From assembly GCA_029964075.1 (NCBI GenBank), contig CM057142.1, forward strand, positions 27,220,392 through 27,284,391: a stretch of DNA of 64,000 nucleotides. Reading direction: 5' to 3'. The notes under the pieces are model-generated. The model saw only the letters and a list, made by a program, of their open reading frames with translations. It was not told the origin of the DNA and made no database searches. This document shows, piece by piece, positions 1-64,000 of the stretch; within the stretch, counting starts at the first letter, position 1, and every line of letters starts with the position of its first letter. The DNA is from Patiria pectinifera (taxonomy: Eukaryota; Echinodermata; Asteroidea; Valvatida; Asterinidae). The translations under genes were made by a program, and so were the position numbers.

Positions 1-211
1 AGGCAACATGTGTGGCTAGCCAAGCATACATGTGTGTCTGTTCATGCAGTGCATGATCAATCATCCACAACATACTAAACATTGTGCATGAAAAACATGG
101 CAGGAAACAAAATCTGCTTGAACAAGTTGATTTTCAGTTGCATTTCCTTGCATGGGAAGTACAGAGAATTCCCCATTGGTTTACTGCACCGTGATTGATT
201 TGGAAGGTTTT

Positions 212-648
212 ACCCTAACTCCCTAGACATACAGCCTCAATCCTGCAAAATCCTCCCTTATTTCTTGAATGTGGTCCTTGGAGGGGTGACCATTGCCTCA
301 ATCCTGGAAAATCCTCCGGCAATCATTGTCAATATGTTCAGGCAGAGCCAGTGACATCCTGGAGTAGTGCAGAGGATTTCAAGTATAATCTAGGCCTAAA
401 TTTATGCACGGCTGAGCATAAACAGGCAGAGCCAGTGACATCCTGGAGTAGTGCAGAGGATTTCAAGTATAATCTAGGCCTAAATTTATGCACGGCTGAG
501 CATAAACAACACAAGATCTGGCCCAAGACCTTGACACAGTGCATCCTGCAAAATCAGCCAGACCTTTTTGCCGTGTAGCCTCAATCCTACAAAATCCTCC
601 ATTTTGCAAAGAGGAATTTGGAGGATTTTGGGAATGTTGGGGTTAAGG
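212..648. repeat. R1 dispersed repeat with internal 84-bp tandem duplication
   Basis: Shares sequence with 47219-47578 and 50695-51107: repeated CCTCAATCCTGCAAAATCC-type blocks, then CAGAGCCAGTGACATCCTGG and GCACGGCTGAGCATAAAC. Here the segment near 340-425 is duplicated almost exactly at 424-509, which by itself produces short open frames on both strands. The ends resemble CCCTAACTCCC and GGGGTTAAGG. No gene is seen elsewhere in 1-988. Confidence 0.8.
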
Positions 649-988
649 AAGGTTCCTCCCAAAAGTGCCTGAAAAAGTTAGGATAAACTTGTACATTTCC
701 CAATTTTTTTCTCACAAGTAGAATAAAATATTTTCACAATTTATTTCTAAACATAGGTAAGCACAAAATATAAGGTGGGCATCATGTTATGCAGAACAGG
801 ACAGAACACCGAAGAGGAGATGTATAATAATGGTAAGTCACTTGAACAAATTCCAGAGTTAAAAACTCTGAAAAGCTGATTATGTATGGCCACTTTGGGT
901 ATAACAGTTGTGTTCACATATCTACAAAATTAATAACTAATGTGGTCAAAGAAAGATTGTGAGTATTTGTTATACATAATTATGCCAA

Positions 989-1540
989 TTAAAGGTATAG
1001 TCCATCATTTGTAATTTGTACATTTTGTTCGTTTGAAGCAACAATAGTGCTCAAATTCTAAAGAAGGGTGCTGAACAGCTAACCTGATGAAGTTTCAGCT
1101 CAGCTTCAGCTGTATATTTTGAGAAAAACAACATTCTAGGATCTCGATATCAAATTCAAAAGTTGCTGAATCATGTTTTGAATTGGGCCTGAATTCAGCG
1201 TCCGAGACACGTTCTCACTGAGCCGATTGCAACTACGCGATTTCGCGCACCGATCCGACGAATTATAGCAACCGCCCGCGCGTGTGCGTCGTGCCAACGC
1301 TTGCGCGCACTTCGCCTATTGAAAAAAATGAACTACTAACGGACATTTCCAACGGTGCATCTTAAGACGCACCGTTGGAAAGGCCTTCTTTCGTTGATTT
1401 CTTCAAGATGACAGCTTGCAAGAAAGAATAGTTTCACAGGGAGTTTAGTCCCCTTACTATCTTTCAACCAAGTATGTTTTTCAACAATAAATACGCCAGT
1501 TATTTTATGGATAGCTGCAAATGATGGACTCTGGCTTTAA
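989..1540. mobile_element. TTAA-flanked MITE (family T1)
   Basis: Both ends carry TTAA followed by an inverted repeat: left TTAAAGGTATAGTCCATCAT; right, read on the other strand, TTAAAGCCAGAGTCCATCAT. About 550 bp with no coding capacity. TTAA target duplication is typical of piggyBac-type elements. Another full copy is at 48718-49241. It ends 26 bp before exon A. Confidence 0.8.
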
Positions 1541-1566
1541 TTATTCATTTTTTTGTTCCTGTACAG

Positions 1567-1665
1567 AGCATTCCACACCGGCCTTCGATGAGTTTCTAGA
1601 GTGTATCGGGGAACGGATCAGACTGAAAGGGTTTGACAAGTACAGGGCTCAGCTGGACAATAAAA
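1567..1665 (+). CDS. SIPA1L1-like: SIPA1L exon A (RapGAP domain)
   Basis: Reads (E)[16 protein letters not shown]...KYRAQLDNK(T), matching the RapGAP domain of SIPA1L proteins. The acceptor is a pyrimidine-rich tract ending in TACAG at 1566; the donor is GTAAG at 1666. The exon starts with two bases of a split Glu codon, so an upstream exon must exist outside the window or in unrecognised sequence. A TTAA MITE ends only 26 bp before it. Confidence 0.93.
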
Positions 1666-4600
1666 GTAAGATTGCGTATGGTGTGATAAGTGTTCCGTGC
1701 CTGGTGCGTCTGGCTAGTTGCAGAGAGAGTGAACAATCTGTCATTGACAGGATATCTGTTGGAACAACAAGGGAAGTGGTTCGCTGAGTGACTGCATATC
1801 CTCCCTATGTCCTGAGCTGTGTTTCAGTGAAGCCCATTGTACAGAATTGTTTGAGGGAGTTTGTGTTGATGGTTAATGTTGCCCTTTTCCGCATTTAGTG
1901 CCAAATCCCTGTGCTGTTCCTGTGAAGTGAGACCAATTCTAGGAAAACCTAGAAGGGAAACTCCACTTACATGAATGTTGCCAATGATCACAGTCTTTTT
2001 GAGCACGTTCAGTGAGAAATTGTTCTTTGACATCTGCAAAATTGACTGGCTGTGACTGTTTATGTAACTTGATACAGCTATGCTTTGACTTTAGGTGATT
2101 GATAAGCCAGCTGTGCCTACCACTGCTTTTGTCTGTTGACTGAATTTGACTAGTCACACTGCTTGCTTGAAATATGATTTGACTGTTGGTGACTAGCCTG
2201 TGTAAAAGGCATGGCAGGGGAAGATTGATTTTTGACTGAATATGACTGTTCTGAATTGACAAGTCACAGCGCTTGCTTAAAATATGTTCTGACTGTTTGT
2301 GACTAGCCTGTGTAAAAGGCATGGCAGGGGAAGATTGATTTTTGACTGAATATGACTGTTCAGATAGCAGGAGGGTTAAAGAGGGAAACAGTTTGTGTTT
2401 TGTTGTTGTTGTTGTTGTTGTTGATATACAGCGATGTCACAAAAAAGGTAACAACATATGAACAGACAGCCAGTAATGGAAATAATGTACAAATCAAATA
2501 AGACATTTTTGGAGAAAAGTTCAAGTGTAGCAAAATAAGCCACAAAAATAATGGAAAGTGCAGACCATTAAAACTTTGTATACTTGTGTTTATGTTTGAA
2601 AAAAACAAACATGTAAATTTTGAATTAGATATCTTTTCTCATAAGAACCCAAATCAAAACTTTTTTCAGCCGACTCCACTGGTACCCACTCAGTCTATGC
2701 TACATACCAAGGCCACGAGATCATGTTCCACGTGTCCACGCTGCTGCCGTTCACCGCCAACAACCGGCAGCAGTTGTTGCGCAAGAGGCACATCGGCAAC
2801 GACATTGTCACCATCGTGTTTCAGGAGCCCGGCGCCGAGCCGTTCACGCCCAAGACGATACGCTCCCAGTTCCAGCACGTGTTTGTGGTCGTGCGGGCCA
2901 TTGACCCCAACACGGACAATGTGTTCTATTCGTGAGTCTCGGTTTCCGTTTTCCTTATATTAGGTTTCTTCTGCGGTATAAACATCGCTCAAATTTGTTT
3001 ATTTTGCTTTCACATGCTTTCAGTATGTTTCATTTTATGTGACTTTAAAGGTAGCAGGAAGAGCAGACCATTAGACATTGCTGCACTTCTTTTCGTTTGT
3101 AGCAACAAAAGTGCTCAAATCTAAAGACGGGTGTTTAACAACTAACCTGATGAAGCGTAAGCTCTGTGAATGCTGTATATTTTGCGAAAACACAATATTC
3201 TGGATCTTGATTTCAAATATATCAAATAACAAGGATCTATATGTCAGTTATATAAAACATTGAGTGGCTTTAAATTGTGAAATGGGAGGAATATTATCGC
3301 TCGGTAAAATCTGGACTTTTCCAGTTCACTCGGCTTGGCCTCGTGAAAGGGAAAGTCCAGATTTTACCTTGTGATAATATTCCTCCCATTCCACGCTGAG
3401 CCACTCAATATTTGTATACCATTGCACTTGACATCACCTTTTGATTTTCTTTGTTTTGATGTGTAGTGTTGCCGTGACGAGATCCAAGGATGTAGCAGCA
3501 TTTGGTCCTCCACTCCCTACTAATGCGACATTCCCCAAAGGACCAACCTTCACTGAATTCCTCCTTGCCAAACGTAAGTACGGTCAAGTGAAATCTTTGC
3601 TTAGATTTAAAAACAAAAAAAATAAGAAAAGTAAATATATAAATCAAATTAGGTTTGCCCATCACTGACGTTTAAACACTGCATACTCAGTGTGTTACCT
3701 CCCGAGTGAAAGTTGCAAAAAAATCACTCGGGTGGGACTCGAACCCACGACCTCCTGCTTTCTAGTGCAGATGTCTTACCACTCGACAACTGAGCCAACG
3801 GGATCGGTTGGCTGGTTCGAATCTGATGTACATAGCAGCGGGTACCGCATAAACTATTATAAGATGGAATATCGGTGAAGGGCAAAACCTAATTTGATTT
3901 ATATCACCCGACGCAAAATTCCATCTTATAAAAGTAAATATATGTTGAATATGTTTTGTTCAATATTTACCTACTTTCTGACAAAAATTTTCATTTTGTT
4001 TAAATGTTTATTAATCTGTTTGAAATATAATATCAAGTGAAATATTCCTAGACTTTAAATTAAAATCTTAGCCGAAGAGCAACGATTTGCAAAAAACAGG
4101 AGAACTTCAACAATGTTGCCTTGATTATATTCAATTTATTACATTTTGGAGTCAATTTGGGATGATGTACTTAAATACTTGAAGTTGAAATTTTAAAATC
4201 AACTTGAAAGGAATAGTTGAAAAGATGTTGCAGTTTAAGGGAAAATGAAAGTGAATTGTCAAAAACCCTGTGACTGATTTTTTTGTGTTTCCCCGTTTTT
4301 AGTCATAAATGCAGAAAACGTCGTCCACAAGTCTGAGAAGTTCATCGCCATGGCGACCAGGACGAAATGCGAATACTTGAAGGACCTGGCCGAGAACAGC
4401 GTGACGACGGCCACCGTGGAGTCCGGGGCAAAGTCCAGCAAATTCATCCTGTCCCACAAGAAGAAAGAGAAGACGTGCCCGAACCCGGCGCCCGATGTCC
4501 ATTGCAAGGGGGCCCTCGTGTGGCGAGTTGAGGTGAGGTTTTAATTGGAGAGTGTGTTCCAATATTGTAATTTTGTTTTTGTATTACAGGATGATGAATG

Positions 4601-7600
4601 TGCACGATAATGCTCATAAATGGCAAATTTTTGCTCATAGAAAAATGAAATCACGCTGTTCCCAGCACTTGGAAGTTTTCGCCAAAGTTTCCAAGTTTTT
4701 GGCCATTGTCCGTATTCTCACCCACATAAAGTCCAAATTCATCAGGATATCAAAATAAGTGGTCATAAGATTGATTTTTTTTTGGTCGGGGTGATGTAAA
4801 TCAAATTAGGTTTTGCCCTTCACCGACGTATAAACACTGTATACTCAGTGTGTTACCTCCCGAGTGAAAGTTGGAAAAAATCACTCGGGTGGGACTCGAA
4901 CCCACGACCTCCTGCTTTCTAGTGCAGATGTCTTACCACTCCACCACCGAGCTAACGGGATCGGTTGGCTGGTTTGAATCTGATTTAAAAAGGGCTGTAT
5001 TAGGGCAAAACATAATCTGTATTAGGGCAAAACCTAATTTGATTTACATCACCCCTACGCAAAAAAATAAATATCCATCTTATGAATAGTTTATGCGGTA
5101 CCCGCTGCTATATGTACATCAGATTCGAACCAGCCAACCGATCCCGTTAGCTCGGTGGTCGAGTGGTAAGACATCTGCACTAGAAAGCAGGAGGTCGTGG
5201 GTTCGAGTCCCATCCGAGTGATTATTTTCCAACTTTCACTCGGGAGGTAACACACTGAGTATACAGTGTTTATACGTCGGTGAAGGGCAAAACCTAATTT
5301 GATTTACATCACCCCGACGCAAAAAAAAAATCCATCTTATGAATAGTTTATGCGGTACCCGCTGCTATATGTACATCAGATTCGAACCAGCCAACCGATC
5401 CCGTTAGCTCGGTGGTCGAGTGGTAAGACTTCTGTACTAGAAAGCAGGAGGTCGTGGATTCGAGTCCCACCCGAGTGATTTTTTTTCCAACTTTCACTCG
5501 GGAGGTAACACACTGAGTATACAGTGTTTATATGTCGGTGAAGGGCAAAACCTTATTTGATTCACATCACCCCTACGCAAACAAAAAATTCCATCTTATG
5601 AATAGTTTATGCGGTACCTGCTGCTATGTACATCAGATTCGAACTGGCCAACCGATCCCGTTAGCTCGGTGGTCGAGTGGTAGAGACATCTACACTGGAA
5701 AGCAGGAGTGGTATATCAGTATGAAGTTCTGATTGTGCTCCTTCAAATACATGAAAAACAACTGAGTGAGAAAGTCCAAAACACTTTTCTGACATTAGCG
5801 CTTTTTCGGAAGGACATAATTTTCTCAACAATTTGAAAACCTTCCTGTCCAAAGCGTTCAAGTGACTGTTTCCAATCGGTTAAAACTTCTCAACTTCTTA
5901 AACTCATCCTTATTTGCTCTTTTGCCCCTGGCCTCCTTTCCTCCTCGCAGGTCTATCTTTGGTCCCCCATCTGGACTGACCAGGACGATAAGGTGACACG
6001 AAAAAGAAAGAACAAATATTCCAAAAATTTTTCATTTTGTGTGGTGGTTTATCGCACCCCTCTTCCCTTGCAGTTCTGTTTGTTGCATGGAACGGTGGCA
6101 TGCTTCACGACACATGTGATACTGGGTGTGTAAAAAACAACACAAACAAAGCAACCACGCCCACATCCCAGCATTTGTGTTTGTTTTACATTTGCTTGAA
6201 AATATTTGTTTAGAGATTGGAATTCGGTTGATTGTCACAGTTAAAAATCATGTCCGAGATACGATTGTTTCATTTTCACCTTGATTTCAATATTCACAAT
6301 TGTATATTTTTATTTTTTGTATTTATTTTTTTGGCATATTGAAGGTTTTTTTTTTAGCATGTTGGTGGTTTTATGAATTATTTCAGTGAAGGGTAAAGCC
6401 AAATTTGGAATTAACATATTTCCCTGATGCAAATTTCATCCAATGGAATGGTTCCTCATATATTCGGAGTTTCTTGCATAAAGCAACAGACGTTGCGATC
6501 GCTACATGTAAATGCCTGAGTTTTGCTTCAGTTGTTTGCACCATTTTGAGTTCTAATTTTACAATCATACTTCTTGAGCGGCTTAAACACCAATGATTTT
6601 TTTTATTGTCTATTCTGTCAGAAATCTAATTTAAATTTTCCTTTTTTTTTAATGTATGTTTTCTTTTAAGTTCAATTTGTACAATTCTGTTCAAGTTTCA
6701 TAATCTCCCCTCAGTTGTGTTGTTGACTTATTTTGGTGTTTTAATTTTTGAGCTGCAGGATAACAGCCCAACAAATCATGTGTTTCTAGTCCATTAGTTA
6801 GTAACAAATGTTGACATTGTCATATTTTGACCGATTTCAACCAAACTTTGTCGAAAGTATCAGCAGCCCAGCCCCAACATGTCACATGACCAAACTGGGG
6901 TCAAAGGTCATCATGGGGTCACTCAAAACACTGCTCCTTCTACAAACTACATGGCACAATCACGTGACTCGTGCACGAACACAAATTCGTCTGAGATCCG
7001 ATCAAGCTTGTGTCCTGACAACGTGAGGTACCGGTACCTCTGTTTGTGCTCTTCACCATACAGGGTGGATTAAAAAAAACGAAACCGAGATATTATTGCT
7101 AATTGTAACGGGAGAAGGGCACATGTGAATCAAAGGGAGATATCCTCTGTTAGGGTCGAATCTCCTCTTTAAAATGACACCCTGATCGTGTCCTTACATT
7201 CACGGTTGACTGAGCAGCGACCAGTTTGATGAAAGGGTCTATTTAGAGGCTTGCGCCACTTTTTATGGTGAAATCTCTTTTTCCCCCACCTGCCATTTTA
7301 GCCTTTCACTCTGTGACAAATGACACCACAAAAACCACAATTGAAAAGTGACGCAAGCCTGTAAATAGACCCTTTCGTAAAATTGGTCACTGCTCAGTCA
7401 ACCGTGAATGTAATGACATGATCAGGGTGTCATTTTAAAGAGGAGATTCAACCTTAACAGAGGATATCTCCCTTTGATTCACATGTGCCCTACCTCTGTT
7501 CCAATTAGCAATAATATCTCGGTTTCTGTTTTTTTTATCCACCCTGTATAGTATTCAACTGTTTTTTTCTCCGAACAAATTTATAAAATTTGTACGTGTC

Positions 7601-10600
7601 TGTTTTATTGTAAATGGGATTTGGGACATTTTCAACCCTGTTATTTTGGGTTGCTTTTGTGCCCATAATGCGGAAAAAGACACGTCTGAATTATTGAAGA
7701 GCCACACATAATTCAACATTTGTAAAGAAAATATCCCATACCTAAACGTGGGCAGGTATTTTTGTTTGATGTCTCAGTCAAAAGTGAACAGCTTTTGTAC
7801 TGCAAGAAAAATAGCAACTTTAAAATTAAAATATATTTTTCGGGATGAAGCTGTAAAATAGTCTGCACAAAGACAGCAACTTTAACTGCCATACCCCCAG
7901 AATTTTCTGTTGAAACAGTACAAATGAACTATGATTTTATCTCGTACCGGTACGTAACGTGTACCTGTGATATTCATTGTATTTGTTTCAAAACCATTTG
8001 CATTGTGGCAAACTTCTGTAAAAATTCATTTTGGTTGCAGTGAATGTGAACTCATCTCAAAAGCTACATATTTAGAAGAAAAAAAATAATAAATAAAGCT
8101 CACCAACAGCAGGTGTTTACTTCACAAAACTTCATCACAAAAAGGTATAATTGTTGAGACCTTTGTCATTGCAAATGTGTACAAATCTGTTTGGTTTTTG
8201 TTCACCGAAACCCTTTCATTTGTTTCACTGCCCAGTACTCTTACCTCCAAAATCTGCTTGCTCTTGAATTGCTCTAGTTATTATTATTTGTAAATATGGA
8301 TGCTCAGTAATTCCCATCATAAAGACAAAAGTTTACCAAGATGAAACTAAAGTTCCCACAAAAGTTCATATTGACCGTATTTGATTATGTGATTATTGAC
8401 ACGGCAGTTGTCGCATGTTCAATTGTTTATGACTTTCCCCCTGGTTTACAAGCATGTGTCCTACCCGTGTGGAATTTCTCAAGTCTTCCTTAAAACCATG
8501 GTATTGATATTTTGGTCGATTTGGTTGTAATTTTGGAAAAGATTTTGAGCATGACAGCATGAAAGTGAACTACATGGAAACAGTGGGTAGATGGAGTGGT
8601 CCGTTATCTTTCCTGCATTCTTACTTGCACGGGAATACCAAAAAAAGTTGCACTTATTTTCTTGGGTTACATTTTGTGTGTGTAAATGCTCCGCACTCAT
8701 TCAAGTTTGATTTTTGCAAGGGAAGTATTTTTTTTCCTGTTTGCAAGTTATTTGTGTACCTTTAAAATTGTTGAACTGCATTAAATTGTTTAGCTGCAAT
8801 AGTTCGTTTTGTTTTTCATTTACTCATACTGGTACCGGTACATTTGCTCTGGAGGTGTTTAACTCTTTTGTGCAGTTTTGAACATGTTCTTTTTATAATG
8901 ACAAATTGAGGGAATATGAAAAAAAAGACACAGGGATAAAAAAAAAAAAACCTGTAGAAATAGATTTGCCATTTGACTACAGTGATGCGAAGAATAACAT
9001 GCAAGAAGAAAGGGAAAGAAGTAACTGTAATGGCTAATAAATCTAAACCAAATTGTGTCCACAATTTACAATGTTCATGTACATGTACATTGTAGCTGCC
9101 AACTGTAGTCTGTTTCCCTGACTTCTTCCACCTGTAGCAAGGGTGACAAGTTTAGTTTGTCAGAACCTAACTCTTGCCTGGCTCCCTGACTTTTTATATG
9201 TTTAACTGGTGAATGAGTTTAGTCTGTCGGGCACCAGCTGCCCAACTCAGTCTTGCGCCCTGACCTTTCCTCATGTATTAAAGGTGGATGAATTTAGTCT
9301 GTTAGACATAGCAACCGAACTCATGTTTGTATCCCCAACTTCTTCCTAGGCTTTTCCAAAATCTGTAGTTTTTGGTCTGTGGCTTCCTTTTTTTTGCCAT
9401 TGGTCCACCTAGGGAATAGCCATAGCCAGAGGCAGCAATGCTCATTTCTGGACTGAGCTGCCCAACTCACGTCTTGCTCCCTGACCTTTCCCCATGTAAG
9501 GTGGGTGAATTTAGTCTGTTAGACATACATGTAGCAACCCAACTCATGTCTGTATCCCTGACTTCTTCCCAGGCTGTGCAAAAATGTGTAGTTTTTGGAC
9601 TGTGACTTTGTTTTCTGCCATTTGTCTGCCCAGGAAAGTAGCAGTAGCCGGAGACAACAATACTATGGCCGTGTCCGAAACAGGCTTCCAGTCTATAGTC
9701 GGCTTGTTCCCGCATAGTTGTAATAGACAAAGACCCAGACAATTGCTCTAGGTTTGAGATTTGGATGTGGCCTAATTTTTGAACTGGCCTGAGCCGTGCT
9801 AACTTATGTCTTTCTCCCTGACTTCTTCCTGTGTATATCTAAGGTGGATGAGTTCAGTCTGTCAGACCCCGTGGAGTGCATCTGTGCCGTTTCTCCGGAG
9901 CTCTTTACTCTCGTCAGAGAAACCAGCAGGGAGGTCATCTTCAGCATTCCCTGCAAGGCCATCATAGGCTGGACGGACATTCACCACAAGTAAGTCGGCA
10001 TGCTATTAGTGAAAAACAGAAGAAGTCGGTCACCGGCAGTTTGTATACGATACCTTGGCTGGTATCACATGATATTTTGGCTGGTAACCATGACATTGGT
10101 CCCTGATTTTATGGCAAAGCCCTTATTTTAGCTCTGTCGAAAAATGCCATTGAATGGATTTTTCTTCTGCAAATTAAAGAACAAAAGTCAAATTTGAAAT
10201 GAGAAAAAACACTATCCAGTCTTAAAAATATTTATGTTGTTTTCTTGAAAACTTTGAAAAATGAGGATCCTAATTCAACATTTGAAACTTAGTTAATCCT
10301 AATCCTGTTTTTGTTGTAGTGGTTTATTGGAAAGGTCATAATTAACGTGATGCCTAAAATTAGCAAGTCACCTTTATATTTTTTAATTTTTTTTTTGGAG
10401 GGGAGCCGCATCCAAAAAGCATGGACGTGTATTAACTTTAATTGTAACCAGGAAAGCAAGAAATAGATAAAATCTGAATGCAAGAAATGCCATGCAAATT
10501 TTAGGCATCACGTTTGTGGGTTGCTGTGGCCCAATGGTTACGGTGTTCGACTCGTGTGCCGTGGTACATGGGTTTGAATCCTGACGGGGAACATGGTGCT

Positions 10601-13600
10601 TGTGCTCTTGAGCAAGGCACTTAACCATTATTGCTTCGTCCTTCGGATGGGACGTTAAGCCGTAGGTCCCATGTGTTTTGTAATTAAAGAACCCAGTAAC
10701 ACTTAATGCAAAGAGAAGGGGTTTGCCCCGGTGTTTCTGGCAGTGACTCGCTCTTGGCCAATCAAGACACAGAATCTGTGGGTGAGGTGTTATCAACTCA
10801 ACTATAACTCTGCTTTTCAGCGCATAGTTTCACAATTTTTCTCTCCTTTTTTTTTGTTTATTTTAGTTTGAAGGTTTACTTCAATGAAGGGAACTGCGTA
10901 CGGATACGCATACCTGACGAGGAACTGGATGAGATTCCTGGAATGGTGAAAAGACTGGAGGCCGTCACCACGGGAGTCAAGGTGGGTGGAAACCAGACTA
11001 ACATCGCCTAGTCCAGCTGGATCCGAATGTTTCTGGACGTAACTTATACTTGGTGACTCAGTCATTCAGTCAGTCAGTGACTCGGTCAGTCGTAGAGCAC
11101 AAGGCCGGCTGTTCTTAAAGAACAAGCAAAACAAAGTTTCCCCATCAACCCTAACCCTCCTCAATCCTCCAAAGGCCTCCAGGCGGTTTTGGAGGATTTT
11201 GGAGGATTTTGGAGGATTGAGGACGAATGCAACATACAGTTTTGGAGGATTGTGGAGGATTGAGGGCACATGGACATTCAGTACCGGTTGATTTTGGAGG
11301 ATTGAGGATGAATGGTGTTTGAAGAAGAGGAGGATTTCGGAGGATTGAGGATGAATGCATTTTGAGAGGCAGGGCAGTTGGAGGATTTTGAAGGATTGAG
11401 GCAGTTGGTATCCTTCATTTGAACAAATATGCAAGTGCAAAATTTTGGAGGATTGAGGATGGTTCCTAGCAAAAAAAGGGCCGGGGGGTAAGGGTTATTA
11501 AAGCAAACGTGAGCTTACCCAACAAAGTGAGTGTGAAATTGTGACAGCTCAAGCCCTTAAACATGCATCCACAAATAACCGACATGCGTTCACTTGCATA
11601 TGACTTACACATCTACCTCGTGCATTGTGGCATTGGAGAAGTGCACGTGATCGTGCCCATGTCAATTGTGGAGTATGATGGACTTGGGCCTGGAGGCCTA
11701 AAGCAAAGCATGCATTGGAAGCAGTGTGATTGATGGATTTTGCCCTCTTTATCTCTCCCCACAGACCCAAGAGATCACCTTGCTTCGCAACGGTCTTGGC
11801 CAGCTTGGATTCCACGTGCACTACCAAGGCATAGTGGTGGAGGTCGACCCCTATGGATGGGCGTGGCAAGCTGGGTTAAGAAAGGGGGCCCGACTCGTCG
11901 AGGTGAGAAATACCAGCTGCAACTGCCGTGTTACACACATATGCCTGAACAATTGATTGTGACTTTTGATTTTGATTCTCTGGGTTTTTTTTAGTTTAGT
12001 CTGAGGAAGGATTGATTTTGATCTTGATTCCTGATTAGTCACTGGAGTTGTATAAAGAACATTGTTTATTCGAATTCAGGAAAAAAATACCCAGTTATAT
12101 TCCAATAATGATCTTTTCGTAAGATGGACATTTTGTTGGTTTCATGTCAATTCAATAATGGGTTTTGCCCTTCACCGACGTATGAAATGCAAAATCAAAT
12201 ATTGAAATTACATGTGCTATGGAATAGAGAATGTGATTTTGATTTTGATCCAGATCACCTAAATCTGGAAAATTTTGTGTACATCAAATTCAAATTCTGA
12301 TAATAATTTTGATATGATCATTTGTATCTGTTAGATCTCTGTGTGGTCTCAAACACATTATGAATTAATCATTTTGATTTTGATTTTGAATTTGATCAGC
12401 TGCATCTGTCATATCACTGTCTCCTCTCAAACACATTATGTTATTACGAATTCTAACTTTGATTTTGATTCTGATCATACAGATCTGTGAGATCGCTGTC
12501 TGCACACAAACCCATGATGAGATGATCGATCTGCTCAGGACGTCACAAACGGTCAAAGTCCTGGTCGTGCCGCCCCATGAAGACGGCAGCCCAAGGAGGT
12601 AAACGTGGCATTAAATTGATCATTCTATACCCAGGAGCCAATGTTTAAGCCTTTCCTCCCAAGGAATTTTGCTATCCTTCCTAAATTCTTAGAGTACACG
12701 GAAAACCTCCCTCTTTTGAATCCAAAACCTTCACCAGTACAGTAGGAAAGTCAATAGTTTTACAGAGCATAGAGCCCCATGTCGAGTAATAGTGACTAAG
12801 CTTTGCACACTGCAATCCTGCCCCCCAAAAAACCAAAGCTACTGATGGATTTTGAAAGATCTTTACGATTTTGAAAGATCTCCCCTAACTCATTAAAATC
12901 GAATTGTTTGTGGCCAAACTGTGGGGCGCTGTGGTCCAATGGTTACGGTGTTTCCTGACCGTGGGAACATGGTGCTTGTGCTCTTGAGCAAGGCACTCTA
13001 CCATTATTACTTCGTCCTTCGGATGGGACGTAAAGCCGTAGGTCCCGTGTGTTGTGTAATGCACGTTAAAGATCCCAGTGTACACTTGTCGCTAAGAGAA
13101 GGGGTTTGCCCCTGTGTTTCTGGCAGTGGTAGCAATATGCGCCGCAGCACCTAGCAAGAAGGTGCTACATAATGGGTCTCATATGTTCATGTACTTCATT
13201 TTCCTGTCTTTTGTTGCATTCTCCCCTAGCACTTTGTATCCTTTGGAAAAGGCGCTAAATAAATACGGTTATTACTGTTATTATTATTAAACAAAATGGA
13301 CTATTAAAAGTATAAAAAACAAAATGGACTATTAATAGTGTAAATGGCAAAGTAGTCTCACTTAATATGCCCATACTTTTGAAAAATGTACCCATTAGGC
13401 ACTTTCACACTATCATCTCACCTACCTGTGTAGAGTTCTACATGGGTCTGCGGTCAGCTTACCCGGGTCATATCAAACATGGGTAGGCAAGGCATACCGT
13501 TCACTCGGTTTGTACACGGGTCAGCTGTAGATTTTAGATTTGCTACCTGGGTAGAGCCTCTCACTCAACCCCTGGTCCCGTCCAGGGTTAGATTCTTGCA

Positions 13601-16600
13601 AGTGTGAAAGCAATTTCCCAAAATCTCTTGTGTTAGACCCGGGTCCAACATTTATTGGTAGGCATGGGTGGCTTGTGCGTAAAGCGCTCGCCTCTCACCA
13701 AGGTGACCACGGTTCGAATCCTGGCCGCGGATCGCATGTGAGTAGAGTTGTGCGTTGGTTCTCTCCTGTGCCACGAGGCTTTTTCTCCGGGCCCTCCGGT
13801 TTTCCTCCCTCCGTAAAAATCAAACACTTTCGATCTCAGGCTGTGCTCCGTGGTCATATATGGGTCGATGTGGCCGGCAGCCATAGGCGCATATACGTGC
13901 CAGCGGCCCTACCACGTTGTAGCCGCGTCCTTCGCAATTCAGCATACCAGCAGCGAGTAAGGATGATTAGCCTCCCAAATTAGTATTAGTAACATGGAGA
14001 TTGTAGACAGTGTGAAAGGCCCTGTACCCAATACTTCCAATTTTGTAAATTTGTGTCTCTCTTCCCTAGGGGTAGCACGCCCATTGACTACGACGCTTCC
14101 CTCCCGCATACGGGCAAGACACCGTTCAACCGTAGTTGCAGCAGCGGCAAAGGAGGACACAGCTACAGGGCACCTATAACCATCCAACGAGGTAATTCCA
14201 GGAGAAGAAAAAATTTCTAGCTTTGCAAACTTTTCTGGTGGAAATCCGCGGAGAACCTGTTACAAGAAGTATACATTGTGTTACATTTTGGCTGATACTA
14301 TCAGAGCTAATACCTCAGTTAACTGTATTGACACCCAGTCATGTGTTATGTTATACACTGTGTGAGCATTTTAACTCTACACCCAGGTTTTTTTTTTTAA
14401 CATGATCCTTCTGGCATCCTCTGAAATCAAAAGCTTTGTTAGAAACCAGAAGCATATTCTTTGTCCTTCAACTTAACGTGGCATCCAGGACCATGTGAAA
14501 TAAAAGTGGCAGGGCATGTCCTTCATCAGTCCTCAAAATCATCCTGGTGGATTTTTGAAGTATCAAGAGTGCGGGTTAAACGACTTTCCTTGGTTTTTTT
14601 TCAACCCAGATGGCAAGGCCGGCCAAGGTTCTCATACCAGATCCTTCACCACGCCTGGTACCCTGCCTTCATCATCTCACACGCGCACGCCCTCAGATCT
14701 GTCGCGCTCCAGCGAGGACCCGGACGCCGCCTCGAGCAACGCCGTCCGCAGCGCCATCGCCACGTTAGAGCGCCGCATCCACCACCAGCCCGAGTCCCGC
14801 GCTGGGGGCGGGCAGGGCCAGCATCGCTACCGCGCTACGGTCAACTACTGGAAGGAGGTCAACCAGGCCAATCGCACCGGCCTGCGAGGGGACGGGAGTC
14901 TGCTGTCCTCGTCAGGCCACGGCACCTTGGACAGCCGCAGCTCGCGGGATGGCAAGGAGACGGCCTTCTCGCGGATGGCCCACGACCGGCGCAGCGCGCG
15001 GGAGATGCGCACTACACCCCGCATGCACGACACGCCGGCCAGATTACGCAGCTCCCAGGAGGAGCTTGAACAGATCTCGGCACTGGCCGCGGTCCGGCAG
15101 GCTAACATAAGAAGCTCACAAGAGGAGCTACACAGGGTAGTGCCCGTCGGGTCACACTCGCGGCAGAACTCGACGGAAGATAAACTGGATCCTCATCCGC
15201 GAGGCAGAGGTACCCAAAATTTTATCAGAAACAGTCATTCGGGAAATCTCCTCTATTTGTAGAGATAGAGAGAGAGTGAGACATTGTTTATTTTAATGTT
15301 CCATATCTTCAAATATTGATTTTAATCAAAAATTTTCAAACTATTCAAAACTGTCAAAAACATGGCAAAACAGAGAACTTTTATTGGTAATTGTTTCAAT
15401 AAAACGCAATCTGAAAGCTGTTGTGTATTTTCTTATCAATGCAATTTAAAAAAAAATAGCAACATGCAGTGGAAAAGTATGTAGCTTGAAACTTCCTTTT
15501 TCGCTGACTGTCTAGTTTTGATGATTGTTTTCATCGCCACACTCCATTTTTCTCCCAACAGTGTTGTCGGATTCTTCCAATTCGCCGTGGCAGCGGCAAG
15601 CAAGACCTCCGCAATCAGCGACCTTCCCAGAAAGCAATCGGAACAGAACCAATCCTGCATTTGTAACTCCAAACAGTCACTACAGAGGGGTAAGTTCTTG
15701 AGTCAAGATTTAAAAAAAAAAAGGCCTGAGACACAGTTGCATCATACTTTATTTCCTATGGGAGTATTGTGGCTCTCGTCCCATGGCTCCTGGCTTCATA
15801 GGAAAACGCACATGAAAACAAATCTCTCTCCTGCCATAGCGAAAAGAATTCTAACACATTTTTGCATATTTTTACCTGACGGAGGAAGCTGAAATTTTGC
15901 TTACATATTCCTTGTGTCCAGAATTGTGCCTGCGCTGGGTTTAGAAAAGGCAAATATGTCTGCGGGCGGCGTGTTCACCGAAAATAAACCGCAATCTCAC
16001 GCTTTCGTTCAAAACATTTTCAGTACAAACTCCCAGTGTGAAGATTACGCGCGCGCGTGCATGCACACCTAGCACGCTGCAGCCACGGCAGCAAGCGGCA
16101 GCAAACGGCACGTGCGTGTACGTCTTCACGCAGGGGGTTCGTACTGAAAATGTTTTCAACGAAAGCATAGAACTTGCTGTTTATTTTCGGTAAACACGCC
16201 TCCTGCGGACATATTTGCCTTTTCTAAACCCAGCGCAGGCACAATTCTGGACACAAGGAATATGTAAACGAAATTTCAGCTTCCTCTGTCAGGTAAAAAT
16301 ATGAATAAAATGTGTTATAATCTTTTTCGCTATGGTGGTAGAATTTATACCCTGGACGTCAGTCATAATGCAATGAAGATGTCGTTCAAACTGGGCTACC
16401 CATAACCCTGTTCCAACTGTTTGTGAAGACCCTGCTGAATCCAACATGATCCAAACAGAAAACTAAAACATTGACCCTTTGTTTACTGCTCAGCGCAACA
16501 TAATCCAATTGAAAATTGCTGCTCTTGAGATTTTTCAGTAAAAATTGTGTTTTTCCCCCAAGGCCTCTGTCAAGCATTCGCGTAGTGGAGACACCCTCTC

Positions 16601-19600
16601 GTCAAACAATGTCGACGACAATTGGTACGACACCCACGATGACATGAACGGTTACCACGACAGCCGGCTGTCGCGGTCCCGCGACAACATCGCCGAGCCG
16701 AGCGGCTACAGCGTGCCCTCTGCAGCCTTACCCGGGGACTTCAAAGACCCGGTGGATGGCTACGGAAAGCCGGAGCGCTACAGTCCGACGGAGCACTTGT
16801 ATCCGGATAGGATGACATCGGATGCTGAGCTGCAGCTACAGAGGGGTGGGGTCGGGGGAGCGGGGCGCCCTGTCCCGATCTCGATGGTCCTTCCATCACC
16901 GAGCAGTTCAAACCTCAGCGATGTGTCGCTGCACTCCCACTCCACGCACTCCAGTGGCTCCAGTCAGCGGGGCGATTACCGGGGAGAGTTGGGTGTCCGA
17001 TCTTCCCACAGTGGTAGCCTGCCGCGCAGCACCATGACCGCCCTCAGCCCAGAGCTGGGTCGTAGGAGCACGGTGCATGGCATCCCTGGCCAGGGGAAGG
17101 CTGACTATGGGACTAGTGGGCACAGGAGAGCTGGCCCCTCCGCATCCTCTAGCAGTAGTATCAGCGAGTCCAGCAGTCCTAGGGTATCACGAAGGTACAA
17201 TGTATATCTGATTTCTTTTTATCTGGACAGTTTCATTAATAGCAAAACCAATCACACATGTATCTACAGGGTGTCCTGAAAATAATGGTGCATGTAAACC
17301 CCGCCATTTTCGCCAATTTACAACCAAAATTTACTGCAAATGTTTACACGATCTTCAAGGTTACAGATTAAGCTTGAGAGTACCGTTTATATTTTGCTTT
17401 TGTAAATCCAGAGATATGTTTGAATAACCGCAAAGCCAAAAAAAACACTATTCTGTGTCACTTTTAGGAAACGAGTGCTTCAAAGATCAGACAATGCCAG
17501 TATGGCTCTTTTGATAAGATTATCCCTATGGGTGTAAGACAAACATTCCATTCACACGACAATATAGGGTTTTGTTCTTATGGTGAAACGATTTAATAGT
17601 ACAGACAGGTTCACTTCTTTAAAACTTCAATGAAAGAGTTCAATTAAATATAAAAAATTATTGCACACTCTGCTTAAGAATGTTAAAATCACGAACAGTA
17701 AAGTGATTTGGGTTTAGACTAGGACTATACTGATTTAAACTGCTTCACAGAAAGTGGCACAAAATGGGTTTCTTGGCTTTGCCGTTATTCATACATATCT
17801 TTGGATTTACAAAAGCAATCTCAATGAAACAAACGGTATTCTCAAGCTAAATCTATTACCTTGAAGATGGTATAAACATCTGCGGAAAATTTTGGTTGTA
17901 AATTAGCAAAAATTGAGGGGTTTACATGCACCATTTTTTTCAGGGCGCCCTGTGGAGGTAGTTGTAGTGGCATGTGGAAAAGATCAACATTAATGTGATG
18001 TCCTTGCCCTGACAGTAAGATCATTATCCATTATCTAACGTTTTGTTCTTGAACTTTTTCACTGAAAGATTTTTAACCCTATTACCTCAATCAACACCTG
18101 TTACATTTTTTGTAACTATAACAAAACTGTTTTCTCCCGGTAATTTTTGCTATTCCAGGAGGACGACGGAGGTACGCAATTCCAACGACTCTTTGAACAC
18201 TCGTCTGCGGTCTGGCCTGTCGGGGACCAAGTCCCTCCCAGCCAGCAACGAGGTCCAGGAGAGCCTGCGCAAGCTCATCGCTCCGGAGTCCATCAACCTG
18301 GATGCAGGGTCGCCGTTGGTGACCGCATCGTCCGCCAAAGGAGCTCACCAGGTGAATAGGGCAGTAATACCGTGCTGTAATGAGTACCTGAATTTTGTGA
18401 TTCGAGTGGGGTCATTCTGAGCGGGCATGAGAATCTTCTTGTTTAAACAGGAGTTCCTGAGGTTTTTTTTTGCCCAAATTTCTTGTTATGTATTTTGAGC
18501 CTGTTTTGGGGCTTTTTGCTTGATTTCACATCTTTTTCCTTTTTTTTGCACAAGTTTCCTGTTTTTTCCATTGAAATTGATGCCTGTTATAAGGCAGTGA
18601 CTCGAGTTGTGGTAGGTTCGTTCTAAGGCAGTGGCTGCAGTGCAGTTCAGTATTTCCAAGGCAGTGCGCTTAGTCCAGTTGAGTCATTCGTAAGCAGTAG
18701 CCCAAGTTGAGTTGAGAAGTTCTTATGCAGTGACCCAAGTTAAGTTGAGTAGTTAAAGGCAGTGACCCAAGTTAAGTTGAGTAGCTCTAAGGCAGTGACC
18801 CGAGTTGAGTTGAGTAGTTCTAATGCAGTGACCCAAGTTGAGTTGAGTAGTTCTAATGCAGTGACCCAAGTTAAGTTGAGTAGTTTTAAGGCAGTGACCC
18901 GAGTTGAGTTGAGTAGTTCTAATGCAGTGACCCGAGTTGAGTTGAGTAGTTCTAATGCAGTGACCCAAGTTGAGTTGAGTAGTTCTAAGGCAGTGACCCA
19001 AGTTGAGTTGAGTAGTTCTAATGCAGTGACCCAAGTTAAGTTGAGTAGTTCTAAGGCAGTGACCCAAGTTGAGTTGAGTAGTTCCTAAGGCAACGATTCA
19101 AGTCAAAGCATGCTTGGGTCAATTTGTGTCACTGATATTTAGTGCCATTATATTTAGTCCAACAAACTCAGTCTAGGATAAATTTCAGAATGTTAAACAA
19201 AAAATATGGCTCAGCCATGATAATAGTTTCTGCAATGAAAGTACAACATAGAAACCCATGGTATTGGTTTAAGTTGCAACTACATTGTACCATACAAGCA
19301 CAAGCCAAGGTGTAGATTGTTAGTAGTCACTGCAATTATTTTCCACCATTTTAAGGACTCTTAAAAAAATCTCTTTGAAATCTGAAATTTGTGAAAGGAA
19401 GGGGTATTTTTAGGGATGCCTTTAGACAAATCACCGCTATACTATAAAGAAGAAAGGGTGTAAGTGTGTGTGTGTGATCTGATACACCGTGCCCTCTGGA
19501 GACATGCACACAATAGGGAACAAAAGATTGTATACGTCTCCACAGGGCAATTTCTATAGATGAATACGTCTCCACAAGGTTATCACGAAATAGATATATG

Positions 19601-22600
19601 GACTTTACTCAAAAACTAGGAATTTCCAAGGTATGTTGATCTGTCGCAAATGGAAGAGTCTTAGAAAAGTGATATTTAGTCCGAATTTCAGCCAAGGAAA
19701 TTAATTCTGGTTAAAATAAGAGCATTTTAAAACTACACTTTTCAAACACGAAAAATTCACTACACGAGAACAAAGAAATGTCTCCACAAGGATACAAATT
19801 CCAGTATGTGTGTGTGTGTGTGTGGTAGGTGTGTGGTAGTCACCAGTTGTTCATAAATTGATCAACTGCAAAGCGGGGACAGCTGCCTCTCGACAGCAAA
19901 GCAGTCGATAGGCAACGAAGCCGCCTTCCGCCCGCATAGCAGGCGAGGCAAAGCCTCGTACAATTAAATACCAAAAGCCCTACATGGCTCTGCCATTTCT
20001 TCTTCAAAATGTAGTCTAAACGATATCGCAGCTGGCGCTATCGCACGTTTCTATGATGCGATCCGTCTCATGCATCCGACGCGTCGTGCGATCCTACAAA
20101 CACGCCGAGCACGAAGTGGTCAGAGGTATTTATAGCACAACCGGTGACTGTTTTATGTAGTCCGACGTACAGTAGCTGTCGCCTGATATTCAACAAAGAG
20201 TCGCAAAATCTCGGCCCAAATTTGTAGAAATTTTCAAAATCATTATGGCAAAAATAGGCGGATGCAATTTTGATTTGAAGGGAAAACTCACTGGACTTGG
20301 CTATTACATTGAAATTTCAACTGCAATAATTCAGTGTATTCACATAATTATTCATTATTCAATGAATTTTCTATTTACAACTATTAACCTTGTATTATAA
20401 TCTCGTTTTGTTTTTGTATGGGGTTAAAATCTGGCTTAAGGGACCTTCGTATTTCATTTTGATTGATAGACACGCTGCAATTTGCGACGTTTGCGAAGTT
20501 TTTAAGCCGTTGTTAAGTAACTTTACGATCGTTCATCGCGTGGAAACTTTCGTGAAATGGATGATACGACTTGTCGAGTCGCGGCATGACGTGGAGCTTG
20601 TTGCGCGTCGCAGCAGTGCCGTGAGTCGGTGCAGGGCCTTCAGCTGCCCCAAACCCTCTGCCGATTATTTCGTGGATTTTTTCATTTTCCTCCCAATCTC
20701 ACCCCTGTTACAGCTGCCATCATCATCATCATCATCACCATCATCATCTTCTTTTGGCACTCTCACTCCTTGCCTCGCTCCTGTTCCTCCTCCTCGCTCC
20801 TCGGCCTCCTTTCGCCTCCTTTCTCCGCTGCCTCCTAAGCCCATCTTCTCCCACACTCTCCCCCTCATCTTTGGCTCGCTGGCTCCCATCCGAGGCGGCC
20901 ACTCCATGACTCAGTTTCGGAACTCCTTTGTGGGTTTTCCTGTCGTATGGGTAAATAGACCAAGAGAAAGAAGGGGGCAAAAATGGTTTGTGGTGATGGT
21001 GGCTGCTTGCTTGTTGGCTGGTGGGTTGTTTTTTGGGGGGGGGGCTGAGCTGTTAGGCTGACTCCTGGATTAGTTAGTTAGTCGGTTGGATTGTTGAATA
21101 ACCTTTTGTCGAGGAATTGGCTTTTCTGGCGCCTTTGCATGCTGATTTATTCATTATTTTGGTGTTGGTATGGACTTTGGCTGACTCCTTTAGTGGGTTG
21201 TTTTGTTGAATAACCTTTTTTTGTCAAGGAAATGGCTTTCTTGGCTCCCTTGCATGCTGATTTATACATTATTTTGGTATTTGTACGGACTTTGGATAAT
21301 AATTAGGAGCACTTTGCCTCAAAATTCAAGAGGTAATGGTTTAAGGCCTAAGTATTAGAGTAACATGTTTAAGGTTTGACATGTACCTTCCTAAAACCTG
21401 CAAAATCCTCCAAAACATCCTAGTGGGTTTTCGGATACTGCCAAGAATGGAAAGTTTGGGATTTTTTTTGGGAGGACAGGACAGTAAGCCTAGCGATACT
21501 GCAGGATTTTGATGGATTCAGGATACCTCCTTATTGAGCAGTTGGGGGGACTTTGATGGATTCAGGATCTCAACAGTTTAACTCCTTGGCTATATGTTTG
21601 GTGTGTCCGAGGCATACTGGTATGTACTGCACTGGTGGATTCTGATAGACTCACTGGTGGATTCTGATGGACTCAGGATACCAACATTTTTTGGCATGAC
21701 AAAATTGGTGGATTTTGGCGGATTCAGGATACTTTCTAGTAAAAGTGCTTAAGGGGTTGTTAGGATTAAAAGAGTTATTAAATACGAATCCCATTTGGTG
21801 TTTTATGGAACCTTTGTAAATTTGATGGAAACATAAATTAGTTCTTTCTTTTTTATCGGCAATTTAACAGCAACTAATCATTTGACAAATCTCTGCTTGC
21901 TGGGAATGGCTTACTTTTTGGATGGCAACATGCATGAAGAAAAAGAGAGAGCATCAAGTTGGAAGCGATATGGAAAATATTAAAGAATGCTTTGGTGACA
22001 AGTTAGAAGTCAAGCAAAAGCTAATCATGACGAAGCCGAAATCACCATTTTATTATTTTTTTTTAATATAGTGTCATAGAAAACTGAAAACATTGTACAA
22101 AGCTATGTGTGCTTGGCAATTTCCTCTTCTGTTTCAACGCCAAAGTTGCATGCTGGAAGCCTGGAAAAGCCATTGAAAACTCGTGAGCTGGGAGAGCATT
22201 GACCAAAAAATATCTGCTTCATTTGAAGCATTTCTTTGTTTGTTTTATTTATTTATTTATTTAGTATTCTGATAATGAAACCAAGGATTACCCAAAAGCG
22301 CCCTAGGCACTGTAAGCTTGCAAGCCTGAAGAAACCTGTAGAGAGAAGACAATGAGAAGAAGTGACAGTTTTAGAGGTGGGAGGAAAAGCCCAGAAGAAT
22401 ATTCTGGGGAAAACCCATGGAATCAGGTAGGGACTGAAAACCCAATCCACATGTTGGCCCGGGTGGGATTCGAACCCGGGTCACAGCGGTGGAAGGCGAG
22501 AAAAGTTCTGCTACGCCAACCTGACTCCCTGTTCTTCTTCAGTGTATAGGATATATTGAATAGTCATTCAACATCTTAAAATCAAAACAATTTCGAAAAA

Positions 22601-25600
22601 AATATCAAATTTTTCAACTGAATGTTCCCTTACTGTGCAGGCATTTTGTATGAAACGCAATGACTTCCAATACATTGAAGTGACTAACCTGGCAGTTCAG
22701 TCAAAAAACAATCCTTTACATTGTTGCCATCTTGGAGTTGTGAACTGTTGTTCCTCAAGATCGTAATCATTAGTTTCTTGTTAAAATATTAAATTGTTCA
22801 TACCATGGTCACACTTTGTTTTAGGCCGCCCTACCCCGTGAGCATGCTCAGTCCAGCAGGCTGGACCCCCTGCATCGTACCTACTCGGACGAGAGCATCG
22901 CGGCAGGAGGCGGACCGTACAACCGCCCAGGCCATCACGACGGTTACAACGTCGAGCTCGCCACTGACGTACTGTTCACAAGTGCCAAGATGCCTCAACT
23001 AGAGGGTGCCCCAGTGCCTGATAATCAGCAATACAAAGGTAAATTTCAAGGAATTTTGAGTTTTGCTCCTCACCGACACAATTTTCAAATTTCATTTATC
23101 CGCATTCATTTGAGCAGGGTTGTGATTTGTCAGGATATTTCCGGATTCCACGATTTGTTAAATTAAAAAGATCCCTTTTGAAATATGGAATTTCAAGAAA
23201 TTTTGAGTTTTGTCCCTCACCGACACAATATTCAAATTTCATTTATCAGCATTCAGTTTAGCAGGGTTGAGATTTGTCAGGATTTTTCCGGATTTCACGA
23301 TTTGTTAAATTAAAAAAAGATCCCTTTTGAAATATGGAATTTCAAGAAATTTTGAGTTTTGTCCCTCACCGACACAATTTTCAAATTTTATTTATCAGCA
23401 TTCAGTTTAGCAGGGTTGAGATTTGTCGGGATTTTCCCCCAGATTTCAGGATTTGTTAACCCAAAAAATCCCTTTGGAAATATGGAATTCTTGAGATTTT
23501 TCCATAATGGTGTCATTAACTTTAAAGGTTAATGTAGAACAACAGAGAAGGCTATTTTTAGGGTGTACTTTAATAGGCAAATGCAAATATGTATCGTAGA
23601 CCATATAGATGTTTAAAAAAAAATCCCTTTTGAAATATGGAATTCTTGAGATTTTACCATGAAGGTGTCATTAACTATAAAGGTTAATGTAGAACAACAG
23701 AGAAGGCTATTTTTAGGGTGTACTTCAGCAAATGCAAATATCGTAGACCATATAGATGTTGCTTTGGGGCCCCGGCAGCCCCCAAACCCTGTGCCGATTA
23801 TTTCGTGGATTTTGTTCATTTTCCCCCAATCTCATTTCAGTTTTAGCAGAGGTGCAATTTTTTTTTTATAATTCCAATATTTAATGTTTTCTAAGTGAAA
23901 ACCAGGTTATCAGCCAACAGTGTAATAATGTTGTGCATCGGGTCAGATTATAGACATAAACCGAATCCGAACCGAAACTGATCTGAACTCCCCAAATCCG
24001 ACCCGACCCGACAATACCAGTCACAGTGACTCTGCAATGATATTGCACCAACTGAATTTTTGAACTGTTTTGGGGTTTTTTTTCTTCGGGTGATTCACGA
24101 GATGGCTTAACCAACCCGGCCCGGGTCAGGTCGGTTTCGGTTTCAGGTCGGGTTTGCACAACATTGCAGTTTGATTGGTTCCAATTTTCAGTTATGCATA
24201 GCACAATAGTCTTGCTACAATTTAGTTTTTGTGCAGCAGCAAGATAAAAATTGGGAGCAGTATTGGATTGTACCGTAAAGGTGGTTTTACCTGTAAAAGT
24301 TTATATAGAACAAAACGAACGGGTATTGTAAGGGGTACATTTAGGCAAATTACAAACATATACCATAGACCCATTGCTCAAATCCTCTGCCAATTATTCT
24401 GTGATGAGATTTGAAGGTTTACATGGTGGAAAGATACTAGGACAAGATAAGTTTGCGGTAGCACCATGTGAATAAATCTCTTTTGTGAGTATGTGTGGTT
24501 CTGAAAAGAACCGGAGGGACTCAACGTTTCGAACAGTATGCTCTGCCCGTCGTCAGGGGAATGAGGGATTCCAACGATGATGCGATGTTATAGGGATGGG
24601 CGCGGTGAGGCGTGAGAAGGATGCAAACTGGTGAAGCTCAAAACCGGTGAAGCTGAGAAGGATGCAAGATTCGTTGGAATCCCTCATTCTTCTGACGACG
24701 GGCAGAGCATACTGGTCGAAACGTTGAGTCCCTCCGGTTCTTTTCGGAACCACACACACTCACAAAAGAGATTATTCTGTGAGTTTTTCAATTTCCCCCA
24801 AATTTCACCCCTGGCTTTTATTCTTGGAATTTTTGTTGTTGTATACCCATTCCTTCCCAGATATTACATGTAATATAATTTAATATAATTTTCCTTTAAA
24901 ATTTTCGTTGAAATTTTTTTAACGTCTGCATGCCTTTCCTTGTCTCTCGTTAAGTTGTACGATTTGCTGCTCACCAACCGATAAGGACTACTAACCAACA
25001 CAGGAAAAGTAGGTTTTTATTAAAACAAATGTGTGTGTTTGCCTTGCAGAATAAGAATGTTTTTGTGTGTTCACTCAAACTGTTAACCAAAAAAACACTG
25101 CCTTGCGTGACGTGTGCTAAGAAAAATGCATGCAAACTGTGGTGACCCTTTTTTTTTTTTTTTGAAGCAAATTTTGCAAGCTTGTTTGCACTTGAATATA
25201 AGAGGCACTTAGAAGGTATGTTGCTAATTAGCAGATGCCATAAACCCACATATGCCATGTAGCCAGGGTCATGCCAAAAGTCATGATGCTACTGTAGCAA
25301 CATAAGCAATGTCTTGATGCTACTGTAGCAACATACATGTAAGCAATGTAATGATGCTACTGTAGCAACATTAGCAATGTCATGATGCTACTGTAGCAAC
25401 ATAAGCAATGTCATGATGCTACTGTAGCAACATTAGCAATGTCATGATGCTACTGTAGCAGCATTAGCAATGCTGCAAACCTGGGAAATTTAGCAAATGG
25501 GGATCACTCAGAGAGAATACTTGTACATACATGAAGTTGTGCTACATGTTTGGTCAACGCACTATTAAATTAATGACCTCTAACAAAAACACTGCATCTT

Positions 25601-28600
25601 GGTTTGTTTGTAACCTGCATTGTGTGCTTGTCACATTCAACAAATGCCACTTCCATCATGATTGTGAGTGTGATAAACAAATAAATTGTTTACATTTATA
25701 TCTGCACTTGAAGTAAAAAGTTAGTCAGTTGGTTTACTTTCTATTTGATGTTTGAGGTCGCACATCAAACCATCACCGCTTCATGGTTTGTGTACACACA
25801 CATGTAGAAGTACATGTACTGAAAGCCCTTTCTTATAAGATTGTGGAAAACGAGGCAAACAAATTTTTTTTAGGTATCGGTAGATAGTCTGTCACAGTGC
25901 TGCACTTTGTTAACTCTTTCAGTGCCCGCGAAATTTGAAAAGTTTAACCCTAAAGTGCCCAACTTCAAGCATTTTTGTTAATTGTTCAAAATTCTGTAAA
26001 AAAAAAAAAGTAAATAAGTTTTACTCACTAAATTTGTTGTTGTTGCTCTCTGGTATATCCTTGGTACATTGGAAAGTCAATAGTAGTCACGTACATAGTG
26101 ATACACCCTGAAACACTTTCCTGCACACAGGGGAATTCCGCACTTTTTGCAGAAAATACGAGTGTCAGTGCTGCGCCCTCTCGCAAGAACTCGAATAAAA
26201 AAATGTAAAAAAAAGTTCGTACATGCATGAAAATGGTACCACTAGAAAGAGCGAGAGTGCCCCCTTTTGATAACATATTTACTCTACCTCGTACATGTAC
26301 GAGGTTTGGCAATTTTAAGTACGAACATTACCTCGTACATGTACGAGGTTGGCGCTTTTGTACTAACAAATATACCTCGTACATGTACGAGGTTTGGCGA
26401 TTTTAATCACGAACATTACCTTGTACATGTACGAGGTTGGCGCTTTCGTACTAACAAATATACCTCGTACACGTACGAGGTTTGGCGATTTTAATCATGA
26501 ACATTACCTCGTACATGTACAAGGTTGGCAATTTCGAACTAACAAATATACCTCGTACATGTACGAGGTTTGGCGATTTTAATCATGAACATTACCTCGT
26601 ACATGTACAAGGATGGCAATTTCGAACTAACAAATATACCTCGTACATGTACGAGGTTTGGCGATTTTAATCACGAACATTACCTTGTACATGTACGAGG
26701 TTGGCGCTTTCGTACTAACAAATATACCTCGTACACGTACGAGGTTTGGCGATTTTAATCATGAACATTACCTCGTACATGTACAAGGTTGGCAATTTCG
26801 AACTAACAAATATACCTCGTACATGTACGAGGTTGGCGATTCTAATCACGAACATTACCTCGTACATGTACGAGTTTGGCACTGAAAGAGTTAAAGTCAA
26901 GTCCTTGTAAATATCTGCATTTTACCAGCACCAATTTGAAGTTTAAACCGGTAGATAGTATTCGTCATGGTTATTTTGGTAGATTTTGTTGTTGTTGAAT
27001 GTTCTTGATGACTGTAATTCATAATCAAGAAAGTTTACTGTTTCCTCTGTATAAACTGTTCTTATAATACAGAAAGTCTTACAACCATGAGGCCAAACTA
27101 CTACCTATTTTTTCGTTCGTGTACATGTATGTAATAATAATAATAATAATAATGAACACTTGGTAAAGCGCCAGTATCCGCCAGGCATGACGCTCATGGC
27201 GCATACATACAAAGAAAAACATTAATTACAAAAACGACGTAGACACAGATGGGTTTTGAGGTTAGATTTGAATGTAGACAGGGATTTCTTTTGGCGTAGT
27301 TCAAGTGGGAGATTGTTCCAAAGTTCCGGGGCAGCATGAGCGAAAGACCGTTGGCCCCACGAGTGATTGGTACGAGGGACAGTCAATTGATGTAGTTCTT
27401 GTGAACGAAGATTACTGACTGGCTGGTACAATGTGATTAAGTCATTGATGTAACTGCATGATGTACGGTACAACTGCATGTGGAAGGAGACACATGCACT
27501 TCAAGTTGACTGTGTCTTCAACTGAGTGGTTAATTCCATGTTGAAGAAGTGGTGATGTTGAAGTTTGTTTTGAAGAACAAAACCCTTAAAATGCATGGTG
27601 AAGGTGAAAGGGGGTACCGTACCGGTAGATACATTTTTTACTGCATGAAAAAATGGAGGATCCTGTTGCCTATCCTTCCATTTCTCCTCCTGCTCTGGGA
27701 TGTATACACCCCTGCTTTAACCCTAACCCCCCCCCCTTTAAGGATTTTTGTTGTGAAGTGCATGTTACTTCCTGAATTGTCCTAAATCACATGTTTGAAA
27801 GCAACAGCACATTCGTTTTTATACAACTTTCATGCATTTAGTATCTAGCATTCATAAAATTCGGCCAGCGGAGGACAAAACCCAGTATTGAAGTACACTC
27901 CCTGGTGCAAAATTTACATCAAAGTCACAACTTAAATATGTTTAAAAATTGGGAGGTGCTTTAGTATACCAGTACAGTGGAACGCTGCTATACCGAACAC
28001 TGCTATACCAAACATTCGGCTATACTGAACATCATCCTTGGCTACCGTTACAAAATGTACCGAACATCGTTGCTGAAAAAAGTCAACAGATTAACACTAC
28101 CGGTTGTACATGTATTAAACACTGTTTAGGCTACTTTTAATTTCCGAACATCAAACCACCCATGGCTATATCGTGTTTGAATGTTGAAGAGCAATAGCTG
28201 GGTATTATTTCCCCAAGGAATAAAAGGGAAAACCACCCTTTGCTAAAGTTTTGTGACAACACCTCATGCGGCCGCGGGATGTGAGAAATGCCATTTCAGT
28301 GACTTCACTACTTCACTATTGGTCAAAAGAGGGTACCGGCGGTTCAAAATCGCTATACTGAACGATCGTTATTACGAACACTTTCTGTGGATCCCACGAT
28401 ATAGCGGCGTTTCACTGTAGCTCATTTCAATTACTGCATGGTAATTTGCAGTTGTCTTCCGACAATATGAGCAAGTTCAGGCAAAAACCGTAGTTGACCT
28501 TAGTTCAACTAACTTCACTTGAATGGAGGATAGTTGGACTACTTCTAGTCGACTATTTCAAACTGAACCCCAGGGCACAGTGTTATCGCTTGTTACCAAT

Positions 28601-31600
28601 AGCAACCATGGCCAAGTTCACGCAAGGACTATAGTTGACCAATGGTTAACTAACGTTTGCTCGAACTCTGTCTAGTCGACTACGCTAGTCGACTATTTGG
28701 AACCAGCCTACTGGGGTTGGTTGCTTCGCTGGTAACCAATAGCCGCGCGCATTCATAACGCTAGCAGAGAGCCAGGATCCAGAAGTTTTGCAATGAAATT
28801 TTGACCAGCGTTTGACTAGAGACGTTCGCACGTTGCTATCAGTGCGCAGGCGTAAGGTACGTCACAAATCAACCACTAGTCGACTAATGGTCCTTGCCCG
28901 AACTTGGCCCATTATGCATAGCAGGACACCAGGATCCAGGAAATTTTGTGATGTTATGACCAGCAGTTAACAGGAGGCGTTCACACGTTGCTGTTAGCGT
29001 ACAGGCATAAGTAACATCACAAATCAACCACCAGTCAACTAATGGTTTTCGCTCGAACTAGCTCCATTATTTCTCTTAGCTGCTTAAATACACATAGCCC
29101 TCAGCTTTAGCCAAAGATTTGAAAAACCTCAAATTGTAATCTCAATTGAACAAACCAAAATCATATCATTTCTCAACAGAAACACGAATAAGCAATGATG
29201 ACCTAAACGCCAACAACAATCGCGGCACCTCCAACCCCTCGCTGTTCCCTCTACCGGACTCGGCTGCCCATCTGGACTGGAACAACCTGGTCGAGACGGC
29301 CAATGCCTTCCAAGACACAGGTTGGTATTTGTAGATTTTTTTGAAGTCAACGTTTGAAGTGGCAAGTCCTGCAAGAAGTAGGCTTCGTCGATACATATAC
29401 TAATTAATTTCACATGACATTGTTATTGTTTTTTTTTAAGATCTGGCAGGAGCTGCTGCATGTCACTTGGTGGTCGGTCGGTCGGTCTGTCTGTATGTCT
29501 GTCTGTCTGTTCTGACCATACCCCCCTTGTGGGGTGATGTTCCTTTCAGGACACATCACCCCACTATTTTCACAATAGAAAAGCTTCACCCCAGAAGAGA
29601 ATCTTTAGAAAAAGGAATAATGGGAACACAATGCTATCACCCCACAATTCCGTCTGGCTAGACCGTCCGTCCCTGAAAATTGACCCCAAATATTTCACCA
29701 AAAATTGAGCAAAGATCATGCCATTGTCAGTAAGTGCACTCTCAACAAAAGTTATCCGGAAAATGCGCTTTGTCTCGATTGATGCGCATGGGCGTCTATA
29801 TGTCTGTCCCCGGAAAATTGACCAAAAACATTTGACCAAAAATTGAGCAAATGTCATGCCAACATCAGTAAATGCACTCTAAAATTGTTTGTAACAATTC
29901 GTAAAGTTGTTTATGAAAATTTTGTCAATGGAGACAAGATATGTGCAGTATGTTATAGTCGCGTGGTATTTTTTGTAGTGGTTGGATGGTATCCAGAAGG
30001 ATGAAAATGAAAATTGACCAAAAGTATGGGGTCCCATATGTGCTTTCTGCGTCGCATTTTTAGCCAGAGCTTATTGTGCACTGGCACTTGTTTTGTTATC
30101 TAAAACTGTACTTTTATGAATTTGGTTTGTTAATGTTTGTGATAACCATTTGTCAGTAGGTTATAAATTCTTGAAATGTGTGGAGTGTTGTGGCCTCGTG
30201 GTTAAGGGCATTGGATTCGTGGTCTGCGGGTAAAGCTGCAGGTTGTGGGTTCGAGTCCAGCCTGGGGTCATATGGTGCGTGTGCCCTTGGGCAAGGCACT
30301 TTGTCACTCATTGCTTCTCCCCACCCAGGAGTAAATGGGTACCTGTGAGGGCAGAGATGGTTATTGTGATTGAATTAGCTTGCTTGCGCCTAACAGGCTG
30401 CATCAAGCTGTACACTCCCCAGGGAGCTGAGATGGTATTTGGAATGTTTAATTGGCCCAATGATCAGGGGTAATAATAATGTAAGGCGCTTTGATCTTAG
30501 TTGAAAGCGCTATATAAGAACCCGTTATAAATACTTTTTGTGGTGGTATGGGGGCCCAACTCAGAGAATTCCATGCATTTAATTAACAGAGGTAAAGTTC
30601 TGTGACAGGTTTTAACTATTTTAAACGCTTTGATCCTTTTCCTTGTTAACCTGAACAGATGATGTGCAACCTTGATTCATATAAAGTACTCATTTCCTTT
30701 CAACAACAGCCTTTCAACATGATAACCTTTAAACATGATAAAATGTGGCACGCCATGTATTAGTCTGTCAGACAGTCATGATTTCTGACACACCACGCAG
30801 CCATCTCAACTATTTTTAAGACTTTCACAAATTTTTGCATAATTTGGGAGGTCATTATCTTGTGACCTTAACGATGGGCTTAGCCGGTTCCCCGTTTCAG
30901 CAAATATCTGTGCAAGGCCACGCATATCGCAAGGACGACTTTCATTTCAGTTTCCCTGGTTCACATCACTTGGTCGGCGCTCGTATCGTGTATGTTGGGT
31001 GCTGATAGCGGGAGACGGACGCCAGTGAACGGAGGAAGCATAGATTTAATTGGCCGATTTCCTCGCTGGTTATATTTGGAGTCATTTCGAGTCATATCGC
31101 CAGCTGCTGGAACAATTACAGTACATAGGTTGTCTTGTCACGCTGGAATGATTGGTTTAAGGACGGTTATAATTGTCTCTTTCTTGGGTCCCATGTTGTC
31201 TGTTGTTCTTCGTCTAAGTTCCATCTGTGTCTGTACATGTACCTCTCTGCAGTTTGAGAGGAAAAAAAATTCAGTGGATGATACTTTCATCAAAAAGACA
31301 ATACAAGATGGCGTATCCCTTCAAAATCTTACTGTGCAAGCAATCCTGACATCAATGAACAAATATTGGTAAATTTGTTAGCTGGCTTTTCTGAATTGTA
31401 ATTGAAAGAACTTGCATGTAAAGCTACAGTCCATCATTTGCAGCTATCCAAAAAAAAATTGACGTAATTATTGTTGAAAAGCATACTTGGTTTAAAGATA
31501 CATGTAGTAATGGGACTAAACTCCCTGTGAAATTATTCTTTCTGGCAAGCTGTCATTTTGAAGAAACCAACGAAAGACGGCCTTTCCAACGATACGTCTA

Positions 31601-34600
31601 AAGACTACAATCTTGTATCATTGAGTGTTCCTTTTGTAAATTGAACCAGAGCCAGGTATTAGTCGAGTAAATCCCCCATTTATCACCCAGCTCATTTCCT
31701 GTGATTATGAAGATCCTTCCCTCTAAATTGACCCAGGTTAGGTTAGAAAGTCCACCTTGTACATCATGTGGATTGATGGGGGTGGGGGAGGGGGGAGATG
31801 TCAGTCCTTTCGTAACATTGTGCATTCCTCAGAGTAAACCTCTCCTGGTGGTCTTCCATAAAATATGACAATTTAAATGATCTGCAAATTATTTGTCTTG
31901 TCCATCAAAAAAACTTCCTTTCCTGTTTTCTCTCATAAAGCTCATGATTTCATTGGAGTTTCAGCAATACAGTTTGTGTCCAAGTCATTAAAGAAATAAG
32001 ACCGTTATAAAAATAAAAATAAAAATTCACAAATACCCAGCTGTTAGCAGTTATATGATTACTTTTAGGATAGCTTTCCAGGCCTAAACCTTTTCCCATT
32101 TCTTCCCGTTACCCATGGGATATGCGATCCGGATATTCTCGTTGCATTATCTCAACATCCTTCAGCGAGCAATCGCTGTCTGTATTTGGGGTGAAGTTGC
32201 TGTCTATGAGGCATTCCGATTAACAGTGATGTTGAGTGAAGGATCTGTTGAAGTAATGGAACCAGTATGACAGTATTGCAGTTTTCCTGCTTGTACTCGT
32301 CTCCAGTGGCCTCCGCGCACAACTACCCCTTCAACGGTGTCAGTGAGCTATGCAGAGCACTTGGATGCTATTGCTGACTTGGGCACATCACAGATCCTCT
32401 ACACAAGGAGAAATGACTCATCTGAGCTTGTGTACAAAATGTACAGAATGGTTTGTCTACATGCGTGATATGCCGCGTCTGCGCATAGAACATTTAAGAC
32501 AATGCGTGCGTGCCATGATCGCCGACAGCTGGCGTCCTGACAGAAATTTGACCACTGAAAGACGCAGTCTCGCGCACGCATGACGCACAAGTGCCATATC
32601 ACGCTTCTAACCAGAAATTTGGCGAAGTCGTTTATCCTTGTGTAGATGATCCGTAGGCACATGAAGTGTCTTCCGCACGTTGAGCAGTCACATTGAGTAA
32701 TCTATCAAGAGGTCAGAGGTTCTTTTCAGACAAGGCAGAACCGTGCTCAGCTGTTTGCTGTTTCTTTTTGAGATTCTTTCATGATGTCCACCACTCCCCG
32801 TCCCCCTCTCACAATTAAAAAAAGATCCCTGAGATAATAATAATAATGATAATAATTACCCTGGATTGGACATTTGGGAGACATCCCCATAGACTTGTTT
32901 TTCAAACTTAAATGTGCCCTAACCCAATATTCCCTTGTCCTTTTTCCACGAATTTGGGTATGTTTACTAATTAGACCATGAGCAACAAACATAACCTAAT
33001 TGCGACAATAAAATTGTGCCTCTAAAGGGGGCTGTGACATTAGGGAGACATGAAAATGTCTCCCTAATGTCCAATGTCTCCCATCGTGCGAAGAAATTAC
33101 GACAACGTGTCTCCTTAGTGGTACCTTTACACGTATAATATGACGCTTATATAGCGCTTTACACAGAATGTCTCAAAGCGCTTCACAAATTTTAAAAGAT
33201 CTATAGCAGAAAGAGGTAATTTACAAAGGACCTTTAATTCCTACCTAAAAACATGAAATTTCCATGAGTGGTAAAAAAAGTTACAAGTTAGACTTAAAAC
33301 AGTAAAAACAGCTGGGTAAGTTAAAAATGGAGAAAAACCATAAAGTAATCAATGAAAAGATAAAGATGATTCATAAAAATTCAAAAACAAGTGAGCGGAC
33401 TTGGTCAGGCGATCGCACAATACATAACACGAGATAGCACGTAACTCTGTACTCTGTAAACTCTGTACATAACTCTGTACATAACTACGATAGCACATAA
33501 CTCGGTACTGCCACTGTTTTAACTCGTAACCCTTCAACTAATAATAAAATCATCAGGGCTTCCACACTCCCTACGTAACAAAATGGACTGTCCCAAAACT
33601 AAACTTCCAATTTGCCAAACTCCGGGAACCGAAAGTAGTCACTGCCAATTTTGCGAGGAGACCAAGTCGGAGTCATACTTTTAAGAGTGAGGAAGCCAAG
33701 TTTCTTAGAAGGAAAGCGAGTCATTTACTCACTAGACCTCTGCATCACAAACTGACGAATTTGAGACTTGAGCTGGCAAGCATGGAGCAACTACAGGTGT
33801 CGGGCTGGGTGGATTTCAAGCAGCGGGGACGGACGGTGTGCCAGTGGCTGAGTAGGTGCGGGAGCTCGGTGGCTGATGCCATCCTTGGCATGTACCAGCG
33901 CGGGTGCTATCATCTTCACACCGACATGGAATTCTTTTACGGTCTGTATTAAAACAAAAATGAAAATTGCTGATGTACAAGTAGCTTAAAAAGCTTAAAA
34001 ATCCAAATGTAAACAGTTAATCCAAAAAAGAAAATATGAGAAATAATTAAAATTGAAATGAATAGAGCATGAATATGATTATGAGGATTTAGGGGGGAAA
34101 TATTTAAACACAAAAATATTTCAAAAGGGAAGTGTAACCATATTATGAGCTTTGCGGAGGTCTGATAGGGATGGCCATGGGGGAGGAGATTTTAAAAAAA
34201 AATACATTCTGGAAGTGGAATTCATAATTAGGTATTTGTTGGTTGCTTTGGTTCAACCATCTTCATTTTTCAAACTTTGTTTACTACACTTGAAATTTGA
34301 GTTAAAATTTTCAATTTGTTTTTGTGGATCTGTGAAACTTTCACATCCCAAGAGCCAAATAATCTTTGCTTTTCTAAGCCGTAGCAAATGATATTTAAAG
34401 AGGTTGTGGAATGCTCGAAGACATTTCCGTCATTTTTCGGGTATATGTAACCTAAGGAGTGATGAAATAAAAACGACTATTGTGTCTGTCATGAAATGAA
34501 TACAAAAGGTACTTTTGAGAGCTGTTTTTCAGGTCCTGGTTCGACCCCAACGTGCAATTTGTGTAAAAGTCTTCGTTGGGGGCAGCAAACAAAACATAGT

Positions 34601-37600
34601 AAATCGTGACGTAATAAACAGGGCTCCCGATGCAGGGTAGTATAAACAAGTCCTGTTTATTAAGTCACGATTTACTATTTTTGTTTGCTGCCCCCAACAA
34701 CGACTTTTACACAAATTGCACGTTCGGGTCGAAACAGGACCTGAAAAGCAGCTCTCAAAAGTACCTTCTGTACTCATTTCATGACAGACACAGTAGTCAT
34801 TTTTATTTCATCACACCTTAGGCTACATATACCCGAAAAATGACGGAAATGTCTGCGAGCATTCCACAACCTCTTTTAAAGCGCATAGTTTGTTTCAATC
34901 CTAGCAATTTAAGAACATCTGACTCATTCTTACAAAGCTGGTCACACTTGTGGATTTTATTACATGTACTTTTTAATTGCTCCCTAAAGACTCGGAACAT
35001 ACTGATGGATAGGACTCAAGACGAGTCTTCCCCCGCCCCCTCCTAAAAAAAAAAACCATTAGCAACACCCCATACATGTATAACCTGCTACTTGTTCCAT
35101 ACTATGACTCATTTTAAATTAAGTTAGTTTTTTTTTTCATCGAGTTCAATTTCGGGATACAAAGGAAGTAAAAAAAGGAACATGACCTCCCCTTAAAAAT
35201 AGTCAGTAACGTCATTTCCGTGTGTCCTTGCAACCAGAAGGATAGAGCGTATGTTCCCCTAATTAGAGTAAGGCTGCTGCATGGCAAAGAACCAGTAGGG
35301 TTTTGGGGGGAGGTAAGGGGGGTTCTCAGAGTAAAAATCTTTCCTCTAGATAAAAGTGGTCTCAAGCAAAATTGTAAAATATGGGTCAAATAAAAAAGGT
35401 AGTTCTGGTAGCAATCACCTTATTGACGGAGAAAGCAAATTAAAATGTGTGCTACTAAATAAAATCTTGAAATCTTTTGGTTTTTATTTGATTACCCTCA
35501 ACACAAAATGTGTGGTCTTTCTTAAAAAGCAGACAAATACCATGTGGTACATTATAAAAGTTGAAAGGAAGTTAAAATAGGGTTTTTATTAAATGGTTTC
35601 TTTTTTTTTTTGGCAAACTGTGCCACGTTGAAAGGCCAGCCAAATTGTAAACGCTCAAACAAGAGGTGTTATCTGCCCTCAAACAAGAGGTGTTATCAAA
35701 TCAGTAAGAACACATAGCACTGACTTTAATCATTCGAAACTGAAAAAAAAATTTAATGACAGTGTGCTTCAAGTCAGGTAGATCTTTAAATCTTCAATGA
35801 ATTTCTGTCGTCAACAACAGTGATGCTTCTCTAAATGTGACTTTAAAAAAAATGGACTGATATTTGCAGCCTAATATTAAAGTATCATCATCATCATGGG
35901 TGTTGTCACTCGCAGACGTTTTAAAGAGGTTGTGGAATGCTCCTAGACATTTCCGTCATTTTTCGGGTATATGTAGCCTAGGGTGTGATGAAATAAAAAC
36001 GCCTATTGTTTCTGTCATGAAATGAATACAAAAGGTACTTTTGAGAGCTGCTTTTCAGGTCCTGTTTCGACCCGAACGTGCAATTTGTGTAAAAGTCGTC
36101 GTTGGGGGCAGCAAACAAAACATAGTAAATCGTGACGTAATAAACAGGACTCCCTATGCAGCGTAGTTCCAGCGAAACTTTTTGTAAATCACTCCGCGCA
36201 ACGACATGACTTTGTTTACAATTACTCTGAGCGACATTTTGTATGGGCAGCCACATGCTCCATAAATTCAACCGTAGTTGGCAACAGCTTTTACCCCTGA
36301 AATTCTAATGGGCAAGTTCAGAATTTAATAGGAAGATATCTCCGTTGACTTTTTGGTACTTTCTATTGATTATTCAGTGTTTTGATAGTTACACATCATT
36401 TTATTTATAGATCGGGGATCATTCTTTTGTGTTTGCCCTAACGGCCAACCATAGTAAGAAATGTCTGCGTACATCAACATCGTTCGATCGTTCACGTCAC
36501 ATGCACATATCGCATCACCGCGCGTGACACGCGCTATGTATGTAAAGGTGGCTGGAAATTCACGGGTGTACTTGTGCCGCTGGCCCGGCCGCTGGGACCG
36601 TAGATTTTAACACCGGTAAACGGTGTTGGAATTTCAAAATAATTCGTTGTTGATACGTGTACGGGTAGCGAACGCACTAGGCCAAGGCAAACCTATATGC
36701 CTATAATTGTGTCAGTCGCTGGTTGTAATCACACCACATTTTGTTTGCAACAAATTTCCAGCTTTCCTGTCCGGGTGTCAGCATGGAGGAATAAGAATCC
36801 TCTGCCATGCAGTTTGTCCGAAGGGTACCGTGATGCGAAAACACGAGATCGGATTTCAGCCAAATTAAACAGTCGTTGTATAAACGAGTCCTGTTTATTA
36901 CGTCACGCTTTTTCTGATTTTACGAAGAGCCCGACGACTGTTGATTTCAATTATGCGCTCGCCGACCAACAAATTACTCGATGAATTTCAGTTTTATAAA
37001 CATATAAACGCACATTAGAAAAGAATGGGAGTTTGTCATTATGCTATATATGGGTCTACTCTACAATATAAAAATATAAAAAACAAAACGATTTTCAGCA
37101 TTCCACAACCTCTTTAAGTCCATTGTGATTCGTGGCGCCAAAGCCACGCGTTGAGCTCTTCCCGGTTGAAGAGGCTGCGCCTAACTTGCATTTCGTCCAG
37201 TCCGCCCAGGTCCTGGCCGAGGGCTATCCACTGGTTCCGGGCGTATTTATGCTCGGCCTTGGTGAACAGCTACTGTTCTGCTCGCTCGAGTTGGGTATGC
37301 GCGTAATGTGCGCCATGTACTTGACGTGCTGTTCTAGACGGAACTCGCTCGCTCGCTCGCCTTCTCCAGAGACTGTGACGGTTTAATTACATGACAAAGT
37401 TTGGAAATCATGCTTTGATCAAACTTTTTTTACAGACGATGATGTCATTCAAGAGTCTGCCTCATGTCACAAACTAAGACATTAGTAGCACACGATTTAA
37501 CTGTCGGAATTGCTTGATCAATGCTCGGTCCATTGTGGTGTGTGTATGACAAAGGCTATAGTATGTGTTTGACAGGAACCCAAGTTGTTGCCAGTGACCA

Positions 37601-40600
37601 ATTGGGAATTACATCACAGACCGAGTACATAGATACACCAGCCAATGAACATGGTCCATTGTGGTGTGTGTATGACAAATGCTACAGTATGTGTTTGACA
37701 GGAACCCAAGTTGTTGCCAGTGACCAATTGGGAATTACATCACAGACCGAGTACATAGATACACAAGCCAATGAACATGGTCCATTGTGGTGTGTGTATT
37801 ACAAATGCTACAGTATGTGTTTGACAGGGACCCAAGTTGTTGCCAGTGACCAATTGGGAATTACATCACAGACCGAGTACATAGATACACAAGCCAATGT
37901 ACATGGTCCATTGTGGTGTGTGTATGACAAACGCTACAGTATGTGTTTGACAGGGACCCAAGTTGTTGCCAGTGACCAATTGGGAATTACATCACAGACC
38001 GAGTACATAGATACACCAGCCAATGAACATGGTCCATTGTGGTGTATGGTGTATGACAAATGCTACAGAATGTGTTTGACAGGGACCCAAGTTGTTGCCA
38101 GTGACCAATTGGGAATTACATCACAGACCGAGTACATAGATACACCAGCCAATGAACATGGTCCATTGTGGTGTGTGTATGACAAATGCTACAGTATGTG
38201 TTTGACAGGGACCCAAGTTGTTGCCAGTGACCAATTGGGAATTACATCACAGACCGAGTACATAGATACACAAGCCAATGAACATGGTCCATTGTGGTGT
38301 GTGTATGACAAATGCTACAGTATGTGTTTGACAGGGACCCAAGTTGTTGCCAGTGACCGATTGGGAATTACATCACAGTCTCACAGTGGATAGAAGCTGG
38401 TATCATTGAGTGTTGCTTCGGTAATTAGAATGGAGCCAGCTATTAGTCCAGTAAAGCCCCAGTTTTATTCCCAGCCCATTTCCTGCGATTAGGAGGATCT
38501 TAAATGGCCAAGTTTGGGGTTTGAATTTAATCTCTTGTGATAAGGTGATAATGACTTGAGCTTGGCTGAAGGTTGTTCCTTTTTGGAAGTACATGTACAG
38601 TACCTTTTTGTGGTTGCAGAGACATTTAGCATACGGTTCTCTTTCTACCTCGACAATTGATGTAACTGACAAACCTGCCAAACCATTTTTTTCCTGTAAA
38701 GCCTGGACACTCTGTGCTAACTTATGTCATGTTCTTCAGTTTTATCCATGTTCACATTGTTTTGGCAGTTCACATTGTGTGCTGTCCACAAACGTCATAA
38801 CTTGAAACTTCTAAAGGCATTATAGGATCATTTGCTTTTATGTAATTTGTCCGTTTCAAACAACACCACTCAAAATCCAAAGAAGAATGTTCAAAGCCTA
38901 ATCTGTTGAAGTTTCAGCCCAGCGGATATTACACTTTTCAAGAAAACTGAAAAATCATGCACAACCTTTGATCACGAAACACAATTTTGTCAATAGCACT
39001 CTTTATTTAAAAACACAAAAATCAGTTGATTGACTGATCGTTGGTAATCACCTACATTTCTGGATTCCTTTTTATGACCGCAAGCCAGACGGAACAATTT
39101 CAAGGGGTGTTTAGTACCAGTACAATCAAGTGGGCTTTTTGATAATAATTTGGTAGATTACTTTTGGGATAAATATGATCCTATTCGCCTTTAGCAGATG
39201 ATACGCACACAAAAACAATGAGTAAACTAGGAAACTATTTAAGATTTTATTGGACAGGTTTATTGTGCAATTCTGGTTGAGTTCCTGAAGGAAAGGTCTT
39301 AAGCTGGTTGAAAAGTAAACATTTGTAAACACCCATACTGGAATTTGTATCCTTGTGGAGACATTTCTTTTTTCTCGTGTAGTAAAGTTTTCGAGTTTGA
39401 AAGTGCAGTTTCAAAATGCTCTTATTTTGCCCAGAATTAATTTCCTTGGCTGAAATTCAGACTTCATATCTCTTTTCTAAAACTCTTCCATGTGCGACTG
39501 ATCAACATATCTTGGAAATTCCTAGTTTTTGAGTAAAGTCCTTATATCTATTTCGTGATAACCTTGTGGAGACGTATACAATCTTTTGTTCCCTATTGTG
39601 TGCATGTCTCCAGAGGGCACGGTGTATCAGATCTGATTTCAAGGGTTGTCTAAATGTATGCTTATCACAAATTGTCACTTGCATGGATCCGTAGAGAAAG
39701 AAATAGAATGTACTACCACAGTTTTCAGAATGTCATTACCAAAGCTTTTGAACTTCCCACTTCAAGACTGTTCAGCCGGAACTTGGTGTTTACATCCATC
39801 TTGAAAGGTGAACAAATCTGTTGCAGATAGCAGTAATAGACAAGGTCCATTTGAACTTTGTTTGATGTCAGAATCAGAGAAAAAGATGTTACATCATATT
39901 CAAACAATGAATCACATAGTGAATGACTGTCCCATTACCAAACTAGACGGAGGAATCGAAGCCCTACACAACTGCGAGGAAGCTGCCCTGGAGTGGCTGG
40001 TGGAGAGAGCGTGCTGAACGCATACGAAAACAACAACAGTGACAGGTGTCATTCACACATCGCTTAGCAACAGAATCACAACAATAGGCTAGTCACAACT
40101 TCTAGCAGGCGGCCTGAGGTTCCCCCCCCCCCTTTTACTTTTCCAGTCTTACTAAGCTTCTTTGCAAACCTTTTCCACTGCCTGAAACTGCGTCATTCCT
40201 CTGTTTTTGAGGCTTATCTCTCAATCCCTGTTTCAGGAAAAAAAATTGGCTAGTTAATTTAATCATTCCGACCCAATCTGGGCAGCGTCAGGCCCTGACA
40301 CGCAATCAGCGCCGATTCGTATCGGAGCGTGAGGGCCTGATGAACATGTCATCACCTTTTTTCTTTTGCAGAGTTGGAGGGGGGTCGCTGCTGGATTAGT
40401 CGCAAATTAATTACCTGTTCCTCCGTTGAGTGTGTGTTTCAAATTGTGCAGTGACTCTAATAGTCCGGATGTCATCAGGTGCAGAGTTGAAGTCGGGTCC
40501 ATCGAAAGTGAATCACAACACAAATCCCAAGTAATGTCAGAAACTTAGAGTGGATGAATAGTTACAACAAGGGCCGATGACAATGAACCTTTCATATGAA

Positions 40601-43600
40601 CAGTTCATATGAACAGTGTGTCCCTTGACTTGACACTGAATGTGTTGAATGATGCCTCTCCAAGTAAAAGCAATATACATTTTGTATTTACAAACATCAA
40701 AAAACAACAGTACCAAATTATTAGGAAATACCCTACTTGACTGTTACTCAATAATAGTCTCAAGCATCCTGTAAAATCATGGCACCTGTTGTGCTGTCGT
40801 TTTCAAGAAAAGTGGAATTTTTGTATCTGTATCAATTTCCAAGGATGACCTGCTGACCATTGTCGGAAAAAACACACCTTTTTTTCAACTTCTGCCCAGA
40901 ATTTACCAAATTTAGTAAGTCCACATTTTGTTTGCAGTCGATAACACAACTGTGAACGGATGCAAGCCAGCTGGACTGTTTCCCTGACCTTACAATTTCC
41001 TAACGCCTATAAATTGTGCCGTTTCATCTTAAGTGGGGTCAGGGAACCAGACTCCAAGAACAGCATTTTTTTCCTTAGTTTTTCCAGCATCTATGAACAC
41101 AAAACTTAAAACAGGTCAGTCTAACAATATTGGCTATAAAATACTAACCCCTGAATGACTCCATTTCTGAAAACTACAACAAAAGCAAATGTTGCATATT
41201 CCCTTTAAAATGAGGATTTTCTTTTTGTATGTTAATTATTTACATCATAAAACCAAGGGTTCTGCTCAAAAGCTGAGAAGCTGCAAGAAATTTTGAGAGA
41301 AAGAAGACAGAAAAGGAAAGGTTCAGTTTCAGAGTAAGGAAAATACCTCAGAATGGTATTCCGGGTAAACTCCCACAGAACCAGGCAGGGAATTACAAAA
41401 CTGTGCTGATGATTAGTTCCTTTAACACTCTTGTTTGTTTGTTTTCTATCTCACAACAACCTTCATAACAAACCTTGTAAAGAAACCTCCACAGGAGAGG
41501 TTCCTGCTTGTTTTCCTTCCAAAAGAACTTGACCTGACATGAGGCAGCTCTTAATAGCTTTTCAGTTCTGTGGCTCAGTTCCTGTGAAGAGATACAATTT
41601 CATACTGTATTTATCAATCTTTCCAGCATGTACCGCTGCTTTCTCTCTTTCTGTCTCAATTGCCCTTTGGCGATACAAGCCCTTGCATAATTCCCGATAT
41701 CCTGTATGTAGTCACGCTAAATGCTGTCACTTCCCCTACCCTGCGGACTGTGGGTTTTTTTCGGTGATGATGCTTTAAGCCACATCCAAAGTACTTGGCT
41801 GTGGCTTGTACTTAACACATTGGCCTATGGGAGCTGCTGAGCCACTTTCTATAGACATGTGTTTCTGCAAGCCATGGCCAAGTTTGGACGTAGCTCTAGT
41901 TTCTCTTGGCTTCTGGTGGCGCACCGGTCCTGACGTTGGATTTATTTATGGAATCGTTGTTAGGGGTACCTGGTTGTTTGGGGAGGGGCAGCCACAGGGG
42001 GAAATTAGTCAGTGACTTCCGTGAATTTTACTGGAACTGAACTGTTTACACCTGAGCCCAATTTTCATTGGGGAACAATTCTCTGCTTACGGTGCTAGAA
42101 GAACTATTCTCTGCTTACCGTGCTAGAAGAAAAGTTCTTGTGCTAAGCCTGTCCTAAAATCCTTAGTTACAGGATGTATGCATGGGCGTAGCCACAATTG
42201 CTCGCTAACCCCTGAAATATGCTCACTGTAAGCACATTTTCTGCTACAGTGAGCAGGATTTTATTTTATTTTGCTAGCAGTAATATAGCCTTGAAATTGG
42301 GCCCAATGGTAACGGCACGGCATACAATATTCTGCACTTTCCCTGTAAACACAGAGTCTTACTTTGGGAAGTTCACAAACTTCTGAAGCAATAGCATTGT
42401 GTGGCCATGGAGTGTCGTGGCCTCGTGGTCTGGAGTATTGGATTCGTGGTCTGCTGGTAATTCTGCAGGTTGTGGGTTCGAGTCCAGCTTGTGGCTATGG
42501 TGCGTGTGCCCTTGGGCAAGGCACTTTGTCACTCATTGCTTCTCTCCACCCAGGAGTAAATGGGTACCTGTGAGGGCATATATGGTTATTGTGGTTGATT
42601 CCCAGGGAGCTGAGATGGTCGATGGTCTTTGGAATGTTTCATTGGCCCAATGAGCAGGGGTAATAATGATGAAGCACCAATACTGGTGGTATGTGTGCTT
42701 TATAAAGACATATTATTATTATTGAATTTTCTGCCTACTGAGTCTTTGCTTTCGGTCAGCAGAGAGATAACGGAGGAATTTGTGTTGGTTTTGGACTTGA
42801 GTTCTCTTGTGTTCTTGTGGTCGTACCTGTACTCCCATGAATCGACAGTGTTTTTTTCAAAGAGGTTATCCCTGTCTTAAAGATTTGTGGTTCTCAAAAG
42901 ACTGTTTTCAATTGCTTCTTAAAATTACTCTTTGCTATCAAGGCAAGTCAAAGCAATAACTGAATCAAGACGTACATGTAAATAAGTTTGAAAATTAATA
43001 TTAAAAATGCTTAATATGAATCTGAAAGCCGTGTACATCATCATACATATACTTTGCCTTTGACCCTTTCAATGAGGTCTGCTTTTGATAAATGAGTTGC
43101 GTTATTCACATCCTGCATGTTTTCTGGTCTTAAATATGCCGTCAAAATTTTTATGATGCATATTGTCATAGGCTGCCCCCTGGCCAGTCGACTACGGATA
43201 TCAGAATAGATGGTAACTCTCTGCCTACTTATACACGTACCTGCTTATGGCAGTGCGTTGGTTGGTTTGTCTGTGAACAAGATAACTCAAAAAGTTATGG
43301 ACGGATTTTCATGAAAATTATTTTGGGGGTGGTCCTTGGTACAAGTACGAATCGATTAGATTTTTGAAATGATCCAGATCTTCCATTAGATTTTGGAAGC
43401 GATCCGGATCTTGGTCTGGATCTACTCTAGAATTAGAAGGCACACCATGTGCTAGACCCGTGAAGATGGCTATATATATAGCCACGGATTGCTTTCAATC
43501 TGTGGACTTGTGACGTATGGGTGGAGAGAGGCAAGTGGGGATGAAGTGGCTTGCCCAAGGACACAGCATACGGCCAACAGCTGGATTCAAACCCCTGACC

Positions 43601-46600
43601 CTCTGGTCACGAGTCACATACCCTAACCTTTTGGCCACTCTCCCTCCGAGGTAGCCGCTCTATTCTTGTAGTCAGAATGTTTGTAAATAAATCAAAGTGC
43701 TTGCACTTTGTTTCCTAGGAAGAAATTGTTAATTACCTCGCTAGTGAAAAAAGCACGCTCAGTTTTGTCTCCTGGGACTTGTGAAAAGCGGTGGTCAAGA
43801 AAGAGTAGTTTCTCCCAGGGTCAGCGTTTGCCGTGCAAACCGGAAACGCATGGGAAGCAAGTCATTAGAGTAATATCCGATAATTTCTAGATCCATCGTG
43901 ATTTAGTAGCTGAGGCTTGGAGTGTTTCAAGTGTGACTCTTATGAAAGATTTGTTTATCACGTACATGTGTTTTAAAGTTAAGGAATGCATTGAATCAAA
44001 CTCGGATTTGTACTAACTGTTGACAGATACGTGTAGTGTTGCAATCATGTCGTGGAGCTATAGCTCGATGGTCATACGCTCTTGTGTGGGGAACTTAGGG
44101 AAAATTTTGGGGGATTAGGATAACACTGAAATGGAAATCTTTTATATCAAATGAACCCTAAGTTTACGGAAACTGACTAGGTACATATAATTATAAAGTT
44201 AAACAGAGAAATTGAACCTGCGACTTCCAGAATAATAATAATTATACCGGAGACTTACATGTACATGTACATAGCGCACATATCTACCAACAATTAGGTA
44301 CTCAAGGCACTGGAAATTATGTCTATTATTAAAGACAGGTAAATGAAGTTTATGAGAAATACAAGACCCATTATGTAGCACCTTCTAAGGGTATACAAGG
44401 TGTTGCAGCCACTGCCAGAAACACCGGGGCAAACCCCTTCTCTTAGCAATAAGTGTTACTGGGTTCTTTAACGTGCATTACACAACACACAAGACCTACG
44501 GCACACAAGTACCTTGCTCAAGAGCACAAGCACCATGTTCCCACGGTCAGGATTTGAACCCATGTACAACGGCACACGAGTTGAACACCGTAACCATTGG
44601 ACCACAGCACCCATACTAGTGCTCTACCAACTGAGCTATCCAGCCCTATGTTGGCGGTTCCCCAATTTGTCAATGTCTTTGTTTAAGGGCGCAAGTCATA
44701 AGCCAGCTCGCAGGTTCAAACCCAAGTGCAGTCAATTTCTCTTTCAAAATTAAAATTGAAATCTTTGAAACTTTATTATCCTCTGAGTAAAGTTGAGATT
44801 TTTTCCCCCAGTTTCTTTTTCCTTCTGGATTGGATGCCAGCCCATTGCATGTTACCCTGCAACTACAGTTAAATCTCCATAAGTCAAACCTCAAGGGAAC
44901 AGGTTCAAAACTTGACTTAAGCAGAGTTTTGAGTTAAGCAGTGTTGTATATCATTGTTATACTACTGAAGGCAATGGATTCTTTGTTTGACTTTAATTAT
45001 TTTGAGTATCAGAGTTTGACTTACCAAGATTTCTCTGTAACAGCAATACCAATTGATTCGCCTGGGTGTAGAAATGAAAGTTTCTGATAATTCGCTTGTT
45101 TGTTTTTTTATGTGATGGGGTGAAGTGCCAATATGTAACCCATTTAGTCCTTGTGTACCTTCCACCCAAAAGTGCCCTGCCTATTACTCTTTTTTACCGC
45201 CCAAACGGCCCAGGACACTATGGTATTACAGATTCATTAAGAAGTAAATACAGTGTAATACAATGTAATATTAGTGCAAAAGGGTTACTAACACAGCACA
45301 TGGGCAGCAGCTGGGTTCGAACCCATGGCCCTCCTATCACTAGTCGCAAAACATACCAACTAAAGTAAACCCTACGCTAGTTGCAGTACCCCAAAGAAAA
45401 AAAATCACAATCACTATTGAAGTCCGGTATAAGCTGTCCACTTGAGATCTCGCGTGCCAAACTATAACTCAAGCTGCTCTCTTGGGATTGCAGTAAATCA
45501 CAGGAATGGTCAAGAAGATGCCGTGGGTCATCTCGTGCCTCGAGGAACCGGAGCGGCGTAGGAAGGTGGTCATTACAGTCGGATCTGATAACATCTGTCC
45601 ATCAGGATTCCGTGAACCACCAAGGGGAACTTATTAAGTTCACTTTCTTAATCAATATCACATTGAACAAAGAAGTGCAGGGTGACCGTAAGGTCATGGC
45701 AAAATTCTGCTAAATGCGCTTCAAAAATCTGTCAGATTTATCAAAAATCTGCCAAATTCCCCGGATTTCCGCGAAATACACTAAAACCCCTTAAAATCAC
45801 ATGCAGATTTGTAGTACTGCCTTAATTAAGGTTCAAATTACATTATTTAACAATCTATAGTCACATAAAGATGTTATGAAATTATTGGGTAAATTTCAGG
45901 CAAAACGCGGTTGCGGCGTGAAGTCCGGTTCCAGTAAACCTCAGCACCTAGACCAACCAACCTGTCCCATTATGCAAGGATTTGTTTGAAAAAGGTTGAA
46001 GATTTTTTAAACAAATGTACCTTCTTTTTTTTCAAATTTGCTATGGTTTTCTGTTAATAACCATTTTTGCAGAATTCTGCCAGAAATCTGCCAAAAATAT
46101 CCATTCTGTCAAATTTTCTGTCAAACTCTTTTTTTTTGTCAAACAAAATCTCTCAAAGTTAGCCGAAAAACAGCTAAAACAGTCACCCTGAAGAAGTGGT
46201 TGATTGAAGCAAGGTGTCGTATGAAATTTGGACGCCAATGAAATCTTGTCTCTTTTACATGTACCCGATATTGATTGTCAGCTTCTGAAACATGCGTAAA
46301 ACAACCAATAAGGGCTGTTCATTTTGACTAGTTTAGTATTCCTTACTCAAAACTGTGTTTGACAAAATATTCAGATATTCGAAGCTGCAACTGCTTGCTG
46401 CGCTGGTGAAAAGTTGCATGCAGAGCATGTTAGTTAAAAGTTGCGTGCGGGGATCAATGTGAAGTGTTTTGCAGCATGTATTTTATAACTGTCAAGGGCT
46501 TTAATCTACGAGAAGGAGAGAAACAAAAAGCTACCGTCGACACCTGACAATAAAACGGCGTAACTTTATGATACAGTAACATCACAGTCATGTGTGTATG

Positions 46601-48523
46601 TGTGTATTTTTCTCTTCTTTTTTTTTCACAAATAAAGTCTGGCCAAAAGTAGATGGGGATGAAACATAACAAAGAAATGCCTTTTGTCAGATTTCATATG
46701 AGTAGATTGTGACTTTTCATTTAGACCTGACGACTTGTCACTTTGAATTAGAAATGTCGGAAACGCTTTTATTCCACGCAGCGTGAATAGTGGTGATTAA
46801 ATTTCGGACATTTGTCACTAAAAGAGTTTATACTCTTGGTATGTGTCATGTTGAACATTTCTTGAATTTTACTCGTTCCAGGTTTGGACCATCACAGTTT
46901 CAAGTCGGCCTCCTCTAACAAGCTCAATGACCTGCGGGACGCTGCCCCCAACTCCCAGCAGCCCTTCCACAATGCCAGCACGGCCAGCATCGACAAGAAA
47001 AAACAGCTGAGCCAGAGCACCGACGCCCTGTCTCCGACTGTCTCCCGGCGAGCCCGCCCAGGGCCCCAGCCAAAGAACGACTACGAGAGCCTGAAGTACG
47101 CCAGCACGGGCTACAACGCCAGCAGCCTGAAACGATCCACGAACCAGCTGGAGCTAGAGCTCAGGAGAACGCAGGAGAGGCTGGAAATGGTGAGGACTTT
47201 TTTAGATGCCATTGATTCTAAGTCCCTAGGCATTTTTGCCGGGATGCAACCACAAGCCTGCAAAATCCTCCAACTGCCTCCATGTAAAAATTGCATACAG
47301 CGTCAATCCTCCAAAATCATCCGTTATTTCTTGAGTGTGGTCCTTGGAGGAGTGACCACTGCCTCAGAGCCGGTGACATCCAAGAGCAGTGCAGAGGATT
47401 TGAAGTATAATCTACGTTGTAGGTTAACTTTATGCACAGCTGAGCATAAACATCACAAGGTCCGGCCCGAGACCTTGACACAGTGCTTCCTCCAAAAACA
47501 GCCACACAGTTTTGCCATAAAGCCTCAATCCTGTGAAATTCTCCATTTTGCAAAGAGGATTTGGGAAGGTTAGGGTTTATCCCAAAAGTAACCTGCCGAA
47601 TTATTATCAACGGCTTACTTGGATTAAAGATCGTACTGGAACTCAAAATCCCGAGAAATTATTCCATCTGGCTGGCTGCCATTTAGAAGAAATCAAGAAA
47701 TGTAGGTGATTTGCAACAATCAGTCAATTGACAGATTTTATGGAAATTTATAAAGAGTGGTGTTTACGAAATTGGGTTCCATGATCAAAAGCTTGTGCAT
47801 GTTTTTTCGTTGCTTTCTTTTCTGAACACGATCAACACATAAACACATACATACAAGCATACTGAAATTTGTATTCTTGTGGAGACATTTCTTTGTTTTC
47901 TCGTGTAGTAAAGTTTTCGAGTTTGAAAGTGTAGTTTCAAAATGCTCTTATTTTAACCAGAATTATTTTCCTGGGCTGAAATTCGGATTTAATATCCCTT
48001 TTCTAAAACTCTTCCATTTGCGACGGATCAACCCACCTTGGAAATTCCTAGTTTTTGAGTAAAATCCATATATCTATTTCGTGAAAATCTTGTGGAGACG
48101 TTTTCATCTATAGAAATTGCTCTGTGGAGATATACACAATCTTTTGTTCCCTATCGTGTACATGTCTCCAGAGTGCACGGTGCATCAGATCACCCCTTTT
48201 TCACTTTATAGTATACTAAACATGTATATTTATAGTGTAATGACAATGACGTTGAGTTCAAAACTAAACTCGTTTATTTATTTTTTTAATTGTTCTTGAA
48301 GTAACTGAAGTTTGGCAATTCTAACAACACATTGTTAAGGTTTTTCCCAAAACAAACTTCGTCTTTATCTTCTCCACATCAGGAGCGCAAACAGAAAGAA
48401 CACCTCGCCGGTCAAGTCCACAAACTCCGCCACGACAACCAGAGGTTACAGGGAGAGTCCGCCTCCACAGCTGAGCAACTGCAACAATTCACCGACTGGT
48501 TCTTCAATGCCATTGAGAAGTAA
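1567..48523 (+). CDS. SIPA1L1-like: SIPA1L/SPAR-family Rap GTPase-activating protein, 3' 17 exons (5' end outside window)
   Basis: Joined coding exons: 1567-1665, 2670-2931, 3467-3573, 4303-4532, 9844-9989, 10867-10981, 11765-11902, 12483-12598, 14070-14191, 14610-15209, 15562-15689, 16563-17194, 18159-18351, 22825-23038, 29180-29320, 46882-47189, 48383-48523. Every junction is GT-AG and the frame stays open to TAA at 48521. The product has about 1229 residues in window: RapGAP domain (about 1-215) with the helix [14 protein letters not shown], whose Asn is the catalytic thumb of RapGAPs; a linker with the conserved [14 protein letters not shown] stretch; a PDZ domain (about 320-400) with the GLGQLGFHV ligand loop; a Ser/Arg/Gly-rich region with [13 protein letters not shown]-terminal motifs ([28 protein letters not shown]); and a C-terminal coiled coil ending in [11 protein letters not shown]. 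In vertebrates SIPA1L proteins stimulate Rap GTP hydrolysis and link to actin and the synaptic or junctional scaffold. Which vertebrate paralogue it matches best is not decidable here; one invertebrate ancestor-like copy is likely. Confidence 0.93.
2141..2361. repeat. 110-bp tandem duplication
   Basis: Two near-identical copies spaced exactly 110 bp, for example GACTAGCCTGTGTAAAAGGC at 2191 and 2301. They lie in intron A-B. Confidence 0.85.
2399..2423. repeat. (TTG)n microsatellite
   Basis: A run of TTG triplets in intron A-B. Confidence 0.9.
2670..2931 (+). CDS. SIPA1L1-like: SIPA1L exon B (RapGAP catalytic Asn-thumb exon)
   Basis: Encodes [19 protein letters not shown]... and the helix [14 protein letters not shown], followed by [19 protein letters not shown]. 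The Asn of GNDIV is the residue RapGAPs insert into the Rap active site, so the domain looks catalytically intact. Acceptor TTTTTTCAG at 2669, donor GTGAGT at 2932. GC content is far above that of the flanking intron. Confidence 0.95.
3044..3235. mobile_element. T1 MITE fragment
   Basis: Starts with TTTAAAGGTAG and shares GCAACAAAAGTGCTCA and ACTAACCTGATGAAG with the complete T1 copies. The 3' half is missing. Confidence 0.7.
3250..3417. mobile_element. short foldback element
   Basis: Long near-perfect palindrome: left arm CATTGAGTGGC, GGGAGGAATATTATC, GTAAAATCTGGACTTT; right arm is its reverse complement, ending in CCACTCAATA. It would form a hairpin of about 70 bp per arm. It sits 50 bp upstream of exon C, inside intron B-C. 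Confidence 0.8.
3467..3573 (+). CDS. SIPA1L1-like: SIPA1L exon C (RapGAP domain)
   Basis: Encodes (S)[17 protein letters not shown]...FTEFLLAK(L), which continues the RapGAP fold. The Ser codon is split across the B/C junction and a Leu codon across C/D. Acceptor TGTGTAG at 3466, donor GTAAGT at 3574. Confidence 0.94.
3640..3935 (-). mobile_element. tRNA-headed SINE-like repeat, copy 1
   Basis: On the minus strand it contains an A box (TAGCTCGGTGGTCGAGTGG in better copies) and B box (GGGTTCGAGTCC), as in a tRNA-derived Pol III promoter, flanked by conserved arms (GAGGTAACACACTGAGTATA and CCGCTGCTATGTACATC). The CTAGAAA anticodon-like loop is seen but pairing is imperfect, so it is not a functional tRNA call. 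Confidence 0.75.
4303..4532 (+). CDS. SIPA1L1-like: SIPA1L exon D (end of RapGAP domain)
   Basis: Encodes [13 protein letters not shown], then [14 protein letters not shown] and a Lys-rich segment ending in GALVWRVE. The family match to vertebrate SIPA1L is very clear. Acceptor TTTTTAG at 4302, donor GTGAGG at 4533. The following intron (5.3 kb) holds the tRNA-like SINE cluster and the exon E border duplications. Confidence 0.94.
4790..5070 (-). mobile_element. tRNA-headed SINE-like repeat, copy 2
   Basis: Same family as the copy at 3640-3935, minus strand, with the B-box region near 4890-4905. Located in intron D-E. Confidence 0.75.
5076..5708 (+). repeat. tandem array of 2.5 tRNA-headed SINE units
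   Basis: Three plus-strand units start with CATCTTATGAATAGTTTATG at about 5076, 5333 and 5592 (period about 258 bp). Each carries tRNA-like A and B boxes; the third is cut off at about 5708, in the anticodon region. Together with two inverted copies upstream this makes five tRNA-like heads in 2 kb. Confidence 0.8.
5710..7058. other. intron D-E, no recognisable feature
   Basis: AT-rich intron sequence. A weak decayed trace of the SINE family (GTGAAGGGTAAAGCC, near 6387) is the only similarity noticed. Confidence 0.5.
7061..7546. mobile_element. long-TIR MITE, TA-flanked (mariner-type)
   Basis: TA at 7059-7060 and 7547-7548 flank an inverted-repeat element: it begins CAGGGTGGATT and ends AATCCACCCTG-like (TTATCCACCCTG). 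The arms are about 220 bp, for example TCACGGTTGACTGAGCAG mirrored by CTGCTCAGTCAACCGTGA. The size (486 bp), the TA target and the CAGGGTG ends fit Tc1/mariner-type MITEs. Confidence 0.88.
7549..9114. other. intron D-E, no recognisable feature
   Basis: AT-rich; contains palindromic TACCGGTAC words and homopolymers. No exon-like or repeat-like structure was recognised. Confidence 0.5.
9115..9843 (+). repeat. decayed tandem copies of the exon E 3' splice site
   Basis: The true border reads CCCTGACTTCTTCC, a short spacer, AAG then GTGGATGAGTTCAGTCTGTC. Related copies occur upstream with the exon-start analogue at about 9142, 9208, 9284 and 9501, the last two as AAG-GTGGATGAATTTAGTCTG and AAG-GTGGGTGAATTTAGTCTG. 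Extra partial blocks (CATGTCTGTATCCCTGAC) lie near 9323 and 9545, and a longer unit near 9360-9430 recurs near 9590-9660. The copies keep the upstream CCCTGAC block, so whole intron-exon borders were duplicated. Confidence 0.8.
9844..9989 (+). CDS. SIPA1L1-like: SIPA1L exon E (linker between RapGAP and PDZ)
   Basis: Encodes [20 protein letters not shown]...IIGWTDIHH(N), which aligns with the segment ending in CRDVIGWTS in vertebrate SIPA1L1. Acceptor CTAAG at 9843, which has a poor pyrimidine tract close to the AG; donor GTAAGT at 9990. Several decayed copies of this acceptor and of the first codons lie upstream in the intron (9115-9560). Confidence 0.92.
10518..10760 (+). mobile_element. tRNA-headed SINE (family S1)
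   Basis: Begins GGGTTGCTGTGGCCCAATGG (A-box-like), then GGGTTTGAATCC (B box), the core GAACATGGTGCTTGTGCTCT and GAGCAAGGCACTTAACC, and a body with CTTCGTCCTTCGGATGGGAC. The same body occurs at 12922-13289 and, inverted, at 44366-44613. Confidence 0.85.
10867..10981 (+). CDS. SIPA1L1-like: SIPA1L exon F (linker before PDZ)
   Basis: Encodes (N)[14 protein letters not shown]...[20 protein letters not shown], the strand-helix segment that precedes the PDZ domain in this family. Acceptor TTTATTTTAG at 10866, donor GTGGGT at 10982. Confidence 0.93.
11155..11465. repeat. GGAGGATTTT-type simple tandem array
   Basis: Degenerate tandem units of GGAGGATTTTGGAGGATTGA in intron F-G. The same words, inverted, form the core of R1. 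The flanks CAACCCTAACCC and GGGTAAGGGTT suggest a decayed R1-like element. Confidence 0.8.
11765..11902 (+). CDS. SIPA1L1-like: SIPA1L exon G (PDZ domain, first half)
   Basis: Encodes [18 protein letters not shown]..., with the carboxylate-binding loop GLGQLGF, then [20 protein letters not shown] and RLVE. This is the SIPA1L PDZ domain, which in vertebrates binds C-terminal ligands. Acceptor CCCCACAG at 11764, donor GTGAGA at 11903. The exon is exactly 46 codons (phase 0). Confidence 0.95.
12248..12482 (+). repeat. decayed tandem copies of the exon H 3' splice site
   Basis: The true border reads GATCATACAG then ATCTGTGAGATCGCTGTCTG and CACACAAACCCATGATG. Copies start at 12316 (GATCATTTGT, ATCTGTTAGATCTCTGTGTG, CTCAAACACATTATG) and 12394 (GATCAGCTGC, ATCTGTCATATCACTGTCTC, CTCAAACACATTATG); the true border is at 12473. 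The spacing is 78-79 bp, and a fainter copy may lie near 12250. TTTTGATTTTGAT runs separate the copies. Confidence 0.8.
12483..12598 (+). CDS. SIPA1L1-like: SIPA1L exon H (PDZ domain, second half)
   Basis: Encodes [20 protein letters not shown], then [19 protein letters not shown], which closes the PDZ fold. Acceptor ATACAG at 12482 has little pyrimidine tract; donor GTAAAC at 12599. Two to three degenerate tandem copies of the acceptor and exon start precede it at a spacing of about 79 bp. Confidence 0.94.
12922..13289 (+). mobile_element. tRNA-headed SINE (family S1)
   Basis: GGGGCGCTGTGGTCCAATGG head (the B-box part is deleted), S1 body with CTTCGTCCTTCGGATGGGAC and AGAAGGGGTTTGCCCC, tail AAGGCGCTAAATAAATACGG and (ATT)n. 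Intron H-I. Confidence 0.85.
13399..13612. mobile_element. short MITE with GCACTTTCACACT ends
   Basis: Left end GCACTTTCACACT, right end AGTGTGAAAGCA, with inner CCCGGGTC and GTCCAGGGTTAG words. About 214 bp, inserted between two SINEs. No clear target duplication. Confidence 0.55.
13655..13975 (+). mobile_element. tRNA-headed SINE (family S2)
   Basis: A box within GGTGGCTTGTGCGTAAAGCG, B box GGTTCGAATCCTGGC, then a body with GCCACGAGGCTTTTTCTCCG and GTAAAAATCAAACACTTTCG. Different body from S1. Ends about 95 bp before exon I. Confidence 0.75.
14070..14191 (+). CDS. SIPA1L1-like: SIPA1L exon I (post-PDZ linker)
   Basis: Encodes (R)[20 protein letters not shown] and continues to YRAPITIQR. 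Conservation is low but the frame joins H and J exactly. Acceptor CTTCCCTAG at 14069, donor GTAATT at 14192. Confidence 0.85.
14610..15209 (+). CDS. SIPA1L1-like: SIPA1L exon J (large disordered region)
   Basis: A 600-bp GC-rich exon encoding about 200 residues rich in Ser, Arg and Gly. It includes [16 protein letters not shown] and an [10 protein letters not shown] helix-like piece. The motif RSSQEEL occurs twice, about 26 residues apart ([20 protein letters not shown]), suggesting a small internal duplication or a repeated phosphosite. Acceptor CAACCCAG at 14609, donor GTACCC at 15210. Confidence 0.88.
15562..15689 (+). CDS. SIPA1L1-like: SIPA1L exon K (disordered region)
   Basis: Encodes (V)[16 protein letters not shown], then [14 protein letters not shown] and NSHYRG. 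It joins J in phase 1 and ends in phase 0. Acceptor CTCCCAACAG at 15561, donor GTAAGT at 15690. No family motif is strong here; the call rests on frame and splice signals. Confidence 0.82.
15831..16341. mobile_element. large foldback element
   Basis: Left arm CTGCCATAGCGAAAAGAATT ... TTTACCTGACGGAGGAAGC ... CCAGAATTGTGCCTGCGCTG; right arm is the reverse complement, ending in CTTTTTCGCTATGGTGGTAG. The arms are about 200 bp around a GC-rich centre with a CGCGCGCG run. It occupies most of intron K-L, 220 bp before exon L. Confidence 0.88.
16563..17194 (+). CDS. SIPA1L1-like: SIPA1L exon L (large Ser-rich exon)
   Basis: A 632-bp exon encoding [20 protein letters not shown] and WYDTHDD, which align with the SNTLSSN...EKWYDGD segment of vertebrate SIPA1L1, then long Ser/Gly/Arg-rich sequence ending in SSPRVSRR. 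Acceptor CCCCCAAG at 16562, donor GTACAA at 17195. The DSGxxS/T phosphodegron that follows WYDGD in vertebrate SPAR is not present here. A MITE starts 72 bp past the donor. Confidence 0.9.
17267..17952. mobile_element. long-TIR MITE
   Basis: Begins CAGGGTGTCCTGAAAA and ends, on the other strand, CAGGGCGCCCTGAAAA; both are followed by ATGGTGCATGTAAACCCC. The arms run about 180 bp inward. The CAGGG ends resemble the element at 7061-7546, but no clean TA duplication is seen. It starts 72 bp after the exon L donor. Confidence 0.82.
18159..18351 (+). CDS. SIPA1L1-like: SIPA1L exon M (SPAR C-terminal region)
   Basis: Encodes (R)[20 protein letters not shown], then [17 protein letters not shown], which aligns with the EEDLKKLIDLESP segment of vertebrate SIPA1L1. 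Acceptor TATTCCAG at 18158, donor GTGAAT at 18352. Confidence 0.92.
18590..19090. repeat. 33-bp minisatellite
   Basis: Tandem units of AGGCAGTGACCCAAGTTGAG, then TTGAGTAGTTCTA; the upstream units (from 18590) are more diverged. The period is a multiple of three, so open frames of about 105 codons appear on both strands; these are artefacts of the period. Confidence 0.92.
19478..19806 (-). repeat. dispersed repeat REP-A
   Basis: Reverse-complement copy of sequences at 39334-39640 and 47858-48192. Shared words include CTCTGGAGACATGCACACAA, GGGAACAAAAGATTGT and CTCCACAAGGATACAAATTC. About 330 bp, no coding capacity. All three copies lie in SIPA1L introns. Confidence 0.85.
20020..21061 (+). other. 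CpG-richer intronic segment with a 223-codon open frame
   Basis: The stretch near 20020-20200 and 20480-20640 is richer in CG dinucleotides than surrounding intron. An open frame from 20390 to 21061 crosses it, but it contains a CAT/TCT-rich low-complexity run (20715-20890) and a repeat fragment (20632-20712) also found at 23764-23840. No protein family is recognised. It is most likely chance. Confidence 0.3.
21385..21735. repeat. degenerate TGATGGATTCAGGAT repeats
   Basis: Loose repeats of GGTGGATTCTGATGGACTCA with CCTGCAAAATCCTCC near the start; a relative of R1 and of the array at 11155-11465. Confidence 0.6.
22237..22529 (-). mobile_element. tRNA-headed SINE (family S3)
   Basis: Read on the minus strand: GGGAGTCAGGTTGGCGTAGC (A box), CCCGGGTTCGAATCCCACC (B box), unique body, and an (AAAT)n tail at 22237-22262. 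A complete-looking SINE in intron M-N. Confidence 0.85.
22825..23038 (+). CDS. SIPA1L1-like: SIPA1L exon N (SPAR C-terminal region)
   Basis: Encodes [20 protein letters not shown], then [10 protein letters not shown]...[15 protein letters not shown], matching the HRTLSDES and NDVLFSS motifs of vertebrate SIPA1L1. Acceptor TTTTAG at 22824, donor GTAAAT at 23039. Confidence 0.92.
23041..23760. repeat. two adjacent intronic tandem repeats (about 147 and 154 bp)
   Basis: First block: three copies starting at 23043, 23187 and 23337, with TTTTGAGTTTTG and CCTCACCGACACAAT. Second block: two copies starting at about 23480 and 23634, with GGAATTCTTGAGATTTT and AACAACAGAGAAGGCTATTT. The array begins immediately after the exon N donor. 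Related decayed sequence recurs at 24235-24420. Confidence 0.85.
24471..24778. mobile_element. foldback element with CGAAACGTTGAGTC arms
   Basis: Arms of about 105 bp: left AATAAATCTCTTTTGTGAGT ... GGAGGGACTCAACGTTTCGA ... GCTCTGCCCGTCGTC; right is the reverse complement, ending in CACAAAAGAGATTATT. The loop contains GGTGAAGCT repeats. Intron N-O. Confidence 0.85.
25279..25475. repeat. 32-bp minisatellite around TGCTACTGTAGCA
   Basis: Six to seven units of CATGATGCTACTGTAGCAAC followed by ATTAGCAATGT. Each holds the near-palindrome TGCTACTGTAGCA. Confidence 0.9.
25910..26894. mobile_element. TTAA-flanked MITE (family T4) carrying a palindromic minisatellite
   Basis: The ends are perfect inverted repeats, TTAACTCTTTCAGTGCC at 25910 and GGCACTGAAAGAGTTAA ending at 26894, each including TTAA. 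These ends resemble piggyBac-type MITE termini. Most of the interior is the array at 26286-26872. It contains no transposase. Confidence 0.85.
26286..26872. repeat. 44-bp palindromic minisatellite, 14 units
   Basis: Each unit has the palindrome ACCTCGTACATGTACGAGGT followed by one of two alternating spacers, TTGGCGATTTTAATCACGAA or TGGCGCTTTCGTACTAACAA. Units 3-6 recur exactly as units 9-12, so there is a higher-order repeat. Open frames on both strands read LVHVRG and TSYMYEV because of the palindrome; they are not taken as genes. Confidence 0.95.
27131..27479 (-). pseudogene. LINE retrotransposon 3' end (RT C-terminal tail)
   Basis: Minus-strand frame 27479-27222 reads [20 protein letters not shown], then [14 protein letters not shown], the classic tail of CR1/L2-like and related non-LTR reverse transcriptases. 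The 3' UTR has GGCGCTTTACCAAGTG and ends in (ATT)n at 27131-27153. The 5' part is missing (5' truncation). The SINEs here end in a similar GCGCT...(ATT)n tail. Confidence 0.85.
27975..28417. mobile_element. pogo/Tigger-type MITE, TA-flanked
   Basis: TA at 27973 and 28418 flank CAGTGGAACGCTGCTATACC ... ATATAGCGGCGTTTCACTG. The CAGTG...CGCTATA-type ends are characteristic of pogo/Tigger elements. The inner CCGAACA/TGTTCGG words are also inverted. 443 bp, non-coding. Confidence 0.88.
28469..29064. mobile_element. MITE with a copy of the same family nested inside
   Basis: Outer ends: GAGCAAGTTC...GTAGTTGAC at 28469 and GTCAACTAATGG...GAACTAGCTC ending at 29064. The outer halves (28469-28606 and about 28910-29064) align with the left and right halves of the inner copy (CTAGTCGACTATTT; CCAGGATCCAG; CGTTCACACGTTGCT). 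The right end lies 115 bp before exon O. Confidence 0.8.
28610..28909. mobile_element. inner, younger copy of the nested MITE
   Basis: Perfect outer TIR GGCCAAG/CTTGGCC, extended as GGCCAAGTTCACGCAAGGAC versus GGCCAAGTTCGGGCAAGGAC. 300 bp, with CAT on both sides, so a 3-bp target duplication is possible. Confidence 0.8.
29180..29320 (+). CDS. SIPA1L1-like: SIPA1L exon O ([10 protein letters not shown] motif)
   Basis: Encodes (E)[11 protein letters not shown]..., then [20 protein letters not shown] and NAFQDT, which matches [20 protein letters not shown] in vertebrate SIPA1L1. Acceptor CTCAACAG at 29179, donor GTTGGT at 29321. The donor opens a 17.6-kb intron, the largest in the window. Confidence 0.93.
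29660..29890. repeat. imperfect tandem duplication after CTGT-rich run
   Basis: GAAAATTGACC...TTTCACCAAAAATTGAGCAA (from 29675) recurs as GAAAATTGACCAAAAACATT (from 29812), with GTAAGTGCACTCTCAA and GTAAATGCACTCTAAA following. It lies after a GGTCGG/CTGTCTGT run (29470-29510). Confidence 0.7.
30180..30535 (+). mobile_element. tRNA-headed SINE (family S4)
   Basis: A box in GTTGTGGCCTCGTGGTTAAG, B box GGGTTCGAGTCCAGCC, core GTGCCCTTGGGCAAGGCACT, body CACCCAGGAGTAAATGGGTA, tail AAGGCGCTTTGATC...GCGCTATATAAG. Other copies at 42408-42700 and 52190-52465. Intron O-P. Confidence 0.87.
30540..31418. other. intron O-P, no recognisable feature
   Basis: An open frame of 126 codons at 30992-31372 matches nothing I recognise. 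No repeat seen. Confidence 0.4.
31420..31606 (-). mobile_element. T1 MITE fragment
   Basis: Minus-oriented 3' part of T1: AAAGCTACAGTCCATCATTT, GCAGCTATCCA, and CCTTTCCAACGATAC corresponding to the T1 centre. Confidence 0.7.
31607..31745. repeat. dispersed repeat REP-B
   Basis: GTATCATTGAGTGTT, CAGGTATTAGTCGAGTAAA, CCAGCTCATTTCCTG match 38397-38535, which directly follows the 126-bp minisatellite. Confidence 0.65.
32397..32648. repeat. imperfect inverted repeat
   Basis: CTCTACACAAGGA at the left and TCCTTGTGTAGATG at the right, with GCG-rich words between (GCATGCGTGCG-like, CGCGCACGCATG). The pairing is partial; it may be a decayed foldback element. Confidence 0.45.
33139..33192 (-). mobile_element. 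SINE 3' tail fragment
   Basis: On the minus strand it reads GTGAAGCGCTTTGAGACATT then GCGCTATATAAGCG, matching the tails of the S4 copies. Confidence 0.6.
33761..33952 (+). other. short GC-rich open frame, unrecognised
   Basis: Frame ends at a stop at 33952 and reads [20 protein letters not shown], then [14 protein letters not shown]. Base composition from 33770 to 33945 is exon-like compared with the AT-rich flanks. I recognise no family. It could be a relic exon, a transposon piece or an alternative exon of SIPA1L. Confidence 0.25.
34395..34879. mobile_element. TTAA-flanked foldback MITE (family T3)
   Basis: TTAAAGAGGTTGTGGAATGC at the left; reverse complement CATTCCACAACCTCTTTTAA at the right. 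The arms of about 230 bp pair almost fully (TTGGGGGCAGCAAACAAAA mirrored). 485 bp. Confidence 0.88.
35921..37117. mobile_element. longer T3 element (about 1.2 kb)
   Basis: Same left arm as 34395-34879 (TTAAAGAGGTTGTGGAATGC ... GTGACGTAATAAACAGGA). The right end is CATTCCACAACCTCTTTAA at 37117, with a mirrored CCTGTTTATTACGTCACG at about 36890. The 700-bp interior, absent from the short copy, holds a 95-codon frame (36697-36984) starting [15 protein letters not shown] that I cannot assign. It may be the parent from which the short MITE derived. Confidence 0.78.
37131..37383. other. GC-rich, coding-like segment of unknown identity
   Basis: Between the T3 element and the minisatellite lies a GC-rich stretch open on both strands. 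The minus strand reads [20 protein letters not shown] and then [20 protein letters not shown] before a stop at about 37124; the plus strand reads [20 protein letters not shown]. Neither is recognised. The minus reading has the more protein-like composition. Confidence 0.3.
37527..38393 (+). repeat. 126-bp minisatellite keeping a 290-codon open frame
   Basis: Seven units begin with GGTCCATTGTGG at 37527, 37653, 37779, 37905, 38031, 38160 and 38286; the last is incomplete. The frame (ATG 37521, stop 38393) gives 42-residue repeats such as [20 protein letters not shown] then [20 protein letters not shown]. One unit has an in-frame 3-bp insertion. Units are almost identical at DNA level and most differences change the residue, so the frame could be a by-product of a 126-bp period. 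There is no signal peptide or known domain. It is in intron O-P, sense strand. Confidence 0.92.
38397..38535. repeat. dispersed repeat REP-B, second copy
   Basis: GTATCATTGAGTGTT, CAGCTATTAGTCCAGTAAA and CCAGCCCATTTCCTG match 31607-31745. It abuts the end of the minisatellite. Confidence 0.65.
38536..39333. other. intron O-P, decayed T1-like piece only
   Basis: Near 38850-38940, CAAACAACACCACTCAAAAT and TGTTGAAGTTTCAGCCCAGC resemble a worn T1 copy. Nothing else is recognised. Confidence 0.4.
39334..39640 (+). repeat. dispersed repeat REP-A
   Basis: ATACTGGAATTTGTATCC to GGGCACGGTGTATCAGATC. Aligns with 47858-48192 and, inverted, 19478-19806. Confidence 0.85.
39901..40017 (+). pseudogene. 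non-LTR retrotransposon RT C-terminal fragment
   Basis: Reads [20 protein letters not shown] then [18 protein letters not shown] and stop. The QTM-HIV-CP...GG...A--WL pattern is the zinc-knuckle-like C-terminal end of jockey-type and similar retrotransposon proteins. Only this tail remains. Intron O-P, sense. Confidence 0.8.
40018..40662. other. intron O-P, no recognisable feature
   Basis: Probably includes the 3' UTR of the LINE fragment just upstream; otherwise nothing recognised. Confidence 0.4.
40663..41208. mobile_element. TTAA MITE (family T2), copy a
   Basis: Worn left end (AAGCAATATACATTTTGTA), body words AAGCATCCTGTAAAATCATG and GTGGGGTCAGGGAACCAGAC, right end GCAAATGTTGCATATTCCCT followed by TTAA. 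Intron O-P. Confidence 0.8.
41210..42400. other. intron O-P, no recognisable feature
   Basis: A stretch near 41240-41400 (ATTCCGGGTAAACTCC, AACCAGGCAGGG) resembles the body of the S3 SINE at 22237-22529, strongly decayed. Nothing else. Confidence 0.4.
42408..42700 (+). mobile_element. tRNA-headed SINE (family S4)
   Basis: GGAGTGTCGTGGCCTCGTGG, GGGTTCGAGTCCAGC, CCCTTGGGCAAGGCACTTTG, GGAGTAAATGGGTACC; the tail has lost the GCGCT block. Confidence 0.85.
43255..43435. repeat. dispersed repeat with GTTATGGACGGATTTTCATG
   Basis: Contains AACTCAAAAAGTTATGGACG, GTGGTCCTTGGTACAAGTAC and GATTAGATTTT...GATCC. A related copy is at 59865-60115. I have seen this type of element described as widespread in invertebrate genomes; its class is uncertain. 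Confidence 0.6.
43500..43660 (-). mobile_element. SINE-like fragment (minus strand)
   Basis: GTGGCTTGCCCAAGGACACA and GGATTCAAACCCCTGACCC read on the minus strand as GGGGTTTGAATCC (B box) followed by the TTGGGCAAG core. The head is GAGTGGCCAAAAGGTTAGGG. Confidence 0.6.
44366..44613 (-). mobile_element. tRNA-headed SINE (family S1), inverted
   Basis: Minus strand: GGGTGCTGTGGTCCAATGG, CATGGGTTCAAATCCTGACC, GAACATGGTGCTTGTGCTCT, AGAAGGGGTTTGCCCC, GCTACATAATGGGTC. It directly abuts a partial tRNA-like fragment (44618-44646). Confidence 0.85.
44618..44646 (-). mobile_element. tRNA-like head fragment (family S5)
   Basis: Minus strand GGGCTGGATAGCTCAGTTGG TAGAGCACT, identical to the start of 50586-50658, then truncated. 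Both copies continue into the same downstream sequence (GGAACYGCMAACATA on the minus strand). Confidence 0.7.
44650..46350. other. intron O-P, no clear feature
   Basis: A tRNA B-box-like word GGGTTCGAACCC occurs near 45314, but no complete head was traced. Near 45700-46190 there are repeated TCTGCCAAA/TCTGTCAAA words. Nothing coding is recognised. Confidence 0.4.
46360..46640. repeat. dispersed repeat REP-C
   Basis: AGTTAAAAGTTGCGTGCGG, TTTTATAACTGTCAAGGGC, CACCTGACAATAAAACGGCG and CACAGTCATGTGTGTATGTG match 61255-62220, where the same sequence is interrupted by another element. Ends 240 bp before exon P. Confidence 0.75.
46882..47189 (+). CDS. SIPA1L1-like: SIPA1L exon P (pre-coiled coil and coiled-coil start)
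   Basis: Encodes (G)[20 protein letters not shown], a Ser/Pro/Arg linker, then [20 protein letters not shown], the start of the coiled coil. Acceptor CGTTCCAG at 46881, donor GTGAGG at 47190. A repeat (R1 family) begins about 30 bp after the donor. Confidence 0.9.
47219..47578. mobile_element. R1 element in intron P-Q
   Basis: AAGTCCCTAGGCATTTTTGC to GGAAGGTTAGGGTTT; shares CAGAGCCGGTGACATCC and TTATGCACAGCTGAGCATAA with 212-648 and 50695-51107. It begins about 30 bp after the exon P donor. Confidence 0.8.
47858..48192 (+). repeat. dispersed repeat REP-A
   Basis: ATACTGAAATTTGTATTC to GTGCACGGTGCATCAGATC. Aligns with 39334-39640. With R1 it fills most of the 1.2-kb intron P-Q. Confidence 0.85.
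48383..48523 (+). CDS. SIPA1L1-like: SIPA1L terminal coding exon Q (coiled coil and stop)
   Basis: Encodes [20 protein letters not shown], then [20 protein letters not shown] and FNAIEK, stop TAA at 48521. It aligns with the HLREDNLRLQEES...FTEWVFNTID end of vertebrate SIPA1L1. Acceptor CACATCAG at 48382. The tail is about the usual length, so the C-terminus is complete. Confidence 0.94.
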   Translation, partial: ERKQKEHLAGQVHKLRHDNQRLQGESASTAEQLQQFTDWFFNAIEK

Positions 48524-48568
48524 AACCTTTTGCAACCCAAAAAAAATTCAAAAAGTCAAAGATATTTC

Positions 48569-48574
48569 ATTAAA
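48569..48574 (+). promoter_or_regulatory. possible polyadenylation signal ATTAAA
   Basis: ATTAAA occurs 46 bp after the SIPA1L stop. It is only a candidate: vertebrate SIPA1L transcripts have long 3' UTRs, and several AATAAA hexamers lie much further on (for example near 53060 and 54205). Confidence 0.25.
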
Positions 48575-48717
48575 GTGTGTGATATAAAAACTAATCAAAA
48601 ATGTACCCTAATCCTGGAAAGTCTTACACAGTCGTAACTGGCGCCAAATTCGTGATGCTGCTTTATGGTAGTAGGTAACGCTAGCATAATTGTGGTTATT
48701 TTATGAAATGGACCGAT

Positions 48718-49241
48718 TTAAAGGTAGAGTACATCATTTGTCATTTGTGCATTTTTTGTTAGTTTGAAGCAACAAAAGTGCTCACAATCTAAAGAAGGGT
48801 GCTTAACAACTAACCTGATGAAGTTCCAGCTCAGTGAATGCTGTATATTCCGAGAAAATAATATTTTAGGATTCCATTTCAATTCAAAAGTTGCCGAGTC
48901 ATGTTTTGAATTGCGCCCGAAATCAGCATCCGGGACATGTTCTCATTCAGCCAATTGCAGAAGAATAATAGCAACCGCGCATGTGGCGTGTCAACGCTTG
49001 CGGGCACTCATTTACGGCGTTGCAGAATTAAAAACGAACTACTAACGGAAATTTCCAAATATACATCTTAGGCGCATCATTTGAAAAGGCCTTCTTTTAT
49101 TGTTTTCTTCAACATGACAGCATGCCAGGAAGAATAATTTCACAGGGAGTACCATTACCATCTTTCAACCAAGTATCTTTTTCAACAATAATTTCGTCAG
49201 TTACTTTTTGGATAGCTGCAAATGATGGACTCTAGCTTTAA
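48718..49241. mobile_element. TTAA-flanked MITE (family T1), complete
   Basis: TTAAAGGTAGAGTACATCAT at the left; right end, on the other strand, TTAAAGCTAGAGTCCATCAT. TTAA on both sides. It starts 195 bp after the SIPA1L stop, so it may be part of the 3' UTR. Confidence 0.85.
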
Positions 49242-50585
49242 GGGCTAGTAATTTATAGAAGGCATTGTTGCAACGACATGTTCAGTGTTTTTTTTTGGTG
49301 CTGGAAAAAAACCTGAAAAGCATTGTTCATTTTCAACCATCAAAGTGCAGCTCGCTGAATCTGTCGTGCATAGAACCCATAGGTCACATGGCATGAACGA
49401 TGTTGTATAATGATACAAAATTCCTCTTGTTCCTACAAATGGCAGCAAACTAGGCTCAGCAATTTCATAGGGCGCTTCATACTGTTATATGCTTACAACC
49501 AAGTAAAGCTATTTCATGGTAATTTGACAAAATCAATTCAAATCAAGTGGAATATTTTTGTGATGTTTTGACAGTTTCATTTTTGAATGTTTGCAAATGG
49601 GTTCCATTATGAATTGCACAGATCTGTTAATGCCTCTACAGTGATACTTGTTTGGGTTATCGGACCGGGAGGTATCTCTTTTCAAGGACTTCAACAGAAC
49701 CTGGTTCTGTTGAGAGCTTAAGATCCACCTTGTTGCCCATGGTGTGTGTGGTGGGGGGGGGTATTTTACTAACAATAGATATAGGCCAGATTACATTCGT
49801 TAAGCTGCATTGTGACGGTTACAACTTTGAAGGACGTCTGCCAGTGTGAATGAAGGAGCGATTGGTTTGACCAGATAGGGCAGCGTACAGAATCCAGGGT
49901 GTTTAATAGTATTGAAATTTCCTTTCTGTGTAAGCTTTGTGTGAGTATCAATGGATAACGGGATCATCTCGTAAAATTGGAGTTTAGGGGGTAAAAGTGG
50001 CTGAAATGGCTCAACCTGGCATAGGCAATCTGAAAATGTGTTGAAATCTGCTATTCACATTTTATTTTTTTGCGGCTTCATCAAATGTTCTTCTGCCATT
50101 AGAACTTTTAAAAAAATGTATCCCTGAATAGTTTGTTTTCTTTTAAATTATAATCATAAGGTGCTCATTTAATAAAAAAATTTAAAAAACTGAGCTCTTT
50201 TACACTTTGGCACAAAAAAGAGAGGCTTGCAATGAACCACTGCCATTTATTGTGCACTTTTTTATTCTGAACATTTTTGTACACCATGTGGGTATTTTGA
50301 AGGCATACATCTCCACATGTACAAAACTACACTGTTTCACTGTCCTCGGCAGGTTTTTTTTCTGATTTCTTTGCATGTTAAAGCTTTGCAATGCAACATG
50401 TTTTATAATCAAACTAATCAAATTAAAAAAAGATTCAGTCAATACTTTGTCAGAAGTTGAAACACTACAAAACTCAAAACTTTTTAAACTACCCATCAAG
50501 GCTGTTGTTACTATTGCTTATCAAACGTGAACACGCTTGATGATTTTTTTTTGATTTTTTTGTGTGTGAGTTGAATTAAGAAATT
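49242..50585. other. downstream of SIPA1L, no recognisable feature
   Basis: AT-rich; possibly SIPA1L 3' UTR. No repeat or coding signal recognised. Confidence 0.4.
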
Positions 50586-50658
50586 GACTGGAGCGGAGTT
50601 CAAACCTGCGACCTCTGGATTGCCGTTCCAGTGCTCTACCAACTGAGCTATCCAGCCC
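50586..50658 (-). mobile_element. tRNA-Ala(GGC)-like SINE head (family S5)
   Basis: A 73-nt cloverleaf-like sequence on the minus strand: acceptor GGGCTGG with CCAGTC, D arm TAGCTCAGTTGGTAGAGC, anticodon arm CTGGA-ACGGCAA-TCCAG (anticodon GGC), T arm GCAGGTTTGAACTCCGC. The first acceptor pair is mismatched and a truncated copy lies at 44618-44646 with the same flank, so a tRNA-derived SINE head is more likely than a working tRNA. Confidence 0.65.
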
Positions 50659-50694
50659 TATGTTTGCAGTTCCCCAATTTGTCAAAATCATACT

Positions 50695-51107
50695 TAACCC
50701 TAACTCCCTAGGCCTTTTTGCTAGGATGTAGCCTCAATCCTGCAAAATCCTCCAATTGGCCTCATGGGAAAATAGCACATAGCCTCAATCCTGCAAATTC
50801 CTCCATTATTTCTTGAATATGGTCCGTGGAGGGGTGACCACTGCCTGAATCCTACAAAATCCTGCGGCAGTGACTGTCAATATGTTGAGGCTTGGCCAGA
50901 ACATCCTGGAGCAGTACGGAGGATTTCAAGCATAATCCAGGCCTATATTTATGCATGGCTGAGCAAAAACAACACAAGGTCTGGCCCAAGACCTTGACAA
51001 AGTGCATCCTACGAAATCAGTAACGCACTTTTGCCATGTAACCTCAATCCTCCAAATTCCTCCACTTCGGATAGAGGATTTTGAAGGTTTCAGGGCGGTT
51101 AGGGTTA
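50695..51107. mobile_element. R1 element with TTAACCCTAAC ends
   Basis: Left end TTAACCCTAACTCCCTAGGC; right end GTTAGGGTTAA at 51107, an exact 11-bp inverted repeat. The interior holds repeated CCTCAATCCTGCAAAATCC blocks. This copy defines the ends of the R1 family. Confidence 0.8.
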
Positions 51108-52189
51108 ATGAGGGATTTCCTATGGCATCTAGTTTCTGAATACACATCCATCCAACCCAACAAGAAATTGTACAATGTACGTTTTGTAATGGGGGAAATT
51201 TAACAATGATCTATGCGGTTCCCCTCGTAATTCGGACATCTCAGGGCTTTTTCCACATGTTTTGTTATTGCTAAGTTTTGGTTGGAAAATTAAGTTCAGG
51301 GCTCCAGAGCATTTTTGTGCTGGATGTTTGTAAAAGAATATCCAATAATTGCGTGTGTCACTTCTACCAAAAATGCATGTTTAGAGAAGCAATTTTGTAT
51401 TAGAAAACCTTGTCTAATATTAGCCTTGTACATAATTATGTTTTGTTATTTTTGTACAGTTCAGATCAACATCACAAAAAGAAACTTAAGCACGCATGCT
51501 GTTTTGCCAGCACTGTTTAATAACTGTCATATATTTTTTTTTCAAAAAATGTCGACCTGGTATAAAGTTGATAACTTTTTTTATAGACAAAATCAAATAC
51601 AAAGTTTTGTACAAATTGTTGTTTGATTTGGGGTATACAATAAGTACATACATCAGTATTGTGTAATATATTATAATCTGCAGTTGCTCTGTGCTAGCAA
51701 CAAGGAGAGGATTTGGTAGACATGCATGTGTGGAAGACTTACAATTAAGTATTTATGTGTAATGCAGATATTCTTTTTCATTGAGTTATATTCTTTCTTT
51801 AATGTATCAGGATTTACGTTGTTGACTTGTTATTTATGAGTAATTCAGACATTGAGCTTGATTTTACCTGCACACCCATTTTCATACCTTCGAGATTTGT
51901 AAGTGAAAAGCCGGTAGAAATACCAATCCGTTAAGACCAGCCCAGTGCGTACATGAGCGGCAAGGCTTTCCAGTTTTGTAGTCGACTCCACGCCACCACA
52001 TCTGAGTCCAAGTCCGAGTCCTTACAATCTCAGTCTGAGTCCCAGTCCTCAAAATCTGAGTTTGAGCCAGAGTCCTCTTGAGTTGGAGCGCCCTGGATCT
52101 AACCTTAAGCACTATTTTCTCCATCAAATAGACAGAGGCTCTGTTAGCAGAAAATCATGTGCTTAGCAGCGCCGTGAAATTGGGCCCAG
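51108..52189. other. intergenic, no clear feature
   Basis: CCGAGTCC/TCTGAGTCC low-complexity words near 52000-52080. Nothing else recognised. Confidence 0.4.
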
Positions 52190-52465
52190 GTCCAGTGGTT
52201 ACAGCGTTTGACTCAGTGCTGTGGTACGCAAGTTCGAACCGTTACAGGGAACATGGTGCTTGTGTTCTTGGGCAAGACACTTTACTACAATTGCCTCTCT
52301 CCACCCAGGTGGCCAATGGGTACCTGTGAAGGTAGAGACCAGGTTGCGCTGAACTCGAGCTGCTGCAGAAAAATGGTCTCATGGCCTGATGAACGGGGTA
52401 ATAATTGTGAAGCGCTTTGAGACCTTTGGTATAAAGCTCCATATAAGCACCTCATTATTATTATG
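52190..52465 (+). mobile_element. tRNA-headed SINE (S4-like)
   Basis: CCAGTGGTTACAGCG (A box), AAGTTCGAACCGTTACAGG (B box), GAACATGGTGCTTGTGTTCT, GGGCAAGACACTTTACTAC, CACCCAGGTGGCCAATGGGT, tail GTGAAGCGCTTTGAGACC and (ATT)n. It mixes the S1 core and the S4 body. Confidence 0.82.
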
Positions 52466-53277
52466 AATATAAATCCAAGTCCTTAAACCTGAGTCTGAGA
52501 GACTGAGTCCATCAAAAAGTGGGCTCAAGCCCTACAAGACTGATGCGTTCACCTCTTTGATGCCGCCCTGTATGTTCAATAAGTGCCTGCATGTTGGGAC
52601 TATTTCCGACATTTAGCTGTGAAATCAAGGCTGTGGTTGGTCAAAAATATCAAGGGCGGAGCTCAGTGGATCAATTTATTTATGGAAAGTTGGCAATAGA
52701 GCAAAGTCCCGAAGAGGTCAAGCTACAGAAATAACCAAAGTTGTTTCTGGTGTTAGAGGCCGGGAGGAATGTGAACAGCATGGAAGAGCTTTTCAAAAGT
52801 CTTTTGTTTAAAATACAGGCTTAACAGGAATATGTACTGAGGCTAGTTTTATTGACCTACTTCCCACCTAAATTTGCTTAGCATGGAAAATATTGGCTTA
52901 GCAGGAACAGGGTACCAGCCAATACTGTGCTGAACATTCCTATAATGACTGGTGATCAGTTAATTACTGTTCTGTGCATGGATCTTCTTATATAAGCAAT
53001 AATTTCTGCTTAAGCAGATCTGTGAAATTGGCCTTTGTTGTATCTGTCCAGTGTATACTTAAATAAAATAATAGGTACCGGATACAGAAACGTGTTCTCT
53101 TGAAGATGTTATTGGGGCCTGATTGAAATCACTTGTGTCATTCCATCTTTGGAAGTTGTTTTTGTTCATTGCATTGGGCACTGTCTTGCAAGTTCCCTCG
53201 GACACTTGTGACATTGCTTGCATTATGAACTCAAGCAAACACAACTGCTAAATATTAAAAAAAAAAACACTCCTTGC
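52466..53277. other. intergenic, no recognisable feature
   Basis: Nothing recognised apart from a short GAGTCTGAG run at its start. Confidence 0.4.
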
Positions 53278-53801
53278 TTAAAGGGAAGATACAACATTTG
53301 CAAACATCAAAAAACTACATGATCAAATCATCACGAAATGTCTTACTGGATTGTTAGGAAATGACAGTCTAAAGCATCCAGTAAAGTTGTGGCTCCTGGT
53401 GTGCTGACATTTTCAAGAAAAACTGTATTTTTCCAGCGCTGGTCGGCCGACCAGCATTGGAGAAAACTGGCTTTTTTCAAAAAGTGTTCCTACTTTTTCA
53501 TATTTAGTTCGTCTGCATTTTCTTTGCAATTGATTACACACCTTTGAAGACTACAAGGCTGCTAGAGTGATTCTCTGATCTTACATTTCCCTAAAGTCTA
53601 TAAATTGCTCCATTTCATCTTAAGTGGGGTCAGGGAACCAGACTACGAGAACATGATTGGTTTTCTTGGTTTTTCCAGCATCTACGAAACCAAAACGTGA
53701 AACAAGTCAGTGTAACAATATTTGCTATAATATACTAATCCTCCAAATCCATTTATTTCTGAAAATTGAAGCAAAAACAAATGTTGTACATTCCCTTTTA
53801 A
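53278..53801. mobile_element. TTAA MITE (family T2), copy b
   Basis: TTAAAGGGAAGATACAACAT at the left; TTGTACATTCCCTTTTAA at the right. The centre has the palindrome GCTGGTCGGCCGACCAGC. 524 bp. Confidence 0.88.
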
Positions 53802-55160
53802 AAACAGCTAGTCCAAACCTCCTTGGAATATATACAAGGAACAGGCCTAATATTACACCACTTGAAATTTTGTTTCACACATCTGTGTGAACGATAGTTC
53901 CTGCGGCCATGTTTGAGGTGTGTGCTTTTGTTTCACAGGGTTATGCACGTGTAGACCTCTTGTACATGTACATTCATTGTTTAATTGAAATAAGCTCAAA
54001 GATGGTGGCTTAATGCAAGGGTTCTATAGTAAAATCGGTGTCTGCTTTTGTATTTCTTTTTTCGGAGATATCTTTTCTTAACTTTGGAGTTTTAATAATA
54101 ATTTCCAAAATTCTTTCACACATTGTGAGCTTCTCTAAATACCTCTTCTCACATTTGTACTACTAATACTAATATAAACAATAGGCATTTTGTTTTAACG
54201 TGAAACAATAAAGGTAATAGATTTTGTATATAATGTGCACTTTACACTATGCCAGCTTTTGCAAGGTTGGTTATTTAAATAGGTCTTGTACAGCTCTGTA
54301 TACTTGTACTTGATATTAATAATTATGTAATAAAAAAATGAATAAATGTCAGATTGATGAGGACATTGAAGGGGAAAAAAATGAAATGTCAAGTTTATTT
54401 GTGTGTGTGTTTCTGTCTGGGGAACAGTTTAAACATTTCAGTTGGGTAAGACAAACATTTCCCCTCCTGGGTTGTGTGATAATTTGTGCTATAAGTGTTG
54501 ATAGGTCACGTTTTTTTAATAAAGTCGAAACCATGCCAAGAATATTTATTTGAGGCGGCAAGTGTTGACAACTGCACCAGTTTAAATAGGGAAGCTCGGA
54601 ATTGTATGCATTTTCAATTTATTTTTTAAAGGGGAACAAAAATGTGTTTGGGTGGCTGGTGGTTGAGGATGCAGACTGGTATAGTTTCGAGAGAGGTTAA
54701 GCGCAATAAAAAAAATTATATAGGCCTATAGTTATTTTTTTCAAATTCAATTTACAATCTGTGTTCTGAACGACTAGTGGAAGGGGAAAAAAATTGTTTT
54801 TTTTTACTCTATATGCCAAAAAATGTAACACCGCTACGTTCCCTAGCCTTCCCGGACGTTTGCGTACTGTTTTCCAGGAAATCCTTGCCATTTCTCCCCC
54901 CCCCCCTCCAGTGGTGTTAAACTAGGGTTAAAATTCTGAGGGATCACGTGGGGGTGCAAGCATTTTTCAAGCAGGGCACCTGAAGGCAAGTGGTACTTTT
55001 TCATACTTATTTCAAAGTTACAAGAGGTGATAATTAAAATTACACCCATGAACCATCTATAAAACGACTTCCGATAACCCAAATTATCGACACAACTTGA
55101 CAAGAGATAAAACTGTTAGGGGTCCACAACTACAGTGCCCTTTGTGAGCATTCAAGAATT
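53802..55160. other. intergenic, no recognisable feature
   Basis: Strongly AT-rich around 53990-54420, with AATAAA words at about 54205 and 54331 that could serve a long SIPA1L 3' UTR. A homopolymer C run lies at 54896-54907. Confidence 0.4.
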
Positions 55161-55169
55161 TCTTGTAGG

Positions 55170-55360
55170 ACCCCATTGGTGTCTGATTACATTCTTAAGA
55201 CTCTCGAGCGTTGTTCCAAGGAGGTCCCTAGGAGCGCCGCTTCGTGGGAACTAGGGGGTGTCAGTTTGGTGCAGATGTTGCGAAGCGTGTGCATTGCTGA
55301 TCGGTTATCTTTTAGCTTTGCACTATTGCCATCGACCTTGGAGCCATTGAGCAGGTAAGA
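55170..55360 (-). pseudogene. possible RT fragment of a LINE
   Basis: The minus strand reads SKVDGNSAKLKDNRSAMHTL then PPSSHEAALLGTSLEQRSRV. The ALLGTSL stretch resembles a segment of some non-LTR reverse transcriptases, but the match is short. Confidence 0.3.
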
Positions 55361-55687
55361 ATTTACAGATCTTGGGAAAATATTGAAAGGAAAGGAATCC
55401 TAGCAGTAGTATAGGTCTTTCAAAAAGTAACACATTGGACATTTGTGGAATAGTCTTTACCAGTTGACGTTCGTTCGTCATTTTGCTAGCTCAGCTGCGA
55501 AGGTCTTGTAATTGTTGTCGCACGTGTTGTGAGTTGTGGTTGCAACTTGCATATATTGTACATGTACTTACTTGGTAGTACTTGGTACTTGGTACTGGGT
55601 TAGTTTCCTCCTGAAACATCCTAGGGATCTTGACTAGGAGGTCACGGGGAGGTGTCGGCATCTAGGTCTCGGTCACGATGTGGTTTT

Positions 55688-56010
55688 CTAGGGGTAGATG
55701 TGGTTATAATCGTTGTCCCTAAAGGTCTTGTGCGTCAAAGAGTTAGTGATGTGTTGGGGCAGGTCATTCCATAATTTAATTGTCCTTGAAAAAAATGAGT
55801 TCTTGAATGCAGTTGAGGATGTTTGTACTATGTTGAATTGGTTGTTGTTCCCCCTCCTGGATCTCTGCATTTTCGGTTGACTGAATTGAAGCATTGATGT
55901 CAACGGTGTGAGTGATCTTGTAGAGTTGAGTCATCTGGTGGGTTTCCCTTTTGTCAGTTAACTTCTCCCATCCAAAGAGAATGAACTGTAACTCAAACCA
56001 CTTTTTTATC
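55688..56010 (-). pseudogene. LINE 3' end, frameshifted
   Basis: Minus strand: LFGWEKLTDKRETHQMTQLY then KITHTVDINAS in one frame, continuing in another as QRSRRGNNNQFNIV...FFSRTIKLWNDLPQHITNSL. This is the typical RT C-terminal tail (W-LP). One frameshift near 55880 breaks it. The 5' part is absent. Confidence 0.8.
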
Positions 56011-56713
56011 TGGCGTAAAACTGGGGACCAATTTGCAGGGGAAACGGCAGGACACAAGGGGAAGGGGGCAGGACACAAGGGGACGGGAGAACGTCCGCCC
56101 CCCCCCCTCCCCTGCCACCATGCCCCCCCCCCCAAAAAAAGAATTCTTATATTTTATACCATTCTTTTAAATGTGGATTATTGTATTTCTCCGTATTTGA
56201 AGAATTTACTTTGATACAGCACTTTGTGGATATACGTATACCTGGCAGGGATTGGGAAAGAACCCAGGAAAGAATATTGCAACCTGACGCTACTTCAGCG
56301 GTTGTGTGCAAAGTGTATGGATGGTCAAGAAAAGTTTAAGTATTTCTTAACGAAATTGGACATTTCTCAGTCCAAGATTCATGTCTAATCATCATTTTTG
56401 CAATGACTGACCTTCATTGAGATGATATATGAAGAAAAAAGCAGCGTCAGGTTGCAACATTCTTTCCAGAACCCACATGCTTCTTCAACGGTAATTGTGT
56501 ACAAAGGCTAGGGAAAGTCACATTTTTCTAAGTATTTCCTTACAAAAATGTTTCTCAGTCCCAGCTGGATTCATGTCTTCTCAACTGTCTTCTCAAATGA
56601 CCTTCATTGAGATGACATATGAAGAAAAATGTGGGGTCGCATTGCATCATTCTTCCCCTGGCTGTTCCTGTTCTGCAATTATTTTATGGTGACAAAATGT
56701 TGGCCTTCTCCAG
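56011..56713. other. intergenic with a local direct repeat
   Basis: C- and A-homopolymers at 56096-56140. AGAATATTGCAACCTGACGC near 56270 is mirrored by GCGTCAGGTTGCAACATTCT near 56443, and a third related piece is near 56630, so a small foldback of about 190 bp is likely. Confidence 0.5.
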
Positions 56714-57231
56714 TTAAAGGGAAAATACAACATTTGCAAACATCGAAAAATAAAACTACCAAGTTGTTACGAAATACCTTACTAGGATGTTGGTAAATGA
56801 CAGCCTAAAGCATCCTGTAAAATGATGGCACCTGGTGTGAAGTCATTTTCAAGCAAAATAGTACTTTTGTATACATTTCCAACGGTGGTCAGCCGACCAC
56901 AGTTGGAAAAACCTAACGGTTTTTCAACTACTGATCCAAATTTACCGTGTTTTTTTTTCAGTCCAAGTTTTGTTTGCTATTGGTTGCATGTTCAGCTAGA
57001 CTGGTTCCCTTACCTTACAATTTTCCAGCATTTTGGATCCATTTCATCTTTATTTGAGTCTAGGAACCAGACTACTTGAACATTTTTGTTTTTCTTGGTT
57101 TTCCAGCATTTTCGAACACAAAACTTCAAACATGTCAGCGTAACAATATTTGATCTATTGTACTAACCCCCTATTAAAATAGTTCATTTCTGAAAATTTC
57201 AGCGAAAGCCAATGATGTACATTCCCTTTAA
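56714..57231. mobile_element. TTAA MITE (family T2), copy c
   Basis: TTAAAGGGAAAATACAACAT left; ATGTACATTCCCTTTAA right; centre CCAACGGTGGTCAGCCGACC with its mirror. Confidence 0.88.
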
Positions 57232-57525
57232 TTTTATGTGGTCTGAATTTCTGAGACTCATCAAAACAAGACACACTGGGCACATGGTACTTATCTCAAC
57301 AACTATTGAACAATTATCTGACATTATTTGTTGACCAGAAACCACTAGCCCACTGCAGTTTTATTTGTTTACCTCTCTGCACATGTACCTACATGTACCA
57401 CCCCTCCAATGTAACAATTGTACTCTGATGGTTATACCACATGAGTACCATTACCACTTCTCAAGGTTTTTATAGTTTGCACACGACAATGCAAGGCCAT
57501 GAAAATACCCTGTAACCCTTAACCT

Positions 57526-57993
57526 TTAAGGGGAAGATACAACATTTGTAAACATGACAAAACGAAATGATCAAATTATCACGAAATACCTTACTGGATT
57601 GTTAGGGAATGACAGTCTAAAGCATCCTGTAAAATCGTGGCTCCTGGTGTGCTGACATTTTCAAGAAAAATGGTATTTTTCCAAGACCAGCGTAGTTATT
57701 GCGCTTTTTCTTTGCAATTGATCACACACCTGTGAAGGGGTAAAAGCCTGCTAGACTGATTCTCTGACCTTACAATTCCCCAAAGTCTATAAATTGCTCC
57801 ATTTCATCTTAAGTGGGGTCAGGGAACCAGACTACAAGAACATGATTGGTTTTCTTGGTTTTTCCAGCATCTACAAGCCCAAAACGTGAAACAAGTAATT
57901 GGAGCAATAGTTGCTATAACATATACCAGTCCTCCAAATCCAAATCATTTCTGAAAATTGCAAACAAAAGCAAATGGTGTACATTCTCTTTAA
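57526..57993. mobile_element. TTAA MITE (family T2), copy d
   Basis: TTAAGGGGAAGATACAACAT left; GTGTACATTCTCTTTAA right. The central palindrome is deleted (only AAGACCAGCG is left). Confidence 0.87.
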
Positions 57994-59864
57994 TCTCGAT
58001 GATGAACCGAAACCAGCTATGCATGTTTATCAATTTTGCTTCTTATCATCATATTCAAGTGACTAAACAGCTATGCTGTCCAATTTTCATAGACCTTCCA
58101 AGGACTTTGTTTGTGTTAAACACCTCTGGGTCAACCGTCCACACAAAACATGTACATTAACCTTGCACATGTATACAATGTACATGTACAGACCCAAGGG
58201 GCAAATTTAACCTTTAGACTAGATTTCCCAATGTAATTTGTTCAATTAATGCAATTTTTGAAAATACACCTTTGTGTCGTATTTAACCCTTGTCATTTCA
58301 GGCAGAAACCTCAATGTAACAGCTATTTCAGCACCAAAAGTTGCTAGAATTTTGGACGTTTTGCTGTCATAAATATTCTTTTCTTTGCTGATTTGTTGTG
58401 TCACTTCAAGGCAGTCGGCCAATGAGCACACATTTCTCCCAAATGTTTTCAATTGGCAAAGTTTTGGATTCACAATTTGCTATGTTTGAACGGGTAACCC
58501 TATCAGTATCAAAGCAACAGCGCTCTCTGTCATCTGGAAAAGCATAGACAATTTTAAATATTTAAAGAAGTGCACTTTTAAATAAAATTAACCAAAAATG
58601 GATGTCAAATAGTTTTCATACAATGTATTTAAGAGGAGTTAAGAAAGTTGCACAAATATATTCCTAACAAAAATTTATGTGATGGACCTCTAACCTCGAT
58701 CTTTATGACAGTAGTTGCCAGCTCGAGGTCAGTTAAAAAAAAAAATCTGCTCATGGGATTGTGTGGACACATGTGTCTATGAAAAATTCGTAGCATATAC
58801 TACTTTCACTTTTTCTTTGATTCGAATGGGTGAGGAGTAAGGACGCAAAGCGTCTGAGCCATAGCAATCAAGGAATCTCCATCTTTTGAGTTGTTTCTCT
58901 GACTTTATAAACTACGTCCCTCCCACAACTACTGTCCAGGAAACAAGGGAACAAAAAGTATCAAACCCTAACCCCCTAAGGGCTCTTTGGGGGTCAAGTA
59001 CCAAATATCAAATGTGTTGTGCACAAATGCATACTACAGGTTACTACTCAGTAGTGTTTTGTAGCTTTAGTGAGCTCTAACCTCTCCTAAAGCTACAAAA
59101 TACTACAGAATACTACATGACTTCTGTGGTATTTAATGCTTTGAACGATAAGATGAATTCAATACATTGTTCAGTATTGGCTAGCTATGTAAAATTATTT
59201 GTTTGCGCTTATACCGAAGCTTATTGTTAACCTTTTGGCACCTCCCCAATATTTTGTAACGACTGTCCTTTTCCATTGAAATGCCTTTTTTTTCACCAGC
59301 GCTTAACCCCCCCCCCCCAATTTTTTTGTAAAGAGTGCCCTTCTTTTTTTAACAAGTGTCCCTTTTTTCTGATCAATGGCCCTTTTAAAAAAAAAAGTGC
59401 CCTTTGTGCCATCGGCCCTTATACGGATGCCTAAAAATGACCTTGCTACGCCCCTGTTTTGGATGGATGCACAACTTCTGTTCCATTCATCACGCTGCAC
59501 AGAACATGTACATGTACATTTGTCCTAGAAATACAGGGAAAGTCGCACACAGCCAACATCACTAAGTGTGTAAAACAACACTCTTCGTTTCCTGACAAAG
59601 CCAAATGGAGTTATGTTACATCTACGGAAATAATCTGGATTACGAAAACTATTAATAAATGCTATTGATGTGATCATGTGAGATTGAGAATCATTTTTTA
59701 AACCAAGGACAAGGAAGTTTGGCATGGCAAGCACCTAACAGAGTACACATCAGAATATTTTATCGGAAATAATTCTGTTTGGAAAATTCATCACTTTGGA
59801 ATATCTGAGAAGTATTGATTGGTAAGTTTCTAGCGGTCAATTTGATTTACTTGTATTTAGTTAT
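57994..59864. other. intergenic, no recognisable gene
   Basis: CCCTAACCCCCTAAGGG-type words at about 58966. Near 59220-59420, a run of GCCCTT-containing phrases with homopolymers. GTAGTATTTTGTAG-like inverted words lie near 59050-59110. Nothing coding recognised. Confidence 0.4.
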
Positions 59865-60115
59865 TACATCTGCTAAGGAGGTTATGTTTTCATCGGCATT
59901 GGTTGGTTTGTTGGTTGGTTGGTTTGTCTAAAAAATTAGGCGTGGTCCTTGGTACAAGTACAAATCCATTAGATTTTGGCAGTGATCTGGGTCTGGATCC
60001 AGGATTTTTTTAAGGATTCTTCACCATTTATGGGAGTATTTCTTTTGGGTGTACTTACAATATGGCGGAGAATTGTTTAGCATTGGCGGAGGTTTGCGCT
60101 CTCTGAGTGTTTTCT
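59865..60115. repeat. dispersed repeat, second copy
   Basis: TGCTAAGGAGGTTATGTTTT, GGTCCTTGGTACAAGTAC, GATCTGGGTCTGGATCCAGG and CATTGGCGGAGGTTTGCGCT; matches 43255-43435 in part. It shows the beginning and end of the element better. Confidence 0.6.
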
Positions 60116-60578
60116 AGTTTATTTATTCTCTATAGTTGTACACAGATTTTCCTTTGGTTAATGTTTTTTTTTTATGGGCCAGTACGTAAACAACAGAGGA
60201 AAAGGTATGGTAAAACTGAAAGTAATTGGGTTAAGATTAGATGAAACATAAACTTTAACAGAGTGAAATTCAGTGAAAGTTGTTATAATGCGAAGGTTTA
60301 AAAGGGAACAAAACCAAGACAAACAATACAAATTATGGTAAAATTTACACATTAAAGTATAACTACAATAAAGATGTGATAAAAGTGAGAAAAACAGAAA
60401 TAAAAATAAAAAGATTATTTATAAATACTTTTGCGCTTTCTGGCAACTGGCAAAAAAATCCAAACAGATTGAATTTTTCCTTTTGGGGGGAAAAGACAAA
60501 GTAAAAAAACTCGGGTGTACATGAAATTCTGATGAAGTTGCACATGTTTTGCCAATAGCATTACTATAGGGAAACATT

Positions 60579-61069
60579 TTAAAGGGAAGATACAACATTT
60601 GCAAACATCACAAAACGAAACGATCGATTATCACAAAATACCTTACTGGATTGTTAGAGTCTAAAGCATCCTGTAAAATTGTGGCTCCTGGTGTGTTGAC
60701 ATTTTCAAGAAAAAGTGTATTTTTCCAATGCTGGTCGGCCGACCAGCGTTGGAGAAAACTGGCTTTTTTTCAAACACTGCTCCTAATTGTTCATAATTAG
60801 TTATTATGCGTTTTCTTTGCAATTGATTACACAACTGTGAAGGGGAACAGCCTGCTAGACGGATTCTTTATAAATTCTCTGTTTCATCTTAAGTGGGGTC
60901 AGGGAACCAGACTACAAGAACATGAATAGTTTTCTTGGTTTTTCCAGCATCTACAAGCCCGAAACGTGAAACAGTCATTTTAACAATATTTGCTATAACA
61001 TACTAATCCTCCAAATCCATTTATTTCTGAAAATTGCAGTAAAAGCAAATGTTGTACATTCCCTTTTAA
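60579..61069. mobile_element. TTAA MITE (family T2), copy e
   Basis: TTAAAGGGAAGATACAACAT left; TTGTACATTCCCTTTTAA right; central palindrome GCTGGTCGGCCGACCAGC at 60730-60747. Confidence 0.88.
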
Positions 61070-61254
61070 GAAGCTCATTTTCCAGAGAGAGGACACACAA
61101 TGGGTTTGCTCATAGTTTTAAACAATTAAACAATACCAAGTAATTTCTTGCCTTTCATAAACTCTGAGGGGGGAGGCAGCACCCCGGCCACCCCCATGCA
61201 TCCCTTCTCCAGCAATTGTGGCTCCAAAAGGCAAGATGCAAATTCGTTTGACCG

Positions 61255-62220
61255 AATATTCGGATCTTCAAAACTGCCAGCTGCAACAGGTGCCAGTAAA
61301 AAGTTGCAGGAAGAGTGCGTCAGTTAAAATTTGCGTGCGGCGATCGATATGTGGCGCTTTGCAGTAAGTATTTGATAACCGTCAAAGGGTTTTTACGTGC
61401 TAAAAAGGATGTAAGCAATGAACCGCCGTCGACAAAAAAGCTGGGTCCACAAATCATCACCGGTTTCACGAAGGGACGGGCATGTGGATTTTGAAGAAAA
61501 ACCGTTTTTGAGATAATCGCAAGAGAAGTTTCTCCGTTTTTAAAACTGCAAAAACTACTACTTTGCAACAACGTTATGCAATAAGAAAACCTTGACGTAA
61601 TTCTTTGATAGGTAAACTTTAATTTGAACCCATTAATTATAATTAATATAGTGGTTCATAAGCCAAAATTAATTAGTAAAGATGCCCGTCCCTTCGTGAA
61701 ATTGAAAATTACACTGTTCCACATTTACGCCCTTCATGTTTAATGTGCTTCTCATAGGGAAGGGCGCGCGTATTCGATTACGCACGCGCAGCTGAGAATG
61801 TAACAAAGATGCCCGTCCCTTCGTGAAATCGAAAATCTCCTGTTGACCTACTTTTACGCCTCTCCGTCCAATATATTTTGTACGTGTTCAAGGGGCAGGC
61901 ATGTTTGCGTCTCTTCATGAAACCGCAAAATCCTATTATCGAGATGCCTGCCCCTGGCATCATTAATGTTATTCAGGAATTGATGATGTTTTGCTTACGG
62001 AAACCGTGTTTTAATGCAAAATAGTGAAAAAACTTGAAATCGAAAAAATTGTCAATTTTGACATGCATGCCCATCCCTTCGTGAAACTGATGACGAAATG
62101 CGACACCTAACAATAAAGCGCTGCAACTTTGTGATAAAATCTCATGACAGTCATGTCTGTATGTGCTGTTATTTTTGGTTTGTTATATATATTCAAACCG
62201 GCAAAAAGTTATTCTATTAT
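61255..62220. repeat. REP-C copy split by an inserted element
   Basis: The left part (AGTTAAAATTTGCGTGCGGC, TTTGATAACCGTCAAAGGG) and the right part (CACCTAACAATAAAGCGCTG, GACAGTCATGTCTGTATGTG) correspond to one continuous sequence at 46360-46640. Confidence 0.75.
61462..62088. mobile_element. TIR element with repeated CCCGTCCCTTCGTGAAA blocks
   Basis: The ends are inverted: GGTTTCACGAAGGGACGGGC at the left and GCCCATCCCTTCGTGAAACT at the right. The same block also occurs inside in direct orientation at about 61681 and 61808 (GATGCCCGTCCCTTCGTGAA), and in weaker form near 61890 and 61940. About 627 bp, with no coding frame. It interrupts REP-C. Confidence 0.72.
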
Positions 62221-62916
62221 TCGGTTGATGATTGGATGTTGGACTATTTGGTATATTTAGGACAGCCCTAAGGCAAATGGTTAATGCATACATGCCCTAG
62301 GTCGTGCATGGCTGGACAATTATCGCAGGTCACTGGGTAATTGTAGATACAGGCCAACAGGTCATTGATGGAAATTATGGGCCTGTGTGGCAAGTGACAA
62401 CTGTAGTCATCAACTTCTTGTGATAGTTCACCTGCAAATAGTCCTTGAAATTTGAGCACTTCAAGGTTGTTTATATAATGCAAACTGGTGGCAAATTTCA
62501 TGTGGAGCAGGGTCAAGAAGTTTGTAAATATACTATTTCATAACTAAATTTGGCAAGTTTTTTTTTTTTCGTTAGATGATTCATTCATAAAGTGAGCAAC
62601 TTTGTATTGCTAGAAATATATCAATATATGATAAAGAAACTCAATAGAGAAAAAAAGGTTTTTTGTGTTAAAAATGACACATAAAAGTTGAAAAATGCAT
62701 CAGGGGAAAAAAGGGATGTTAAAGAGGGTGGGAGAGTGTCTTCACTTTAATAACTATTGTTTTTGAACTTCCCAATGTTTAAGGTTATTGTAACTTCATG
62801 TATATGCTCTTGATTACTCACTGTAGCATTGAAACAATTGGAAACCAGCATGGGAGAGGGGGGCTGCAAATGCACCCTCCAAATGCAGATAAATTGGACA
62901 AATGTAGACATTGCTT

Positions 62917-63449
62917 TTAAAGGCAATGTACATCATTGGCTTTTGCTGTGATTTTCAGAAATGAACTATTTGAGGGGTTAGTATAATAGATCAAATATTG
63001 TTACACTGACATGTTTGAAATTTTGTGTTCGAAAATGCTGGAAAAACCAAGAAAAACAAAAATGTTCAAGAAGTCTAGTTCCCTGACTCCACTAAAGATG
63101 AAATGGATCAATTCATATATTCCGGAAGAGTGTAAGGTAAGGGAACCAGTCTAGCTGGCCTGCACCCGTTCATGAACATGTAACCAATAGCAAACAAAAT
63201 TTGGACTGGAAAAAAAATGGTAAATTTGGAGCAGAAGTTGAGAAATATTTAGCTTTTTCCAACGGTGGTCGGCTGACTACCGTTGGAAATGCATACAAAA
63301 ATACCATTTTCTTGGAAATGACTTCACACAGGTGCCATAATTTTACAGGATGCTTTAGACTGTCATTTACCAACATCCTAGTAAGGTATTTTGTAAAAAC
63401 TTGGTAGTTTTATTTTTCGATGTTTGCAAATGTTGTATATTCCCTCTAA
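62917..63449. mobile_element. TTAA MITE (family T2), copy f, inverted
   Basis: TTAAAGGCAATGTACATCAT left; CAAATGTTGTATATTCCCTC then CTAA (decayed TTAA) right. Centre CCAACGGTGGTCGGCTGACT and its mirror near 63259-63286. It ends about 30 bp before the exon that starts the next gene. Confidence 0.85.
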
Positions 63450-63480
63450 CTATTCCAGTTATACCTGTGATTTATTATAG

Positions 63481-64000
63481 ATGTGACAGAATGCTGTTTA
63501 GAAGCAGAACCGTGCTCACACTGCTCTCTGCAGTGAGTCTCATCAAGTTGGTCTCGGCACAAGAACCCAACAACCCAGTGCCCACCATGCCTGGGGGGTT
63601 TCCCAATCTCCCCTCCTTCCCACCCGACTTTGCGGACATCTACCCGGACATTGTCATCAACGAGTTCAGTGTGGACGTAGACTCGGGACAGTTTATCGAG
63701 CTGTACGACGGCGGTGTTGGTGGGATGACGCTGGATGGATTGGTCGTAGTGACCTACCGAGGAAAGCGTGAAAGTTCGTACGGTCGCCAAATCTCCCTGG
63801 ACGGTCACGTGACTGATGAAAATGGATACTTCCTCATCGGCCAGGCCAGTCAACAACCTCAAATTGAGCTCACCCGGGAACTGCGGAGAGACCGGCCCCC
63901 GAATGCTATTGCTTTATACTTTGATGACCCTGACAATTTTGGGTCTGGCACCCCTGTCACGGGTACGAATCTAGTGGAAGCAGTTGTCTACGGTGATACC
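63481..64000 (+). CDS. secreted protein with lamin-tail-like domain, first coding exon (partial)
   Basis: ATG at 63491 opens a frame that stays open for 170 codons to the window end. The start MLFRSRTVLTLLSAVSLIKL is a signal peptide, with likely cleavage after VSA, before QEPNNP. A Pro-rich linker follows, then about 115 residues in a beta-rich pattern: DIVINEFSVD..., GQFIELYDGG, LDGLVVVTYRG, ENGYFLIGQA, NAIALYFDDPD, TNLVEAVVYGD. This spacing (INEF, FIELY, L-G, G-F-I, ALY) resembles lamin-tail (LTD) domains of extracellular proteins; the family call is by pattern only. The sequence TTATTATAG at 63480 could be a splice acceptor, so a 5' UTR exon may lie upstream. A TTAA MITE ends about 30 bp before this acceptor. 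GC content is high, as in the other exons. Confidence 0.82.

Follow-up and report, generated by a model that had tools for sequence, protein, structure and literature searches.

The locus and the sample

The window, a stretch of 64,000 nucleotides (C14:27220392-27284391) from a genome of 613.5 Mb in 1020 contigs, carries a SIPA1L/SPAR-like gene on its plus strand. We modelled 16 exons bounded by AG and GT, of which exons A to J share one open frame and exons K to Q another. Nine of the 16 (A, B, C, D, E, G, H, O and Q) were located by tblastn with a human relative. Pfam searches of the gene returned Rap_GAP at 116.2 bits (cut-off 27) and SPAR_C at 25.9 bits (cut-off 25), the latter backing exon M, while PDZ_6 in exon G stayed under its cut-off (17 bits against 27, E 0.0049). 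The domains follow the order Rap_GAP, PDZ, SPAR_C of a SIPA1L/SPAR gene, with PDZ_6 counted below cut-off. Exon H alone gave no Pfam match, exons G and H splitting the PDZ domain between them, and the exon D and exon K pieces were likewise without a Pfam match. By resemblance to SIPA1L, exon H probably encodes the end of the PDZ domain. Exons backed by neither tblastn nor SPAR_C rest on their open frames and AG/GT borders. The reading frame breaks between exons J and K (15209-16563), indicating that the model lacks one exon or more here, or has a border in the wrong place. The features needed below are as follows.

9844-9989, plus strand: exon E, genuine acceptor TATATCTAAG/GTGGATGAG (gene model)
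11903-12482, plus strand: G-H intron, 580 bases (exon borders of the gene model)
12483-12598, plus strand: exon H (frame through exons A-J; tblastn with the human relative)

The acceptor border of exon H lies in a tandem array

A preliminary description of this DNA had proposed that the 3' border of exon H is duplicated about every 79 bp within the preceding intron. The periodicity was confirmed: TRF reported an array at 12306-12520 with a period of 79, 2.8 copies and a score of 205, and the repeat search placed three units at spacings of 78 and 79. The exon border concerned, however, is the 5' one, at the acceptor.

12286-12362, plus strand: decayed copy 1 of the exon H acceptor border, exonic part 12326-12362 (repeat search, alignment)
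12364-12440, plus strand: decayed copy 2 of the exon H acceptor border, exonic part 12404-12440 (repeat search, alignment)
12443-12519, plus strand: genuine border unit, the last 40 intron and first 37 exon bases (repeat search, alignment)
12229-12287, plus strand: candidate fourth, strongly decayed copy (score 38)

Each unit spans 40 intron and 37 exon bases; the earlier reading had given the copies an acceptor-like zone and about 40 bases of PDZ-coding sequence. The starts named there, 12316, 12394 and 12473, mark a GATC that the three units share at the same place. The copies do lead into the real border as described, but that border does not lie at 12473; the predicted splice point is 12482/12483 (CATACAG/ATCTGTGAG), which is supported by the open frame through exons A-J.

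Ungapped identity to the middle unit was 65% for the first unit and 73% for the last. The exonic part of each copy matched the real exon (12483-12519) at 29 of 37 positions, and the two copies matched each other at 31 of 37. Their intronic parts agreed at 19 of 40 ungapped positions, a count lowered by a register slip. As for the order of duplication, four exonic sites joined copies 1 and 2, two joined copy 1 and the real border and two joined copy 2 and the real border; the intronic sites numbered 4, 5 and 6 for the corresponding pairings.

The proposed comparison with shuffled intron sequence came out in favour of the copies. The first 50 bases of exon H scored 46 against a shuffle maximum of 33, and the border from -40 to +50 scored 70 against 47.5; none of 5000 dinucleotide shuffles of the intron reached the observed score with either query. 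The score of the candidate fourth copy lies below 47.5, the best shuffle of a query of nearly equal span, and this copy is not claimed here.

Border copies at exon E and at a kinesin exon

Exon E had been named as a further case in the same gene, and it proved to be one.

9097-9569, plus strand: companion array of exon E, partial acceptor-border copies (alignment)
9318-9347 and 9541-9569, plus strand: acceptor-zone-only copies within the exon E array (alignment)

Four partial border copies lie near 9139, 9206, 9281 and 9498, each with the acceptor zone and about 24 exon bases; those at 9281 and 9498 are 97% identical over 30 bases. The border query scored 66.5 against a shuffle maximum of 40.5 and the first-50 query passed narrowly (36 against 35), with 0 of 5000 shuffles reaching the score in each of three queries. 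The different sequences and units support exons E and H as separate cases.

Outside this gene, a kinesin exon starting NLVDLAGSE (L066, exon start at base 721), which was chosen before its sequence was seen, is preceded by three decayed copies. By their repeat starts they lie 106, 224 and 337 bases upstream of that exon's real border, and each comprises the acceptor zone with some 24 bases of exon (array L066:358-746). The first-50 query gave this array a score of 35, and a second query, positioned from the domain match, gave 43; 0 of 2000 shuffles reached the score with either query. The process is therefore not confined to the SIPA1L/SPAR-like gene, and the earlier proviso that no other exon might behave this way is answered by this kinesin exon.

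Frequency of border copies against the local background

Clear copies were found at 2 of the 16 acceptors of the SIPA1L/SPAR-like gene, those of exons E (z 6.4) and H (z 10.0), and at none of its 15 donors. Donor A was borderline: the end of exon A resembles the start of a downstream 110-base array (2138-2174), and 41 of 5000 shuffles were as good.

As a background, we counted 50-mers with an equally good upstream copy within 700 bases. Among non-coding 50-mers of the window, 186 of 2328 (8.0%) had such a copy at a score of at least 34, and 7.4% at 36. Among 16 acceptors, 1.28 and 1.19 cases are expected at these scores, with probabilities of 0.37 and 0.34 for two or more; within the gene alone (169 of 1707 50-mers) the expectation is 1.58 and the probability 0.48. 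In 19 other 10-kb stretches of the genome, with 3504 50-mers, the shares were 5.8% at 34 and 5.4% at 36. Exon-internal 50-mers reached 34 once in 100, the match lying inside the same exon. TRF arrays with a period of at least 20 covered 8.4% of non-exonic against 1.1% of exonic bases, the exonic share being found only at exon H.

Exons outside the window were hand-picked before their sequence was seen, among the 75 myosin and 130 kinesin matches listed; the picks were mostly matches without stops and with short open frames. For myosin, 39 of 40 stretches were used, L058 being left out as it is cut by a contig end. No myosin acceptor (0/39) had a copy at a score of at least 34, while kinesin acceptors gave 1/40 at 34 and 0/40 at 36. 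Outside the SIPA1L/SPAR-like gene this amounts to 1 of 79 acceptors, and in the whole sample to 3 of 95 at 34, counts in which the outside exon starts were set by a crude matrix around the domain match, at times with a poor score or at a long distance from it, and in which near-identical paralogues (for example L050/L051/L055 and L069/L071) are not all independent. Among donors, none of 20 in the kinesin stretches had copies, giving 0/35 for the SIPA1L/SPAR-like gene and the kinesin sample together.

Local backgrounds in the sampled stretches were 18/468 (3.8%) for myosin and 11/480 (2.3%) for kinesin, values that lean low because they were taken at score 36 and with a shorter upstream target (300 to 575 bases). 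At backgrounds of 2.3, 3.8, 5.4 and 8%, the cases expected among 95 acceptors are 2.2, 3.6, 5.1 and 7.6, and the probabilities of at least three are 0.37, 0.71, 0.89 and 0.98. At 8%, three cases are even rather few (probability of three or fewer, 0.049). Acceptors thus show no excess of border copies over the local-duplication background.

These counts bear on a process that would duplicate acceptor borders more readily than other sequence, perhaps by slippage on neighbouring pyrimidine or TTTTGAT tracts. From two independent cases in one gene the preliminary description had drawn a recurrent process, for example slippage at TTTTGAT-rich tracts next to acceptors. That the cases are separate and not due to chance holds; a process acting on borders does not follow from them, with 1.28 cases expected and a probability of 0.37. 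Such a process would agree with the finding of two cases in one gene and a third in a kinesin gene, all three at acceptors and none at 35 donors, but the sample is too small to separate this asymmetry from chance. Moreover, 3 of 95 acceptors at 34 or more compares with 8.0% and 5.8% of non-coding or random 50-mers, and with local backgrounds of 3.8% and 2.3% at the stricter score of 36. We therefore regard a border-directed process as unlikely.

TTTTGAT is absent from the exon E and kinesin arrays, and slippage at such tracts is rejected as a cause common to the arrays. Hits to TTTTGATTTTGAT with at most one mismatch are confined, on the plus strand of the window, to the G-H intron (eight, overlapping one another); the minus strand has a single one, at 1149. 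A tract with two mismatches lies within 60 bases of each of acceptors B and C, and neither has copies. The exon sequence in which the H array ends does not contain the tract.

Splice signals in the copies

At the place homologous to the acceptor AG, H copy 1 has GT and H copy 2 has GC. In addition, copy 1 carries TAG at the third codon of its exonic part, an in-frame stop. Copy 2 contains an AG at 12398-12399, ending four bases upstream of the homologous place, which scored 5.6 against 3.6 for the real acceptor. Six AGs of the G-H intron, that of copy 2 included, outscored the real acceptor; the matrix was built from 16 sites and is too crude to tell which AG is in use, so that sequence alone does not reveal the site used. 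We take 12483 as probably the only acceptor of exon H in use. The stop in copy 1 and the 79-base step between units, not divisible by three, imply that an acceptor used in a copy would lead into a stop or cost the reading frame.

Premature AGs near intron ends are reported to be avoided in Drosophila, and asymmetry patterns are reported to point to the same in other eukaryotes (PMC10946897). In the exon E array, the alignment shows AG kept in three of four copies, and the kinesin array keeps it in all three. Loss of the AG is therefore no rule: it is kept at the homologous place in 6 of 7 copies of exon E and kinesin against 0 of 2 H copies.

We considered whether the H copies are functional, as alternative or decoy 3' splice sites or as splicing-factor binding sites regulating exon H. 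The agreement of their exonic parts (31/37) and the usable-looking AG at 12398-12399 are what such a role might leave. However, the homologous AG is gone in both copies, copy 1 has its in-frame stop, the step of 79 breaks the frame and identity to the neighbouring unit is only 65% and 73%. Regulation of exon H by its copies thus appears quite improbable.

Origin of the arrays

We consider it probable, at roughly 0.8, that the H array is what remains of undirected local tandem duplication in a duplication-rich genome. Replication slippage or unequal exchange would make local tandem copies, and a unit of about 79 bases would by chance have spanned the end of the intron and the first 37 bases of exon H. 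The last acceptor would have stayed in use, whereas the upstream copies would have turned into intron and decayed; they may be tolerated because they become intron. Splicing at an upstream copy would lengthen the message by 79 bases or run into a stop, and this may have favoured the loss of the copied AG. Several observations count against this reading: the AG of copy 2 that outscores the real acceptor, the AGs kept in most exon E and all kinesin copies, the position of all three arrays at acceptors, the borderline donor A, and the closer agreement of the H copies in their exonic parts (31/37) than in their intronic parts (19/40 ungapped).

Chance similarity within a low-complexity, AT-rich intron might be suspected since TTTTGAT tracts occur both in the H unit and elsewhere in the intron, but no shuffle out of 5000 matched the observed score, also when the query was exon-only and held no tract, and this explanation is refuted for practical purposes. 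An assembly artefact or haplotypes placed in tandem, an error of the kind considered for border repeats of lancelet PGBD5 (PMC3902484), is scarcely credible here, as the mismatch between neighbouring units, 27% and 35% of positions, is far above that of haplotypes or assembly duplicates.

Relation to mirage minisatellites and to intron gain

Local tandem duplication across exon borders has known kin. In structure, the H, E and kinesin arrays are of the "mirage" kind already known from amphioxus, and they are older in appearance. Mirage minisatellites were described in the amphioxus genes Adh3, BflGb6 and BflGb9 (the last two globin genes) and PGBD5 (PMC3087553, PMC3902484), Adh3 being the founding case of Canestro et al. 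2002 as told in PMC3087553. In these accounts, acceptor and donor borders can both be duplicated, many but not all copies keep splice signals, regular splicing is reported undisturbed and the mechanism is left open (PMC3087553, PMC3902484). Like amphioxus mirages, the H units span the intron-exon boundary, with 40 intron and 37 exon bases, and stand in tandem, three units at spacings of 78 and 79. Unlike the BflGb6 units, for which 81-100% identity is given (PMC3087553), the H units show 65% and 73%. We read this low identity as age and not as a failure of the mirage definition, and imperfect repeats have been counted as the same kind (PMC3902484). Concerted evolution of the units, allelic differences in length and somatic instability are further traits ascribed to mirage minisatellites.

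One proposal has new introns arising by way of mirage repeats, which were also described as perhaps a general feature of cephalochordates (PMC3087553). In the Rogers model, introns are gained by tandem duplication of AG/GT proto-splice sites (PMC3087553), and potato RdRp is described as a case of intron gain by tandem duplication (PMC4974935). The arrays reported here resemble both in starting with a tandem duplication that copies a splice signal. They differ from both in that the duplicated stretch crosses a single border of an intron already in place, and no sign of a new intron was seen.

The hosts probably differ as well: the mirage cases described in these papers are from cephalochordates, whereas the genome analysed here, for which a lancelet was also considered, is probably an echinoderm's. 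A search of the genome gave a bindin match with an E value of 1e-33, and an open frame with the bindin core was read in L064. To our knowledge, bindin is confined to echinoderms; it has reportedly been studied in Pisaster sea stars. GFP gave no match in the genome, but control genomes gave none either, so that this absence is weak. A COX1 search also returned 0 matches. No earlier report of border copies in echinoderms turned up in searches of a single open-access library.

The present cases would, probably, extend a lancelet curiosity to another phylum, at a frequency that, in our sample, is what local duplication alone would give. We would put even odds on the broader view that border-spanning duplications are no lancelet peculiarity. 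They would then arise steadily and without direction, as a by-product of local duplication, in one echinoderm genome at least; a few percent of acceptors (3/95) would carry their decayed traces, and introns would routinely hold fossil copies of the following exon and a stock of spare acceptors for border shifts. With decayed mirages in a second deuterostome phylum, occurring at the rate of ordinary local duplication, no special mechanism would be needed any longer, and the rate would become measurable genome by genome.

Other repeats and matches in the window

A 149-base unit repeated three times (23042-23489) starts four bases past the end of exon M (23038). In this it resembles the PGBD5 array that was reported to abut a splice site (PMC3902484), but the exon is not clearly copied in it. 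Two matches to the histone 3' UTR stem-loop lie on opposite strands within a SIPA1L intron, at 24472-24517 (minus) and 24731-24776 (plus), which suggests histone genes or their remnants nested in that intron.

Upstream, a 257-base tandem array (5024-5708) holds tRNA matches at 5149 and 5406, and more tRNA matches occur at 3724 and 4881; together these may be a repeat family derived from tRNA. At 26285-26881 stand 6.8 copies of an 88-base unit that holds the near-palindrome TACCTCGTACATGTACGAGGT twice. Finally, in a 126-base array of 6.7 copies (37518-38393), one frame is open for 291 codons, 126 being a multiple of three.
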